A program made the position numbers and the translations under genes. From Bacteroidota bacterium (lineage in GTDB: Bacteria > Bacteroidota > Ignavibacteria > Kapaibacteriales > UBA2268), in assembly GCA_021780815.1 (NCBI GenBank), contig JAJXYC010000003.1, forward strand, positions 62,001-126,000: a stretch of 64,000 bases of DNA, given 5' to 3'. The notes beneath the pieces were generated by a model. The model was not told where the DNA came from. It did not search any database and saw nothing but the letters and a program-made list of their open reading frames with translations. Numbering within the stretch: the stretch's first letter is position 1; every line of letters begins with the position of its first letter. Below, piece after piece: positions 1 through 64,000 of this stretch.

Positions 1-1
1 A

Positions 2-418
2 AGAATTGAATTAATAGAAAAAACTGACAATGTATTTTTTGCTGTTGGAAGTTCCAAACTTACACCACAAGCTATCGATATTCTTAAAGTATTAGGAAAC
101 GAAATTGGGAAATTGCCTAATAATGTTGTTCTTGAAGGACATACTGATAGTAGAAAATATTCAAATGATGCGGGATATACAAACTGGGAATTATCGTCCG
201 ATAGGGCTAATGCCGCCCGACGTGCTTTAATGCAATATGGTCTGTGGAACGGACAAATTACTGAAGTTGTTGGTTATGCAGATAGACGGCTTAGCAATCC
301 ACAAAATCCTTTTGATGTTTCTAATCGTAGGATTAGTATTTTAATTAAACAGATGTCTGTAAATCAATTTTTACCTAAATCAGAAAATTTATCAAAGCAA
401 GGAACACACAATGAATAA
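2..418 (+). CDS. OmpA/MotB-family C-terminal domain protein (5' truncated by window edge)
   Basis: The reading frame is open from base 2 to the stop at 416-418, so this is the C-terminal end of a larger protein that begins outside the window. It shows the peptidoglycan-binding OmpA/MotB fold: FAVGSSKLTPQAIDIL, then LEGHTDS, then NWELSSDRANAARRAL, and a final VSNRRISILI. The NWELSSDRA form is closer to MotB than to generic OmpA lipoproteins. Such domains anchor flagellar stators or outer-membrane proteins to the cell wall. The stop overlaps the start of the next gene (ATG at 411), so the two are translationally coupled. I cannot tell MotB from another OmpA-type anchor without the N-terminal membrane segment. 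Confidence 0.8.
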   Translation, partial: RIELIEKTDNVFFAVGSSKLTPQAIDILKVLGNEIGKLPNNVVLEGHTDSRKYSNDAGYTNWELSSDRANAARRALMQYGLWNGQITEVVGYADRRLSNPQNPFDVSNRRISILIKQMSVNQFLPKSENLSKQGTHNE

Positions 419-1613
419 ATCATATAAAATTTTAATCATTGATACAGATTCTGCTAATATTATCACTCTTGAACGGCTAATTAAGCAAGAAGTTGATAAA
501 GTTGAAGTATTTTATGCTCAGATTGGTGAAGCAGGGTTAAAACTTGCAAAAGAGAAAACCCCTGATATAATAATTTGTGATGCAAGAATGCCCGGATTGA
601 TGGGCTTGCAAATTCTTTCCGAATTACGCTCAATTAAGCAAAACGAAGATATACACTTTATTCTAATGGGAGCAGAAACAGACCGAGCAATGCTTTTTGA
701 TGCTTTAGAAAAAGGTGCTGATGATTTTTTATATAAACCTGTTCATTCTGATAGCTTATTAGGCAGATTAAAAATTGCTATTAAAATAGTAAATTTAAAA
801 TTGCAAAAGCGTGAAGAGTATAATTTATTACTTGCATTAGCGCACGAAATAGAAGATTATGCCCAAGATACTATTAAACTTGCTGTAAAATTTATGGAAG
901 CAAGAATACCCGCTTCTTACCATACTTTGAAAGTTATTGCAGAAGCTTCGCTGTGGGTTGCTCAATATTTTGATGAATTAAAAAATGACCATGATAGATT
1001 AAAAGATTTAGAAACTGCGGCATTTTTAAGTTTTGCAGGTAGATTATCTTTGCCTGACCATTTGCTTGAAAAGCCTGTTTTAATTGATGGAAAACCAAGC
1101 GATAATTTAATGAATCAAGTACCAATTGCAGCAAAAAATATTGTTTCGGAAATTCCAAGATTTGAAACGGTCGGTAAAATTTTATACCATTTGTATGAAA
1201 ATCAAGATGGGAGTGGTTTCCCAGATAGACTACAATCATGGCAAATTCCATTAGAAAGTAGAATAATTCGTGCGGTTGTTGATTTTTATGATATGGTAAG
1301 ATTTTTCAAACTTCGTCCAAAAGATGCTATTGATAAGTTAAGACAAAATTTAAATAGATTGTATGACCATCGTGTAATCACACTTTTAGAGCAATTCGTC
1401 TTATCTATTTTGCAGTTAGAAGGACCTACAAACGAAAAGCCTGTTTTATTAAGTGAATTAGTCCCAGGAATGATTCTATCTCGTGATATATATTCAACTA
1501 ATGGTTTGAAAATACTTACAGCAGGGGCTGTTTTGAAGGATTCTACCATTGAAAAAATTATTTCTATTAACACGAGTGACCCCATTTTAGGAAATATTCT
1601 CGTTAAAATATAA
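411..1613 (+). CDS. Response regulator with degenerate HD-GYP output domain
   Basis: Residues 1-120 form a receiver domain with acidic D11 and D13, phospho-acceptor D57 (in CDARMPG) and K109 (YKP); the usual Thr/Ser before the conserved Ala is Gly87. Residues about 140-300 align with the HD-GYP fold of cyclic-di-GMP phosphodiesterases, but the metal ligands are worn away. The HD pair reads SF (residues 207-208, in AFLSFAGRLSLPDHLLEKP), and the HHExxDGxGYP segment reads YHLYENQDGSGFP (259-271), keeping DGxG only. The C-terminal 80 residues (LSELVPGMILSRDIYSTNG) resemble the tail seen in HD-GYP proteins. It overlaps the OmpA/MotB-like gene by 8 bases. A phosphorylation-dependent binding or signalling role is more likely than hydrolysis; that is inference. 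Confidence 0.8.
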   Translation: MNKSYKILIIDTDSANIITLERLIKQEVDKVEVFYAQIGEAGLKLAKEKTPDIIICDARMPGLMGLQILSELRSIKQNEDIHFILMGAETDRAMLFDALEKGADDFLYKPVHSDSLLGRLKIAIKIVNLKLQKREEYNLLLALAHEIEDYAQDTIKLAVKFMEARIPASYHTLKVIAEASLWVAQYFDELKNDHDRLKDLETAAFLSFAGRLSLPDHLLEKPVLIDGKPSDNLMNQVPIAAKNIVSEIPRFETVGKILYHLYENQDGSGFPDRLQSWQIPLESRIIRAVVDFYDMVRFFKLRPKDAIDKLRQNLNRLYDHRVITLLEQFVLSILQLEGPTNEKPVLLSELVPGMILSRDIYSTNGLKILTAGAVLKDSTIEKIISINTSDPILGNILVKI

Positions 1614-1823
1614 ATTATAGATTTAAATTTTGCTTATTTAAAGCAATTTTACTGCTTTTATCAAGCAATTTTATCAAATAAATCAAAAAAAAAGCCTGTT
1701 TGATGAACAAACATTCATAAAACTTAAAAAAAATAAAAAAAAATTGTTTTTTTGTAAAAAAAATTTGTTTTTTTCAAAAATTTTACTTAAATTGCTTATT
1801 AGAAAAGTGTTTAATTGAAAAAC
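1614..1823. other. AT-rich intergenic region
   Basis: This gap holds long A and T runs (about 1681-1790) and no convincing gene. The only open frame is an antisense one made of Phe/Leu/Asn codons from the homopolymers. No hairpin with a U-run was found that clearly terminates the upstream gene. Confidence 0.6.
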
Positions 1824-1853
1824 TTGATTTAGTAATAAATTTTGGTATCTTTT
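1824..1853 (+). promoter_or_regulatory. Bacteroidetes-type promoter of the HU gene
   Basis: TTG at 1824-1826, exactly 19 bases, then TATCTTTT at 1846-1853. This matches the Bacteroidota primary sigma consensus TTG-N19-TAnnTTTG except for the last base. Transcription would start near 1860, giving a leader of roughly 50 bases that ends in a strong Shine-Dalgarno (AAAGGAGGT) about 6 bases before the ATG. Confidence 0.6.
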
Positions 1854-1907
1854 CAATAAATCATTAACCAAAAATTTATTTTATGTTAAACCAATAAAGG
1901 AGGTTTT

Positions 1908-2225
1908 ATGCCATTAAACAAAACAACGTTAATCAATGCAGTTGCAGAAGCAACAGAAATGAAAAAAGTTGATGCTGAAAAAGCAATTAAAGCAACAATC
2001 GACACAATAACAAAAGAATTGGGCGAACATGGCTCAGTTACTCTTGTTGGTTTCGGAACTTTTAAAGTTTCACATCGTCAAGCAAGAAAAGGAAGAAGCC
2101 CTAAAACTGGTGCTGAAATTACTATTCCTGCTAAAATCGTTCCAAAGTTTCACCCTGGCAAAGCATTGAAAGATCTAGTTTCCGCTCACAAAGATAATAA
2201 GAAGAAAACAGCAAAGAAAAAATAG
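1908..2225 (+). CDS. hup: HU-family DNA-binding protein
   Basis: A 105-residue nucleoid protein of the HU/IHF family that bends and compacts DNA as a dimer. MNKTTL-type start (LNKTTLINAVAE), the helical body, and the DNA-binding beta arm with GRSPKTGAEITIPA followed by VPKFHPGKALKDLV are all present. The family is usually about 90 residues; here a Lys-rich tail (DNKKKTAKKK) adds about 13 residues, which should add nonspecific DNA affinity. The start is fixed by AAAGGAGGT just upstream. The gene stands alone, with its own promoter (1824-1853) and terminator (2248-2279). Confidence 0.95.
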   Translation: MPLNKTTLINAVAEATEMKKVDAEKAIKATIDTITKELGEHGSVTLVGFGTFKVSHRQARKGRSPKTGAEITIPAKIVPKFHPGKALKDLVSAHKDNKKKTAKKK

Positions 2226-2247
2226 TTGCATTGATTCCCGAATTTTC

Positions 2248-2279
2248 AGAACTGTCCCAAAAGGGCAGTTCTTTTTTTT
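2248..2279 (+). terminator. Rho-independent terminator after hup
   Basis: A hairpin with arms AGAACTG(T)CCC and GGGCAGTTCT, a four-base AAAA loop and one bulged T, is followed by a run of eight or more T. It lies 22 bases after the hup stop. Confidence 0.85.
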
Positions 2280-2520
2280 CTTTCTTACGTATAACTAGGC
2301 TTAAAACCAAGTTATGAAAATATACTTTTATTAGTTTTTGTTATGTTTAAATTAATATAGAAACAATAAATTACAAAATAATAGCACTTTTAAAGCAATT
2401 TTGTTATCTTAAATTGATATTTTAAAAGTATTAAACTAAAAAGAATACTGCTTTTATATTCATATTTAAAATTTTCAAGAAAAAAAATTAAAAAAAATAG
2501 GGAAATTCAAAAATTTAATG
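2280..2520. other. AT-rich gap between hup terminator and tRNA-Cys
   Basis: About 240 bases with no open frame of useful length and no clear structure. The 3' end leads into a TAATTTTG box (2521-2528) placed about 12 bases before the tRNA, which could be the -7 element of its promoter; a TTG at the matching upstream distance is absent. Confidence 0.5.
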
Positions 2521-2539
2521 TAATTTTGTATTCTAAATT

Positions 2540-2610
2540 GGTGTCGTCGCCAAGAGGCTAGGCAACGGTCTGCAAAACCGTCAACACCGGTTCGAATCCG
2601 GTCGACACCT
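2540..2610 (+). tRNA. tRNA-Cys (anticodon GCA)
   Basis: A 71-base cloverleaf can be folded by eye. The acceptor stem pairs GGTGTCG (2540-2546) with CGACACC (2603-2609). The anticodon stem pairs ACGGT (2565-2569) with ACCGT (2577-2581) around the loop CTGCAAA, giving anticodon GCA at 2572-2574. The T arm is ACCGG TTCGAAT CCGGT. The discriminator base is T (2610), the known identity base U73 of cysteine tRNAs. CCA is not encoded. The accB start lies only 26 bases downstream, so the tRNA may be processed from a common transcript with accBC. Confidence 0.95.
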
Positions 2611-2636
2611 CTTTTTTATATATATGGAGTGTTTTT

Positions 2637-3146
2637 ATGGATTTAAATTACTTGCGTAGATTAGTTAAAATATTTGATGATAGCACTCTTGACGATTTAG
2701 TCATTGAAGAAGAAGGCACAAAAATTAAATTCTCCCGGAAACCACAAAATGCTTCAAAATATGAATATCCTTTAATCCAAAACGATGCAGCCTTAGGGAT
2801 TAACCAAGTATTTCCAATTTCAACTACGGAAAAGTTAATCCCAAAAATTGAACATCACGAAACAAAAACAGAAACACAAATTTCTAAGAGCGAAGATACG
2901 ATCGGACTTGTAGAAGTTCTTTCGCCTATGGTGGGAACTTTCTATCGGGCACCTTCACCAGAAGCCCAACCTTTTGTTGAAGTTGGAAAGCATGTTACAA
3001 AAGGGCAAGTTGTTTGTATTATAGAAGCTATGAAATTGATGAATCAAATTGAAAGTGAAATTAATGGTGTTATTGAGAAGATTTTAATTGATAATGCTAA
3101 ACCTGTTGAATTTGGTCAACCCTTGTTTCTAGTGAAACCTGAATAA
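2637..3146 (+). CDS. accB: Acetyl-CoA carboxylase biotin carboxyl carrier protein
   Basis: A 169-residue carrier of the covalently bound biotin that shuttles CO2 from biotin carboxylase to the carboxyltransferase in malonyl-CoA synthesis. The biotinyl domain fills the C-terminal 80 residues: [23 protein letters not shown] is the typical AccB thumb-containing segment, and EAMKLMN holds the biotinylated lysine (K133). The N-terminus ([28 protein letters not shown]) is the usual dimer-forming part, and a flexible Glu/Lys/Thr-rich linker joins the two. A GGAG lies about 8 bases before the ATG. accC follows after 13 bases, so the two are an operon. No carboxyltransferase gene is beside them. Confidence 0.95.
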
Positions 3147-3159
3147 ATCACGAGGTAGT

Positions 3160-4506
3160 ATGTTTCATAAAATTTTAATTGCGAATCGTGGTGAAATTGC
3201 ATTAAGAATTATTCGTGCCGCAAAAGAATTAGGAATTAAAACAGTTGCTGTATATTCCGAAGCAGATAGATATTCTTTGCACGTCCGTTTTGCAGATGAA
3301 GCTATTTGTATTGGTCCTCCATCATCAAAACAAAGCTATTTAAATATTCCTGCTTTAATTACTGCTGCTAATATTACAAATGTTGATGCTATACATCCTG
3401 GATATGGGTTTTTAGCCGAAAATCAAATTTTTGCTGAAATATGCCAAGGGCATGGTATTACTTTTATTGGACCTAATCCTTCGTCTATTAGCCAAATGGG
3501 AGATAAAGCGGTTGCGAAAGATACTATGAAAAAAGCAGGTGTACCTGTTGTTCCAGGAAGCGACGGAGTTGTTTCAAATCTTGAACAAGCAATTAAAATT
3601 GCTGATAATATTGGATACCCACTTATGTTAAAGGCGGTAGCTGGTGGGGGCGGTAAAGGTATGAGAATTGTTAATAACAAAAGTGAACTTGAAAAAGTTT
3701 TTGAAGTTACACAAAGCGAAGCATTAGCCTTTTTTAATAATCCTGATTTATACATTGAAAAATTAATCCCTAATGCTAAACATATTGAAATACAAGTTTT
3801 TGGAGATAAACACGGCAACTATATTCATCTAAATGAACGTGAATGTTCAATGCAACGGAGACATCAGAAATTAATTGAAGAAACTCCTTCTTTTGCTGTA
3901 AATCAAGCACTTAGAGATGAGATGGGGAGTATTTCTCGACAAGGGGCTAAATCTGTTAATTATGTTGGACCCGGTACTATTGAATACTTACTTACTTCCG
4001 ACGGCAAATATTATTTTATGGAAATGAATACTCGTATTCAAGTGGAACATCCTATAACAGAAGAATCTTTAAAAATCGACCTGGTCAAAGAACAAATTAA
4101 AGTTGCCGCAGGTGAAAAACTTTCTTTAAAAGAGCATCAACCTATTTTTCATTCTATTGAATGTAGAATTAACGCCGAAGACCCATTTAATGATTTTAGA
4201 CCTTCACCAGGGAAAATTGAAGGCTTCCATTGTCCCGGTGGACAAGGTATCCGAGTAGACACTCATTTATATCAAGGATACGTTATTCCTCCTTATTATG
4301 ATTCTTTGCTGGCAAAAGTTATTACTTATGCAAGAACAAGGGAAGACGCTATTAATAAAATGAAACTTGCCCTAGATGAATTGATTATTGAGGGAATTAA
4401 AACAACTATCCCTTTCCATGTTGCTATGATGAACAATCCTGACTTTGTTAATGGCAAAATCGATACAAAATATTTAGAAAGAGTCAATTGGAAAGATTTT
4501 ATTTAA
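3160..4506 (+). CDS. accC: Acetyl-CoA carboxylase, biotin carboxylase subunit
   Basis: This 448-residue cytoplasmic ATP-grasp enzyme carboxylates the biotin on AccB using ATP and bicarbonate. It has the N-terminal pre-ATP-grasp domain ([33 protein letters not shown], residues about 4-36), the glycine-rich ATP loop [11 protein letters not shown], the metal and catalytic segment [15 protein letters not shown], and the C-terminal [17 protein letters not shown] segment. Length matches stand-alone AccC (about 450), not the longer fused acyl-CoA carboxylases. It follows accB by 13 bases with a GAGG upstream of its ATG. Confidence 0.96.
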
Positions 4507-4568
4507 AATTATATTTATTTTTATTGTTTTTGTAATTTTGTAAATTAAAATTTTTGTAGGAGAAGAAA

Positions 4569-4946
4569 ATGAATATTCCAGAAGGATTAAAGTACACAAA
4601 TGACCATGAATGGTTAAAAATTGATGGGAATATTGGAATTATCGGTATTACTGACCATGCTCAATCAGAACTTGGTGATGTAGTTTTCGTAGATATTGCG
4701 AATGATTTAGCTGAAGTAAGCAATGGACAAACTTTTGGCACTATTGAAGCTGTTAAAACCGTTGCTGATATTTTGGCACCTGTATCGGGTAAAGTCATTG
4801 CTATTAATACTGCTTTAAATGATGCCCCAGAAACTGTTAATAAAGACCCTTATGGCGAAGGTTGGTTAATTAAAATTGAAATTACTAACCCAAGCGAAAT
4901 TAATGATTTAATGAATGCATTTGCATACCAGAACTATTTAGGGTAA
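4569..4946 (+). CDS. gcvH: Glycine cleavage system H protein
   Basis: A 125-residue lipoyl-carrier protein that passes the aminomethyl group of glycine between the P, T and L proteins of the glycine cleavage complex. The family opening YTNDHEWLKIDG, GITDHAQSELGDVVFVDI and the lipoylation segment GTIEAVKTVADI (lipoyl lysine K63) are intact, and the length is normal. The other gcv genes are not in the window. It sits 62 bases after accC behind a TAATTTTG box (4533-4540) and AGGAG, and ends before a strong terminator, so it may have its own promoter. Confidence 0.95.
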   Translation: MNIPEGLKYTNDHEWLKIDGNIGIIGITDHAQSELGDVVFVDIANDLAEVSNGQTFGTIEAVKTVADILAPVSGKVIAINTALNDAPETVNKDPYGEGWLIKIEITNPSEINDLMNAFAYQNYLG

Positions 4947-4977
4947 AATCATATCTATCTTTTTTTTGTTTTTTTGT

Positions 4978-5015
4978 AAAGTCAATGAACAATTTTAAAT
5001 TCATTGACTTTTTTA
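4978..5015 (+). terminator. Rho-independent terminator after gcvH
   Basis: A 12-base-pair perfect stem, AAAGTCAATGAA with TTCATTGACTTT, around a 10-base AT loop is followed by a T-run. It ends the accBC-gcvH block. Confidence 0.85.
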
Positions 5016-5212
5016 TTTTATAAGGAGAGCGTTCCTTCGCAAATCCAATATCGCTACTTTTATTACAAGTGCAAACCACTGGCTTGTACCTTACAATAAA
5101 AATATGTAAGAATAATTGAATTTTTTATTTCCAAATTCTAAATACATAATCGTCTGGGTATATGATAATTAATTAACCTTACTATGGATTTTTCGCTTGG
5201 AGAAAATAACAA

Positions 5213-6007
5213 ATGACTAACTGGCACACATCAACCTGTAAAACAAACGGAATTCACATACACTATACGAGAACAGGCGGAAGTAAGCCCCCTATAATTT
5301 TGTTACACGGCTTAGCTGCAGATGGACTTTGCTGGACTTCGGTGGCACATATCCTTGCGAAAGAATACGATATAATTATGCCAGATGCACGTGGTCATGG
5401 GAAGTCAAGTGTGCCTGATTATGGATACCGATACGAAGACCATGCAAACGATGTAATAGGACTTATAAACTCATTAAATCTGTCTTCTCCATCTCTGCTG
5501 GGACATTCTATGGGGGGTATGATAGCCGCTGTAGTAGCAAGTTTTAATCCAAATTTACTGCATAGTCTAATTTTAGCTGAACCTACATTTTTGAGTCTAA
5601 AAGTTCAACGTGAAGTTTACGATAGCGATTTAACTGAACAACATCGGCGAATTTTAAATACACCATTAGAAGAAGTGTTGGCATATCTGCAGAACAGGCA
5701 CCCAAATCGGTCACCGGAACTTATAGAATTAATAGTACGAGCACGATTTAAAACCAGTGTAGAGGCTTTTGACGTTCTTACTCCACCAAACCCTGATTAT
5801 AAGAAGTTGGTAAGTGCAATTGATGTCCCAAGTTTGTTCGTATTTGGTGATAAAGGGGTGGTTGAGCCTTTTATTGTTGAAGAACTGACACATCTTAATC
5901 CGAGATTCCAAATTAATCAGATGCAAGGAGCCGGCCATGGGCTCCACTATGACCAACCCGAGCAATTCGCCGCTGTTGTTGATTCTTTCATACGTTCAAT
6001 TGACTGA
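5213..6007 (+). CDS. Alpha/beta hydrolase
   Basis: A 264-residue alpha/beta-hydrolase-fold enzyme with no signal peptide, so probably cytoplasmic. Visible elements are the oxyanion loop HGLAADGLCW (about residue 32), DARGHGKS (about 59), the nucleophile elbow GHSMGGM (serine near residue 98), a likely acid in VFGDKGVVE, and the catalytic histidine in GAGHGLHYDQPEQF near the C-terminus. The substrate cannot be read from sequence; esterase, lactonase and haloperoxidase-like roles are all possible. It stands alone, and its wording (GCC, CCG, GGG codons; richer in G and C than the surrounding genes) hints at transfer. It lies at the left edge of the accessory stretch. Confidence 0.85.
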   Translation: MTNWHTSTCKTNGIHIHYTRTGGSKPPIILLHGLAADGLCWTSVAHILAKEYDIIMPDARGHGKSSVPDYGYRYEDHANDVIGLINSLNLSSPSLLGHSMGGMIAAVVASFNPNLLHSLILAEPTFLSLKVQREVYDSDLTEQHRRILNTPLEEVLAYLQNRHPNRSPELIELIVRARFKTSVEAFDVLTPPNPDYKKLVSAIDVPSLFVFGDKGVVEPFIVEELTHLNPRFQINQMQGAGHGLHYDQPEQFAAVVDSFIRSID

Positions 6008-6021
6008 TAAAATCAATTCGA

Positions 6022-6051
6022 TTGTATTTATATAATTATTTTGTAACTTTG
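6022..6051 (+). promoter_or_regulatory. Bacteroidetes-type promoter of the Dam-like methylase gene
   Basis: TTG at 6022-6024, exactly 19 bases, then TAACTTTG at 6044-6051: a full match to TTG-N19-TAnnTTTG. Transcription would start about 6058, some 75 bases before the methylase ATG. The 14-base string TTTTGTAACTTTGC around the -7 box occurs again at 53362-53375 upstream of the third restriction-modification locus. Confidence 0.65.
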
Positions 6052-6134
6052 CAAAAAATAGTATTTTGATAAATACGTAAATATAAATGTAGAATGAAAG
6101 AATTTGGTTAATTTTGACAAAATTTAATAATAAA

Positions 6135-7085
6135 ATGCAAAAAATAAAAGCAAAACCATTTTTAAAGTGGGCAGGCGGTAAAGGACAATTAATTAGTCAA
6201 TTTCAAGAATACTATCCCAAAGATTTGTATTTAAAGAAAATTGATAAATATATTGAGCCATTTATCGGTGGCGGTGCGATATTTTTTGATATAATGCAAA
6301 ATTACAAAATTAATTCGGCTTATATTTCCGACATAAATAAAGATTTAGTATTAGCTTACAAAGTAATTCAACAAAAGCCTGAAATGCTTTGTGATTTTTT
6401 GGAACAATTTCAAAATAATTACGATAATACAATTCAGGACGATAGAAATAATTTGTTTTTATCAATTCGTAAACATTTCAATGCACAAAGATTTGAGATA
6501 AATTACAAACAATTATCTGAAAATTGGATATCAAGGGCAGCACAATTAATTTTTTTGAATAAAACATGTTTTAACGGTTTATATCGCTTAAACTCAAAAG
6601 GTGAATTTAATGTTCCTTACGGTAAGTATCCAAACCCAACGATTTTAGATAGTGAGAATATTTTTGCAGTTTCTAAACTTTTACAAAACGTGGAAATAAG
6701 AAACGCAAATTATAGTGAATGTTTTAATGAAACAACTTCTAATTCATTCATATATTTTGATCCGTCATATAAGCCGATTAGTAAAACAGCAGGTTTTACA
6801 ACTTACACAGGGACAGAATTTACAGATAAAGAACAAATAGAATTAGCAAATTTTTATCGTAACCTTGATATTGAAAAACAAGCAAAATTAATGTTAAGTA
6901 ATTCATATCCAAAAAATGAAAACCCGTCAGATGAATTTTTTGAAACTGTTTTTAAAGATTATAATTTGCATAGAGTAAACGCTTCACGAGCAATAAACTG
7001 TAACGGTGAAAAGCGTGGAAAAATTAAAGAATTAGTAATAACAAATTATAAATATGAACCACAAACCTTGGCAATCAATATTTGA
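6135..7085 (+). CDS. D12-class (Dam/DpnM-like) adenine-N6 DNA methyltransferase
   Basis: This enzyme methylates adenine in a short DNA site using S-adenosylmethionine. It has the alpha-class order: KPFLKWAGGKGQL (AdoMet binding, motif X), IEPFIGGGAIFFD (motif I), then SFIYFDPSYKPISKTAGFTTYTG (motif IV) and a target-recognition part in between. The relatives of DpnM and MboI methylases carry DPPY followed by RPLSKT-type residues; here the catalytic motif reads DPSY. GATC is therefore a likely site, by family only. I take ATG 6135 (316 residues); an in-frame TTG at 6114 would add seven. The next gene overlaps its end by 32 bases, which suggests coupled expression with the partner endonuclease. 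Confidence 0.88.
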   Translation: MQKIKAKPFLKWAGGKGQLISQFQEYYPKDLYLKKIDKYIEPFIGGGAIFFDIMQNYKINSAYISDINKDLVLAYKVIQQKPEMLCDFLEQFQNNYDNTIQDDRNNLFLSIRKHFNAQRFEINYKQLSENWISRAAQLIFLNKTCFNGLYRLNSKGEFNVPYGKYPNPTILDSENIFAVSKLLQNVEIRNANYSECFNETTSNSFIYFDPSYKPISKTAGFTTYTGTEFTDKEQIELANFYRNLDIEKQAKLMLSNSYPKNENPSDEFFETVFKDYNLHRVNASRAINCNGEKRGKIKELVITNYKYEPQTLAINI

Positions 7086-7815
7086 CACACATAAAATCAA
7101 CAAACACGATTTTAATAAAAATCCGTTTATTCTTACAGCCGAACAAATTAAAACAGATACAGCACATTTCAAAACTACAAATGAAAGAGAAGTTCGTGTT
7201 CTATGCAAACAAGATATACGCGAAGATAGACCAAATATTTTTATCGAAAACGGATTATTTTTGTTACCAATTAAAAATGGAACATATGCAATAATCGAAG
7301 GTGAAGGGTATGTCGATATTCCTGAAATAACAACGACATCTAAGATTTACAAATCAAAACTTGATTTTCACCTTGATACATCGCAAATAGGAAATTCAGA
7401 AATGCAACATCTTGATTTTGCTTACGCTTCAAGTTTGATAAGAACATTTTTAAAAGACGATAGTTTAGTTTTAACAATTCGTGGCAGAAAATATACACCA
7501 AAATTTGAATTTAATGTTGGTAAACACTTAATTTCAACAGAAAGTGTGCAAACAGAAGTTGATGCAGGATATGAAGGCAGAAATCAAGTAGCATTGATAG
7601 AAGCCAAAAATTCAATAAGCAAAAATGTTATAATTCGGCAATTGTATTATCCATTTAGACAGTGGCAAATTCACACAACAAAAAAAGTTAATACTTTATT
7701 CTTTGAAAAACAAGGAAATACATATAATTTGTATCACTTTGTTTTTAACAATAAATTGGATTACAACAGTATAGAATTAAAAAATAGTTGTAAATACGAG
7801 ATAAAGAATAATTGA
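7054..7815 (+). CDS. Probable type II restriction endonuclease (PD-(D/E)XK type), partner of the Dam-like methylase
   Basis: A 253-residue protein whose ATG lies inside the end of the methylase gene. The central segment VQTEVDAGYEGRNQVALIEAKN (about residues 168-189) places an Asp 14 residues ahead of an E-A-K, the layout of a PD-(D/E)XK nuclease core; K/R-rich helix and YYPFRQW follow. The first 100 residues carry a small beta-rich part with a GTYAIIEGEGYVDIP segment. It is not recognisably the DpnII or MboI endonuclease type. Function is inferred from position and this motif. If the methylase acts on GATC, this would be an unfamiliar endonuclease for that site. No transmembrane or signal segment is visible. 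Confidence 0.65.
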   Translation: MNHKPWQSIFDTHKINKHDFNKNPFILTAEQIKTDTAHFKTTNEREVRVLCKQDIREDRPNIFIENGLFLLPIKNGTYAIIEGEGYVDIPEITTTSKIYKSKLDFHLDTSQIGNSEMQHLDFAYASSLIRTFLKDDSLVLTIRGRKYTPKFEFNVGKHLISTESVQTEVDAGYEGRNQVALIEAKNSISKNVIIRQLYYPFRQWQIHTTKKVNTLFFEKQGNTYNLYHFVFNNKLDYNSIELKNSCKYEIKNN

Positions 7816-7851
7816 AAGCGCAACCTGCTAACAAGCAATATCTTTTTTCCC

Positions 7852-7896
7852 ATCTATCAGTGAGGTACTGCGACGATACTCTAATGATAGATTTTA
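7852..7896 (+). terminator. Probable terminator after the first restriction-modification pair
   Basis: ATCTATCA (7852-7859) and TGATAGAT (7885-7892) form an 8-base-pair stem around a long partly structured loop, followed by TTTATATTTATTTCT. The loop is longer than usual, so the call is moderate. Confidence 0.45.
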
Positions 7897-8026
7897 TATT
7901 TATTTCTAATTGAATTTTTATTAAACAAAAACAAATTCAAAAATTTCTAAAATGTACATAAGAAAAATTCTTGACATTGTTGAATTTTGTATTTTTGCAA
8001 TTAATACATAATGTAAAGTCAGAAAT

Positions 8027-8404
8027 ATGGGACTAAAATTCAAAACTCTTCAAATTATTTATCTGATTATTCAAATTTTTCTTGCTGGTGTTTTCATTTT
8101 GAATATGTTCTTTTTTGAATTACCCAAACAACATTATTATTTCTTAATGTCCGTAATATTTGTTCTTGATGTACTTTCTGGATTATTGATTGGGAGCAAA
8201 TCTCAAAAGTTTGAGGCAGTAAATCTAAAAATTCTGAAAGTATTAACAATAATTATGTCATTATCACTTATTGCCCAAATAGTTACAACATTTCTAATGG
8301 AACCTTTTAGAATACAAGACAATTTAATTGCGGTATTCAGCGTTGTGGATTTTCTTGGATTTATAGTTTACATCTTCAAATTTAGTATGAAACTAAACAA
8401 TTAA
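8027..8404 (+). CDS. Small four-helix membrane protein, function unknown
   Basis: I do not recognise this 125-residue protein. It has four hydrophobic stretches, about residues 8-29, 36-56, 69-91 and 100-119, joined by short loops with few charges, and ends in a basic KFSMKLNN. That pattern suggests an inner-membrane four-helix protein. It sits alone between two restriction-modification loci; a TATTTTTG box at 7990-7997 about 35 bases upstream could be its promoter. Being wedged in a defence-type region, it could be a membrane effector or simply a passenger gene; nothing in the sequence decides this. Confidence 0.6.
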   Translation: MGLKFKTLQIIYLIIQIFLAGVFILNMFFFELPKQHYYFLMSVIFVLDVLSGLLIGSKSQKFEAVNLKILKVLTIIMSLSLIAQIVTTFLMEPFRIQDNLIAVFSVVDFLGFIVYIFKFSMKLNN

Positions 8405-8555
8405 AATTACTTACTAATGGGAATAATTTGGATTTTTTCTTTATATAATAATTGGAATAATATAATGTTTTCTTCATTGCATTACAAGGACTATTTAACT
8501 TGCAAAAGAAATCTTTACAATATATAAAATTTTAAATATTATATTTATCTACAAA

Positions 8556-10031
8556 ATGAAACATAAAACACTTGGACAAGTATTTACACCTGATTGGATT
8601 GTAAATGAAATATTAAATTCTTTAAATTATAAAGAAGATTTTATTTTAAACAAAAAAATTATTGATCCAGCCTGTGGAGATGGAGTTTTTTTGAAAATTA
8701 TTGTAGAAAGAATGATTGATTATTTTTTATCAAAAAATTATTCTGCATCTGAAATTAAAAAGCATATAGAAAATAATGTTTATGGAATTGAAATTGATGA
8801 AGTAGAATTTAAAAATTGTATAACTAGTTTGAATAATTTAATCAAAAATAAATTTAACAAAGATTTAAATATTGATTGGAAAATATATAAAGATAATACT
8901 TTATTAAAGTATAAAGATTTTTTAGGTTTTTTTGATTATGTAGTCGGAAATCCTCCATATATCAGAATCCATAATTTAGATAAGGAAACAAGGAATTTAC
9001 TTAAAAAAGATTTTATTTTTTCAGAAGGAACGATAGATATTTATGTTTCATTTTTTGAATTGGGCTTTAAATTATTAAATAAAAATGGTCAATTAGGATA
9101 TATCACGCCTAATAGTTATTTACATAATTCTTCTTACAAACAATTTAGAAAATATTTAAAAGATAATAAAATAATTAAGAGCATAACAGATTTTAAGGCA
9201 AATAAAATCTTTAAAAACTTTTCTACCTATACAGCAATAACAATCGTTAATTTTTATGACAAAAATAAATCTTTTATTTATAAAGAATTGAAAAAAGATA
9301 AAATTCAAAAGGTAAATGAAATAGATTATAATGATGTAAATGATAAGGACTGGTCTTTTTCTAGCAAAGAAGATATGGCTTTTCTAAAAAAACTATATTC
9401 AAACACAAATAAAAAAGTTTCAGATTTTTTTGATGTACAATATGGTTTTGCAACTTTAAGAGATAAAATTTATATTGGCGAGATTTTAGAGGAAAAAAAT
9501 AATTTAGTTTTATTTAATAATTACTGGATAGAAAAAGAAATATTATATAAAATTGTTAAAGGTTCTACCTATAAAGGAACGGAAAAAGAAATAAAATATA
9601 TAATATTTCCATATAAAAACGAATTTTCTCGTTATATTCCAATTCCAGAAAAAGAATTAAAAGATAAATATCCCAAAACATATAAATATTTATTAGATAA
9701 TAAAGAAGAATTATTAAAAAGAGACATCGACAAAGGTTCAGATTGGTATGAATTTGGTAGAAGTCAAGGTATTCAAACTTCTCATAATGAAAAGATTATT
9801 TTGAGTACTCTCGTTAAGCACGCAATACTTTTTTACAAAGTAGATAAAAATATTCTTGTATATTCTGGAATATTTATTATTAAAAAGAGAAAAGAAACAA
9901 ATTGGGATATTATTACTAACATTTTAAAATCAGATGATTTTTATCAATATATACAAATTACTGGAAAAGATTTTTCTGGTGGCTATAAATCAATAACAAG
10001 CAATCAGATTAAGAATTATCCAACAACTTAG
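8556..10031 (+). CDS. TaqI-like adenine-N6 DNA methyltransferase
   Basis: A 491-residue gamma-class methylase. It has TLGQVFTPDWIVNEIL (motif X region, residues 5-20), IIDPACGDGVFLKI (motif I), YGIEID (motif II) and VVGNPPYIRI (motif IV with catalytic NPPY near residue 131), followed by a long C-terminal region with the TaqI-type specificity domain features (YIIFPYKNEFSRYIPIPE, then WYEFGRSQG). The last part of the protein (GKDFSGGYKSITSNQIKNYPTT) is a usual end for this family, so it looks complete. The endonuclease partner begins 41 bases later but is interrupted. The gene is markedly AT- and Lys/Asn-rich, in line with a mobile origin. Confidence 0.9.
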   Translation: MKHKTLGQVFTPDWIVNEILNSLNYKEDFILNKKIIDPACGDGVFLKIIVERMIDYFLSKNYSASEIKKHIENNVYGIEIDEVEFKNCITSLNNLIKNKFNKDLNIDWKIYKDNTLLKYKDFLGFFDYVVGNPPYIRIHNLDKETRNLLKKDFIFSEGTIDIYVSFFELGFKLLNKNGQLGYITPNSYLHNSSYKQFRKYLKDNKIIKSITDFKANKIFKNFSTYTAITIVNFYDKNKSFIYKELKKDKIQKVNEIDYNDVNDKDWSFSSKEDMAFLKKLYSNTNKKVSDFFDVQYGFATLRDKIYIGEILEEKNNLVLFNNYWIEKEILYKIVKGSTYKGTEKEIKYIIFPYKNEFSRYIPIPEKELKDKYPKTYKYLLDNKEELLKRDIDKGSDWYEFGRSQGIQTSHNEKIILSTLVKHAILFYKVDKNILVYSGIFIIKKRKETNWDIITNILKSDDFYQYIQITGKDFSGGYKSITSNQIKNYPTT

Positions 10032-10072
10032 GATAACGATCAAAAAACTTTATTTAATTAACAGGCAAAAAT

Positions 10073-10837
10073 ATGATAAAAGAAAAATTCATCAAAAGTT
10101 TAGAGGAAGGCTACAAAAATTATCTTTTAGTTCATGCTAGAAGTTCATCTAAAATAATTCCTATGCACAAATGTCTTTCTGAAATTTTAAAAGAAAAACT
10201 TGGAAAAGATTTTGTCATTAAATCTATGGGTATTGGTGATAATAAGGAATATAAATTTAAAGGAAAATATTATACTAAAGACTTAGATATAACAATTTTG
10301 AAAGATAATAAACCAATATCTGCTCTTGGTTTTAAGTTTGTTACTTCAAACTATAAACAAAATTCTAATAATTATTTTGAAAACATGCTTGGTGAAACAG
10401 CAAATGTTAAAAGAAATGATTTACTATATGGGCAAATATTGATTTTAAAAGAGCAAATGCCTCATTTTAGCACTGATAAAAAACAATTTACTAAAGTTGA
10501 AAAAATCAATGAACTAAATTAAAAAAAATATTTTAGATTAGGAACAGACAATACAGAAAATTTATATCACAAACCTGATATTATATTTATTTCTTTTGTA
10601 GAAACAGGGGATGAAGAAAGAATGTTGAAGGCCGTTGTCAATAAAGAAAAAATATCTAAAACAGAATTTAACAAAAATGAACTAGCTCCATTGGTAAAAT
10701 TAAAGTTTTTAAATACACAGGATTTAAAAGAAAAATTTACAGATGAAATGAAAGATTTTTTAATAAAAAATGGTAATTTTGATGAATTTATCGAAGCTTT
10801 TGTTAATCTAACAAGAGGAAGAACTTATGGAAAATAA
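10073..10837 (+). pseudogene. Type II restriction endonuclease interrupted by an in-frame TAA
   Basis: One reading frame runs from ATG 10073 to TAA 10835-10837 (254 codons), broken only by TAA at 10520-10522 (codon 150). Before the stop: KDLDITILKDNKPISALGFKFVTSNYKQNSNN and YFENMLGETANVKRND, the core of a PD-(D/E)XK-type endonuclease (D70/D72, K88). After it, in the same frame: KKYFRLGTDNTENLYHKPD, then IIFISFVETGDEERM and an end at RTYGK. The continuity across the stop, with sensible protein on both sides, argues for a point nonsense change (for example from TTA or AAA) rather than two genes. A 71-codon piece from ATG 10622 could be translated alone but lacks the catalytic part. The gene follows the TaqI-like methylase by 41 bases. 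Confidence 0.75.
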
Positions 10838-10922
10838 AAGCGATGTTCTGATAAAAATAGGAAATAAGAAGCCAATAAAATTTATATTAAATATAGATTT
10901 TCCTCTTTACCAGATTCGGTGA
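10827..10922 (+). other. Short 31-codon open frame after the broken endonuclease
   Basis: An ATG at 10827 overlaps the endonuclease stop by 11 bases and opens a 31-residue frame (MENKSDVLIKIGNKKPIKFI and onward) ending at TGA 10920-10922. The overlap is typical of coupled genes, but the product is too short to judge. It may be the 5' remnant of a third gene of the locus that was cut off here, since AT- and Lys-rich sequence stops abruptly after it. Confidence 0.25.
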
Positions 10923-10959
10923 ATCGGGACAGAGAGGAGAGAAAAATAGCGAATAATAA

Positions 10960-10994
10960 AAACCTTTCGAATGGTTAAATCATTCGAAAGGTTT
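10960..10994 (-). terminator. Terminator for the minus-strand T9SS cargo gene
   Basis: A 14-base-pair perfect stem (AAACCTTTCGAATG with CATTCGAAAGGTTT) with a 7-base loop. Read on the minus strand it is followed by TTTTTATTATT, and it lies 30 bases past the stop of the minus-strand gene at 11024. Confidence 0.8.
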
Positions 10995-11023
10995 GAGGTT
11001 TAGTGTTCTAATTTTATATATTT

Positions 11024-13363
11024 TTATTTCATAATTATAACAGGCAACGAAATTGTTTCGTTATTTGCCTTTAATTGCAAGAAATATTGACCTGTTGATA
11101 ATTTAGATTGAAAATCTATTGTTTTATTGCCAGCCGGAATCATACCACTATATACAGATTGAACTAATTTACCTTGTAAATCATATATTTCGAGAGAAGA
11201 ACCGCCAAAATCTGCCAAAGCAGAAATTTGAATAGATAATGCCCCATAAGAAGGATTAGGAAATGCTTTCAAAGTTAAAGTTCCTTGTTTATTCGAAGCT
11301 TCCTCTTTAACTAATGCACCATTATTATCCCCTTTACCTGTAAAATAAACGTGGAAATCAGAAGCGTTTGTAGAATTAGTAAACATTCCAAAATCAGCAA
11401 AATAATCAGTTCCATCACTGAAAGGTTTGAAAGAAACAGGAATTTTCAATGTACCACCTGGCACAATACTAATAGGCAGACTGTCGTCAATTGATGAAGG
11501 ATAACTAAAAGCCGCATCGTCATTTTGCGAGAAATAGACTGTTTGGATTTTTAGTGTTTGTTGTCCTGTATTGATAATATCAAGTTCTTTTGTAATAGAG
11601 TTCAAAGGTTTAACTGGACCGAAGCTTAAAGTATCAACAGAAGCAGTAATTTGTGCTCCTTGACTTGCCGATATTGTTTTGCCTTGCCCATACAAGTAAG
11701 CAATAGAATTTTTATTTGCATTGGAAGTTATTTTCAATGTACAATTATAAACTTTATCATAATCAGCAGGAACAAAACGTACTGAAAAAGTATATCTATC
11801 GCCTGCTTGCACAACAATAGGGAAATTCATAGATTTGGGGAAATTAAATGCGTTCCCATCATTTTGAATAAATTCAATTTTCTGAACAATAACAGGCGAA
11901 GTACCCGAACTTTCGAAATAAAAGTCCATAGTTTGTGTAGAACCGATATCTAAAGTATTAAATTTAAAGGTATCCGCTGGTGCAGTGAGTTCAGGTCCAG
12001 TAGGCGTGTCTTTTCCACCAACACCTGTTAAACCAATAGTAGCCGTGTTTGCATTTACCGCATCAGATTCGAAAACCACATAATCTTGGAAAGTCCTTGC
12101 CTCATCAGGCGTAAAAGTAATTGTCATAGTTCGCATATCACCTGGTTGTAACACTTCAGGTTGTCCCCCAGAAGTAATAGTGAAAATCCCAGGTGCTTCC
12201 CATTCTTGAATGTAAATTTTCTTTATTGTTAAAGGCTTTCTACCAAAATTGCGATAACGTAATTCTTTTGGCTTACCCACGCCAATAAGAGTTTCTCCAA
12301 AATCAACTTGCGTTGTTTCAAAATCAATCCAAGCATCAGCTTTTGGCAAATCTTTTGTAAACCAATCCATCGCTAATTGTTCCGTTCTTCCAAAATAAAC
12401 GCTTTCATTTAAAGCACAAACATCGGGTGCCATTGACCAAAAGGCAATTTTACCATCTCCGATATCTGCATGACAACCAACCCATATACCAGGAACAGTT
12501 GGCACATTTTTAACATCATTAGGATAATTACTAAGTTCCCCAAATTGATTGAGATAAGCAAAGCCAACAGCTGCCGCATCAGGTTTTAATCTAAATATAT
12601 CAAGATGGTCATTGAATCTTAATGGCAACGCAGGTGTAGCATTATTTCGTCCATAACCTATATTACAATAATAATCATATTGTTTACCAATAGGGTCATC
12701 TGAATTAGCAATATGGAAAGGAATATAAGTGCTACCTTGAATAGTAAGAATCGGACCAGTAGGAACTTTATCTGATTGTGTACCAAAATCTATCCCTAAT
12801 GTATTACCTAAGAAATCCAACACAACAGGATCTTTATCGTATAATGCCCAAGTAATTATTGAGCGTCCAATTAACATAACTCTTTTACCCGCATTCAACA
12901 TCTCTTTGATTTTGTCTATTACTTTAATTCCTCCTTGTGTTGCAACATTAAGAGGATAATCACCTAACGGAAATATCGCAACATCAAAATCTGTCAAATT
13001 ATATTTGGAAAATGTTGCATCACTAAATGATGTTATCACCATATTGCTTAGATAATTATAATCCGGAGTGGGATACCTTTGATAAAGTGTGTCCCCATAC
13101 ATCAAGGCAACCAAATTCCCTATTATCTTGCCATTGTTTGTTCCATCATTATATTGTGTTTGCGATTCAAAGTTATTGAAGAGTATATACATTGGCTGAT
13201 CCCCTTGTAATTTAGGTTCATAGCTAATTTTACCAGGTGGAACAACTTTTGGCTCTACTGGTAAATTCATTTTAGACGCATCTGCTGAAGAAATGCTTTC
13301 AGAAAATGCATTGAAACTTGCCCCTATTAATACGAGCAATAAAAAAGTATAAAACTTTTTCAT
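11024..13363 (-). CDS. T9SS-exported protein with ASH/choice-of-anchor-D repeats
   Basis: A secreted protein of 779 residues from the chosen start. The first ATG (13375) adds four residues; the ATG at 13363 gives a clean signal peptide (MKKFYTFLLLVLIGASFNAFS) and has GAGG in front. An N-terminal domain of about 330 residues (MYILFNNFESQTQYNDG onward) is unrecognised. Three beta-sandwich repeats of the ASPM-SPD2-Hydin kind follow, each opening like VDFGETLIGVGKPKELRYRN (about 345-450, 465-565, 580-690). The last 80 residues are a type A T9SS sorting domain: LKAFPNPSYGALSIQI, LEIYDLQGKLV and a basic IIMK end. The T9SS would carry it across the outer membrane and remove this tail. A TAATTTTG box lies at 13413-13420 on the minus strand. 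Confidence 0.88.
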   Translation of the reverse strand: MKKFYTFLLLVLIGASFNAFSESISSADASKMNLPVEPKVVPPGKISYEPKLQGDQPMYILFNNFESQTQYNDGTNNGKIIGNLVALMYGDTLYQRYPTPDYNYLSNMVITSFSDATFSKYNLTDFDVAIFPLGDYPLNVATQGGIKVIDKIKEMLNAGKRVMLIGRSIITWALYDKDPVVLDFLGNTLGIDFGTQSDKVPTGPILTIQGSTYIPFHIANSDDPIGKQYDYYCNIGYGRNNATPALPLRFNDHLDIFRLKPDAAAVGFAYLNQFGELSNYPNDVKNVPTVPGIWVGCHADIGDGKIAFWSMAPDVCALNESVYFGRTEQLAMDWFTKDLPKADAWIDFETTQVDFGETLIGVGKPKELRYRNFGRKPLTIKKIYIQEWEAPGIFTITSGGQPEVLQPGDMRTMTITFTPDEARTFQDYVVFESDAVNANTATIGLTGVGGKDTPTGPELTAPADTFKFNTLDIGSTQTMDFYFESSGTSPVIVQKIEFIQNDGNAFNFPKSMNFPIVVQAGDRYTFSVRFVPADYDKVYNCTLKITSNANKNSIAYLYGQGKTISASQGAQITASVDTLSFGPVKPLNSITKELDIINTGQQTLKIQTVYFSQNDDAAFSYPSSIDDSLPISIVPGGTLKIPVSFKPFSDGTDYFADFGMFTNSTNASDFHVYFTGKGDNNGALVKEEASNKQGTLTLKAFPNPSYGALSIQISALADFGGSSLEIYDLQGKLVQSVYSGMIPAGNKTIDFQSKLSTGQYFLQLKANNETISLPVIIMK

Positions 13364-13515
13364 ATCTAACCTCATAAAATATATTTTATTCTATCTATAT
13401 TATTTAAGACAACAAAATTATGAAAAAGTTACAAAAAAAGTATTTTTCTTTAATTTTAATATAAAAAAAGCAGGAAGTATCTAATTATGCTTATTTCCCT
13501 TTTTATAGTATTGCT

Positions 13516-13947
13516 TTAATAAAGAGTTGTTTTCCAACTTCTTTTATCGGTAATATACCAAACTGAATCAATTTTACTTGCCAGAAATTCTACATTTCTT
13601 ATATAATCAAATTCAACATACATAATAATAGAATCTTTGGATAAAGTATCAGATTTTAAGTTGGTTATGGGCAAATTCCCAATTTGTCTTTGCAATCTAT
13701 ATAAATCAAAAAACGATTCGTATTGCTGAGCAGGCAATTCTTTTTTGCCTGATGTATCAGTTTGCAAAAATACCGCCGAATAAACATCATTGCTATCTAA
13801 TTGCAATAAAAATAAATTTAATATTCCATTTGCAGACTTTTGATTTGCAATAAAATTAGTCTTTACTGTTTTTTTCGGTTCGATTATAATGAGTTGGCAA
13901 GACTGCAAAATTACCATCAACACAATAAAATATTTAACTTGCTTCAT
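13516..13947 (-). CDS. Small lipoprotein, function unknown
   Basis: A 143-residue protein with a lipoprotein signal: a basic start, hydrophobic FIVLMVIL and the lipobox LQSC with Cys17. The rest is a mixed alpha/beta domain with no recognised family. Its start overlaps the end of the preceding minus-strand hydrolase gene by 14 bases, so the two are co-translated. It probably sits on the periplasmic face of the inner or outer membrane. Confidence 0.7.
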   Translation of the reverse strand: MKQVKYFIVLMVILQSCQLIIIEPKKTVKTNFIANQKSANGILNLFLLQLDSNDVYSAVFLQTDTSGKKELPAQQYESFFDLYRLQRQIGNLPITNLKSDTLSKDSIIMYVEFDYIRNVEFLASKIDSVWYITDKRSWKTTLY

Positions 13948-14803
13948 TTTCTTTCAAAAATTTCAATATAATCTTTAATGCTTCATCAAGATACTTATTT
14001 GTTTGAATAAATGGATGCGAAACATTAAATAAATGGTTTGCATTTTTTATAATTACAAAATTACAACTACTTTTCTGATTTTTTTCTAATATAGTAAAAA
14101 TTTCTTTTGCCTCATTGTATTTTACAGATAAATCATTATTCCCGTGAACAAACAGCACCGGGATATTGATTTTATTAGCACTTTCCAATAAATTATACTT
14201 TTCTTTATTCTGTTCAATGTCTTTAATATATGAATAATCAATTTGTAAAACTTGTTTGCTCATTGTATCTTGGAATTCTAACAAGCCCTTCTCTGCCCAT
14301 TCTTTTTTTAATCGCTCTGTGTAACGGTCAAAATATGCAATAGTAGCAAGTAAAGCAATTTTTTTTACTTCTGAGAAAAGAAGAGAAGTAAGCATGGCAA
14401 TTGCTCCGCCTCTGGAATGTCCGAGCAGAAAAATAGTTCCGTCCCATCTATCTCCCAAAATCATATTTAATTCATTATCATTGATATTGTTTTCTCTTTG
14501 ACCTAATAAATATTCCAAAAGGTTAGAAGTATCTTCAAGTTCTTGCTTTACCGTATTTTTGCTAAAGATTGCATTATCAAAATGCACAGGATATTCTGAG
14601 ATTACTCCATTCATAGAAAAATCAAAGTTTAACACAAGAAAATTTTCTTTTGAAATTTCTTCACATAAAAAAGGGATAAATCCCCATCGCCTAAAAGATT
14701 TAAATCCGTGGATAAACAATACTAAAGGTAATTTCCTTTTATTCCCACTTTGATAATGCAAATCAAATTTTATTTTCCCAATTTGAAATTCTTGAATTGC
14801 CAT
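13934..14803 (-). CDS. Alpha/beta hydrolase (dienelactone-hydrolase/serine aminopeptidase S33-like)
   Basis: A 289-residue alpha/beta-hydrolase-fold protein without a signal peptide. Residues about 27-36 read LFIHGFKSFR (oxyanion loop), the nucleophile elbow is LGHSRGGAIAM, the acid is in FVHGNNDLSV, and the catalytic His is in NANHLFNVSHPF. These are spaced as in the family. The substrate is not readable. It is followed by an overlapping lipoprotein gene, and the two form a small minus-strand unit between the T9SS cargo gene and the T9SS plug region. Confidence 0.8.
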   Translation of the reverse strand: MAIQEFQIGKIKFDLHYQSGNKRKLPLVLFIHGFKSFRRWGFIPFLCEEISKENFLVLNFDFSMNGVISEYPVHFDNAIFSKNTVKQELEDTSNLLEYLLGQRENNINDNELNMILGDRWDGTIFLLGHSRGGAIAMLTSLLFSEVKKIALLATIAYFDRYTERLKKEWAEKGLLEFQDTMSKQVLQIDYSYIKDIEQNKEKYNLLESANKINIPVLFVHGNNDLSVKYNEAKEIFTILEKNQKSSCNFVIIKNANHLFNVSHPFIQTNKYLDEALKIILKFLKENEAS

Positions 14804-14885
14804 AAAATTTTATTTAATTTTATTTGTGAAATGAAGTTTTTTTTGTAATTTCAAATTTATTAAAAATAAAAAGAAGGATTATTTG

Positions 14886-15419
14886 ATGAAATATTTAATT
14901 TATTCGCTTTTTTGCTTAATGCTGTTTGCTACTCCATTATTTTCACAAGACGAAAATAATGGCAATACCGAAAATGTCGGCACCGTTGAAGAAGAAAACA
15001 CAAATGAAATTGGTTTATTCCTTGGTGCAACTTCTTTTACAGGTGCTGGCAGTTGGACTTCCTTTACAACAGCATTAGAATACGAACATCTTTTTATTGC
15101 TAATCCTACAATCTTTATTGGAGCTTATGGTGAATATGTTACAGGTGACCATAGCGAATTTTTACTTGGGGTTCCTATTGGTGTTGAACTTTCTGGCTTA
15201 AAATTATACTTTGCCCCATCACTTGATTTTGAAAAAGAAACTCCCGAAGTTCCCGAAGGTGAGAACTTAAAAGAATCAACAACTAAATTTTTTGTACGGT
15301 TTGGAACCGGGTATAAATTCCAGTTTTCTAATGTTTCTTTAACTCCAAACATTGCACTTGATATAATTTCGTCTAAAACTTTCATTGTTTATGGATTAAC
15401 ATTAGGAATTGGTTTTTGA
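14886..15419 (+). CDS. Secreted outer-membrane-type beta-barrel protein, small
   Basis: A 177-residue protein with signal peptide MKYLIYSLFCLMLFATPLFSQ. ATG 14886 is preferred over a TTG three bases earlier; GAAGGA lies upstream. After a short acidic linker, alternating strands (IGLFLGATSFTG, FLLGVPIGVELSGLKLYFAPS, FFVRFGTGYKFQF) end in LGIGF with a terminal Phe, as in outer-membrane barrels of about eight strands. Its TGA overlaps the TTG start of the T9SS plug gene, so the two are translationally coupled; that links it to secretion, though its role is unknown. Confidence 0.7.
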   Translation: MKYLIYSLFCLMLFATPLFSQDENNGNTENVGTVEEENTNEIGLFLGATSFTGAGSWTSFTTALEYEHLFIANPTIFIGAYGEYVTGDHSEFLLGVPIGVELSGLKLYFAPSLDFEKETPEVPEGENLKESTTKFFVRFGTGYKFQFSNVSLTPNIALDIISSKTFIVYGLTLGIGF

Positions 15420-16768
15420 AAAATAATTTAAAAAATAATTTGAATTATTTAAAAGTATCTACAATATTATTGCTTGTTTTTAATATTCAATCTCATTTAT
15501 TTTCTAATGATAATAAAATAAAAATACCAACAGAAATTAGAAGTTATAGAATATATGGGAACGATAACGAACAATCTCCCCCTGTTCTATTAATTCCACA
15601 ATCACAAAGTGTTCAAACAAATGTTGGTGCAACTCAATTAACGTTTGAAATGGATATTTATGCCGATGTTGCACCAAGTTATTATGCAGAATTCGTCCAT
15701 TGTGATGTAAATTGGAACGAAGACGATAATAACTTTTTGAACAATTCAGGTTTTATGAGAACCAGTGATTTTTCTTATGAGAGTTCGTCTTACAGTTCAA
15801 ATTATTATTCTAATAGAGTTACATTGAAATTTCCAAATGCACAAGTTCAATTTAAATATTCTGGGAACTATAAAATTAAAGTTTATGAATATTATAATGA
15901 TTCAATCCCTGTTGTTGAAGCAAAATTTTTCGTTATTAGCCCAATTGCCTCTATGGAAATGTATTTTACTTCCAGCTTTTATAGTCCGCAATTCCAAATT
16001 TCTAATTCAGCCTATAATATTGAAACAAGAGTATTTGCGCCTTCTAACTTATTTAATTCTCAATTAAGAACCGTAGTTTTATATAGAAATAATCGTTGGG
16101 AAGAACCTTATGTAGTCAGCGAACAGAATTACAGAGATTATTCTTCCAATTTGTACAAATACTCTTTTCCAACAATGGTTACAGGGTTTTCAAGTTCTGA
16201 AAAAAGATTTTATATAAACAATATCCCATCAGAAAACGTTTACCGTGTTCTATTTATGGATAATACTGCCGAATTTCCAACGGGTAATTATCCTGTTAGA
16301 CTTCCTTTTTCGGATTATATACGAAACGGGAATTATATGTATGATGACAATGATGGCTATATGGTAACATCTCAAATATCTGCTACTGATGACAATTATG
16401 TATTCTTGGAATTTATTTTAGACCCTGCTGGGATTAAATCAGATGAAGATGTTTTTATTTCTGGTTCTTTTAATAATTGGAATCCCGATATTCACTGGCT
16501 GATGAGTTGGGACAAAGAATCTAAACTTTATCGCTTAAAACAATGGGTAAGAAGGGCAACCCATAATTATTTATATGGAACAGGCAAATTAAACATAGAC
16601 ACCAAGAAATTTGATAATATTTCTTATGACTTTTACGAAGGCAACACTGTCTATGCTAATCATTCAATTTTGGGCTTTGCTTATTATCATTATCCTGATT
16701 TTGGTGGATATGATGCAATTATTGGTGCGATTATCTCCTCTCCATTAGGCACTAATTGGTCCCGATAA
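15416..16768 (+). CDS. T9SS plug protein (former DUF5103 family)
   Basis: A 450-residue secreted protein of the family named for the type IX secretion plug, which in Flavobacterium closes the SprA translocon from the periplasm. A signal peptide covers about residues 1-30 (VSTILLLVFNIQSHLFS). Family marks are EIRSYRIYGNDNEQSPPVLL, YYAEFVHCDVNWNED, the SGNYKIKVYEY segment and, near 355-375, VFISGSFNNWNPD, the small early-set domain at the end. Length is normal. The start codon is TTG overlapping the previous stop (TTGA). No sprA translocase gene is in the window. Confidence 0.85.
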   Translation: MKNNLKNNLNYLKVSTILLLVFNIQSHLFSNDNKIKIPTEIRSYRIYGNDNEQSPPVLLIPQSQSVQTNVGATQLTFEMDIYADVAPSYYAEFVHCDVNWNEDDNNFLNNSGFMRTSDFSYESSSYSSNYYSNRVTLKFPNAQVQFKYSGNYKIKVYEYYNDSIPVVEAKFFVISPIASMEMYFTSSFYSPQFQISNSAYNIETRVFAPSNLFNSQLRTVVLYRNNRWEEPYVVSEQNYRDYSSNLYKYSFPTMVTGFSSSEKRFYINNIPSENVYRVLFMDNTAEFPTGNYPVRLPFSDYIRNGNYMYDDNDGYMVTSQISATDDNYVFLEFILDPAGIKSDEDVFISGSFNNWNPDIHWLMSWDKESKLYRLKQWVRRATHNYLYGTGKLNIDTKKFDNISYDFYEGNTVYANHSILGFAYYHYPDFGGYDAIIGAIISSPLGTNWSR

Positions 16769-16892
16769 ATTTTACAAATAAATAAAATATTTCTTTTGCT
16801 AATTCGGATATTTATTAGAAATTGTAAATTCTATAAAATATAATTAAATATACAATTTTAAAAGAAATTTTAATTTTACTTTTTTGATTGAG

Positions 16893-17678
16893 ATGGTTAC
16901 ATTAATATCAAATATAGATGCAAAAACTTTTAATTCTGCAATTATAAGCAAGGACAATAAATTTAATTATATATACACTAATAAATCAGTAAAAAATAGC
17001 ACAAATACTACTACCAAAAGTAAGAATTCAACAAACAGCACTACTCAAAATACTACTACCAAAAATAATAATTCGTTATCAGCGGCAGAACAAGCAGAAA
17101 TCCAAAAACTGAAAAAGATTGATAACAAAGTGAAAGCACACGAGCAAGCTCACTTATCGGCAGGAGCAGGTTTAATTAGTGGAGGTGTATCTTATAATTA
17201 CACAATGGGACCTGATGGGAAAGTTTATGCTGTAGGCGGGGAAGTAAAAATTGATATAAGTCCAATAGCAGGTAACCCTCGTGAAACAATACAAAAGATG
17301 GAAAAAGTTATCTCGGCAGCACTTGCTCCCGCCGACCCTTCTTCCCAAGATAGATCTGTTGCGGCTACTGCAAGCCAGATTGAATTAAGTGTAGAAATGG
17401 AATTATCAAAAAGTACAATATCAAACAACAATTCACAAGCAATCTCTTCACAAAGTAACAATAAATCTAATGTCGCAAACAATAATTCAGCCTCTACTAA
17501 CAATCAAATGAAAGACCTAAATATTGTTTCTGATAAACCTAATGACCCATACCTTTCGCTTAATGACAATAAAAACCCTGATTCCATAGATAATTTTCAA
17601 TTACGAACAATCCAACAAAATAAATTATACAAGACCATATCATCACAGAATTATTCAACTCTTGAAATATTTGCATAA
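16893..17678 (+). CDS. SprA-related putative zinc metalloprotease (CJM1_0395 family)
   Basis: A 261-residue protein from ATG 16893 (an in-frame TTG nine bases earlier is less likely). The catalytic segment is KVKAHEQAHLSAGAGLISGG, with an HExxH zinc motif (H83, E84, H87), followed by YTMGPDGKVYAVGGEVKIDI and IEKVIRAA-like KMEKVISAALAPADPSSQD; these mark the SprA-related family. That family name is unconnected to the gliding protein SprA. The flanks are Ser/Thr/Asn-rich low-complexity arms (about 30-65 and 165-200), and no signal peptide is seen. Substrate and place in the cell are unknown. Confidence 0.8.
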   Translation: MVTLISNIDAKTFNSAIISKDNKFNYIYTNKSVKNSTNTTTKSKNSTNSTTQNTTTKNNNSLSAAEQAEIQKLKKIDNKVKAHEQAHLSAGAGLISGGVSYNYTMGPDGKVYAVGGEVKIDISPIAGNPRETIQKMEKVISAALAPADPSSQDRSVAATASQIELSVEMELSKSTISNNNSQAISSQSNNKSNVANNNSASTNNQMKDLNIVSDKPNDPYLSLNDNKNPDSIDNFQLRTIQQNKLYKTISSQNYSTLEIFA

Positions 17679-17750
17679 TTAAATTCAATTTTCAATTTTT
17701 TTAATTTAATAACGTCAAATTTATTTATTTCAGTAACATAAGTATTCATA

Positions 17751-18743
17751 ATGAGCAAAATATCAGATGATGTTCAAGGATTAAAAGATTTATCACAATC
17801 AATCCAATTAATTAAAAAAGAAATAGGTAAAGTAATCGTTGGGCAAAACAACATAATAGAACAATTACTTATATCAATTTTTGCCAGAGGACATGTTCTT
17901 TTAATTGGGGTACCTGGTCTTGCAAAAACTTTATTAATAAGAACTTTATCGCAAGTATTAGACTTAAAGTTCAGTAGGATACAATTTACTCCTGATTTAA
18001 TGCCCGGCGATATAACGGGAACGGAAGTAATTGAAGAAAATATTTCAACAAAAGAAAAAATATTTAAATTTATCAAAGGACCTATTTTTGCTAATATTAT
18101 ATTAGCAGATGAAATTAATAGAACCCCCCCAAAAACTCAATCATCGTTGTTGCAAGCAATGGAAGAAAAAGAGGTTACAGCTGCTGGTTCTACTTATAAA
18201 TTAGAACCACCTTTCTTTGTGCTTTCAACACAAAACCCAATTGAACAGGAAGGAACTTATCCTTTGCCTGAAGCACAATTAGACAGGTTTATGTTTAATA
18301 TTTGGTTAGATTACCCTTCATTAAACGAAGAAATTGATATAGTTCGTTCAACAACAACGGAATTTATCCCAGCAGTCAATAAAATTTTGACCGCTGAGCA
18401 AATCCTTGAATTCCAAAATTTAGTTAGAAGAATTCCCGTTGCTGAAAATGTTATTAAATATGCCGTTGAATTAGTAAGAGCAAGCCGCCCAGAAACTACA
18501 AAATTTCCTTTTATTAAAGAATTTATTTCTTATGGTGCCGGTCCACGAGCATCTCAATATTTGATTCTCGGGGCAAAATCCCGTGCCGCATTACTTGGCA
18601 AATACTCACCTGAAATTGAAGACATTAGAGAAGTTGCTTTGCCTGTTATGAGACATCGTATTGTTACAAATTTCAATGCAGAAGCAGAAAATATGCCTGC
18701 TAATAAAATAATCGAAAAATTAGTGCAAGAAATTAAGGTGTAA
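17751..18743 (+). CDS. MoxR-family AAA+ ATPase
   Basis: A 330-residue cytoplasmic AAA+ ATPase. Walker A is GVPGLAKT (residues 53-60), Walker B and the following MoxR segment read ILADEINRTPPKTQSSLLQAMEE, sensor 1 lies in VLSTQNPIEQEGTYPLPEAQLDRF, and the C-terminal lid ends in the usual RHRIVTNFNAEAE. MoxR proteins act as chaperones that assemble or activate partners, often von Willebrand A proteins. The usual downstream DUF58 and VWA genes are missing; the next gene, 2 bases on, is a heptose kinase, so the partner must be elsewhere. Confidence 0.92.
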   Translation: MSKISDDVQGLKDLSQSIQLIKKEIGKVIVGQNNIIEQLLISIFARGHVLLIGVPGLAKTLLIRTLSQVLDLKFSRIQFTPDLMPGDITGTEVIEENISTKEKIFKFIKGPIFANIILADEINRTPPKTQSSLLQAMEEKEVTAAGSTYKLEPPFFVLSTQNPIEQEGTYPLPEAQLDRFMFNIWLDYPSLNEEIDIVRSTTTEFIPAVNKILTAEQILEFQNLVRRIPVAENVIKYAVELVRASRPETTKFPFIKEFISYGAGPRASQYLILGAKSRAALLGKYSPEIEDIREVALPVMRHRIVTNFNAEAENMPANKIIEKLVQEIKV

Positions 18744-18745
18744 AA

Positions 18746-19741
18746 ATGCACGGGATCACAGTTGAAAGAACAATAGAAATATTAGATAACTCCGAAGGAC
18801 AAAAGATTGCTGTCATTGGCGATATTATGCTCGATAAGTTTTTTTGGGGAACTGTAAACCGAATTAGTCCCGAAGCTCCTGTACCTGTTATTGAGTTGCA
18901 ATACGAATCCTCGCATCTTGGTGGTGCCGCTAATGTTGCAAGCAATTTAAAATCACTCGGATTAACACCTATTCTATGTGGTGTACTTGGTAATGATAAT
19001 TCTGGCGAGGAATTTTTAAACTTATGCAAAAATGCAGGCTTAATTACCGATGGAATAATTTTCGATAATGATAGACAAACTACTGTAAAAACACGAATAA
19101 TAGCTAATAATCAACATGTTGCTCGTGTTGATAGAGAAGTAAATTTTGCCATTAGTTCTGATTTACAATCTCGCTTTCTGACTTATTTAAAATCTATCAA
19201 TAATTTACGTGGAATTATTTTTGAAGATTACAATAAAGGAATGCTCCCAAAGGAATTTATTGAAGCAATTATTAAATATGCTAATGAAAATGAAATAATT
19301 GTAACGGTCGACCCAAAACAAGAAAATTTCTTCACTTATAAAAATGTAGATTTGTTTAAACCAAACAAAAAAGAAGCACAGCAAGCCTTTGGTTTTACTT
19401 TAAACTCCAAAGAAAATGTAAAACAAGCAGGGTTGCAATTATTAGAAAAATTAAAATGCAAAAATGTATTAATTACTTTAGGTAGCGACGGTATGGTCTT
19501 GTTCCAGGACAATGGGAATATCTTTTCTGTCCCAACCCGTGCCCGTCAAGTAGCCGATGTTTCTGGTGCGGGAGATACAGCAATTGCAACTTATACTGCC
19601 TCTGTGGCAGGAGGTGCTTCGGTCGTTGAAGCCGCTTCTATTGCTAATTTTGCCTCTGGAACTGTTTGCGAAAAGCCCGGTGTTGTATCTATAGAAATTC
19701 AAGACTTACTGGCTACAATTAAACGAAATGGTAATAGTTAA
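18746..19741 (+). CDS. rfaE1: D-glycero-beta-D-manno-heptose-7-phosphate kinase
   Basis: A 331-residue sugar kinase of the PfkB/ribokinase superfamily that makes heptose 1,7-bisphosphate for ADP-heptose, the precursor of the lipopolysaccharide inner core. Features: AVIGDIMLDKFFWG, ISPEAPVPV, LGGAANVASNL (substrate-binding signature), VDPKQENFFTYKNVDLFKPN, and the PfkB signature with the catalytic Asp in SGAGDTAIA (about residue 275). Length matches the kinase half only; the nucleotidyltransferase half fused in enterobacterial HldE is absent. It starts 2 bases after moxR, so the two are co-transcribed. Confidence 0.92.
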   Translation: MHGITVERTIEILDNSEGQKIAVIGDIMLDKFFWGTVNRISPEAPVPVIELQYESSHLGGAANVASNLKSLGLTPILCGVLGNDNSGEEFLNLCKNAGLITDGIIFDNDRQTTVKTRIIANNQHVARVDREVNFAISSDLQSRFLTYLKSINNLRGIIFEDYNKGMLPKEFIEAIIKYANENEIIVTVDPKQENFFTYKNVDLFKPNKKEAQQAFGFTLNSKENVKQAGLQLLEKLKCKNVLITLGSDGMVLFQDNGNIFSVPTRARQVADVSGAGDTAIATYTASVAGGASVVEAASIANFASGTVCEKPGVVSIEIQDLLATIKRNGNS

Positions 19742-19770
19742 TTTTTAAAATTATAAATCAATATAATTAT

Positions 19771-21123
19771 ATGGAATCAAGATACAAAACTTATCAATAT
19801 GTTGAACAATTGCCTCAATTTGTAGGGAATGAAGTTGAACTACGTGGTTGGGTGCAAAATAAAACTGAAAAAGGAAAGCTGGTTTTCATTATCTTACGAG
19901 ATGGAACAGGAATCACTCAATGTGTAATCTTTAAAAATAATGTTACAGAAGAAATATTTTCTAACGCAAAATCTTTAACACAAGAATCTTCAATTTATAT
20001 TAAAGGGACCGTGCGTGCAGAAGAAAGAGCGCCCGGTGGTTTTGAAATTGATGTAACTGAATTAAATGTTTATAATATAGCAAAATTTTATCCTATCACT
20101 CCGAAAGAGCATGGCGATGCTTTTTTAATGGAAGTAAGACATCTTTGGTTGCGCTCCTCAAGACAACACGCTATTATGCGAATAAGATCTTCTGTTATTA
20201 AAGCTATAAAAGATTTCTTTGATGGAAATGGATTTAAGCAAATGGACTCTCCAATTCTTACTCCAAGCGCTTGTGAAGGAACTTCCACTCTTTTTGAAAC
20301 GAAATATTTCGATATAGGAAGTGCTTATCTTTCTCAATCAGGGCAACTTTATGCAGAAGCCACAGCGATGGCTCTCGGTCGAGTTTATACCTTTGGTCCT
20401 GCTTTTAGGGCAGAACTTTCTAAAACCAGAAAACATTTAACTGAATTTTGGATGGTAGAACCTGAAATGGCTTTCTTTGACTTAAATGATGATATGGACC
20501 TTGCAGAAGATTTAGTTGAGTATATCGTTCAATATGTGCTTAAAAACAATCTGAAAGAATTAAGCGTGCTTGAAAGAGATATTTCTAAACTTGAAAATAT
20601 TAAAAGACCTTTCTATCGTTTAAGTTATGATGAAGCAGTTGATTGGTTGCAAAAAAATAAAATCCCATTAAAAAAGAAAATTAATGGACAAGATGTTGAT
20701 ATTGTCCCTTTCCCATGGGGTGAAGATTTTGGTTCACCTCAAGAAGAAGCTTTAATGGAACAATTTGACAAACCTTGTATTATTCATCGCTATCCTTCGG
20801 ATGTTAAAGCTTTCTATATGAAACGAGACCCTAACAATTCAAAAGTTGTTCTAGCTATGGATATGCTCGCTCCTGAAAAAGGTGGTGAAATTATTGGTGG
20901 TAGCCAACGTGAAGACGACGAAAATCTTTTACTTGAAAGAATTCGCAAAGAAAATTTACCAGAAGATGATTATCAATGGTATCTAGATTTGCGACGCTTC
21001 GGCTCTGTACCTCACAGCGGTTTCGGACTTGGTGTAGAAAGAACTGTGAAATGGATTACAGGTGCTTCTCATATTCGTGAAGTAATTCCTTTCCCAAGAA
21101 TGATATACAGAATTTATCCGTAA
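19771..21123 (+). CDS. asnS: Asparaginyl-tRNA synthetase
   Basis: A 450-residue class IIb aminoacyl-tRNA synthetase that charges tRNA-Asn. It has an N-terminal OB-fold anticodon-binding domain (VELRGWVQNKTEKGKLVFIILRDG), class II motif 2 (YTFGPAFRAELSKTRKHLTEFWMVEPEMAF) and motif 3 (HSGFGLGVERTVKWITG). The Glu of MVEPEMAF and the absence of an inserted bacterial GAD domain separate it from aspartyl-tRNA synthetase. It is the last gene of a plus-strand run (moxR-rfaE1-asnS) that meets the giant minus-strand gene at a bidirectional terminator. Confidence 0.94.
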   Translation: MESRYKTYQYVEQLPQFVGNEVELRGWVQNKTEKGKLVFIILRDGTGITQCVIFKNNVTEEIFSNAKSLTQESSIYIKGTVRAEERAPGGFEIDVTELNVYNIAKFYPITPKEHGDAFLMEVRHLWLRSSRQHAIMRIRSSVIKAIKDFFDGNGFKQMDSPILTPSACEGTSTLFETKYFDIGSAYLSQSGQLYAEATAMALGRVYTFGPAFRAELSKTRKHLTEFWMVEPEMAFFDLNDDMDLAEDLVEYIVQYVLKNNLKELSVLERDISKLENIKRPFYRLSYDEAVDWLQKNKIPLKKKINGQDVDIVPFPWGEDFGSPQEEALMEQFDKPCIIHRYPSDVKAFYMKRDPNNSKVVLAMDMLAPEKGGEIIGGSQREDDENLLLERIRKENLPEDDYQWYLDLRRFGSVPHSGFGLGVERTVKWITGASHIREVIPFPRMIYRIYP

Positions 21124-21154
21124 TTCTCCATCTATATTAAAATTTATATCCAAC

Positions 21155-21194
21155 AAAAAAATCCTGCTCTTGAAATTAAGAGCAGGATTTTTTT
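21155..21194. terminator. Bidirectional terminator between asnS and the giant surface-protein gene
   Basis: AATCCTGCTCTT and AAGAGCAGGATT pair around a six-base loop. The stem has an A-run on its left and a T-run on its right, so it works on both strands between the two convergent genes. Confidence 0.85.
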
Positions 21195-21201
21195 AAGACC
21201 T

Positions 21202-21241
21202 TATATATCTTCCTCTCCTTTGAAAGAGAGGAAGATATATA
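21202..21241 (-). terminator. Second hairpin directly after the giant gene stop
   Basis: A 16-base-pair perfect inverted repeat (TATATATCTTCCTCTC and GAGAGGAAGATATATA) with an 8-base loop begins 6 bases past the stop of the giant gene. There is no long U-run after it on the minus strand; it may act with the following hairpin as a double terminator or protect the 3' end of the 15-kb message. Confidence 0.55.
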
Positions 21242-21247
21242 TTAGTG

Positions 21248-24200
21248 CTACGGTTGATAGATGAATTTCTGTTGTAGAGTTTCACCACCAGCTGTTACTT
21301 TCAAGAAGTATGCACCAGCCGAAGCACCACCTTTTTCACTCCCAAGTTTGAGATTCATTGGATAGTCGCCTGCTGATAACTTCTTAGTCATTGAATATAC
21401 TAAATCACCGTTTGTTGTGTAAACTTCAATTGTAAATGGTAATTCTTCCTTTGAAACTATATCAAAGTTTACTTCATTTGTTACTGGATTAGGTGAAATT
21501 GCTGTAAGTAAGAAATGCTCACCAATCATTACTGAAATTTCACCATCAGCAATTTTACCATTTATTTTCCTGTATTTTGGATTACTATTGGAAACAAAGC
21601 CACTATTCAAATAATTAGCAGAGCTACCTGTTCCATTATATTCAAATATCTTGAATGTATAATATTGATTATAAGTAAGTCCAAAAATTGACACTGTATC
21701 TTGGTTACCATTATATACAGTATAAGCACCTCCAACTGCAGTACCATTTCCGAAAGTAGTATTTCCAGTATAAGTATTTCCGTCAGTTAATACTTCGGCA
21801 CATGAAGTTCCGTTTTTAGCAAGAACTACTCTGGCAGAACCATTACCATTAGTCCATCCAAGTTTTACCCAATTAGAACCAAAACCAAGCCATTGAATGT
21901 TTGTTGCTTGTGTTGTTGGTTCTGCAGCCATAACGGTTAGTGTTGCAGCAGTTGATGCTACATTTGTTTCGCAAGAACTACTTGAAAGTAATTTGTATTG
22001 GTAGCCATTCATTGAAGTTGTTGCACCAGTAATACTCAATGTAGTTGTAGTTTCGTTTGAATATACTCCGCCAGTTGCGTTTGCCCAAGTTGAACCATCT
22101 GTCGATACTTGCCATTGATAGCTTGTAGCGTTGTTTACTGTTGCACTGAACGATGTATTACTTCCATTGGTTACACTTACGTTAGATGGACCAGCCGAAT
22201 ATGAAATTACTCCTGGAATTGTTATTGCAAGTGTTTGAGCTGTACCGTTTCCGCATCCGTTGCTTGGTGTTACTGTTAATGTACCACTTGTTGCATTGCT
22301 TGCGAAGTTCAATGTTATTGAGTTAGTTCCTTGACCACTTGCAATTGTAACATTATTATCTGAATATGACCAAGTATAAGTTACTCCACTTACGTTTGTT
22401 ACTGAATAAGCAACTCCGCTTGTACCAGCACATACTGTTGTATTACCTGTAATTGCACTTGGTTGAGCAGGAACTGTGTTCACTGTATTAGTTATTGTAT
22501 TCGATGTTGCTGTTGTTGTTGTAACGCAACCATTTGTGATTGTAATAACACAAGAAACTGCATCATTGTTAATTAATGTAGAAGTTGTGTAAGTATTTTG
22601 ATTGCTACCTACGTTGCTTCCGTTTAATTCCCATTGATAAGCCACTGTTCCGCCGCCTAAATTAGATGGAGTTGCAGTAAATGTTACGCTTGTTCCAGAG
22701 CAGAATGTATTGTCTAAGTCACTTGATGCAATGCTTACGCTTGGTGTTGCTGCAGGTGTTACTGTTAATGTTGCAGCAGATGAGTATGCGTCTGGGCTGA
22801 TTCCGTTATAAGCATGCAACTTATATTGATAACTATTCTTGCCCGACAAATTACTTACATTCAATGTTGTGGAATTAACACCTGTGTAGTCTCCACCAGT
22901 AATATCTGACCAAGTAGAACCATTGTCAGTTGATACTTGCCATACGAGTGTTGGTGTTGGTGTTCCGCTTACACTTGTTACTGCAAATGTTGCTGTTCCA
23001 TTTGAGCAAGATGTTGCATTCGATGGATTGCCTGTAATTACAGGTGCTGAACTTGCTGTAACAGAAACATTTAATGTTGTTGAGTTTGAACAACCATTTG
23101 CATCTGTGAAATTAACAGTTACAACGTAATCACCGGCATTTGTCCAATTGAACGTTGCTGTTTGACTTGTTGAATTTGTAATTGTTGGAGTTCCAGTTGC
23201 TGACCAACTATAACTTGACATTGCATTAGCAGTTGAAAGATTTAAGTCAGTATTAATTGCAACTGAGTTATTACCAGTTATTGTTGTTGTTGGTAATGGA
23301 TTAACTGTAACGGTTGTTGCAGTTGATGTATTTGTACAGCCATTTGCATTTGTTACAGTTACAGTATAATCACCACTTGTTGTAACATTTATAGATTGAG
23401 TTGTTGCTCCACCTGGTGACCATAAGTAACTTGAACCTACACTTGATGTTAAGGTTACACTGCCACCTACACAGAATGTTGTCGAACCGCTTGGAGTGAT
23501 TGTTACTACAGGTTTTGTGTTTATTGTCAATACCATATTATCTGTAGCATTGCAGCCGTTTTGTCCAGTTGCATTCAATGTTAAGGTAACCGTTCCAGTT
23601 TCGCCAACTCCAGGGATGTATGTTGGTGTCAATGTTGTTCCATTAGTTAACGAACCAGTTCCATTGCTTGTCCAACTTAATGAAGTATAATTAGTTGCAC
23701 TTGCAGTTGATACTGTAAATGTACCACCTTCACAAATTGATGCGTCGGTGCCAGCGTTTGCAGTTGCTGGTGGTGTAACATGAATTACCATTTGGTCTGC
23801 GGTGTTTGTACATCCTGCTAATGCTGTTACTGTCATTGTCAATGTTACGTTGTAGCCAATATCTCCAGCTGCTGGTGTGTATGTCGGTGTTAATGTAGTT
23901 GCATTTGTTAATGTACCGTATCCGTTATGTGTCCATAGAATACTTGAGTAATTTGTTGCTGAAGTTCCGCTAAGTGTATATGCAGTTGTTCCGCAAGTCG
24001 ATGCATCTGCTCCTGCATTTGCTGTTGGAGCTGGATTTACTGTTACCGAGCTGTTCATTGCAATTTGGCATGAACCATTTGTTGCAACAATTGTGTAACT
24101 ACCTGCAACGGCACTTGTTACGCTAAATGTTAATGCACTACCAGTACCTGTTTGACTTATACCTGTACTAACAGCATCTTTGTATAACCAATAAGTATAT

Positions 24201-27200
24201 CCATTTTGAGAATTGGAAAGACCTATAGCTATATTTGTTCCGGCGCAGAATGGACCACCTGTCACGTTGTATGCTGTTGGCATTGCATCGATAGTTACTG
24301 AATAATCAGCAGAAGTATTTGAACATAATGTTACTCCGTCTGTTACAACAACTTTGTAAGTACCACTTTGTGTTGCTGTATATGTAGAAGTTGTTGCTCC
24401 ACCAATACTACTTGCATTGAAATACCATTGATATGCGGCACTTGTTGCATTTGTAGTTGCTGTTAAGAGTGTGCTTTGGCAAGCAGGAGTCGTACCGCTT
24501 ATGCTTGCTGTTGGCAATGGATTAACTGTCCAACTTACAGTATTTGTAGCGGCTGTACAATATGTTGCATTTCTTGTAGCACGAATTTCAACATTTGTCA
24601 AACCTGTTGTACTTATACTAGTCCCATAATAAGTAAGGTCTTGTGAGTAAGTATATGTTGTCCAACTTGTCCAGTTAGTTCCACCATCTGTAGATGTCCT
24701 ATAATCAAAAGCATAATTTCCATTTCCACCAGAACCCATATCTGCCCATATAGCACGAACAAATATTCCATCACAAACTGCTGCAGTACTTGGATCTTTT
24801 GTCAACGAAGCAGCCACTGGTGTTAACTCAACATTCCAAGTTGCAAGCGTTGTCCAAGTTGATGTACAAACTGTTGCATTGCGTTTACCTTGGATAATGA
24901 TAGTTTGTGTGCCAGCAGTTAAGTTTGTGCCTGCAGTGTAAGCTGCCCAAGTTGTACCATTATCTAATGAGTACTGATATAAATCAGAGCCATTTCCACC
25001 GCTACCTGCTGTGAATGTAGCAGAAACTGTTGAACCCTGGCAAACTGTTGAACCAGTTGCTGGTGTCGCACTTGCCAATGTTGGATTTACTGGAGTTGCT
25101 TCAACTGTAACTATTGGTGTAGCTGAAAGTTGAACAGAGCAACCACTTGTATGATTAGTTGCTAATACATTAAACGTTGTTGTAGATGTTAAGTTACCTG
25201 TTGGTAAGCTAATATTATTGCCTGTTCCTGCAACAATACTACCAACTGGAGTTGTACCAACTCTTAATTGATAATCAACGTTCACTTCTGTTGTTTCAAC
25301 TACAACTGTTGTTGAGTTGTTGTAACAAACAGTTGCATCATTTACAGTAACTGTTTTATCATTTGGCAATGGATTAACTATGAGGGTTACAGAATTTGAT
25401 GTAACATTAGGTCCACAAGCACTGTTTACAATTACTTTGTAATAGTAAGTTCCTGCGGCAATACTTCCAGTAACATTTAATGCTGCGGAAGTTTCACCTG
25501 TGTAAGTAGCACCTGTCGGTGTCCCATTTACAACATTATTCCAAGTACTATTATCAGCACTATATTGCCATTGATAACCTACTGGTGGTTGACCACCTGC
25601 GGTTACTGTAAAGCTGTTATTTACAGATGAATAACAAGCTTGTGTATTGCTTGGTTGTGTTGTAATAGATGTATTTGGATTTACAGTTAATTGTGCTGAT
25701 GCTGAATAGAAGTCATCGCAATTAGTATGATATTTTATTTTGTAATATAATCCGTTGTATGTTGCTCTTGTTGGGTTTGTTATAGTTAATGTCCCTGTTG
25801 TTGCACCACTATAAACACCACCATTTGTTATATCTGAAAAGTTAGTATTATCACTTGAAACTTGCCATTGCATTGTAGCTACACCAATTCCACTGGAAGT
25901 AAATGTTGCTGTTCCTGTTTCGCAAGTTGAAGCATTACTTGGATTTTGAATATTAGAAACAGGAACTGGTGGATTACCACTCTTTGGTGAACCTGCTACT
26001 AATGCATTCCCTGCTCTATCATAAACTGATGTACTATTATATACATCTGCTGAAACTAATTCAGAACCATTTCTTAATGCAGACCAAACCAAGTTAATTA
26101 AAACTCTTGTTTGTGTGCCTGAATTAATTGTTGTAGTGCTATTGTATGTCCAGCTTTGTAAAGTTGCAAATCCACCTGTTGACGATACAGAAAAATCGCC
26201 TGTTGTAAGTGGTGTTCCTGCGTGTGCATCTGTATATACTAATTCACTAAAATCAATGTCGCCAATATTATTTTGGTAAGTTGGGTCGCAAGGTATAGTG
26301 AAATTAGAAATAGTTGGAGCAGTTTGGTCTATTGTAAATGTGTTGCTTGTAACATCATTTGCCATTAGGTTACTTGCTCTGTCAGTAAAGTTTGCTTTGC
26401 TGACAGTAATTCCAACTGTACCGTCACCTGTAATTGCGGTTGTTCCACCAACTGTTACTGTATATGGACCTGTTCCTGTTACAGCGATATCAGGAGTATT
26501 GATTGTTCCTGTCTTATTCAATGTTATATCATTTTGGTCAAAGTTGATAACGGGTTCGCTGAATGTTAATGTGAACTGAACTGATGTTTGATTGGTATAG
26601 AAATTAGCTGCATCGCCTACTGTTGGAGCAACTCTTGTGATTGTAAGTGTTGGAGCAGTTTCATCTTTATTAACTGAAATTGTTGCTGTTCCGACATTAC
26701 CTGCTAAGTCTGTATGGCTTACTGTAATTGTACCAGCTGTATTATCTGCTAATGCAGAATAACCATTCAATGTATTAATTAACGCACCACTTGTTGCATC
26801 TGTCAATGTACCTCCTGCAATCTTAGCTTGTGTTGCAGCTGATTGATTGGTTTCAGTTAATGTCCAAGTCAATGCCTGAGTTCCATTTACATAGTCACCT
26901 GTTGTTGGTGTATTAATTACAATTACAGGTAGTGTTTTATCAACAATAACATCAGATGTTGTGTTTAAAATATTTGAAGCATTACCTGCTAAATCATTTA
27001 CACCAACTTTGAAAGTCATTGCACCATCTGCATAACCAGCATCTATTGAACCATAGAATCCATAAACTGTATTAAGACCGTCAACATAAGGAGTAAATGT
27101 ATTTGTACCACCTGTATGTCTTACTGCATCAAATTCTAAGAATGATGGATTTGTATATGTTACTTCTTCACTTGAAGTAAATTCATAGTAAACAACATCA

Positions 27201-30200
27201 CCAAGTTTAGCATATTTATCTGTTGTATTTGTGTTTACTACACTAGATTGATAAGCATTACGGTATGTGATTGTTGGCAAAACCTGGTCAACCATAACAT
27301 TGCTCAAGTTAGCTGGTGTCATTATGTTTTGTGCTAAATCTTTTGCATCAGTAACGTCAATTGTATTATCAAGTTTTGTTAAGCCATTACCATTTATTGC
27401 CAATACCCAAGTATATGTATCGTTTGTATTTGTTGTTGTTGACCAACCAACTGAATTAGGTACTTCATCATTTAATATACCATCCAATTCAGCATTCAAA
27501 GCTAAAGTAGGGGCAGTTCCATTATCCATCGATTCATCGAAAGTTGCTTTAATTGTTACACTTGTTGTAGTATTGTTGATACTATAACTATTTGATGGGC
27601 TATTGTTAGGTGTAATAGTAATTGTAGCTGTTGGGACTTGATTATCTACGTTAAATGCAGGTGATAATAAGCCTTGATCTGCAACATTACCAGCCAAATC
27701 TGTTTCGTCAATCTTGATTTGACAGTTTGTCCAGTTACCTGTCAAACCTGTTACTGTATATGTGTACGTTGTGTCACCTGGCGTTCCTGTATAGGCCTTA
27801 CTTACATACGTTGCTGTTGCTACATTCAAAGCCGTTGTTCCATCGGATTGGAATAACGATACTGTTGGTTGAGTTGGATTTGCTTCTGCTAAATCAAATG
27901 TAATTGTACCTGTACCTGCTGAATTCAACCAAACATTACCATTCGAAATACCATTGATTTTAATATTTGATATAACAGGTGCGTGAGTATCAATAATTAC
28001 TGAACCAGTTGTTGTTGCATCAGAAGCTATTGTTGTGTAATTCCCAGCAAGGTCTGCAAAAGTTATAGAAGTTGTTACATTTCCAGATGGGTCAGCAGGA
28101 CTGCCACCTGAAACTACTTGAACACTATTTTGGAAGGAATTACTTCCATTATTTCCAAACCAACCACTACTTCCGTTATTTAAAGATGTTCCATTAGAAT
28201 AAAAATTAGTACCATTAAAGATATTTGATAAGTCTTCACTTGTAATTACATCTGTGAATAGATTATCACCATTCTTTGCATAATTAGGATTTGCATTACT
28301 TGAATAAAGATGTGCAGAAGTTAATGTTGGAGCAACTTGGTCAACTTTAACTGTATTTCCAGTATAGTAAGTGTTCATTACGTTTTGTGCCAAATCTTTT
28401 GCGGCACTTACTGTTAATGAGCAAAGTGCAGTAATCGGTGTTGTGTTTGAAACAGGATAAACCCAAGTAAAATGAGTAGCATCTGTCCAAGTATGAGAAG
28501 TTACAGTGCCGATAATACTACCAAAATTAGTAAATTGAAGTGTTGGTTTCAATGTTTGGTCCATCGGTTCATCAAATGTTGCAACAATTGTTATTGTTGT
28601 CGTTGTTTTATTAACAGCATAACCATTTAATGCTTGATTTGGAGAATAAGAACTTCCTGTTTGTTGATTATCGGGAGTAACAGTTAAACTTGTTACGCTA
28701 GGTGGTGTGTTATCTAAAGTAAATGGCACACTTTCATACCACGCTGATTGATTGCCTGCTTCGTCGGTTGCTTGAACTCGTACCTTTGCTGTATTAACTT
28801 GAGTATTTGCAGGTAATGAAACTGTCCAAGCAAGTGGGCTGGCATTTGCATAAATTCCTGTTGAAGGAATACTATTCCAAGTAGTACCATCTAATGAATA
28901 TTCAAAAGCAAGAGAAGTATGGGCATCATCGCTAAGATTATCCGATACCTTTGTTGAATCCCAATTAATATTGTGTGAACCATCGCCCCAGTGGTCAAGT
29001 TGATTAGGATCGATAAAGAAGCATTGAGAATTAAATATCATAGAAGCCATGCAACTTTGAATTACAGGTGCTGTTTTATCTAATTTCAACTGGTTCGTTG
29101 CTGTTTTTACTGTTTCTGCATTGCCAACATTATCAACTGCATAGTATTTAATTGTATATATTCCGTCTGTTGAAATTGTAAATTGATAAGGTGACGTACT
29201 TAATGTTACTGCAGTACCACTTGTTGATGGATCTGTACCGTCAGTAGTATATTTTACATATGCAACGCCTGATCCACTTCCATCATTCGGAGTCAAAGTT
29301 ACTGTTACATCACTTGTTTGCCAAGTTGCAGGGACGTTGTCCGTTGTTGTTGGAGCAGTAGCGTCGAAATAAATTGTATTTGTTGCTCCGTAAGCTAAGT
29401 TACCGCCGGCATCTTGAATGTGATTTGTGTTATCGCCTACGGGAACGCTAACAGTAACAGCACCTGCGGCAGTTGGAGTTACATTAAGCGTGAATGTTGT
29501 ATTTGCAGTGTTTACAAAATTAGATAAACTTCCATTTGTAATTGAAACAATACCGCTATTTACATTTTGTGTCGGTTCGCCGTAATCAATTGTTGTTGCA
29601 ATTGGATTATTATTTGTCCAATTATTGCTTGAACCATCTGTATATTTAATTGCAGCGCCAAAGCTTATTGTTGGAGTTGGGCGTTTGCCATCAACTTTTG
29701 CTTGATAGCCACTTGCAGCAGCAACTGCAGTATAAGCATTTGTTGGAATAGCTGCTGTAACGACATTACCCGCTATATCAGTTCCTGTAATAGTAATTAA
29801 TTCATCAACACCATTATCAGTATTTGAAGAATTTACAACTCTATTAAAGCTATATATATGATTTACAGCATCTGATAAAATAGTTGAACCGCTTGTTACA
29901 TTATTATCGGTAGTTCCTGCAATTGAAACTGTCGGATTTGCTTGCAAAGATTCGCTTGCAGCTATCTTTATGTAGTAATTATTACCGATACCAATTGTTG
30001 GGTTCACACCAAGTGATGGACCTGTAACTGAATTCAAGTGATATTCAACAGTAAATGTTGGTGGAACACCATCGATATTAATAGCATGAGCTGCTGCAAA
30101 TGCTGCTGCATCATTTGGATTTGCTGGTGTAGTTAATACTACAGGGTTACCTGCTACGTCTGTCCAAGTTGCTCCGCCGCTAAGAACAACAGCACCGTCA

Positions 30201-33200
30201 ACATAAGTCAAATCAGTTTTGCTGTCGCCTTCTAAAACTGTATATGTTAAATCAAGAGTAGTTCCTGCTGCATTGTCAGTTGTTCTTAATGCATCAGTAG
30301 TACCTGAAGTTAAAGACATATCCAAATCGGCATTACCACCATTTGCTGTGAAAGTAGCTGCTTCGTTAGTATTCAAAGTAAATACTACCTGATCCCCGAT
30401 TTTCTTTGTACCATCAGCAGTTGCGGAAGTAATTGAAGTAATCTGAGGAGCTACCAAGTCTGTAGTAAATGTTGCAACTGATGGAGCCGACATATTTCCA
30501 GCTGCATCAATTGCATATACATTATATATATTAGCGTCGATTATATTTGCGTTTGCTGCACTAATTGCAATGTTGGCATCTGTATTTGCAACTGCTACTG
30601 CTACTGAACCGAAATTATTTGTTAATAAATCGGTAGCATTTGCTGCTGCACCACCACGAGCTGTGGTATTCCATACATACAGATTACCAGTTGCTTCATT
30701 GGATTGAGCTACAACGTTGAAACCTGCTGCTTTTTCTGCAATATTAATTACATTGTCAGCAGTTGCACTTGTTAAAGTAACTGTTGGAGCAGTTTGGTCA
30801 ACTGTTAATGTAGTTGCACTTGCAGCGCCTGCAGTTGCATTACCTGCAATGTCAGTTGTGATTGCCTGGAATGTAATTGTTGAGCCTTCAGTAAATAAAG
30901 CATCATCGAATGCTGCATTGGAAATGTCAACTGTTCCAGCTAATCTTTCACCGTTAGTGATTGAATGAGCTGCAGTCAAATCATTCCAACCACCACCGTT
31001 AACTGCATATTGAACTAAAACAGTACCTCCATCTAAGGAAGCATCCACATTGTTCAAAGGAACAGTAACAGTAATTCCTGTATTACTTGAGTTCCAGTAA
31101 TCAGCAACAACATTACCGCCAGTAGTAACTACTGCACCAGTAGTGAATGCTGCAGGAGCAACGATGTCTTTTAATTCTGTGTCTGTTCCGTTTCCACTTA
31201 TGTTACCTGCTGCGTCTGTTAATGTTACAGTTGCAGTTACAGTACCATCAACGATATGAGTAAGATCAATTGCAGTTAAAGTCTTTGGTGAAACATCTAA
31301 TGCTCCTGTACCTGTTACTGCATTTCCATCATTTGTTGCATAAGAATAGTCGTATGTAGTACCAACTTCACCTGAAATTTCAAGTGTTGTTGAAGTATAA
31401 TTTGATAAATTGATCTTATTACTGCCATTAATTACGACTGTAGGAGCTGTTGGAGCCACTACGTCTTTTAATTCAGTGTCTGTAGCTGCAGTTGAAACGT
31501 TACCTGCTGCGTCTTTAACTGTAACACTTACAGTAACTGTTCCATCTTGTAAACCACTAAGATCAATGTTATTTAAACTAACAGGACTTCCTCCAGGTAC
31601 AACGTCAGTTACAGATGCAGTTCCAGCACCACCTGAAGTAGTATATGTATAGCTATAACTTGCAGCTTCTGCATATTGGAAATCTAATGTTGTTGTAGTT
31701 TTGTTTGCATTGTTTATCTGAACTCCACCATTAATTACAACATTTGTTGGTGCTGCAGGAGCAGTCAAATCAACTGTGAAAGTACCAACACTTGCCAAAC
31801 TCCAGTTTCCTGCAGGGTCAACAACTTTAATATAATAAGGATTATATGCTTCTAAAACATAAGCACTATTTGCAGTTACTGCAATAGGATAACTTGTATT
31901 AGCTAAGGCTCCAACAGTTGAAGCGAAACCGTATCCGCCTAAACCGTCAGTTTCAAAAACCCATAGTGTTGAATTCGCTTCATTTGACTGAGCAACAACG
32001 TTAAAGCCTGCTGCTTTCTCTGCAATGTTGATTACATTATCGGCTGTTGCACTTACTAAAGTAGCAATTGGCTTAACTCTATCTACTAACAATGTTGTTG
32101 CACTTGGTGTTCCTGTCATGGAATACCCTGCCATATCAGTAATAATTGCAGAGAAGAATAAAGTAACTCCTTCTGCAAAATGACCACCGTCAGCTGCTTC
32201 TAATGTTGCTTTAAGTACTGTAATATCTTTATAACCAGCAGTTAAATCACTACTTGTAATCGTTGATGCATTATCTAAATTAACATATCCATTTGAGTTA
32301 ACTTGAACAAGAAGTTGAATATTACCATTAACAAGACTTGCATCGTTTGCGACTGGTACACGGATTGTAACAGCTGTATTATCACCATTCCAGTATCCTG
32401 CAACAGGATTTGTAACAGTTGTAACTGAACCAACTTGGAAAGCAGCAGGAGCATCGCAATCAGGAGTAATTGATGTAGCTGTGGCAATTGGGGTTGTATA
32501 ATAACCGCCAATTACTGGATATGCAGATACTAAGTTATTTCCACCTGTAATAAATGTATTTGCATCTAATCCAGTTCCCAAAGTCATTGTAGAACCTATG
32601 TATGAACATAAAGAATATGTTCCTGCATTGTTCACTAAAACAAATGCATATCCATTGTTATTAAATGTATTGGAATTAAATACAGGATTACTTATAAAAC
32701 CATAAGTGTTATCGCCATCATAAGTATAGTAAGCAGCAGTGGAATTTGGAACTATCAATGCTCCGCCACCAGTTGTAAACGTATTGTTGTTTACAGTAAT
32801 CTGAGTACCACCTGATGTGGAGTTATCAACCTGAACGGCAATTGCATAATCTCTGCCTACTGTAGTATTAGCTGAACCGCCATCCATATTGAATGTATTG
32901 TAAGCAACAGTTAAACCATTTGCTTCTGTATTCAGAACTTCAATACCTTTTTCTGCAGTATTTGTACTTGCATTTGCAAAGTTAAATATATTACTATGAC
33001 CATTTGTACCAACTGTAACATTATCAATAGTAACACCATTTGATTTGATAGCTGATCCTAAGTCAGCAGTTTCAAATGTATTGTCAATGATACTAACATT
33101 ATTAGTAGCACCAAGTAAAATACAATTAGTTTTACCTTGACCTGTCCAATCACAATTCTCAATTGTTGTTGTGTTTGCTCCTGTTGTATTAAGAGTAATT

Positions 33201-36200
33201 ATACCGTTAATAAGAGCTTTAACTCCATTACCATCAGAATTACCGTTCAATGTAATATCTTTTGTGATTGTAACATCACCAGTTAAAGTAATATCACCAA
33301 AAACATTAATTGTACCATTATTTTTAACTAAAGCGTGAGCATCATCCAATTTAGCAGCTGCATTGTCAATTTTTACAGTTGGAGCTACGAAACCAGTGAT
33401 TGATGTCAAGTCTTCACTCAAAGTAGCAGTTTTTCCTGCGGCTAATTCGCAAGTTGCACCGTTTCCTGTTAATGTTATTAAATTACTTGCTCCAGCAAAT
33501 GTAACATCTTCTGAATAAGTACCTTCACCAATATTTAAAGTAGCTGCAGCATCTGCATTTTCAGCATTTTGAATTGATGGGTAAAGAACAGCAGTTGCAC
33601 CTGTCAAATCATACCAAGCTGCTCCGTAAACGTCAGCAGCAGTAAAGTTTGTATTAGGTGTTGCACCTGCATTTGTTAATGTAATAGTACTTGGTAAAGA
33701 AGAAGCAATATTACCTGTATAATTTGCACTTTCGCTAACTTTAATACCGTAACCTACTTGTGAAAAATTGTTTTCATATACATAAATGGAAATTGCACTT
33801 GAAGTAAAAGTACTATTTACAGCATCTTCGAATACAATTGCATCACCATTACCGTTAAAACCAACTCCTGAACCATTAAATGTATTAGTATTTATTGTAA
33901 TTTTATCATAACCTGATTGATCAACTGATGAATTTGCAGTTGAATTAGATGTTGAGAAATAAAAACCAATATCCTTTCCAGTCGAATTAAAATTAAATGT
34001 ATTATTGTTAACTTGGATCCATCCAAAACCAAAGATCTGATTGTCCGCAAAATTTATAGCAGTCGCTGTTGCATCTGCAGATAAACCAGCACTCTTGTTG
34101 AATGTATTATGATTGAAACCTAAACCAACATCTAATGTCTTGTCAGTTACATTAATAGCGTATTCACCAGCTCTATATTCAAAGTCGCAGTATTCTGCAT
34201 AAAATGAAGAAGCACTCTTTAAACCCGAAATTAATAATGCTGTTCCTCTGCTGTCAAAATACAAATTATTAACTTTGACATCACCACCACTACTGGTACT
34301 AGTATTAACTACAACACCACCAGTCAACACAGTTCCTGATAAAGTTTCACCTTTACCTAATAAACTTACGGCTTCATTCAAAGCAATTGCTTCGCTATAA
34401 GTTCCTTCACCAAGATAAACTGTCTGAGTACCATTATTAGCTGAAGCAGTTATAGCAGCATTTACAGTATTATATGTAACACCTGTACCAGTAGCCAAAC
34501 CAGTAGCTGTTGCATTCAATACAGCAACACCAGGATACAAATAATCTGAAGAAGCTAAATCTGCTCCTGAATACACATACTTTGATGTTACACCAGTACA
34601 GCTACCACCAAAATTATTTGATCCGGAAGTAATTGTAATTGCTGGCAAATATGTAAGATCATTAGCTGTATCAAAATCAATAGCTTTACCAGTTAAACCA
34701 GAAAAGTTATTATGCTGAATTGTTATAGCTGTATAATTATTAGCCATTACAACGAAGGTATTTTTATAAATATAAACACCAGTGCCAGTTCCAGCAAATG
34801 TATTTGCTGTAGCAGTACCGATATATAATGCAGCATTTGTAGCAGTTGCATTGTTTGCTGCTATTTTCAAGGCATATTTACCGTCAGTTAAACCAGTAAA
34901 AGTATTGCCTTGTATAGAAATGGTTGCATTATTTATTTCAGTAGTCAGAATTGACTCTGAAACAACACTGGTTGCATCAAATGTCAAACCAGAAATTGCA
35001 ACTGTACCAGCAGCCATAGCACCATCTAAAGTCCAAGTGCCTGTAACATTTGCATTAGTTCCACCACCTTCATCAGTTAATGTAACAGCTTTGTTAACTG
35101 TAACATTTTCTGAATAAGTAGTATTATCTTTAAGCTGAATGTTATCGCTCGCACCAGTAGTATTTGCATCTATTGCATTTTGAATACTAGTGAATGCGAT
35201 ATTGTCGGTTGTATTCAGCACGCTTGCATCGGGGCAAGTAATATCAGCAGAATATTGTCCGCCTTTAGTAGCATCTAATGATACATCCATTGGAATACCA
35301 GCAGCACCTGAAATTAGCCCATTAACACTATAAATAGAAGTATTATTAGCTGGTCCAATACGGAAACCTTCTGTATTAAATACTCTATTATTAAAATGTA
35401 ATGTTAAAGTTACAGTTTGGTCACCTGCATTATGTGTAATAGCTGTTATAACTACTTTTGCTGATGCATCAGTTAGACCTGAAGCAACCGAAGGAGCATA
35501 AGCAGCAAAATCGGAGGTAGCTAATGCACCAGTTCCATCATTTGCGTTATATAATTCTTGGTCAAAAGTAAGTGTAACATCAAAATTACCAAAATTAGGA
35601 GTTCCTTGTTGAGTCAAAGAAAGCACATCCCCATCAAGGAATTTTGGAGGCATAGAAGCATTTATTGTAATAGTTTGTTCAGCACTATAAGATGAAGTTG
35701 AATGATTATCATAAGCTTTAATGGCAACATAATATGTGCCAGAAACAGGAAGGTATAATCCCCAACCTGTTAAATTACCTATATCTAAATCAGTATAATC
35801 AGATAATCTATTTGCATCAAAAGTTACACCAGTTCCAGTAGAAACATCTACCAAATAACCAGTAGCACCAGAAACTACATCCCAATTCAAATCAACAGTA
35901 TTTGTATTTTGTGTTGTTACCACTGGGTTAGTTGCAGCCCAAGTAGGGGCTAAAAGTGCAGCTAAAGTTGTAAATGAACGAGGGTTGTTTGCACCCGTAG
36001 CAGTGCTAAATTCATACGAACCGTGAATTCCATTGTATTCGTACACTTTCACGTAATATGTTGTTCCCGCCGTCAAACCCGAAAGGTTCAGAAAGCGAGT
36101 AGTACCAGTGGTAAATCCGATAACATAGTCATTGGACCCGCCAAGTTGCTTTTCATTTGCAACGGTTCCATCTGTCGTGGAGAAGTTGCTACTTGCATAA

Positions 36201-36409
36201 GTAGTAATGTTTTCCCACGTATTATCCGTACTAATGACGACGAGTCGCCCTACGCCATTACCGTTAATCCAACTTGCCTTTGCTGCAGATGCGGTAATGT
36301 TAGAAAAACCGATATACCGAGCTTGGGTTGAGGGCGGCGCTGCCCACAAGCTATTCACTGCTAAAACCGTTAGCAATGCGGTAAAAATTACAGTTAAAAA
36401 ACGTTTCAT
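21248..36409 (-). CDS. Giant T9SS-exported multidomain surface protein (about 5053 residues)
   Basis: One uninterrupted 15-kb gene. I start it at ATG 36409, with AAGGAG upstream and signal peptide MKRFLTVIFTALLTVLAVNS ending at LWA; the longer frame to 36550 lacks these. Order of regions by approximate residue: signal 1-23; fibronectin-III-like 24-245; an SwmB-like strand domain 250-350; a right-handed parallel beta-helix with NNTF/NTFNG-type turns 380-1300; a long chain of bacterial Ig-like repeats (openings such as DVVAPTAPTVVINGSN) 1310-3480, including a chitobiase-C-like module near 2350-2440; Ig/PKD/SprB-like repeats 3490-4820; a second fibronectin-like module resembling the first; and a type A T9SS tail (ISPNPVTNEVNFDI to KFIYQP). 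It is Thr/Asn/Ser/Gly-rich and is most likely a surface adhesin or gliding-type filament. Substrate unknown. Confidence 0.88.
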   Translation of the reverse strand: MKRFLTVIFTALLTVLAVNSLWAAPPSTQARYIGFSNITASAAKASWINGNGVGRLVVISTDNTWENITTYASSNFSTTDGTVANEKQLGGSNDYVIGFTTGTTRFLNLSGLTAGTTYYVKVYEYNGIHGSYEFSTATGANNPRSFTTLAALLAPTWAATNPVVTTQNTNTVDLNWDVVSGATGYLVDVSTGTGVTFDANRLSDYTDLDIGNLTGWGLYLPVSGTYYVAIKAYDNHSTSSYSAEQTITINASMPPKFLDGDVLSLTQQGTPNFGNFDVTLTFDQELYNANDGTGALATSDFAAYAPSVASGLTDASAKVVITAITHNAGDQTVTLTLHFNNRVFNTEGFRIGPANNTSIYSVNGLISGAAGIPMDVSLDATKGGQYSADITCPDASVLNTTDNIAFTSIQNAIDANTTGASDNIQLKDNTTYSENVTVNKAVTLTDEGGGTNANVTGTWTLDGAMAAGTVAISGLTFDATSVVSESILTTEINNATISIQGNTFTGLTDGKYALKIAANNATATNAALYIGTATANTFAGTGTGVYIYKNTFVVMANNYTAITIQHNNFSGLTGKAIDFDTANDLTYLPAITITSGSNNFGGSCTGVTSKYVYSGADLASSDYLYPGVAVLNATATGLATGTGVTYNTVNAAITASANNGTQTVYLGEGTYSEAIALNEAVSLLGKGETLSGTVLTGGVVVNTSTSSGGDVKVNNLYFDSRGTALLISGLKSASSFYAEYCDFEYRAGEYAINVTDKTLDVGLGFNHNTFNKSAGLSADATATAINFADNQIFGFGWIQVNNNTFNFNSTGKDIGFYFSTSNSTANSSVDQSGYDKITINTNTFNGSGVGFNGNGDAIVFEDAVNSTFTSSAISIYVYENNFSQVGYGIKVSESANYTGNIASSLPSTITLTNAGATPNTNFTAADVYGAAWYDLTGATAVLYPSIQNAENADAAATLNIGEGTYSEDVTFAGASNLITLTGNGATCELAAGKTATLSEDLTSITGFVAPTVKIDNAAAKLDDAHALVKNNGTINVFGDITLTGDVTITKDITLNGNSDGNGVKALINGIITLNTTGANTTTIENCDWTGQGKTNCILLGATNNVSIIDNTFETADLGSAIKSNGVTIDNVTVGTNGHSNIFNFANASTNTAEKGIEVLNTEANGLTVAYNTFNMDGGSANTTVGRDYAIAVQVDNSTSGGTQITVNNNTFTTGGGALIVPNSTAAYYTYDGDNTYGFISNPVFNSNTFNNNGYAFVLVNNAGTYSLCSYIGSTMTLGTGLDANTFITGGNNLVSAYPVIGGYYTTPIATATSITPDCDAPAAFQVGSVTTVTNPVAGYWNGDNTAVTIRVPVANDASLVNGNIQLLVQVNSNGYVNLDNASTITSSDLTAGYKDITVLKATLEAADGGHFAEGVTLFFSAIITDMAGYSMTGTPSATTLLVDRVKPIATLVSATADNVINIAEKAAGFNVVAQSNEANSTLWVFETDGLGGYGFASTVGALANTSYPIAVTANSAYVLEAYNPYYIKVVDPAGNWSLASVGTFTVDLTAPAAPTNVVINGGVQINNANKTTTTLDFQYAEAASYSYTYTTSGGAGTASVTDVVPGGSPVSLNNIDLSGLQDGTVTVSVTVKDAAGNVSTAATDTELKDVVAPTAPTVVINGSNKINLSNYTSTTLEISGEVGTTYDYSYATNDGNAVTGTGALDVSPKTLTAIDLTHIVDGTVTATVTLTDAAGNISGNGTDTELKDIVAPAAFTTGAVVTTGGNVVADYWNSSNTGITVTVPLNNVDASLDGGTVLVQYAVNGGGWNDLTAAHSITNGERLAGTVDISNAAFDDALFTEGSTITFQAITTDIAGNATAGAASATTLTVDQTAPTVTLTSATADNVINIAEKAAGFNVVAQSNEATGNLYVWNTTARGGAAANATDLLTNNFGSVAVAVANTDANIAISAANANIIDANIYNVYAIDAAGNMSAPSVATFTTDLVAPQITSITSATADGTKKIGDQVVFTLNTNEAATFTANGGNADLDMSLTSGTTDALRTTDNAAGTTLDLTYTVLEGDSKTDLTYVDGAVVLSGGATWTDVAGNPVVLTTPANPNDAAAFAAAHAINIDGVPPTFTVEYHLNSVTGPSLGVNPTIGIGNNYYIKIAASESLQANPTVSIAGTTDNNVTSGSTILSDAVNHIYSFNRVVNSSNTDNGVDELITITGTDIAGNVVTAAIPTNAYTAVAAASGYQAKVDGKRPTPTISFGAAIKYTDGSSNNWTNNNPIATTIDYGEPTQNVNSGIVSITNGSLSNFVNTANTTFTLNVTPTAAGAVTVSVPVGDNTNHIQDAGGNLAYGATNTIYFDATAPTTTDNVPATWQTSDVTVTLTPNDGSGSGVAYVKYTTDGTDPSTSGTAVTLSTSPYQFTISTDGIYTIKYYAVDNVGNAETVKTATNQLKLDKTAPVIQSCMASMIFNSQCFFIDPNQLDHWGDGSHNINWDSTKVSDNLSDDAHTSLAFEYSLDGTTWNSIPSTGIYANASPLAWTVSLPANTQVNTAKVRVQATDEAGNQSAWYESVPFTLDNTPPSVTSLTVTPDNQQTGSSYSPNQALNGYAVNKTTTTITIVATFDEPMDQTLKPTLQFTNFGSIIGTVTSHTWTDATHFTWVYPVSNTTPITALCSLTVSAAKDLAQNVMNTYYTGNTVKVDQVAPTLTSAHLYSSNANPNYAKNGDNLFTDVITSEDLSNIFNGTNFYSNGTSLNNGSSGWFGNNGSNSFQNSVQVVSGGSPADPSGNVTTSITFADLAGNYTTIASDATTTGSVIIDTHAPVISNIKINGISNGNVWLNSAGTGTITFDLAEANPTQPTVSLFQSDGTTALNVATATYVSKAYTGTPGDTTYTYTVTGLTGNWTNCQIKIDETDLAGNVADQGLLSPAFNVDNQVPTATITITPNNSPSNSYSINNTTTSVTIKATFDESMDNGTAPTLALNAELDGILNDEVPNSVGWSTTTNTNDTYTWVLAINGNGLTKLDNTIDVTDAKDLAQNIMTPANLSNVMVDQVLPTITYRNAYQSSVVNTNTTDKYAKLGDVVYYEFTSSEEVTYTNPSFLEFDAVRHTGGTNTFTPYVDGLNTVYGFYGSIDAGYADGAMTFKVGVNDLAGNASNILNTTSDVIVDKTLPVIVINTPTTGDYVNGTQALTWTLTETNQSAATQAKIAGGTLTDATSGALINTLNGYSALADNTAGTITVSHTDLAGNVGTATISVNKDETAPTLTITRVAPTVGDAANFYTNQTSVQFTLTFSEPVINFDQNDITLNKTGTINTPDIAVTGTGPYTVTVGGTTAITGDGTVGITVSKANFTDRASNLMANDVTSNTFTIDQTAPTISNFTIPCDPTYQNNIGDIDFSELVYTDAHAGTPLTTGDFSVSSTGGFATLQSWTYNSTTTINSGTQTRVLINLVWSALRNGSELVSADVYNSTSVYDRAGNALVAGSPKSGNPPVPVSNIQNPSNASTCETGTATFTSSGIGVATMQWQVSSDNTNFSDITNGGVYSGATTGTLTITNPTRATYNGLYYKIKYHTNCDDFYSASAQLTVNPNTSITTQPSNTQACYSSVNNSFTVTAGGQPPVGYQWQYSADNSTWNNVVNGTPTGATYTGETSAALNVTGSIAAGTYYYKVIVNSACGPNVTSNSVTLIVNPLPNDKTVTVNDATVCYNNSTTVVVETTEVNVDYQLRVGTTPVGSIVAGTGNNISLPTGNLTSTTTFNVLATNHTSGCSVQLSATPIVTVEATPVNPTLASATPATGSTVCQGSTVSATFTAGSGGNGSDLYQYSLDNGTTWAAYTAGTNLTAGTQTIIIQGKRNATVCTSTWTTLATWNVELTPVAASLTKDPSTAAVCDGIFVRAIWADMGSGGNGNYAFDYRTSTDGGTNWTSWTTYTYSQDLTYYGTSISTTGLTNVEIRATRNATYCTAATNTVSWTVNPLPTASISGTTPACQSTLLTATTNATSAAYQWYFNASSIGGATTSTYTATQSGTYKVVVTDGVTLCSNTSADYSVTIDAMPTAYNVTGGPFCAGTNIAIGLSNSQNGYTYWLYKDAVSTGISQTGTGSALTFSVTSAVAGSYTIVATNGSCQIAMNSSVTVNPAPTANAGADASTCGTTAYTLSGTSATNYSSILWTHNGYGTLTNATTLTPTYTPAAGDIGYNVTLTMTVTALAGCTNTADQMVIHVTPPATANAGTDASICEGGTFTVSTASATNYTSLSWTSNGTGSLTNGTTLTPTYIPGVGETGTVTLTLNATGQNGCNATDNMVLTINTKPVVTITPSGSTTFCVGGSVTLTSSVGSSYLWSPGGATTQSINVTTSGDYTVTVTNANGCTNTSTATTVTVNPLPTTTITGNNSVAINTDLNLSTANAMSSYSWSATGTPTITNSTSQTATFNWTNAGDYVVTVNFTDANGCSNSTTLNVSVTASSAPVITGNPSNATSCSNGTATFAVTSVSGTPTPTLVWQVSTDNGSTWSDITGGDYTGVNSTTLNVSNLSGKNSYQYKLHAYNGISPDAYSSAATLTVTPAATPSVSIASSDLDNTFCSGTSVTFTATPSNLGGGTVAYQWELNGSNVGSNQNTYTTSTLINNDAVSCVITITNGCVTTTTATSNTITNTVNTVPAQPSAITGNTTVCAGTSGVAYSVTNVSGVTYTWSYSDNNVTIASGQGTNSITLNFASNATSGTLTVTPSNGCGNGTAQTLAITIPGVISYSAGPSNVSVTNGSNTSFSATVNNATSYQWQVSTDGSTWANATGGVYSNETTTTLSITGATTSMNGYQYKLLSSSSCETNVASTAATLTVMAAEPTTQATNIQWLGFGSNWVKLGWTNGNGSARVVLAKNGTSCAEVLTDGNTYTGNTTFGNGTAVGGAYTVYNGNQDTVSIFGLTYNQYYTFKIFEYNGTGSSANYLNSGFVSNSNPKYRKINGKIADGEISVMIGEHFLLTAISPNPVTNEVNFDIVSKEELPFTIEVYTTNGDLVYSMTKKLSAGDYPMNLKLGSEKGGASAGAYFLKVTAGGETLQQKFIYQP

Positions 36410-36718
36410 AAAGAAACTCCTTTTTAATAAAAAAATCAGTTTATTTTGTTTTGTTATTCTTATCATTTTTCCCAACAAATAGACAAAAACAGCCACAGAA
36501 CTCATTCTATGGCAGAGAAAAGTGTTAAAAATTTTATTTTTAACACCCAATATTTTAAAAACTCAATTTCCAACAAATACAATTTAATAAATTTTTGTTA
36601 AATTATCAAACAACTTACTAAAAAAAACATTCATTATTAAATAAAATTAATTTTCTGTTTTGTATTTATTCCCACATACAATATTAAAAAAATTAATTTA
36701 ATTGTAATATAAAATTTA

Positions 36719-36771
36719 ATATTTTTTTTGCATATTTTTTTTGCATATTTTTTTTTGCATATTTTTTTTGC
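36719..36771. repeat. Four tandem copies of a 13-base poly-T unit
   Basis: The unit ATATTTTTTTTGC occurs at 36719-36731, 36732-36744, 36745-36758 (one extra T) and 36759-36771. The length difference in the third copy shows slippage. It lies about 310 bases upstream of the giant gene start. Confidence 0.9.
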
Positions 36772-36937
36772 AAAGTCTTCACTCCACTTATAAAAAATGG
36801 AGAAAGTGCTTAATTTTCATTCTATCTTCATCATTTACAAAGGAATAATAGAACAAAAAGGATAATCAAATAAGGTGCCAAAAAAGAACAATTTTATAAA
36901 TTTTATAAATAAAAAACATAGAATAATATGAAAATTG

Positions 36938-37204
36938 CTCTTGTTTATAAGTGATGTTCAAATTTATAATTTGATTTATTATATTTTTTAGATTCTCTGC
37001 ACCAGATGCTAATTTATTGCCTGTCGGTTGTGTTTAGAACCAGTAGGTAAAAAAAACAAAATATTTAAAATAATATAAAAAAATCTTCGTTTATAATTAA
37101 GTTCAAATTTCCTTAAATTGAACTATCATACTTGTAAAGTCTCTGTACCGGTTATTGTCTGCCAGGGCGATAGCCGGTTTATTTATTTAGTAACCGAGTA
37201 ACTA
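36938..37204 (+). repeat. Two similar noncoding leader-like elements in tandem
   Basis: Copy A (36938-37060) and copy B (37084-37204) share GTTTATAA, GTTCAAATTT and TCTCTG(C/T)ACC in the same order and at similar spacing. Copy A contains an imperfect hairpin, 37017-37029 with 37038-37050 (12 of 13 pairs counting G-T). Copy B contains a 9-pair stem, 37147-37155 with 37170-37178 (ACCGGTTAT with ATAGCCGGT, one G-T). The direction and function are not known; the strand given is the side of the downstream STAS-exbB genes. Confidence 0.4.
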
Positions 37205-37331
37205 TAAAAAAAGTTATACTAACATTTTGAAAATAAAATAATCTTCATACACTAAAATAATTTAAGATACTTCACAATTGTTTGAGAAATTTTTATTATT
37301 TTTGAAATTCTAAAAATATGTGGAGTTGAAA

Positions 37332-37676
37332 ATGTCAAAAATTAAAATTGAGAAACAAATTGGCGGGACAATTTTGCATTTAAGCGGGAAGTTTATTGGG
37401 GGCGAAGAGACCGATGAATTGAAGAAAGAGCTAAATGAGTTAGCCGAACAAGGGGAAAAGAAACTAATAATTAACCTATCAGATGTAACTTATTTGAACT
37501 CTACAGCGTTAGGTATATTAATAGCGAGTCACACAAATTTCACGAAAAGGGAGGGAAAAATAACTTTGTGTAACGTAAGCAAATCAATAGAGAACATATT
37601 CGTGATAACAAAGTTATCATTAGTATTTAATATAGCAGAAAATTTAGAAAATGCAATAAAAAATATGTCAAACTAA
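37332..37676 (+). CDS. STAS-domain protein (anti-sigma-factor-antagonist type)
   Basis: A 114-residue single STAS domain like SpoIIAA/RsbV. ATG 37332 is chosen because GGAG sits 6 bases ahead; a GTG at 37320 would add four residues. The domain has GGTILHLSGKFIGGEETDEL, KKLIINLSDVTYLNSTALGIL with Ser in place of the phosphorylated Ser of DSSGLG-type sites, and a closing helix. Such proteins switch partners through kinase-dependent phosphorylation of that Ser. No anti-sigma kinase is beside it; the next gene, exbB, starts 34 bases later, which suggests a shared transcript. Confidence 0.85.
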   Translation: MSKIKIEKQIGGTILHLSGKFIGGEETDELKKELNELAEQGEKKLIINLSDVTYLNSTALGILIASHTNFTKREGKITLCNVSKSIENIFVITKLSLVFNIAENLENAIKNMSN

Positions 37677-37710
37677 TCAAATTAATTAATTTAATAACAC
37701 GAGGTTTTAT

Positions 37711-38493
37711 ATGAAAAACTACGTTAATCTCATTGTAATTACATTATCCATAGTCGTTGGGTATATAATTTACTACACAATCTTAGGGAATCCAGCAAAC
37801 TTTTTGGATCCATTAATAAAACACGAACCAAAACCGGGCAATGTATTAGGAACAGTTTACACAGGCGGTCCATTAGTAGGTTTGTTGATGTCATTAATAA
37901 TTATCTCAATTGCATTTATTTTTGAAAGATATTTATCAATCAACAAAGCTAAGGGCAAAAGCAATCCAGAAACATTCATAGTAAATGTAGTAAAGGATTT
38001 AGAAAAAGGCGATTTAGAAAGTGCAATTACAAAATGTGATAAACAACGTGGTAGCGTAGCAAATATTCTACGAGCTGCAGTTCAAAGATTCAAAGATATA
38101 GAGAACGACCCAGAATTTGTGGGCGAAAAGAAGTTAGCTGAAGTGCAACGTTCAATTGATGAGGCAATGAATTTGGAAACACCGCTATTAGAAAAGAACT
38201 TAGTAGTACTTTCCACAGTAGCATCTATTGCAACAATGATTGGGCTTTTAGGAACAACACTTGGTATGATTAGAGCGTTCCAAGCATTAGCAGTAAGCGG
38301 GACAGTATCAGCTATTCAATTATCAATTGGTATATCAGAAGCCTTATACAACACAGCAGGCGGTTTAATTGGCGCTATTCTTTCCATAGTAGCATTCAAT
38401 TTCTTTACGACCAAAGTAGATAACTTCGTTTATATGATAGACGAAGCGATTCTTAATATTATGCAGATATTTACAATAAGAATTAAAAAGTAA
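37711..38493 (+). CDS. exbB: ExbB/TolQ/MotA-family proton channel protein
   Basis: A 260-residue inner-membrane protein that forms, with ExbD, the proton-driven motor of the TonB system. Membrane segments are about 4-23, 50-70, 158-180 and 200-222; the cytoplasmic loop between the second and third (residues 75-150) carries KDLEKGDLESAITKC and RGSVANILRAAVQ. The pore helices hold LLGTTLGMIRAFQALA and ISEALYNTAGGLIGAI, the family signature. An extra N-terminal segment is common in FCB bacteria. exbD follows after 24 bases. Confidence 0.9.
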   Translation: MKNYVNLIVITLSIVVGYIIYYTILGNPANFLDPLIKHEPKPGNVLGTVYTGGPLVGLLMSLIIISIAFIFERYLSINKAKGKSNPETFIVNVVKDLEKGDLESAITKCDKQRGSVANILRAAVQRFKDIENDPEFVGEKKLAEVQRSIDEAMNLETPLLEKNLVVLSTVASIATMIGLLGTTLGMIRAFQALAVSGTVSAIQLSIGISEALYNTAGGLIGAILSIVAFNFFTTKVDNFVYMIDEAILNIMQIFTIRIKK

Positions 38494-38517
38494 GTTTAAC
38501 AACAGAAGGAGTCTTCT

Positions 38518-39030
38518 GTGCCAAAGGTAAAGAAGAAAAGAGTTGGTTTTACGATAGATATGACCCCATTGGTGGACATCACGTTCTTGTTGCTCACTTT
38601 TTTTATGTTTACAGCAAAATTTAAAAGTGAAGCAGAAAGTGAACAAAAATTTACTATCCAAAGACCAAGGGTTACCCCTGATACAACTACAATACCCCAA
38701 AATGATATAGGGATAATAAAAATCGCAATTGATTCTGCGACAAATGATACAAATTATTATTATGAGTTAGCGAACGAAACTGATAGGCAAAAAGTTTGGG
38801 GTGCCGTTAAAGGGTTAACGGACCAACAACGCACTCAACAACAATTGAAAGTATCGCCAGAAGTTTTAAACGAACTTGTGCGAGATACAAGACTTGTGCG
38901 ACCTAACACTAAATTTGCAATAGACGCTGATAAGCGTTTGTCTTTCAAATGGGTCAATGATGCAATGAATATTTTGCGGAAAAATCAAGCGACTGTGTTT
39001 AATTTTGTCACGGACAAGAAGGGTGCGTAG
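38518..39030 (+). CDS. exbD: ExbD/TolR-family biopolymer transport protein (first copy)
   Basis: A 170-residue protein starting at GTG 38518, with AAGGAG seven bases ahead. It has a short basic cytoplasmic N-terminus, then the single membrane helix with the conserved proton-relay Asp in [21 protein letters not shown] (about residues 11-31), then a periplasmic domain with [21 protein letters not shown]. It differs well beyond the helix from the second copy, so the two probably form a heteromeric motor arm. Confidence 0.9.
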
Positions 39031-39080
39031 TAACTTTTTTGTGCTTTAAGTTGTCTTAATATTAAAAGGAGAAAAATGCT

Positions 39081-39662
39081 ATGAGTGGAGGCGGCGGTGC
39101 CTTAACAACAGGTGGAAAACCTAAACGTGGAAGTAGTAAGCGGAAAGCTAAAAAAAGACTTAGTTTCCGCATTGATATGACCCCACTTGTGGATATTACA
39201 TTTTTGCTGTTAACATTCTTTATGTTTACAACAACGATGGCAGCTCCACAAGTTATGGAAATGTCTATCCCACCAGAAATCACTGAAAAAGTAGAAGTCA
39301 AAGAATCAGAATTACTTTCCTTTTATGTCCGTGATGATGGTGCATTGTTCTATGCAATGGGTAATGATACACCTGAACGAATTGACTTAAAAAATTTAAA
39401 AGAGGTCAAAGATATTTCTATCCGTGAAAACCTGAAACCAGAATTAGAAAATAAATTAATTATAGCTTTAAAAGTTGCTGAAATGGCTCCTTATGGTGAA
39501 GTTGTTGATATTCTTGACCAATTGAACCAAGCCGAAGGCGTTATTGTTGATAAGTTGAAAAATGAAATTGATCCGGCAACAGGCAAACCAAAGGAGCGTA
39601 AACGTCGTTTTACTATTGCACCTCTTTTACCTGATGAAATTAATTTAATTAAGGGGTTGTAA
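39081..39662 (+). CDS. exbD: ExbD/TolR-family biopolymer transport protein (second copy)
   Basis: A 193-residue second ExbD. A Gly/Lys/Arg-rich cytoplasmic start (about 25 residues) precedes the membrane helix with the proton-relay Asp in [21 protein letters not shown], then a periplasmic domain (ALKVAEMAPYGEVVDILDQL). AAGGAG lies upstream of the ATG. The membrane segment is nearly the same as in the first ExbD while the periplasmic part is not. Two exbD genes in tandem ahead of tonB is a usual arrangement in Bacteroidota. Confidence 0.9.
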   Translation: MSGGGGALTTGGKPKRGSSKRKAKKRLSFRIDMTPLVDITFLLLTFFMFTTTMAAPQVMEMSIPPEITEKVEVKESELLSFYVRDDGALFYAMGNDTPERIDLKNLKEVKDISIRENLKPELENKLIIALKVAEMAPYGEVVDILDQLNQAEGVIVDKLKNEIDPATGKPKERKRRFTIAPLLPDEINLIKGL

Positions 39663-39663
39663 A

Positions 39664-40443
39664 ATGACTAATACAATAATATCAATATTGGATATGCCGA
39701 GATATGGAGCAACTGAGCTAAAAGGGTGGATTAAAAAATACACTTATTATGGGTTTATTTACACAGCTATTCTATTTTTGCTTTTAGCTTTGCTTTATTT
39801 TACTTATGCAAAATTGCAAGAAGCAAAACCAAAACCAAAAGTATTTGCTCCGATAGCAAAAATAGATATAGTGGATTTACCACCACAAGACCAATCTGAC
39901 GAAGCTCCCCCTCCGCCAGCTGAACAAATAGTTAATACTGGTCCAGCCGCTCGTGCTGGTACTCCTGTGCCAGTGCCTGATGCTCAAATTAAACCTGACG
40001 TTCAAGAGTTCGCTACTATTGACGTTATGAGTCGTGCATCAGCACAAGGCGGCAACGGTATAGATATGGGTGGTTTTGCCTCTAATATTAATCTTAATGG
40101 CGACGCAAAAGTCGATGTTAAAGTTAAAGAAAAAGAACCTGAACCTGACCAATTTATTCCTGTTGAAAAAGAACCTGGTGTTGATTATTCAAGATTACAA
40201 AGCTTAGTTGTATATCCAGATTTGGCTAAACGTGCGGGTATTGAAGGACGTGTAGTTCTACGTGTTTTAGTTGATAAAGACGGATCAGTCCGTAAATATT
40301 TAATTGAAGCAAGCGACAACGAATTACTTAATCAATCTGCAATAGATGCTATAAAGGCTTATGGAAAGTTCAAACCCGCTATTCAAAATCAAGAACCAAT
40401 TATGTGTTGGATTTCTATTCCAATACAATTTAGATTGCGTTAG
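39664..40443 (+). CDS. tonB: TonB-family energy transducer
   Basis: A 259-residue protein that spans the periplasm and hands the motor's energy to outer-membrane receptors. A cytoplasmic N-terminus of about 28 residues is followed by a membrane helix (FIYTAILFLLLALLYFTY, about 30-48), a Pro/Glu-rich linker (LPPQDQSDEAPPPPAEQ), and a C-terminal TonB domain from about residue 170 with YPDLAKRAGIEGRVVLRVLVDKDG and AIDAIKAYGKFKPAIQN. It starts one base after the exbD stop, and a terminator follows. Confidence 0.92.
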   Translation: MTNTIISILDMPRYGATELKGWIKKYTYYGFIYTAILFLLLALLYFTYAKLQEAKPKPKVFAPIAKIDIVDLPPQDQSDEAPPPPAEQIVNTGPAARAGTPVPVPDAQIKPDVQEFATIDVMSRASAQGGNGIDMGGFASNINLNGDAKVDVKVKEKEPEPDQFIPVEKEPGVDYSRLQSLVVYPDLAKRAGIEGRVVLRVLVDKDGSVRKYLIEASDNELLNQSAIDAIKAYGKFKPAIQNQEPIMCWISIPIQFRLR

Positions 40444-40468
40444 TTCTTTGTTAATTCAACACAAAAGA

Positions 40469-40504
40469 AAAAGGGTAGATTCTTGACCATCTACCCTTTT
40501 TTTA
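40469..40504. terminator. Terminator after tonB (works on both strands)
   Basis: AAAGGGTAGAT and ATCTACCCTTT pair around a short loop (TCTTGACC), with T-runs downstream on the plus strand and A-rich sequence on the other side. It separates tonB from the convergent methyltransferase gene. Confidence 0.8.
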
Positions 40505-40527
40505 TTAATATCTTTTTTAATAAGTAT

Positions 40528-41295
40528 TTACTTTTCTGCAACAACCAACATTTCAACATCTTCTGTAGTTAACTTGTTTTCTCGTGAAAATGCTCCTAAT
40601 TTTGCTCCACAAATATCTATCTTTTTATAATCGAGCATATTAAGTAACCACGTTATTTCACTTGGAGTGTAATGCCTTTCATTGCATTCTAATGTTTTGA
40701 TATTACCAGAATCATCTTTGAATGTTACAATGCTATTTGCTCTGAACGTTATTAGGTCAAACGAATAATTGTTTAAAGAGGCATTACCTTCTTCATTTTC
40801 TGAATTATAAAGGTCTGTAAAAGAATGATACAGGGGAAACAGCCCGTTAAGCGTAGTAAAAATAAACTTGGCTTTCGGAGCCAAAGCTTTTGTTACACTT
40901 TTTAGAATTTCAAAGTTCATTTCATCAGTTTCCATTAAGGGGAACCCCGCTTCACACAACATTATTGCAACATTAAACTCACTATCAAAAGGTAAATTCC
41001 TTGCATTGTGTTTCTGAAAATCTATTTTAAGATTTTCTTTTGTTGCTTTTTCTCTTGCCAAGGAAAGTTGCGCTTCGGATAAATCAATCCCAACAACGGT
41101 ATAACCTCTTTTTGTCAATTCAATAGTATGTCGCCCTGTCCCGCAACCAACGTCAAGAATTCTTAAAGATTTGTCATAATTTATCTCCTTTTCGATAAAA
41201 TCGCATTCCCCGATAGTCCCTTGTGTAAAAACTTCGTCATCATACTTCCTTGAATAATTCTCAAAGAAAACTTCATACCATTGCTTACTATTCAT
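40528..41295 (-). CDS. SAM-dependent methyltransferase (class I)
   Basis: A 255-residue Rossmann-fold methyltransferase. The AdoMet site is RILDVGCGTGRHTIEL (about residues 43-58), followed by VVGIDLSEAQL (acidic loop binding ribose) and NARNLPFDSEFNVAIMLCEAGFPLM (motif for the adenine pocket). The C-terminal part (WLLNMLDYKKIDICGAKLGAF) is typical of small-molecule methyltransferases. The substrate is not readable. It is inverted relative to the tonB and binding-protein genes on its sides. Confidence 0.82.
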   Translation of the reverse strand: MNSKQWYEVFFENYSRKYDDEVFTQGTIGECDFIEKEINYDKSLRILDVGCGTGRHTIELTKRGYTVVGIDLSEAQLSLAREKATKENLKIDFQKHNARNLPFDSEFNVAIMLCEAGFPLMETDEMNFEILKSVTKALAPKAKFIFTTLNGLFPLYHSFTDLYNSENEEGNASLNNYSFDLITFRANSIVTFKDDSGNIKTLECNERHYTPSEITWLLNMLDYKKIDICGAKLGAFSRENKLTTEDVEMLVVAEK

Positions 41296-41622
41296 ACTTA
41301 CCTTGAATAAACAGAAAAATGAATATTTATATTGTACAAAAATAATAGAATTATTTATATTACATAAATTTTGAATATAAAATTTGATAAAACTATTATT
41401 CTATAACAAAAACAAAGAAATAAAAAGGTAATTTTAAAGATTATTGGTTTAAATATCATTCGGAGAGTTTTATTTTGAAAAACATAATTTAATCTTTGAT
41501 TTTGATAATTTAGTGCTTTGCTTTTTGATTTTAAAAATTAAAAATAATTTGTTTTGTAACTTTTCGTTTATTGAAATTGTTTTATTAGTAAAATATTTTT
41601 TTTAATAACTTTTGTATAAATT
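41296..41622. other. AT-rich divergent intergenic region
   Basis: About 327 bases between the minus-strand methyltransferase and the plus-strand small membrane protein. No gene seen. TAACTTTT strings at 41557-41564 and 41606-41613 resemble -7 boxes but lack a TTG at 19 bases. Confidence 0.5.
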
Positions 41623-41850
41623 ATGTTTAATTCAATATTAAATTATGGAATACGGATACTAATAATTATTTTAGGGATTCTGTTTGTTTTTGACGTATTT
41701 GGTCTTTCCAGAGGCGATGTAGTTATGATTCGGTCGCTTGGTGTAATAATGATACTTTTCGGAATTTATCGGATATTATCATACCGCACGGCAGTAAGCA
41801 GATATAAAAATATCAATCAAGAAGAAGATGAAGACGATGATGAAAAATAA
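41623..41850 (+). CDS. Small two-helix membrane protein with acidic tail
   Basis: A 75-residue protein with two hydrophobic segments (about 8-26 and 35-53), a basic stretch and a very acidic end (QEEDEDDDEK). I do not recognise it. It lies 58 bases ahead of the binding-lipoprotein gene on the same strand, so it may be the first gene of that transcript. Confidence 0.6.
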   Translation: MFNSILNYGIRILIIILGILFVFDVFGLSRGDVVMIRSLGVIMILFGIYRILSYRTAVSRYKNINQEEDEDDDEK

Positions 41851-41920
41851 TTTTAATTTGTCATAATTATTTGAAAATATATTGTTAATTTAGAAACAAA
41901 AAATATATATGGTGAATACA

Positions 41921-42850
41921 ATGAAAAAAATTATCCTAAACTTGCTTATTTCAGCTTTGTTGGTATCTTTTTTTTGGTCTTGCGAAAGTAAGAATAATCA
42001 GGGTAACAGTAAAAGTCAATATGAAGCGTGGAATTCGGGTGAACTTACCGTTTACTATGACCGGGATTTAGCCAATATCATTGATACAGTTTTTAAAATG
42101 TATCAAAAGGCATTCCCTGATGTAAAAGCAACATTTGTCCCTGTAAGTTCAAGAGAAGGAATGGCATTATTACTTAATGGCAAAGCAAAAGTCGTTCTAC
42201 AATCTCGCAAATACTTAAAAGATGAAGACTCGTTAATAAAAGAATATGACATGCAATTACCTGTACCTTATGATTTTGCTCAAGACGCATTAGTGTTTTT
42301 TGTTAAAAGTGATTCGCCTATTGACACAATGAACGCAAAAAATATAGAAAATTACTTTTTAGATTATAAATTAACAAGTAAATCGTCTTTAAGCTTAAAT
42401 TATGAACCTCAGTTTGTATTACCAGAAGTAAATTCAGGCATATATGCGAACTTTAAGGAATTAGTTCTTAAAAATTCACGGACACAAAGGTTACTTAAAA
42501 CATTTATGACGATAGATTCGGTAAAAGATTATGTAGCAAAAAATCCCAATGCGATAGGAGTGGGTTATCTCGGAAATATAGTAGGAGACCTACGTTTTAA
42601 ACCAATTCCTTTGGGTTATTATGATTCCACAGGACATTATGTTAATCCAAAGCCAGTACATCAAGCATATATTGTGCAAGGGTTATATCCATATATAATA
42701 ACAGACCGAGCTTATATATTTTCACCCGAAAAGAATTTAGCGCTTTGGTTTGCAACATTTATTTCAAAAGAATCTTACGTACAAAGATATTTTAAAGACT
42801 TTGGTATTGTTCCAACATTTGCAAAATTTGTTTTAATAAAAGGTGATTAG
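41921..42850 (+). CDS. PstS-like periplasmic-binding lipoprotein
   Basis: A 309-residue protein from ATG 41921 (an ATG 12 bases earlier is also possible). The lipoprotein signal ends in FFWSC with Cys21. The body is a type II periplasmic-binding fold of the phosphate-binding kind: GELTVYYDRDLANIIDTVF, VPVSSREGMALLLNGKAKVVLQSRKY and IGVGYLGNIVGDLRFKPIPLG. No pst permease or ATPase genes lie nearby; instead it sits after exbB-exbD-exbD-tonB and before a TPR gene, as in many Bacteroidota. Its ligand may be phosphate or something else bound for an energised outer-membrane system. Confidence 0.8.
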   Translation: MKKIILNLLISALLVSFFWSCESKNNQGNSKSQYEAWNSGELTVYYDRDLANIIDTVFKMYQKAFPDVKATFVPVSSREGMALLLNGKAKVVLQSRKYLKDEDSLIKEYDMQLPVPYDFAQDALVFFVKSDSPIDTMNAKNIENYFLDYKLTSKSSLSLNYEPQFVLPEVNSGIYANFKELVLKNSRTQRLLKTFMTIDSVKDYVAKNPNAIGVGYLGNIVGDLRFKPIPLGYYDSTGHYVNPKPVHQAYIVQGLYPYIITDRAYIFSPEKNLALWFATFISKESYVQRYFKDFGIVPTFAKFVLIKGD

Positions 42851-42851
42851 A

Positions 42852-44600
42852 ATGAAAAGATGGCTTTTCGCAATTTCAACTATTTTTCTTTTGGCAATCT
42901 CTGCCAATGCACAAACAAGTAAAGATGAATTTCTCAAATTAGTAAATGAGAAAAAGGTTGATGAAGCAAGTAAATTAATCAATCAAGTTGAACAGGCTTA
43001 TCCAAAAGATTTTGATGTATTAGTTGCAATTGGCGATGTTTATTCAGAACTTGAAAAATATCCCGAAGCAGTTAATTCTTATGCTAAAGCTTATGATATT
43101 CATGATGACAATCAAGTTTTAAATAGAAAATATTCTTTAGCACTTGCCGATGCCAAAAATTTTAAAGAAGCATTTAAACTTATTCGAAGAACTATTAAAG
43201 ATAATCCAAAAGTAATTGAAAACTATTTAACTGCCTCAGAAGTTTTCATTAGAGCCGATTCTCTTTCAGAAGCAGAAATCGAAATTGATAGGGCAAGGGA
43301 AATTGACCCAAATAACCCAGGTCCTTATGTTGCTATGGGTAATTTTTATTATGCTCGTAGAGTTTACGAATTAGCTCGTCAAAATTATGAAGAAGCTTTA
43401 AAATTAGACCCCAAAAATACTGAGGCTCATTTTAAACTTGCTACTTCTTATTATTGGCTTGCAACTCGTGAATTGGATAAAGATTTAGCGAACGAACTTT
43501 ATACACGTTCTTTAAAAGAATGGAACACTCTTTCTCAACTTGATTCTATGAATGCAAAAGCATATTTTGAACAAGGGAAAATATGGTTCTTTTCGGATAG
43601 ATACCCAGAAGCAATTAACGCCTTATCTCGTTATGTAAAATTACGACCACAAGGTTCACTTGGTCGTTGGTATCTTGCTCAATCTTTATTTAAAATTGGT
43701 GATTGCGATAACGCCATTCCTAATTTGGAAATCTGTGCTAAAGAAATTGATTCTGTAAAGATGCAAGCAGAGCAATCTTTAGTTGATTGTTATATTTCAA
43801 CAAAAGCTTGGGCAAAAGCAAAATCTCTTTATGAGGAATTCCAAAAAGAAGGTGTACAATTTAACTATACCGATTATCGCAAATTTGGTCAAGCGGCCTT
43901 TTTTACTGGGGATACAACAAGTGCTTTTCAATATTTCCAAAAGTCTATGGATTTAAATAAAGATGACAACTGTGTGCTAATGTATTTCTATGGGACACTG
44001 CTTAATGCCGCCAAACAATATGCTCAATCTAATAATGTTTTATTTACAAGGTTAAATACCACCGCATGTCAAGATTCGTTAAATGGCAAAATTTATTATA
44101 TCATCGGAACGAACTTCCTTTTCAGTAGCCAGCCGGATTCTGCATCGGTTTATTTACAAAAGGCTTTGCAACTTGATTCAAGCAATATTTTTGCAGATAT
44201 TTTTCTTGGCGATGCTTACATTCAAATGAAAGATAATAAAAAAGGTATGGATAAATATCTTGAAATTATCACAAAGTCTGAAAGCAATCCTGAAATTAAC
44301 AAAAATGCAGTTATTCAAGCTTATGCTAAATATTGCAATTTATTACTTGATGTTAAAAACTTTAATTTATTAAATAAATATGCAAAAAAATGGTCTGATG
44401 TTTTCCCTGACAATCCTTACGGATTCTTATATTTAGCTGTTTCTTATCAAGGATTAGGCGATAGAGATAATGCTTGCAGAACTTATTCGAAAGTGCTAAA
44501 AATTGACCCAAACAATCAAGCCGCAAAGAAAAACATGGAACTTATGGAATGTGGCAAATCTTCATCAGAAGAATCAGGAACAAAAGGAAAGAAAAAATAA
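42852..44600 (+). CDS. Secreted TPR-repeat protein
   Basis: A 582-residue protein from ATG 42852 (an upstream in-frame GTG is rejected because this ATG gives the clean signal peptide MKRWLFAISTIFLLAISANA). The mature part is tetratricopeptide repeats end to end; clear ones are ALVAIGDVYSELEKYPEAVNSYAKA-like at about 40-75, ARQNYEEALKLDPKNTEAHFKLA at about 175-205 and DNACRTYSKVLKIDPNNQAAK near the C-terminus. The tail is Lys/Ser-rich. It starts one base after the stop of the binding lipoprotein, so they are one operon; it is probably a periplasmic scaffold. Confidence 0.85.
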   Translation: MKRWLFAISTIFLLAISANAQTSKDEFLKLVNEKKVDEASKLINQVEQAYPKDFDVLVAIGDVYSELEKYPEAVNSYAKAYDIHDDNQVLNRKYSLALADAKNFKEAFKLIRRTIKDNPKVIENYLTASEVFIRADSLSEAEIEIDRAREIDPNNPGPYVAMGNFYYARRVYELARQNYEEALKLDPKNTEAHFKLATSYYWLATRELDKDLANELYTRSLKEWNTLSQLDSMNAKAYFEQGKIWFFSDRYPEAINALSRYVKLRPQGSLGRWYLAQSLFKIGDCDNAIPNLEICAKEIDSVKMQAEQSLVDCYISTKAWAKAKSLYEEFQKEGVQFNYTDYRKFGQAAFFTGDTTSAFQYFQKSMDLNKDDNCVLMYFYGTLLNAAKQYAQSNNVLFTRLNTTACQDSLNGKIYYIIGTNFLFSSQPDSASVYLQKALQLDSSNIFADIFLGDAYIQMKDNKKGMDKYLEIITKSESNPEINKNAVIQAYAKYCNLLLDVKNFNLLNKYAKKWSDVFPDNPYGFLYLAVSYQGLGDRDNACRTYSKVLKIDPNNQAAKKNMELMECGKSSSEESGTKGKKK

Positions 44601-44630
44601 ATACAAACAGAGAAATCGATATTTTTCAGA

Positions 44631-44656
44631 AGCTGCCTCAAAAGGGCAGTTTTTTT
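44631..44656 (+). terminator. Terminator after the TPR gene
   Basis: CTGCCT and GGGCAG pair around CAAAA, followed by seven Ts. The segment CAAAAGGGCAGTT is shared with the hup terminator. Confidence 0.75.
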
Positions 44657-44766
44657 GTATCTGATATTAAAATAAAATGTTTGTAATCCCTTTAATATTT
44701 ATGTAAATTTAACGTCAATTAATCTCAACAAAGCACAAACAATTAAATATTATATCGGAGACTCAC

Positions 44767-45537
44767 TTGATATTACACTATGTAGGAATTTTATTGATTG
44801 GAATAATAGTAGGGTTCTTAGGAGGTTTATTTGGGAAAGGTGGCAGTGCAATTGCAACACCAATGCTTAGCTTATACGGGATACCTGGCTTTGTGGCAGT
44901 AGTAGCCCCTTTACCTGCAACTGTACCGGGAACGTTTGTAGCTTCTTTGGCATATTGGAAATCAAATTTGCTCGATTGGCAAGTTGTTAAGTGGAGCATT
45001 GCTATTGGCGTCCCTGCAACTATTCTTGGCTCATATTTAACCAAATACACAGGCGCAACACCATTATTAATTCTAACAGGCGTAATGGTGCTTATTTTTG
45101 GCTTAAATTTTCTCTTTTTACCTGAAGAAAATAACCGCCAATCAGCAGCCAGCGAGGAAACAAAAGTAATTCGTCCGACATATTGGCGACTACGTCTAAT
45201 CTCTATTGCAATTTTTGTTGGACTAATTTCAGGATTATTGGCAAATTCCGGCGGATTTCTCCTTGCACCAAGTTACGCTCGAATTTTACGTATGCCTATT
45301 AAAAAAGCTTTTGCTTGTTCATTGGCAGTATCTGTATTCCTTGCTTTACCTGGAACAGCTGTCCATGCCTATCTTGGTCATATAGATTGGATTATTACCT
45401 CTATATTAGCGTTAGGTTCTGTCCCTTTTTCTTATATAGGAGCAAAATTAGCAATTAAAACAAAAGCAAGTTATTTAGAAAAATGGTACGGATTTGCTTT
45501 AACCGCATTAGGCGCTTTTTTCCTTTTAAAATTATAA
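44767..45537 (+). CDS. TauE/SafE-family membrane permease
   Basis: A 256-residue inner-membrane protein of about eight helices, of the TauE/SafE family that exports sulfite, sulfoacetate or related anions. The two pseudo-repeat signatures are visible: GFLGGLFGKGGSAIATPML (about 17-36) and GLISGLLANSGGFLLAPSYARIL. The start is TTG 44767, with GGAG seven bases ahead; no ATG fits as well. Substrate cannot be read, and it has no sulfur genes beside it. Confidence 0.82.
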   Translation: MILHYVGILLIGIIVGFLGGLFGKGGSAIATPMLSLYGIPGFVAVVAPLPATVPGTFVASLAYWKSNLLDWQVVKWSIAIGVPATILGSYLTKYTGATPLLILTGVMVLIFGLNFLFLPEENNRQSAASEETKVIRPTYWRLRLISIAIFVGLISGLLANSGGFLLAPSYARILRMPIKKAFACSLAVSVFLALPGTAVHAYLGHIDWIITSILALGSVPFSYIGAKLAIKTKASYLEKWYGFALTALGAFFLLKL

Positions 45538-45634
45538 AATCGCAAAAGCTCATTAAAAAATTAAACACCTAAAAAATAAAGAAACAAGGACTTTATAATA
45601 AAAAAAATAATATTGGCACAAGAACCAACTATTA

Positions 45635-46030
45635 CTAATGATGGTGGTGATTGTGATGATGACCATCTTCATTGTGATGATGACCAATACTTTTGCTAAT
45701 CGTTGGTTCAGTAAGTTGTTTTAATTCATTTTTAAGCAACTTGTCAAGTGCTTCTTCAACAGTCATTTCTATAGATCGATATATTTTCACATCAGGCTGA
45801 TTAATAACTTCAAAAGCTCGTGGTCCAATATTGCCTAAAATAAAAGTTTTAACACCTTGATTTAAAAAATATGATAAATTATCGTGGTTATGATGCTTTT
45901 CTTCATCATTATCAAAAGCTTCAAAAGTCAAAGTATCTGTATTATATAGCAAAAAGAATTTAGAATGTCCAAACCTTTTTGAAACATTGCTATCAAGAGT
46001 TTTGCCGTCTGCGCCAAATAAAATTAACAT
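45635..46030 (-). CDS. NifX/NafY-like (dinitrogenase iron-molybdenum cofactor family) protein with His-rich tail
   Basis: A 131-residue cytoplasmic protein. Residues 1-105 carry the DiNase_FeMo-co fold: ADGKTLDSNVSKRFGHSKFFLLYNTDTL, then VKTFILGNIGPRAFEVI. The last 20 residues are His-rich (GHHHNEDGHHHNHHHH), a likely metal-binding tail. Family members outside nitrogen fixation bind metal clusters of unknown role; no nif genes are here, so nitrogen fixation should not be inferred. GAGGG precedes the ATG. Confidence 0.8.
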   Translation of the reverse strand: MLILFGADGKTLDSNVSKRFGHSKFFLLYNTDTLTFEAFDNDEEKHHNHDNLSYFLNQGVKTFILGNIGPRAFEVINQPDVKIYRSIEMTVEEALDKLLKNELKQLTEPTISKSIGHHHNEDGHHHNHHHH

Positions 46031-46058
46031 TATTCCCTCAAAAATAAAAATATAAGAA

Positions 46059-47180
46059 TTAAGAAGTTTTTTCTTGAGGTTTATTTTTAATTTGCGTAGA
46101 AATATTTAGAACAATTCCAACCAAAGCGGCATTAAATAGAACTGCTGTACCTCCATAACTCACAAAAGGCAAAGGCACCCCCGTAGTAGGAATTAAGGCA
46201 GTATTTACAAGTGCATTAACAATAAAATAGATAAAGATGGAAAAAGCAATTCCAGTAACGTATAAATATGCTAATTGGTCAGGAGCACGTTTTGCAATAT
46301 AAATACATCGCCAGAAAAAGAGCAAGAATAGTCCAATAATTGCAATCAGCCCCAAGAAGCCATATTCTTCGCCAATAATAGAAAAAATAAAATCAGTATA
46401 AGGTTCAGAAAGCAACAAATTTTGACGACTTCCACCGGGTCCCAAGCCAATTACTCCACCACTGCCTAATGCAATCAATGAATTATCAACTTGATACGCT
46501 AATCTTTCCTTTGCATTACCTTTTAATAAACCCAAAAAGAATAAGATTCTGTTCAATCTGTATGCTGACGATATTGCATAAACAAATCCACCCAAAGCAC
46601 CAAACCCTACTGTCGCAAGCAAATGTTTAATACTTGCATTACCTAAAAATAGAACAATTAATCCAATTAAAAAAATTAAAAGCAACATTGAAAAGTTCGG
46701 TTGCAAACCTATTAACATACCAAACAGCATCAGCCATAAAATAAAAGGTAAGTAACCGTATTTCAAATCATTTATTTGCTCTTGCTTTCTTGTAACTAAA
46801 GTTCCAAAATGCAAAATAATAGAAAATTTTGCAAACTCGGAAGGCTGGAATTGAAGAAATCCAATCTCAATCCATCTACGAGCACCACCAACATTTGTCC
46901 CGACGAAGAAAACAGCAACAAGCAAGATTAATGCTGCAAGCATCAAATAAATAGAAATCTTACTCCAAATATGATAATCAACTTTTGCAGTAATAAAAAT
47001 AATTGCAATAGCCAAAATAGTTTTTAACGTATGGTTCAGTAATAATTTTTCAGGGGCAGACCCTTTTATAGTAGCAAAATAGCTCCCCGCTGAATATACA
47101 AAAGCAATAGAAAACAAAAGCAATATCATCACGCTTATAAAAATCCACCAATCAATATGTGCTTTTTCTGTTTTCACCAT
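46059..47180 (-). CDS. ftsW: Lipid II polymerase of the SEDS family (FtsW/RodA)
   Basis: A 373-residue inner-membrane protein with about ten helices. SEDS proteins polymerise peptidoglycan strands with a class B penicillin-binding protein; FtsW works at the division site. The family signature is GVPLPFVSYGGTAVLFN near the C-terminus; GGARRWIEIGFLQFQPSEFAKF and EEYGFLGLI are also typical. Position just downstream of murD on the same strand favours FtsW over RodA, as does general length. The usual murG after ftsW is absent; a NifX-like gene follows. Confidence 0.85.
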   Translation of the reverse strand: MVKTEKAHIDWWIFISVMILLLFSIAFVYSAGSYFATIKGSAPEKLLLNHTLKTILAIAIIFITAKVDYHIWSKISIYLMLAALILLVAVFFVGTNVGGARRWIEIGFLQFQPSEFAKFSIILHFGTLVTRKQEQINDLKYGYLPFILWLMLFGMLIGLQPNFSMLLLIFLIGLIVLFLGNASIKHLLATVGFGALGGFVYAISSAYRLNRILFFLGLLKGNAKERLAYQVDNSLIALGSGGVIGLGPGGSRQNLLLSEPYTDFIFSIIGEEYGFLGLIAIIGLFLLFFWRCIYIAKRAPDQLAYLYVTGIAFSIFIYFIVNALVNTALIPTTGVPLPFVSYGGTAVLFNAALVGIVLNISTQIKNKPQEKTS

Positions 47181-47237
47181 TAATTAAGTTCCTATATTCA
47201 AGTTATTTGCTACTATAAATATAAAAAACAAGCAAAT

Positions 47238-48569
47238 TTATTTCAAATTATTTACAATTTCTTTGAAGACATCGCCTCTTTGTTCAAAGTTCAAGAACAT
47301 ATCAAAAGATTTACAAGATGGCGAAAATAGAACAACATCGTTTTCAGCAGCTAAAGAATATGCTTCAAAAACAGCTTCTTCTAATGTATCAGCAATAATG
47401 CAATCTTTCATTAAGCAAAAATGATTAGAAATAGCTTCTGCTTCCTCACCAATTGCAATAATTTGTTTAACATTACGAAGAACAGAATCGTCTAAATCAG
47501 AATAGTTGTTGTTATCGCCACGTCCTCCTGCAATCCAAATAATATTATTGTCATAACTATTTAAAGCATACCAAGTAGAATTTACATTTGTAGCTTTGGA
47601 ATCATTGATAAATTTAATAGATTTAATTGTACGAACCAGTTCAAGTCTGTGATTAACTCCTTCGAATTTAGATAAAGCAGACCTTATGTTTTCATTGGTT
47701 ACTTCAAAAGCACGTGCGGCTAACAAAGCGGCTAATGAGTTGTAAATATTGTGCTTGCCCGGCAAACTTAGTTGATTAACTAACATTAATTCCTCTTCTT
47801 TTTGCTGTTTATTAATTAGAATTATTTTGCCATCTCGCACAAAAGCATCCCCCGCCTGTGAATCAATTGCAAAATATTCTATTTTACTTTTTGCTAAACG
47901 ATTTTTTCGTAAAAGTAAATCGTCATAATTCAAAATTAACAAATCATTTCCAATTTGGTTCAAAGAAATTTTCCACTTTGTTTCCACATAATCTTCCATA
48001 GTCTTGTGATACTTCAAGTGGTCAGGTGTAATATTAGTAATAACAGCTGCTTTGGGACGAAAATTTTGAATTCTATCAAGTTGATAGCTACTCACTTCAA
48101 GAACAATAATTGTTGTTTCATCGATATTTTCTAGAACTTGGGAAAATGGAACTCCAATATTGCCTGCAACAATAGAGTTTTTTTCCGAATTATTCAAAAT
48201 ATGCGAAATCAAAGCAGTAGTAGTCGTTTTGCCATTTGTCCCTGTTACTGCAATAATTGGATTTTTACAATTTTGATATGCAAATTCAATTTCCGAAATA
48301 ACAGGTATATTTCTTTTTTCTGCCTCACATATAATTTCAGCTTCACGTGGAACACCCGGCGAAGTTATTATTATATCGGATTTTTTAAGTAATTGAATTG
48401 AATTTTTACCAAATTCAAAGTCTATTGCATTTTTTTCAAAAAACGCAATAGTTTCTGTAAACTTAGATTCGTTCTCAATCTCAGAAACAAAAACTTGGTG
48501 TCCAAGTTTTTTTGCTAACATAGAAACAGCTTTACCGCTACGTGAAGCTCCAATAATTAAGATATTCAT
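47238..48569 (-). CDS. murD: UDP-N-acetylmuramoyl-L-alanine--D-glutamate ligase
   Basis: A 443-residue cytoplasmic Mur ligase that adds D-glutamate to UDP-MurNAc-L-Ala. The start is ATG 48569 (MNILIIGASRSGKAVSML); the longer frame to 48605 has no support. Features: N-terminal Rossmann UDP-binding domain, ATP loop AVTGTNGKTTTTALI, LEVSSYQLDRI and NITPDHLKYHKTMEDYVETKW, then the C-terminal NDSKATNVNSTWYAL and IWIAGGRGDNNNYSDL. It belongs to a shortened division/wall cluster with ftsW. Confidence 0.93.
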   Translation of the reverse strand: MNILIIGASRSGKAVSMLAKKLGHQVFVSEIENESKFTETIAFFEKNAIDFEFGKNSIQLLKKSDIIITSPGVPREAEIICEAEKRNIPVISEIEFAYQNCKNPIIAVTGTNGKTTTTALISHILNNSEKNSIVAGNIGVPFSQVLENIDETTIIVLEVSSYQLDRIQNFRPKAAVITNITPDHLKYHKTMEDYVETKWKISLNQIGNDLLILNYDDLLLRKNRLAKSKIEYFAIDSQAGDAFVRDGKIILINKQQKEEELMLVNQLSLPGKHNIYNSLAALLAARAFEVTNENIRSALSKFEGVNHRLELVRTIKSIKFINDSKATNVNSTWYALNSYDNNIIWIAGGRGDNNNYSDLDDSVLRNVKQIIAIGEEAEAISNHFCLMKDCIIADTLEEAVFEAYSLAAENDVVLFSPSCKSFDMFLNFEQRGDVFKEIVNNLK

Positions 48570-48592
48570 AGAATTCGCAATAAAAATAAATT

Positions 48593-48621
48593 CAAAATTA
48601 CGCAAAATATTATAGTTGCAA
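48593..48621 (-). promoter_or_regulatory. Probable promoter of murD
   Basis: On the minus strand, TTG (48619-48621) is followed after 18 bases by TAATTTTG (48593-48600), 24 bases before the murD start. Spacing is one short of the ideal 19. Confidence 0.4.
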
Positions 48622-48665
48622 GAAAATTATAAGAGTAATTTGCGAATATTTAGACAAAAATTTGA

Positions 48666-51600
48666 ATGAATTCGTCAATGTTTAATTATATTAAATTAAA
48701 TATTGATAATTTTGTAAATTTATTAAAATCGTGGTTTAAATTGAAAAAGTTTGAATTATTTCCTGAGAATTTTTCTTATTCCAAAAACGAGCATAATATT
48801 TTAAAGTATTGGAAAAATAATCAGATATTTGAAAAGACATTAGAAAAAAACAAGAACAATAAAAATTATAGTTTTTATGAAGGTCCCCCAACAGTAAATG
48901 GGAAACCCGGATTACACCATTTGATGGCTCGTACAATTAAAGATACAGTTTGCAGATACAAATCTATAAACGGTTATTATGTGCGTAGACAAGCAGGTTG
49001 GGACACACACGGATTGCCCGTTGAAATAGCAATGGAGAAGAATTTAGGATTAAAAGAAAAAAAAGAAATTGAAGTATTTGGAATCGATAAATTCAATGCC
49101 GCTTGCAAAGAATTTGTTTATAACAATATAAAAATGGACAAAGGCTGGAATTATTTAACTGAGCGAATGGGCTATTGGGTAGATTTAAATTCCGCTTATA
49201 TTACTTGCACTAATGAATATATAGAATCAGTTTGGTGGGCATTAAAGACATTTTTTGATAAAGGTTATATCTATCGTGGCTTTAAAGTAGTTCCTCAATC
49301 TCCAACTATTGCTACTCCTTTAAGTTCCCATGAACTTTCATTGGGATATAAAGATGTCAAAGACCCTAATTGTTATTTAAAATTGAAAATCACAAATTCA
49401 AAAATAAGCGATTTGGTCGGGAAAGAATTAGTTGTTTGGACAACAACCCCTTGGACTTTATTAGCAAACGTCGCTTTGGCTGTTGGTGAAAAAATTGATT
49501 ACGTACTTGTAAAAAACACTCGTACATTTAAAGATGGTGATACTTTAACCAGTTTTTTAGTTCTCGCCGAATCACGTTTAGCCATACTCGATGGGGAATA
49601 TGAAATTTTACAAAGATACAAAGGGGGTGATTTAGTTGGCACTTCTTATGAACAGATTTTGCCTTATGCAAAATTAGACAAAGAAAAATTCCCGCAAGCT
49701 TTGACCGTTTTGCTTGGTGATTTTGTTTCAACAGAAGATGGAAGCGGAATTGTCCATTTAGCACCTGCTTTTGGCGAAGACGATTATCAAATGTCTTTAA
49801 AATTTAAAATACCTTTTATTCAGCCTGTTACTCCTGATGGTCATTTTACAGAAGACATGGGTGATTTTGCTGGTCGGGCTATTAAAACCTTTACTTACGA
49901 TGACGATAGAGTGGAAGAAGGGGCAGACAAAGATATTGTAAAATATTTGAAATCAGTTTCAAAAATTTATCGTGCTACTTTTGATTATTTGCATAGTTAT
50001 CCGCATTGTTGGAGAACTGGAAATCCGATAATGTATTATGCTCGTGAATCTTGGTTCATTAAATCACCTGAATATAAAGAAAAGTTAATTAATTTAAATA
50101 AACAAATCAATTGGCAACCAAAAGAAATCGGCGAAGGTCGTTTCGGTAATTGGTTAGAAGAAGTAAAGGAATGGTCTCTTTCTCGGGATAGATACTGGGG
50201 AACTCCGCTCCCTATTTGGGTTAATCAAAATGATAAAAACAATATTTTTGCAATTGGCTCAATTGACGAACTCAAAGAAGGATTATACGAATTTGAAGAT
50301 GGGACACGCATTCCTGTAAAAGAAGGTAATTTTGAAATTGATTTACACAAGCCTTTCGTAGATAAAATTGTTTTCATCAAAGATGGGAAATTATATCGTC
50401 GCACAAGTGAAGTTATTGATGTTTGGTTTGATTCAGGTTCAATGCCTTTTGCTCAATTCCATTATCCATTCGAAAACAAAGAATTATTTGAAAGTCAATT
50501 CCCCGCTGATTTTATCGCCGAAGGTGTTGACCAAACTCGTGGTTGGTTCTATACTTTGCATAATATAGCTTCCGCTTTGTTTGATAAACCTGCTTTTAAA
50601 AATATTGTGGTAAATGAACTTATTTTGGATAGCAAAGGTATAAAAATGTCCAAATCAAAAGGCAATGTTATTGACCCATTTGATATAATGGAAAAATATG
50701 GAGCAGATGCTGTTCGTTGGTATTTGTTTGTGAATAATCCGCCTTGGAAGCCAACTTTATTTAATCCATTAGATTTAGAAAGAACTGTTATTTCTGACTT
50801 TTTAAGATCTTTAATTAATACTTACTCATTTTTTGCTCTTTACGCTAATATTGATAAGTTTGATTTACATCAAGCCGAAATTGATTTTGAGAAAAAACCA
50901 GTTATTGATAAATGGATTATATCTAGAACTTATTCTTTGATTAAAGATTACAAACAGTTTATGAACGATTATGAACTCACGAAAGCACATCGTGCTATTC
51001 AAGATTTTGTAATTTATGAACTTTCAAATTGGTATATTCGTAGAAATAGACGTCGATTTTGGAAAGGTGAAAATGACGATGAAAAAATAATGGCTTACCA
51101 AACACTTTATTTTGTGTTAAAACAAATTGCTACTTTAATTTCTTCTGCCGCTCCTTTTATTGCCGAAGATTTATATTTAAAATTGCGTAAAGAAAACGAT
51201 GCTATTTCAATTAACTTGGTCGATTTCCCAGAAATTGATGGAAATAAGATTAATTTGGTTCTAGAACACAAAATGGCAATTGTTCAAAAGATTGTTTATT
51301 TATCTCGCTCTTTAAGAGAAAAAGCAAAGATACGTGTTCGTCAGCCGCTCCGTCGTATTTTAATACCTATTGATTCGCCGCAAGAAAGACGCAATATATT
51401 AGAATTTCAAGATATTATTCTAGAAGAATTAAACTTAAAAGCAATCGAATTTATTGATGAGAATAATTCTGATGTTATTAAAAGAAAGGCTAAACCAAAC
51501 TATAAAGTTATGGGCAAAAAGTTTGGCAAATTAATGAAACTTGCCGCCGAAGCAATTTCTACTTTAAGCAATGAACAGGTTATTGAGTTCGAGAAAAATA

Positions 51601-52001
51601 ATTCTCTTAAGATCAATTACCAAAATGAAAATCTTGAATTTATTGCCGAAGATTTAGAAATTTATAGCGAAGATATCGAAGGTTGGTTGGTTGCTCGTGA
51701 AGACGATTTAACTGTTGCGTTGGATAGTTCGTTAGATGCTGAGCTTATTCAAGAAGGTATTGCTCGTGAATTTGTTAGCAAAATCCAAAATATACGCAAA
51801 GATAATGGATTGCAAGTTACAGATAGAATTAAAATTCTTTATTGTGCTAATGATAAATTTAATCAAGCAATTAAAAGCCAAGAAAATTATATTATGAACG
51901 AAACTTTGGCAAGTAATTTAGAATTAAGCAATGAACTTGACGAATCTTGTGCTTTTGACTTTTTAGAAGATACTGTGAAAATTAAAATTGAGAAAAATTG
52001 A
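48666..52001 (+). CDS. ileS: Isoleucyl-tRNA synthetase, eukaryote-like type with GxHH motif
   Basis: A 1111-residue class I synthetase that charges tRNA-Ile. It has FYEGPPTVNGKPGLHHLMAR at the HIGH site, an editing domain (WTTTPWTLLANVALAV, DGSGIVHLAPAFGEDDY), WDTHGLPVEIA, VDQTRGWFY, and the KMSKSKG loop (660-664). The HIGH motif, usually HxGH, reads G82-L83-H84-H85. In IleRS type 2 this swapped GxHH form is known to go with very high mupirocin resistance. The C-terminus has no zinc-finger pair, as in the eukaryote-like type. The N-terminus is about 30 residues longer than the usual start; ATG at 48678 is an alternative. Confidence 0.94.
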   Translation: MNSSMFNYIKLNIDNFVNLLKSWFKLKKFELFPENFSYSKNEHNILKYWKNNQIFEKTLEKNKNNKNYSFYEGPPTVNGKPGLHHLMARTIKDTVCRYKSINGYYVRRQAGWDTHGLPVEIAMEKNLGLKEKKEIEVFGIDKFNAACKEFVYNNIKMDKGWNYLTERMGYWVDLNSAYITCTNEYIESVWWALKTFFDKGYIYRGFKVVPQSPTIATPLSSHELSLGYKDVKDPNCYLKLKITNSKISDLVGKELVVWTTTPWTLLANVALAVGEKIDYVLVKNTRTFKDGDTLTSFLVLAESRLAILDGEYEILQRYKGGDLVGTSYEQILPYAKLDKEKFPQALTVLLGDFVSTEDGSGIVHLAPAFGEDDYQMSLKFKIPFIQPVTPDGHFTEDMGDFAGRAIKTFTYDDDRVEEGADKDIVKYLKSVSKIYRATFDYLHSYPHCWRTGNPIMYYARESWFIKSPEYKEKLINLNKQINWQPKEIGEGRFGNWLEEVKEWSLSRDRYWGTPLPIWVNQNDKNNIFAIGSIDELKEGLYEFEDGTRIPVKEGNFEIDLHKPFVDKIVFIKDGKLYRRTSEVIDVWFDSGSMPFAQFHYPFENKELFESQFPADFIAEGVDQTRGWFYTLHNIASALFDKPAFKNIVVNELILDSKGIKMSKSKGNVIDPFDIMEKYGADAVRWYLFVNNPPWKPTLFNPLDLERTVISDFLRSLINTYSFFALYANIDKFDLHQAEIDFEKKPVIDKWIISRTYSLIKDYKQFMNDYELTKAHRAIQDFVIYELSNWYIRRNRRRFWKGENDDEKIMAYQTLYFVLKQIATLISSAAPFIAEDLYLKLRKENDAISINLVDFPEIDGNKINLVLEHKMAIVQKIVYLSRSLREKAKIRVRQPLRRILIPIDSPQERRNILEFQDIILEELNLKAIEFIDENNSDVIKRKAKPNYKVMGKKFGKLMKLAAEAISTLSNEQVIEFEKNNSLKINYQNENLEFIAEDLEIYSEDIEGWLVAREDDLTVALDSSLDAELIQEGIAREFVSKIQNIRKDNGLQVTDRIKILYCANDKFNQAIKSQENYIMNETLASNLELSNELDESCAFDFLEDTVKIKIEKN

Positions 52002-52094
52002 GAAAATTTAATATTTTTTTTCAATTAAATTTATTTTACTTAATAAAATTTTACTAATTTTGCTGTTTAATTTTTTGAAAAACGGAGTTGTCTT

Positions 52095-53213
52095 ATGGCA
52101 AAAACTAACAAACAAAAAGAAATTATTTCTCAATCTTCAAAAGAAGTTGTGAAAACAAAATTAAAAGAAGTTGTTGATAAAACAAAATCTATAAAAGATA
52201 AGGTAAATCGGGAATTGCCAGAAGAGAAGCCGTCTCCAAATAAACTGGAAAAAGAATCTATGAAAAAATCTATAAAAGAAGACAATAAAAAAACAAAGAT
52301 TGCTACTTCCGAACCTGTTGCCGAAAAAACTAAGGGAAAAACAGCGGAGGCTGTGAAAACTATGACAAAATCTATAAAAGATAGCACTGCTAATTTAGAC
52401 GCTAAAACATCTAAAAAATCGATTACGCCTGGTACAGAAACAACAAAAGCTTCAAAAGAAATTAAAAATGCGATTAAAAAAGCCCCTGCTAAAAAATCTC
52501 AAAAAAGTAAAGATTTGGAAGCTGCTCTTGTGCCGATACAAAAACCAACGGTAAAAAAATCAGCTGATGAATTAGAAACTGAATTGATTAATAAAAAGAA
52601 AGTTCCTGAACAAGAAGCAATAAAAACTGGAGGAAAATCTGAAAAGAAAATTACTGTTGCAAAAGAAAAAGAACCTGTTGCTGTAGTAGAAACTAAAAAG
52701 CATACTGTTGAAAAACCTAACAAGCAAGAAAAATCTCTATCTGGCAAAGCCCCTAATAAAGTACAAAATCAAGATACAACACAAAAAGAAATTCGTTATA
52801 GCGATGACGAATTACAAATGTTCGAAAATGTTATTCTTGAAGCAAAAAGAGAATCCCTCGACGAATTAAGAATGTTAAGGGATAGACTTGACGATTTAAA
52901 TAGCTACGATATGGCAGAAGAAAGCATGATATATTCTATGCATATGGGCGAACAAGGAACTGAACCTATAGAAAAAGAAAAAACTTATGCTCAAATTCAA
53001 AGATTAACTGAATATATCAAAAAACTTGATGATGCTTTGCAAAGAATCAAAGACAAAACTTATGGTATTTGCCGTGTTTGTGGCATTTTAATTGCAAAAG
53101 AAAGATTGCTCGCAGTTCCAATTACTACATTGTCTGCTTCTTGGAAAATACATCAAAAATGTCCTGATGATAACGTCGATAGAATTGAACCTATGAAAGA
53201 ACAACTTATGTAA
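52095..53213 (+). CDS. DksA/TraR-like protein with long Lys-rich N-terminal extension
   Basis: A 372-residue protein in two parts. Residues 1-230 are low-complexity Lys/Glu/Thr/Ala sequence with repeated SIKD and KKS pieces, like a histone-H1-type tail. Residues about 235-372 match the DksA/TraR layout: a coiled-coil (QMFENVILEAKRESLDELRMLRDRL), then YGICRVCGILIAKERLLAVP. The zinc finger is incomplete: Cys326 and Cys329 are present, but the second CxxC is replaced (LSASW), with one further Cys356 in HQKC. DksA-type proteins bind RNA polymerase through its secondary channel. AGTTG/GGAG precedes the ATG; a TAATTTTG box is at 52055-52062. Whether it regulates transcription or binds DNA is open. 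Confidence 0.82.
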   Translation: MAKTNKQKEIISQSSKEVVKTKLKEVVDKTKSIKDKVNRELPEEKPSPNKLEKESMKKSIKEDNKKTKIATSEPVAEKTKGKTAEAVKTMTKSIKDSTANLDAKTSKKSITPGTETTKASKEIKNAIKKAPAKKSQKSKDLEAALVPIQKPTVKKSADELETELINKKKVPEQEAIKTGGKSEKKITVAKEKEPVAVVETKKHTVEKPNKQEKSLSGKAPNKVQNQDTTQKEIRYSDDELQMFENVILEAKRESLDELRMLRDRLDDLNSYDMAEESMIYSMHMGEQGTEPIEKEKTYAQIQRLTEYIKKLDDALQRIKDKTYGICRVCGILIAKERLLAVPITTLSASWKIHQKCPDDNVDRIEPMKEQLM

Positions 53214-53239
53214 TTCTTTTCTTATTATAAGCGATTAAC

Positions 53240-53277
53240 AACAAAAGGCTATCTTGAAACAATGATAGCCTTTGTTA
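53240..53277 (+). terminator. Terminator after the DksA-like gene
   Basis: AAAGGCTATC (53244-53253) and GATAGCCTTT (53264-53273) form a 10-pair stem with a 10-base loop; A-rich sequence on the left and TTTGTTATAT on the right. Confidence 0.75.
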
Positions 53278-53675
53278 TATGCGATAGATACACTTTTGCT
53301 CACAATTCTAATTACTTCGCACACATTAACTTTAAGCGAAAAATAGACATATCTTAGAAATTTTGTAACTTTGCAACTTCTAATTTAACAAAAATAATAT
53401 TCAGTATGGGTGTATGGATGCCAAACACATTAAACAGATTATTAAAGAATCTCTCAAATTGATGATAGACTTCGAAACCAAATACTGAAGAAATTAATGT
53501 TACACAATTGGTAAAAAGGCAAAAGTATAGGAAAACCCACACTACAAAAAATAGCAAAACGTTATGCAATATTTAGCAAAGTAAATAAAATTTATTATAA
53601 AAAAACAAAAACTCGCTGGTCAAAAGTTCCCTTTATCTATTTTTGACTCACATAAATCGTAAGGAGAAAAAAAAT
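53278..53675. other. Gap ahead of the third restriction-modification locus
   Basis: About 400 bases without a firm gene. A TAACTTTG box at 53366-53373 sits in the string TTTTGTAACTTTGC also found at the first locus. An ATG at 53414 opens a 24-residue frame (MDAKHIKQIIKESLKLMIDF and four more) ending at 53488; it could be a leader peptide or a decayed gene start, but nothing supports it beyond position. The minus-strand open frame 53354-53569 looks like noise. Confidence 0.45.
53366..53373 (+). promoter_or_regulatory. Possible -7 box upstream of the third restriction-modification locus
   Basis: TAACTTTG matches TAnnTTTG. The base triplet 19 bases upstream is TAG instead of TTG, so the match is partial. 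It would give a leader of nearly 300 bases before the methylase gene. Confidence 0.35.
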
Positions 53676-54869
53676 ATGAACAATTTGGAAGCAGTAAGAC
53701 AAAAATCTGGAATCAACGGAGAATACAAGGAATTACTTTTTCCATTACCTAAAAAGCTCATATTCAAAGAAGAAAAAATCATTAAATCATTATTTAATAA
53801 TTTTATAGAATCAGAAATGACATTTGACCTGTCGGATGAGCAGTTAACTATATTTCTCAACACATTAGACATTAAAATATTTCGAGATGAAATTGACAAA
53901 ATATTGTCTAATAATAACTCCCCCAATATTAGCAAATTACTTCAAAATATTGTTGATGAAATTGAATCAATTAAAAGTTATGGTTTTAAAAACAACAAGC
54001 GAATATATATTGGTTATAATAAAGAGCGCAAAGTTAAAGATAGAAAAGCAAAAGAAGCAAATCGGAATCAGTATTACTATGCTAATAGCAATAACTTTCC
54101 CATAATAAATAATACATTGCCTAAAGAATATGAAAACAGCATAATTTGCGGGGATAGCTATGAAGTTTTAAAGAAATTACCTGACAATTGCATTGATTTA
54201 GTTTTTACTTCCCCTCCTTATAATTTTGGGCTTGATTATGAAGCCAATGAAGATGCCCATCATTGGGATAAATATTTCTCAAAACTATTTGAGATCTTTT
54301 CAGAATGCATCAGAGTTGTAAAATATGGAGGAAGAATAGTTGTCAACATTCAGCCCCTTTTTTCAGATTACATACCAAGCCATCATATAATAAGCAATTT
54401 TTTCATTTCAAATAAAATGATATGGAAAGGCGAAATATTGTGGGAAAAAAATAACTATAATTGCAAATATACTGCTTGGGGAAGTTGGAAAAGCCCCAGC
54501 AACCCATATTTAAAATACACTTGGGAATTTGTTGAAATATTTTCTAAGGGTACATTAAAAAAAGAAGGACAACAGGACAAAGCCGACATTACTGCTGATG
54601 AATTTAAAAAATGGGTTGTGGCAAAATGGTCAATTGCTCCTGAAAGAAATATGAAATCTTTCAACCATCCTGCAATGTTCCCAGAAGAATTAGCAACAAG
54701 AGTAATTAAATTATTTAGTTTTGAAAATGATATTATATTAGATCCTTTCAATGGTGCTGGCACTACAACTTTTATTGCCCGTAGATTTAATAGAAAATAT
54801 TTAGGTATTGATATAGCAAAAGAGTACTGTGATATAGCAAACAATAGAATGTCTTCAACATTTTTTTAA
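53676..54869 (+). CDS. Beta-class DNA methyltransferase, probably N4-cytosine
   Basis: A 397-residue enzyme. ATG 53676 is chosen for AAGGAG ten bases ahead; an in-frame TTG at 53643 would add eleven residues. The C-terminal 240 residues hold the catalytic domain in beta order: motif IV first (DLVFTSPPYNFGLDY, catalytic SPPY), then the FNHPAMFPEELATRVIKLFS helix, then the AdoMet site DIILDPFNGAGTTTFIARRF and GIDIAKEYCDIA. SPPY is usual in N4-cytosine methylases, though adenine types exist. The first 150 residues are an unfamiliar helical region with DRKAKEANRNQYYY. The endonuclease gene follows after 9 bases. Confidence 0.88.
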   Translation: MNNLEAVRQKSGINGEYKELLFPLPKKLIFKEEKIIKSLFNNFIESEMTFDLSDEQLTIFLNTLDIKIFRDEIDKILSNNNSPNISKLLQNIVDEIESIKSYGFKNNKRIYIGYNKERKVKDRKAKEANRNQYYYANSNNFPIINNTLPKEYENSIICGDSYEVLKKLPDNCIDLVFTSPPYNFGLDYEANEDAHHWDKYFSKLFEIFSECIRVVKYGGRIVVNIQPLFSDYIPSHHIISNFFISNKMIWKGEILWEKNNYNCKYTAWGSWKSPSNPYLKYTWEFVEIFSKGTLKKEGQQDKADITADEFKKWVVAKWSIAPERNMKSFNHPAMFPEELATRVIKLFSFENDIILDPFNGAGTTTFIARRFNRKYLGIDIAKEYCDIANNRMSSTFF

Positions 54870-54878
54870 GGAGTATAT

Positions 54879-55580
54879 ATGCCTTACAGCATTGATGAAA
54901 TATTAAAAGCGTATGAAATATTGATCAAAGGCATTGAAGCAGATGCAACAGACGATGAAGAACGTGCTTTTGGTGGGATTATAAGAGCGGGAAAAGGAAA
55001 ATTGGTAGAAAGTATTGCACGACATATGGTAGAAATAGCATGGGATAAAATTGGAGGCGAACCTGAACGACTTTCACTTAGAAAACAGACATTTAAAATT
55101 CCAATAAATAAATCATATATAGAAAAATTGACAAATAATGCAATTCGAAATTTTATCTATAAAAATATTTCGGATTATTATTACACTTTCAAAACAGATG
55201 TTCATGTTTCAATTGATAACAGCATGGTAATGGGTATTGAATGCAAAGCATATACAGAAAATGCAATGTTAAAAAGAATTATGGTAGATTTTACTTTGCT
55301 AAAAAGTATTATGCCAAATGTTAGTTGCGTCCTATTGCAATTAGAAAGTCAATTAACAGGCGATTATTCTTCTCCAAAAAAGAAAATAATTTTTGGGAGT
55401 CATTCAAGCCACACAATTATGTCTTACTTTGATGTTGAACTGAACATTATTACCTTGCTTGAAGGTGAAAGAAAAGTAAATGAACCAATTCACAATTCAG
55501 AATATTTTAAAGATTTACGAAAAGATGTATTAGAAATTGGAATTAATGAATTATCTGATTTATTAAAACAATATCAATAA
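54879..55580 (+). CDS. Probable type II restriction endonuclease (PD-(D/E)XK type)
   Basis: A 233-residue protein nine bases after the methylase gene. Residues about 106-128 read TFKTDVHVSIDNSMVMGIECKAYTEN: Asp in KTDVH, then IECK as the E-x-K, with a hydrophobic strand between, the PD-(D/E)XK nuclease core. A helix with RAFGGIIRAGKGKLVESIA precedes it, where many type II enzymes hold the first acid. Target site unknown. Both genes are Lys/Asn/Ile-rich and inserted between the dksA-like gene and the translation cluster, which fits an acquired pair. Confidence 0.75.
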   Translation: MPYSIDEILKAYEILIKGIEADATDDEERAFGGIIRAGKGKLVESIARHMVEIAWDKIGGEPERLSLRKQTFKIPINKSYIEKLTNNAIRNFIYKNISDYYYTFKTDVHVSIDNSMVMGIECKAYTENAMLKRIMVDFTLLKSIMPNVSCVLLQLESQLTGDYSSPKKKIIFGSHSSHTIMSYFDVELNIITLLEGERKVNEPIHNSEYFKDLRKDVLEIGINELSDLLKQYQ

Positions 55581-55619
55581 TTAAAAAGTGTCTAATATAC
55601 AAAAAATATATAACAAAAA

Positions 55620-55656
55620 AAGAGAGGTACCTTATGTGTGCGGGACAACCTCTCTT
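55620..55656 (-). terminator. Terminator of the minus-strand translation cluster
   Basis: AAGAGAGGT (55620-55628) pairs with ACCTCTCTT (55648-55656), loop of 19 bases. On the minus strand it is followed by TTTTTTGTTATAT. It lies about 20 bases past the stop at 55678. Confidence 0.7.
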
Positions 55657-55677
55657 ATTAATTATTTTTTGTTCTTA

Positions 55678-56130
55678 TTAATTAAGGATTTCGCTTAAAG
55701 TATGGAAAGTTGAATGTAATTTTTCTACTTTTGCTTTTAAAGTTGCATCATCTTTTTTCAAATTTTTAGTCGTATTAACATAAGTTTTCAAATCCGCAAT
55801 AGAAGTAGTCAAATCCTTTAAAGTTGATTTAAATTGAATATCTTTGGATTGATATTTCTTAGGCAACTTCATTTTTTCCATAGATTTAGCAACCTTTTCC
55901 ATCCCAGTAATATCCTTTTTCATTTCATTTAACTTGAAATTAGGGTAATCTTTATGATAAAATTTTGCAATATACTTATGGAAGTTGTCTAATTCTTTGC
56001 TTTTAGATTCTTTCTCATCGTCAGCACATTCTGTTTTAGATTGTTTTTCTACTTTTGGAGCGGCAACAGAAAGATTAACAATAGTTACAAACATTACCAA
56101 GATAAAAGAAAAAAACAGTTTAGTTTTCAT
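55678..56130 (-). CDS. Small secreted helical protein, function unknown
   Basis: A 150-residue protein from ATG 56130, which gives signal peptide MKTKLFFSFILVMFVTIVNL followed by SVAA. The mature part is mostly helical and Lys-rich (KAVDNFHKYIAKFYHKDYPN-like opening, then MEKVAKSMEKMKLPKKY), with one Cys. I do not recognise a family. It starts 30 bases after frr on the same strand, so may be the last gene of that transcript. Confidence 0.65.
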   Translation of the reverse strand: MKTKLFFSFILVMFVTIVNLSVAAPKVEKQSKTECADDEKESKSKELDNFHKYIAKFYHKDYPNFKLNEMKKDITGMEKVAKSMEKMKLPKKYQSKDIQFKSTLKDLTTSIADLKTYVNTTKNLKKDDATLKAKVEKLHSTFHTLSEILN

Positions 56131-56160
56131 AGTTTTTTTATAATTAAGTGAAACAAACAA

Positions 56161-56721
56161 TTAATTTTCGAGAAGTTCTTTTTCTTTGTCAGCCAGGATT
56201 TTATCTATTTTACTAATAAATTCATCAGTAACTTTTTGTAATAATTCTTCGCCTTTCTTCCTGTCATCTTCCGACAAAGTTTTGTTCTTTTCTTCTTTTT
56301 TCAAAGTTTCCATAAAGTCTCGTCGAATATTTCGTATAGCAACTTTCCCTTCTTCTGCATATTTTTTAGAAAGTTTAACAAATTCTTTTCTTCTTTCTTC
56401 GGTAAGAGGCGGCACATTAATTCTAATTAAAATTCCATCATTTTGAGGATTAAATCCTAGGTCAGATTGCTGAATAGCTTTTTCAATATTTTGTAAAATA
56501 CCTTTATCGTAAGGATTGATGACAATAGTCCTAGCATCGGGGACAGAAACGTTAGCCGTCTGATTTAAAGAAGTAGGAGAACCGTAATAATCGACAGTAA
56601 CTCCATCGAGGAGAGAAGCTGATGCTCTCCCAGTTCTAACTTTTCCAATTTGGCTTTTATTAAACTCTAATGATTTATCCATTAGTTTGCGAGCTGAATC
56701 AATAATTTCTTTCACAGACAT
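56161..56721 (-). CDS. frr: Ribosome recycling factor
   Basis: A 186-residue protein that, with EF-G, splits the ribosome after termination. The start is ATG 56721 (MSVKEIIDSARKLM); the longer frame begins at a TTG two codons before. Family marks: VRTGRASASLLDGVTVDYYGS, VPDARTIVINPYDKG, IRINVPPLTEERRKEFVK and AIRNIRRDF. Length is normal (185). It follows pyrH by 17 bases, as is usual. Confidence 0.96.
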   Translation of the reverse strand: MSVKEIIDSARKLMDKSLEFNKSQIGKVRTGRASASLLDGVTVDYYGSPTSLNQTANVSVPDARTIVINPYDKGILQNIEKAIQQSDLGFNPQNDGILIRINVPPLTEERRKEFVKLSKKYAEEGKVAIRNIRRDFMETLKKEEKNKTLSEDDRKKGEELLQKVTDEFISKIDKILADKEKELLEN

Positions 56722-56738
56722 ATACAACCCAAAATGTT

Positions 56739-57467
56739 TTACAAACTTAAATTATTATTATCAATAATGGTCCCAATATTTTCACCACTTATCAATCTTT
56801 TCAAATTGCCTTGCACATTAATATTAAAAACACGAATAGGCAAATTGTTTTCTTTGCATAGAGTGAATGCAGTTTGGTCCATAACCTTCAAGTTATTTTC
56901 AATAACTTTATCGTAGGATATATTGTTAAACATAACGGCGTGAGCATTAATTTCGGGATCCGCATCGTAAACACCATTAACACGAGTACCTTTCAAGATA
57001 ACTTCTGCTTCAATTTCAATAGCCCGAAGCACAGCAGCGGTATCAGTTGTAAAATAAGGATTCCCAGTTCCCGCTCCAAAAATAACAACTCTACCTTTTT
57101 CGAGGTGTCTAATAGCCCTGCGACGAATTAAAGGTTCAGCGATTTGTTCCATTTTTATAGCAGTTTGAAGGCGAGTAGGAACGCCGAAAGATTCTAAAGC
57201 GTTTTGGAAAGCCATTGAATTAATAACCGTCGCAAGCATCCCCATATAATCACCACTAACTTTTGTTATTCCTTTTGCTGCTGCCTGTACCCCACGAAAA
57301 ATATTCCCGCCACCAATAACTAATCCGATTTGTACACCTTCTTTGTATATTTCGGCAACTTCGCTTGCAAAATTGTAAAGAGCTTTGGGGTCAATTCCAA
57401 AGCTCTCTTCACCCATTAAAGCTTCACCGCTTAATTTTAACAATATTCTCTTATAAACTATCGACAT
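56739..57467 (-). CDS. pyrH: Uridylate kinase
   Basis: A 242-residue amino-acid-kinase-fold enzyme that phosphorylates UMP to UDP in pyrimidine nucleotide supply. Features: [72 protein letters not shown] and VYDADPEI. Length is normal. It sits between tsf and frr; its start is one base after tsf's stop. Confidence 0.96.
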
Positions 57468-57468
57468 A

Positions 57469-58344
57469 TTATTCTTCTGATGATTCGCCGAGATAATATC
57501 TTACGAAGTTCTTAACTTTAACTTCTTTCCCTAATTCTTTGCTAATTTCTTTTACAACATCAGCAACAACTTTGTTAGAATCTTTAACGAAAGTTTGTTC
57601 TAATAAGCAAAATTCAGTAAAGAATTTATCTAGTTTCCCTTGTGCTATTTTTTCAGCAATTTCAGGTTTCTTCCCTTCATCAAGTGCTACTTGTAAATAA
57701 ATTTCTTTTTCTTTATTTAAAATATCTTGATTAACTTGGCTTCTATCTACAAATCTTGGGTTCATTGCCGCAATTTGCATAGCAATATCACGAGATAATA
57801 ATTTAGCAGATTCTGTAATTTCACTAGCACCTTCAAAAACGAGCAAAACGCCAAGTTTATTTCCAGCATGCATATAATCAACAATATATCCATTATCTAC
57901 GAATACTTTTTCAAAACGACGAAGTCTAATATTTTCAGAGAACTTAGCTAGTATTTCATTATGAATACCTTCAATAGTATCATCATTAATTTTTGTTTGC
58001 ATAATGTCGTCGTAAGTATTTGCATTATCATTATGGAAATAAGCATCTCTGACAGTTTCAACATAAGCAATAAATTGTTCGTTACGAGCAACAAAGTCAG
58101 TTTCGCAATTAATTTCAGTTATTACTGACTTTTTATAATCATCACTGGTTTTAGTAAAGATAAGCCCTTCTTTAGCAGCTTTTGCCGCACGTTTTGCCGC
58201 AGTAGCAGCACCTTTTTTGCGTAATATTTCAACGGCTTCTTTAAAATCACCATTAGAATCAACAAGTGCTTTTTTGCAATCACCCATTCCAGCGCCAGTC
58301 ATTTCTCTTAATTCTTTAACCATTTGTGGAGTTATATCTGTCAT
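57469..58344 (-). CDS. tsf: Translation elongation factor Ts
   Basis: A 291-residue nucleotide-exchange factor for EF-Tu. The N-terminal TS-N domain has [26 protein letters not shown]; the core reads [14 protein letters not shown] and later [15 protein letters not shown] and [14 protein letters not shown]. Length is within the family range (about 275-295). It lies between rpsB and pyrH, the common order. Confidence 0.96.
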
Positions 58345-58443
58345 AATTTTTCCCTTAGTCTTTTAAATAAAATAAATTGTAATATAAATATTGTAAATTT
58401 AGATTAAATGAGAACAATCAAATCTTCAATTATTAAATTATTA

Positions 58444-59322
58444 TTAATTGCTGTCGGCAATTGAAGATTCGTCTGTATGTGTATCGTTATTTCCATTATC
58501 TTCAAATTCAGAAGATTTAGTTTGATGTTTTCTTTCACGGAATTTACGCTGTACTTTAACAGCGTTATCGCCTTCTAATTCTTGTTCTTTTATTAATCTA
58601 TCGCCAGTAGCTTCAAGTTCAGCTTGGCGAATACGAGAAAGAGAACTACCCTCGATAATAGCATCAGAAATAACTTTTGTAATTAGATCTATTGCTTTAA
58701 CAGAATCATCATTAGAAGGAATAGGAAAATCAACTAAATCTGGGTCAGTATTAGTATCTACGAAACCGATAATAGGAATACCAAGCACTTTTGCTTCTTT
58801 TAAAGCGATGTGTTCTTTTTTAATATCAACAACAAACAAAGCATTAGGAATTCTATTCATAGTTTCGATGCCTCCGAAAACTTTACGGAGTCTGTCTCTT
58901 TCACGATTAAGCATTAATCGTTCTTTTTTAGTAAGTCTATCAAAAGTACCATCAGTTTCCATTTTATCAATCATATTCAATCTTTTGATACTTTTTCTAA
59001 TAGTAATAAAGTTGGTGAGCATACCACCGAGCCAACGTTCAGAAACATAATTTGAATTAGAACGTTTAGCTTCTTGTTCAATAACATTTTTTGCTTGTGA
59101 TTTAGTTCCAACGAATAAGATATTTCTACCTTGTGTAGCTAAATCATAAGCCGCATTGCGAGCCAAATCAATTAATAGTTGAGTTTTTCTTAAATCAATG
59201 ATATGAATACCGTTCTTTTCACCAAAAATAAATTTAGACATTTTTGGATTCCAACGGCGAGTAAGATGACCAAAGTGAGCACCTGCTTCTAACAGGCTTT
59301 CGATTGATACATAATGTTCCAT
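58444..59322 (-). CDS. rpsB: 30S ribosomal protein S2
   Basis: A 292-residue S2 from ATG 59322 ([19 protein letters not shown]), with AGGAG just upstream; the longer frame adds MYNIGVK and is rejected. The core has [38 protein letters not shown] and [32 protein letters not shown] in two parts. After residue about 235 comes a charged tail ([17 protein letters not shown] and so on) longer than in most S2 proteins. A structured 5' leader lies at 59345-59404. Confidence 0.96.
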
Positions 59323-59344
59323 TTTAACTCCTATGTTGTACATC

Positions 59345-59404
59345 TGTTTTCATCAACTTATCTGAACATTCCAAGAAGGAACACAATCAGATAATCCGAA
59401 AACA
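59345..59404 (-). promoter_or_regulatory. Structured leader of rpsB, candidate ribosomal-protein operator
   Basis: On the minus strand, 23 bases upstream of the rpsB ATG, three nested stems fold: TGTTTTC with GAAAACA (59398-59404 with 59345-59351), TTATCTGA with TCAGATAA (59387-59394 with 59358-59365) and an inner TTCC with GGAA (59378-59381 with 59369-59372) on a five-base loop. Internal loops separate the stems. S2 is known to repress its own operon through an rpsB leader in some bacteria; this element could do the same here, by inference. Confidence 0.55.
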
Positions 59405-59461
59405 TGCATTTTTTAAATATTTTACAAGAACTAATTAATAAAAATAAATTTGAATAAAAGA

Positions 59462-59848
59462 TTAACGCTTTGAGAATTGGAATCTCTTGCGAGCTTTCTT
59501 TTGACCATATTTTTTTCTTTCAACCATACGTGGATCACGTCTTAATAAACCTTCGGGTTTAAGTTTAGCACGTAAATCTTCTTGAAATTCTACCAAAGCA
59601 CGTGCAATGCCAAGTTGAATTGCACCGGCTTGTCCCATTTGACCACCGCCATTTGTTTTGATAATAATATCAAACCTACCTAAGGTATCAGTTATTTTAA
59701 GAGGTTTTAATATTATTTCACGGTTATATTCGACAGGGAAATATTCAAAAAATGATTTTTCATTAACATTGATTTTCCCATTTCCAAGGGACATTCTCAC
59801 TTGGGCAACTGCTGTTTTTCTTCTACCTGTTGCTTGAAATTCTTTCAT
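59462..59848 (-). CDS. rpsI: 30S ribosomal protein S9
   Basis: A 128-residue S9 with the usual start (FQATGRRKTAVAQVRMSLG), the core GGGQMGQAGAIQLGIARAL and the basic C-terminal tail (RRDPRMVERKKYGQKKARKR then FQFSKR) that reaches the P-site tRNA. Length normal. rplM ends ten bases upstream; both form one operon. Confidence 0.97.
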   Translation of the reverse strand: MKEFQATGRRKTAVAQVRMSLGNGKINVNEKSFFEYFPVEYNREIILKPLKITDTLGRFDIIIKTNGGGQMGQAGAIQLGIARALVEFQEDLRAKLKPEGLLRRDPRMVERKKYGQKKARKRFQFSKR

Positions 59849-59858
59849 CTATTCCTCA

Positions 59859-60311
59859 TTAATTAAAATTATATTCGTAATTTTTAGGCATTTGTGCTTC
59901 GTGCGGATGTGCTGAGCCACGATACACTTTCAATTTACGAAATATTTGTCTTCCAAGTCTGTTTTTAGGGATCATCCCTTTCACTGCATGCTCAATAATC
60001 AACTCTGGATGTTGATTTACCAAATCTTTAAACTTTCTCAACCGAGCGCCTGTTGGGTATCCAGAATGAGTAAAATATTCTTTCTGTTCTACTCTTTTCC
60101 CTTCTAATTGAACTTTCTCGGAATTGATCACTATTACAAAATCACCGTTATCAACATGTGGAGTAAAGTTTGGTTTATGTTTGCCTCGTAATAAGATTGC
60201 AACTTCTGTTGCTACTCTTCCCACAGTTTTACCTGCTGCGTCCACAATCCACCAATCTCTTTGCACATCTTCTTTCCGCAATGATTTTGTGATTTTTGCA
60301 GAAATTTCCAC
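59859..60311 (-). CDS. rplM: 50S ribosomal protein L13
   Basis: A 150-residue L13 starting at GTG 60311, with AAAGGAG about six bases ahead. Family segments are [55 protein letters not shown] and [19 protein letters not shown]. Length is near the family norm (about 145). It is the first gene of the rplM-rpsI-rpsB-tsf-pyrH-frr run; a TAATTTTG box sits at 60352-60359 on the minus strand. Confidence 0.96.
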
Positions 60312-60497
60312 TATTAACTCCTTTGCTCAAAATTCTAAAAATTATAGATTACAAAATTACGAATTTTAAATCAATTAATAATAAGATATTTATAAATATT
60401 TTTGTTATATTTACAAATATTTTGATTTTTTATTTTGTATCTTCTTTTCCCTTTTCATTTCAATTTATACTTTATTAAAATTTACTATCTATTACAA

Positions 60498-63400
60498 TCA
60501 ATTTGCTAACGACAGACCTATTATTTTTTTCAATTTCCATAAAAATTCCACTACTTCGTTTTTTTCTTTAAAATCATAGTTCAATATTAATTTTGATTTT
60601 GCTTGTCTAAATTTTAAATTATCTAATTCTAATGTATTAATATAATCCAGAAGCAATGGGAATATTTTTTCATAATAAACCGGGTTTTCCGTTGGAAATT
60701 CTATTGCTAAATTATTGCCTCTAATTTGTGCTTTCTTAAATCCAGTATTTGTACATAAATATCTAAGTCTTATAACAAACATCAAATTTTGAGCTTCAAG
60801 AGGCAGTTTCCCAAATCTATCAATTAATTCTTTTTCAGTGTCTTTAATCTCATCAAATTGGTTTATTGCATATAATCTTTTATACATAGCGTATCTTTCA
60901 GTATCACTCGGTATATAAGAATTCGGCAGAAAAGAACTTTGGTCAAAGTCAATTTCCAGATCAGGATTTTTAATAATTTTCATATCTGCATTTTTCTTAG
61001 AATCAAATAAATCCGAGAATTCTTCTTCTTTCAATTCTTGAACAGCTTGTTCAAGAATTTTAGAATACATTTCATAACCCATATCATCAATAAATCCGCT
61101 TTGTTCAGCACCTAATAAATTACCTGTACCACGAATTTCCATATCTCGCATCGCCAATTTCAAACCACTCCCTAATTCAGTAAATTCTTCTAATGCTTGT
61201 AATCTTCTTACACTTTTTTCAGGCAATTTAATATCATCCGGAATAATCAAATAACAATACGCTTGAATATTATTTCTACCAACACGACCACGAAGCTGAT
61301 AAAGTTCAGCTAAACCAAAATTATGCGACCTATTTATAAAAATCGTATTTGCATTTGGAATATCTAATCCGCTTTCTATTATTTTAGTAGTAACAAGAAC
61401 ATCAAATTTCTTTTCAATAAAGTTTTCCATAACTTTTTCAAGTTCAGATGGTTTCATTTGCCCATGTGCAATTCCAAAACGTGCTTCAGGAACAATAGAT
61501 TGCAATTCTGCCGCAATTGTATCTAAATCATAGACCTTATCAGAAACAAAAAAGATTTGTCCATTACGAGATAATTCTTTTAGCACGTTCCCCCGAAAAA
61601 GTTGCTTGCTCCATTTAACAACTTCCGTATAAACAGGCAAACGGTTAGGTGGTGGTGTTTCTATAATGCTTATATCTCTCACGCCCAACAAAGAAAAATT
61701 TAATGTTCTTGGTATTGGTGTTGCAGTCATCGTCAAAGTGTCTATATGTGATTTTATTTGCCGCAACTTCTCTTTTGCCGATACTCCAAAGCGATGCTCC
61801 TCATCTATTATCAACAATCCCAAATCTTTAAATTCTACGTCAGCACTTAACAATCGATGTGTTCCAATAGCTATATCAATTTTCCCTGCTTTTATTCTAC
61901 TAATACTTTCTTTTAATTCGTTTTGCGCCCTAAATCTGCTTAACAAAGTTATATTCACAGGATATCTGCTCATTCTATCTTTAAAAGACATGAAATGTTG
62001 TTGCGCTAAAATTGTAGTTGGGACTAATACTGCTACTTGTTTCCCTGCCATTGCCGCTTTAAATGCGGCTCTAATGGCAATCTCGGTTTTCCCAAATCCA
62101 ACATCACCGCAAATTAACCTATCCATTGGATAATCTTCTCCCATATCTTTTTTTACATCATCGGTTGCTTTACTTTGGTCTATGGTGTCTTCATAGATAA
62201 ATGAGGCTTCAAATTCTCTTTGCCACACTGTATCTTCTGGGTATCTTATTCCTGCTTCTGATTTCCTTTTAGCATAAAGTGCTATTAACTCACGGGAAAT
62301 ATCTTTTAACTTTTTCTTTAATCTTGCTTTTCTTCTTTCCCAATCTACTGTCCCGAGTTTACTTAACTTAGGCTGCATCCCATCGGCAGAGGAGTATTTG
62401 TCTATTTTATTAATATAATTCAAATTTAAGTATAAAATATCATCGTCTTGGAACTTTATTCTTACACAATCTTGCAAAATTCCGCCAATCTTTAATGTCT
62501 GCAAACCATCAAACACCCCAATCCCTTTATCTTCATGAACGACGTAATCCCCTATTTGTAGTGTTTCAAGTTCTTTTAATGATAATGTCGTTTTGGAAAT
62601 TTTTTGTTTTGTCGAAACTTTTTTTACTCTGTCAAAAATCTGATGTTCAGTTATTACCGCATACCTTAAATCTTTTGTTATAAAGCCCGACGAAAGTGGT
62701 TCGCTAATCCATTTAATTTTGTCAAGATAGTTGCCTATTGAATATTTTAAATTTGCCTTTTCGCTTTCTTCTATATATTTTTCAATTATTGATTTTAATC
62801 TTTCAATATAAACTTTGTTGTCTGATGTTAGGATGCAATACGAATTTATTTTGGATAGCTTTGTCAAAAATTGCACAAATTCTTTAATTGAACCATTAAA
62901 ATTCGGCTGATTATCCGCTTTTAATGAAAAATCTGCCTTTTGCAATGGATTGAGTTCTACAAGATGAAATTTCGATAAATTACTTTTAATATCTTCCGAA
63001 ATTTGGCTTAAATCAATATTATCTAAAACCAACAAAACATCTTTGGGCAAATAGTCAAATATTGTAGAATAAGTTTCAATTTGGGAAGTATTAAAAATAC
63101 TTCTAAAGAACATAATTTCGGTATGGGACTTAATACTACGTTGCGACAAAGGGTCAAATTCTCGTATTGATTCAATTTCATCTCCAAAGAAATCTATCCT
63201 GATTGGATTCTCCATCCCTAATGGGAAAAAGTCAATAATTCCACCACGTATTGAAATATCACCTTCAAATGCCACATAATCAGTTTTAGAAAATCCATTC
63301 AAGAGCATCTCTTGTATAAAATCGTTATAATTGCAAGTCGTTCCTACTTTTAAAGTACTGACCTTATTATTGACATTTTCCATTGTTGGCAATTTTATTG

Positions 63401-63782
63401 CTAATTCATCAATGGGAGCAATTGCTATCGAATCTTCGGATTTTACAAAATTTGTCAAATTGGAAATTATTGAACCAACTGATTCATTAACAGTGCTTAT
63501 TTCTTTTTTTGTTTGAATCGATTCGGCTAATCCAAAAACATTTAAATTATCATTAAAAAATTTGAAATCGCCAATAAAATCTTGTTGTGTATAAAATGAA
63601 TTTGTTATTAAAAAAATCTTTTTATGCGTTGAGGCAAGCAATTTATCTAAGAAAAGAACTTTTAATGGTAAATGCGTAATAAAGGCAGACGCATTTTTGC
63701 CATCTTGAATTTTATCCAATATTTTAGTAAATTCTCTTTGGTTAAAAACAGAAAATAAATTATCCCGAATTTTAGTATTCAT
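60498..63782 (-). CDS. mfd: Transcription-repair coupling factor
   Basis: A 1094-residue ATP-driven translocase that pushes RNA polymerase off DNA lesions and recruits UvrA. Order: UvrB-like N-terminal domains (FFGDEIESIREFDPLSQRS near 200); RNA polymerase-interacting domain (LQIGDYVVHEDKGIGVFDGL, about 415-480); helicase motifs CGDVGFGKTEIAIRAA (Walker A), LLIIDEEHRFGV (DEEH), TATPIPRTLNFSLLG; motif VI ELYQLRGRVGR; and the C-terminal TRCF domain (LPNSYIPSDTERYAMYKRL). Slightly shorter than Escherichia coli Mfd (1148). It is 186 bases upstream in transcription order of rplM with no shared transcript evident. Confidence 0.95.
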   Translation of the reverse strand: MNTKIRDNLFSVFNQREFTKILDKIQDGKNASAFITHLPLKVLFLDKLLASTHKKIFLITNSFYTQQDFIGDFKFFNDNLNVFGLAESIQTKKEISTVNESVGSIISNLTNFVKSEDSIAIAPIDELAIKLPTMENVNNKVSTLKVGTTCNYNDFIQEMLLNGFSKTDYVAFEGDISIRGGIIDFFPLGMENPIRIDFFGDEIESIREFDPLSQRSIKSHTEIMFFRSIFNTSQIETYSTIFDYLPKDVLLVLDNIDLSQISEDIKSNLSKFHLVELNPLQKADFSLKADNQPNFNGSIKEFVQFLTKLSKINSYCILTSDNKVYIERLKSIIEKYIEESEKANLKYSIGNYLDKIKWISEPLSSGFITKDLRYAVITEHQIFDRVKKVSTKQKISKTTLSLKELETLQIGDYVVHEDKGIGVFDGLQTLKIGGILQDCVRIKFQDDDILYLNLNYINKIDKYSSADGMQPKLSKLGTVDWERRKARLKKKLKDISRELIALYAKRKSEAGIRYPEDTVWQREFEASFIYEDTIDQSKATDDVKKDMGEDYPMDRLICGDVGFGKTEIAIRAAFKAAMAGKQVAVLVPTTILAQQHFMSFKDRMSRYPVNITLLSRFRAQNELKESISRIKAGKIDIAIGTHRLLSADVEFKDLGLLIIDEEHRFGVSAKEKLRQIKSHIDTLTMTATPIPRTLNFSLLGVRDISIIETPPPNRLPVYTEVVKWSKQLFRGNVLKELSRNGQIFFVSDKVYDLDTIAAELQSIVPEARFGIAHGQMKPSELEKVMENFIEKKFDVLVTTKIIESGLDIPNANTIFINRSHNFGLAELYQLRGRVGRNNIQAYCYLIIPDDIKLPEKSVRRLQALEEFTELGSGLKLAMRDMEIRGTGNLLGAEQSGFIDDMGYEMYSKILEQAVQELKEEEFSDLFDSKKNADMKIIKNPDLEIDFDQSSFLPNSYIPSDTERYAMYKRLYAINQFDEIKDTEKELIDRFGKLPLEAQNLMFVIRLRYLCTNTGFKKAQIRGNNLAIEFPTENPVYYEKIFPLLLDYINTLELDNLKFRQAKSKLILNYDFKEKNEVVEFLWKLKKIIGLSLAN

Positions 63783-63809
63783 TATAAATGTAATAAAAAC
63801 AATACAAAA

Positions 63810-64000
63810 TTAAATAAGTTCTTTTGATTGATTTACTTTCGTAAAGAACAAAATTAAACCACCAATAAGGAAAAATATTAAAAGCGACAAAATTGCGAAT
63901 CTATAAGAAAGAGTAAGTTGATAAGTAAGTCCAAAAGCAAAAGGACCGAGCCAACTTGTTCCTTTTTCACTAATTTCATAAATTGAGAAATACTCCGATT
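63810..64000 (-). CDS. MFS transporter of the UMF1 (Atg22-like) type, C-terminal end only
   Basis: The minus-strand frame is open from 63998 to TAA at 63810-63812, 62 residues, and continues outside the window. It reads EYFSIYEISEKGTSWLGPFAFG, then TYQLTLSYRFAILSLLIFFLI and a last helix LILFFTKVNQSKELI. The KGTSWLGP segment and the SYR(F/I)AILSL helix are typical of the last two membrane segments of UMF1-type major facilitator proteins. Substrate unknown. Confidence 0.7.
   Translation of the reverse strand, partial: SEYFSIYEISEKGTSWLGPFAFGLTYQLTLSYRFAILSLLIFFLIGGLILFFTKVNQSKELI

Follow-up and report, generated by a model that had tools for sequence, protein, structure and literature searches.

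An in-frame stop codon interrupts the endonuclease gene beside a full-length TaqI-class methyltransferase in a Bacteroidota genome

The 64,000-nucleotide stretch of Bacteroidota DNA analysed here (the window) carries a gene for a TaqI-class adenine methyltransferase, followed by an endonuclease gene that is interrupted once, and directly upstream of this pair lies a separate system of the Dam/DpnII type (Table 1). The endonuclease open reading frame starts at ATG 10073 and is closed after 149 codons by TAA 10520-10522. Past this stop the frame runs on unchanged for 104 sense codons, as far as TAA 10835-10837, which gives a gene of 254 codons if codon 150 is taken to be the inner TAA. The chance of meeting 103 further open codons in a random frame at 23% G+C is about 5e-5. 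The first start codon 3' of the inner TAA is ATG 10622, at codon 184, which opens an ORF of 71 codons. The statement in the preliminary description that the frame is the same on either side of the stop was therefore borne out by the ORF coordinates (10073-10837).

Table 1. Features of the interrupted restriction-modification pair and of the system directly upstream.
Feature	Position	Strand	Evidence
Dam/DpnII-type adenine methyltransferase, separate neighbouring system	6114..7085	+	TIGR00571 8e-79; MethyltransfD12 9e-55
Full-length Type II endonuclease, DUF6996/DUF6997, probable partner of the Dam-type enzyme	7054..7815	+	PF22518 1e-50; PF22515 1e-21; PADLOC REase_II 1.6e-33
N6-adenine DNA methyltransferase, TaqI/BseCI (Eco57I-like, gamma) class, full length, DPACGDG + NPPY	8556..10031	+	Pfam Eco57I 6e-26; PADLOC MTase_II 8e-90; BseCI 1.4e-14 and TaqI 3e-4 (solved structures); dN/dS 0.145 vs L009
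Type II restriction endonuclease gene, 254 codons, one interruption	10073..10837	+	Continuous homology to intact relatives of 221-265 aa; joined model pLDDT 93.9; methyltransferase adjoining in nearly every evaluable locus
N-terminal part, predicted 149 aa product, with D72, K88, E103, E108	10073..10519	+	81% identity to L009, dN/dS 0.075
In-frame TAA, codon 150; TTA (Leu) in L009, ATT (Ile) in L010 and L011	10520..10522	+	Codon alignment; column across 47 relatives
C-terminal part, 104 codons, expected to be untranslated, with invariant K152, Y153, D159, H166, P168	10523..10834	+	No accelerated change relative to L009

The methyltransferase frame is open over its full length of 491 aa. Its catalytic domain, with the DPACGDG and NPPY motifs, is shared with the M.BseCI/M.TaqI class, but the similarity to BseCI (the best match among solved structures) and to TaqI (a weak match) is confined to this domain, while the solved adenine-specific methyltransferase 7lni/8cxz aligned with it over almost the full length (1e-10). 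The two genes of the Dam/DpnII-type system overlap by 32 bases. As this upstream system is full length, the host cell, to judge from its genes, probably still restricts foreign DNA. Two queries of the genome's own assembly of 20 contigs returned a single match to the interrupted endonuclease and no second copy. The four other species of the genus were found to be missing both the endonuclease and the methyltransferase, which fits acquisition of the pair by horizontal transfer. No relatives of the endonuclease were found in plasmids, phages or viral contigs.

Searching the genome collection with the N-terminal half of the endonuclease gave at least 155 loci with a related gene, from bacteria and also some archaea; 80 of these were kept, and six further loci lie within the order. 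Where the flank is long enough, the gene almost always has a TaqI-type adenine methyltransferase next to it; exceptions are L053 and L057, which have no methyltransferase within 4 kb and are possible remnants of whole-system loss. Reassortment of partners within the family is indicated by two loci, L010, in which the endonuclease is 59% identical to that of the window and the methyltransferase 37%, and L028, in which the methyltransferase is 72% identical and the endonuclease 38%, although endonuclease and methyltransferase identities still correlate overall at 0.86.

For the endonuclease family, the models of Pfam, NCBIfam and PADLOC yielded nothing beyond a scatter of hits that were below threshold or confined to a single member, a profile search of solved structures (PDB) gave no match, and a fold search with the endonuclease model returned nothing at E <= 0.001. 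Near the top of the fold list stood the PD-(D/E)XK enzymes EcoT38I, BspD6I small subunit and BstEII, at E 0.01-0.2 and TM of about 0.2-0.3, none of them significant. Given that no fold match reached significance, it is chiefly the conserved pairing with a methyltransferase that supports the assignment as a nuclease. D72 and K88 are conserved on neighbouring strands and the invariant E103 and E108 lie on the next helix. These residues form a possible active site, and they suggest a variant of the PD-(D/E)XK type whose acidic residue has been relocated. The canonical (D/E)xK motif was not found in the aligned relatives, which have G, S, A or a similar residue two positions ahead of K88 (GFK, SFK, AVK). 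Endonucleases of the NgoMIV/Cfr10I/Bse634I type are PD-(D/E)XK enzymes in which the acidic residue is relocated. The present family resembles them in lacking the usual acidic residue two positions before the lysine, but differs from them in matching no solved structure by sequence.

Relatives were then aligned across the site of the stop. The closest, L009, has a single open frame of 259 residues with a matching methyltransferase (72%) upstream; its label as Parcubacteria is uncertain, since its contig is of 6.4 kb. Identity to the window endonuclease is unbroken across codon 150 in L009 (81% in the N half, 61% in the C half), in L010 (68% and 49%) and in L011 (62% and 41%). Each side of the stop thus matches the same full-length relatives, in agreement with the initial view that both sides belong to one endonuclease. 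The column at codon 150 holds Leu in 26 of the 47 aligned relatives, Ile in 13, Val in 5, Ser in 2 and Ala in 1. That 44 of the 47 carry Leu, Ile or Val at the stop site supports the earlier proposal of a point nonsense change beside an intact methylase.

A natural end at codon 149 was seen in none of the 81 evaluable relatives, that is, those not cut by a contig end. Setting aside contig-end and broken genes, the relatives have 221-265 residues. Homologues ending at codon 149 and followed by a separate downstream gene had been named as the arrangement that would speak against a split gene, and neither feature was found in the relatives. The greater conservation of the N half might be taken to mean that the 149-residue form is a natural gene and a functional short protein, with the remainder open by chance. 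However, homology to relatives extends over the whole of the C half, and the intact relatives are all longer, so that this reading is already contradicted and is scarcely credible.

The age of the stop was assessed by comparison with L009. The dN/dS values were 0.075 for the N half, 0.28 for the C half and 0.145 for the methyltransferase, all of them rough because substitutions at synonymous sites have nearly reached saturation. Lower conservation of the C half is also seen when L009 is compared with the outgroups. Relative-rate counts (window v L009) were, with L010 as outgroup, 10 v 11 for the N half and 10 v 9 for the C half and, with L011, 9 v 11 and 10 v 6, respectively. No second lesion was found in the endonuclease frame (10073-10837). 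Since the C half has been changing no faster than that of L009, the stop at codon 150 is recent, or it is not real.

In the latter case the TAA would be a consensus error or the result of strain mixture, the endonuclease of the population being intact and the stop an assembly artefact or a minor allele. The codon-150 substitution turns TTTAAAAAAA into TTAAAAAAAA, a one-base change at a T/A homopolymer junction (T3A7 to T2A8), which is an error-prone site, and the gene is free of other decay. Errors do exist in metagenome-assembled genes, as the frameshifted methyltransferases of L042 and L086 indicate, and Ershova et al. cite a resequencing of Brucella by which 109 of 138 reported frameshift or stop cases were removed as errors (PMC3488263). 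Against this, a clean in-frame substitution is rarer as an error than an indel, the genome is 99% complete and 0.25% contaminated in 20 contigs, and the interruption is the sole strong one of its kind in 166 kb of contig. In a codon-usage scan over this length, no second same-frame pair combined strong coding signal both before and after the stop with a long start-less stretch beyond it. Apart from a few short, weak stretches that stay unexplained, the remaining high-scoring pairs have a start 1-8 codons after the stop and resemble tandem genes of the usual kind. An error or mixture is thus unlikely, though it retains a real chance, and we consider it very probable that a recent point nonsense mutation inactivated the endonuclease and left the methylase as an orphan.

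Conservation and predicted structure both bear on what such a mutation would remove. The 47 other sequences share 30 invariant columns, of which the window keeps 29, its one departure being His for Tyr at 131; five of the invariant residues (K152, Y153, D159, H166 and P168) lie 3' of the stop. The joined protein, with the TAA read as Leu, was modelled at a pLDDT of 93.9 and a pTM of 0.91. In this model the stop falls inside helix 147-158, beyond which come a beta strand (170-177) and four more helices. With the strand, the four helices and the five family-invariant residues lost, the 149-residue product is expected to be inactive. Reassembly of two separately translated chains into an active enzyme, which had been put forward as an alternative, would have to draw its second chain from the 71-codon ORF. 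The start of that ORF, ATG 10622, lies within a predicted helix, however, and no relative is organised in this way. As the first start after the TAA is codon 184, residues 150-183, with all five invariant positions and the strand, would be absent from both chains. The two-chain proposal accordingly found no support, and we regard it as extremely improbable.

The other alternative of the preliminary description was stop readthrough. On this reading a leaky UAA would yield a tiny dose of full-length endonuclease and could act as a translational throttle on the restriction enzyme. Relative to L009, constraint on the downstream frame has not loosened, as would be predicted for a frame in use, but the same lack of decay is explained by a recent mutation. 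No UUA anticodon or suppressor was found among the 40 tRNA genes, which thus include none for UAA. TAA is also the most frequent stop in the window, where it ends 21 of the 30 open stretches that reach 200 codons or more. The stop at codon 150 is kept in no relative, and the other stops of the family are of other types and at unrelated codons: an in-frame TGA at codon 113 in L007, which also has Val for the otherwise invariant E108, an in-frame TAG at codon 47 in L044, and a TAG at codon 163 together with a frameshift in L008. Each of these three endonucleases adjoins a full-length methyltransferase. The differing positions and stop codons point to independent loss and not to a conserved recoding signal, and readthrough, being unsupported by tRNA complement or stop usage, is very improbable. 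Two further routes to a full-length product were rejected. Slippage during transcription of the A8 run would leave the TAA in place, since the T of the stop lies ahead of the run, and because the frame is identical on both sides, any frameshifting would have to amount to a net shift of zero.

Other breaks in the family comprise frameshifted endonucleases in L041, L053 and L057 and methyltransferases broken by frameshift at two loci, L042 and L086; these two breaks may be errors. In L042 the frameshifted methyltransferase (~2781-3990) stands beside an intact endonuclease, a combination that is expected to be harmful or lethal, and the break is probably an assembly error; some of the other breaks in relatives are probably errors too. 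Lesions were counted in 6 of 81 endonucleases and 2 of 71 methyltransferases (rough length-corrected p of about 0.03-0.05, using an approximate codon share), an excess that is suggestive only, as some breaks are likely assembly errors.

With a recent nonsense mutation as the preferred reading, the history of the locus may be outlined as follows. A Type II pair, methyltransferase then endonuclease on the same strand, would have been acquired by horizontal transfer, after which a single substitution in the endonuclease gene would have changed a Leu codon to TAA at codon 150; the direction of this change, from sense to stop, is suggested by the sequences of the relatives. Translation would then stop after 149 residues, within helix 147-158, with loss of the nuclease activity, and the full-length methyltransferase would keep methylating its own site as an orphan.

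The locus is a case of ordinary restriction-modification decay, known in kind and seen at an early stage. It resembles the orphan or solitary-methylase Type II systems described previously (PMC4176335, PMC3488263, PMC9465063) in that a full-length methyltransferase stands beside a cognate endonuclease broken by a premature stop, and loss of a restriction subunit through a premature stop while methylation persists has been reported (PMC9465063). It differs from them in that a single substitution without further decay appears to have been caught early. From their work on pan-genomes, Oliveira et al. contend that solitary methylase genes rarely arise by decay in place (PMC4176335), and this lends the present case a modest value. 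The endonuclease family is widespread and has no convincing model in any protein-family library searched. For annotators the locus (8556-10837) carries a caution, in that it should not be listed as an active defence system; it would instead represent a restriction-modification system just after the loss of its endonuclease in place, a step inferred from pan-genomes to be an uncommon source of solitary methylases (PMC4176335).
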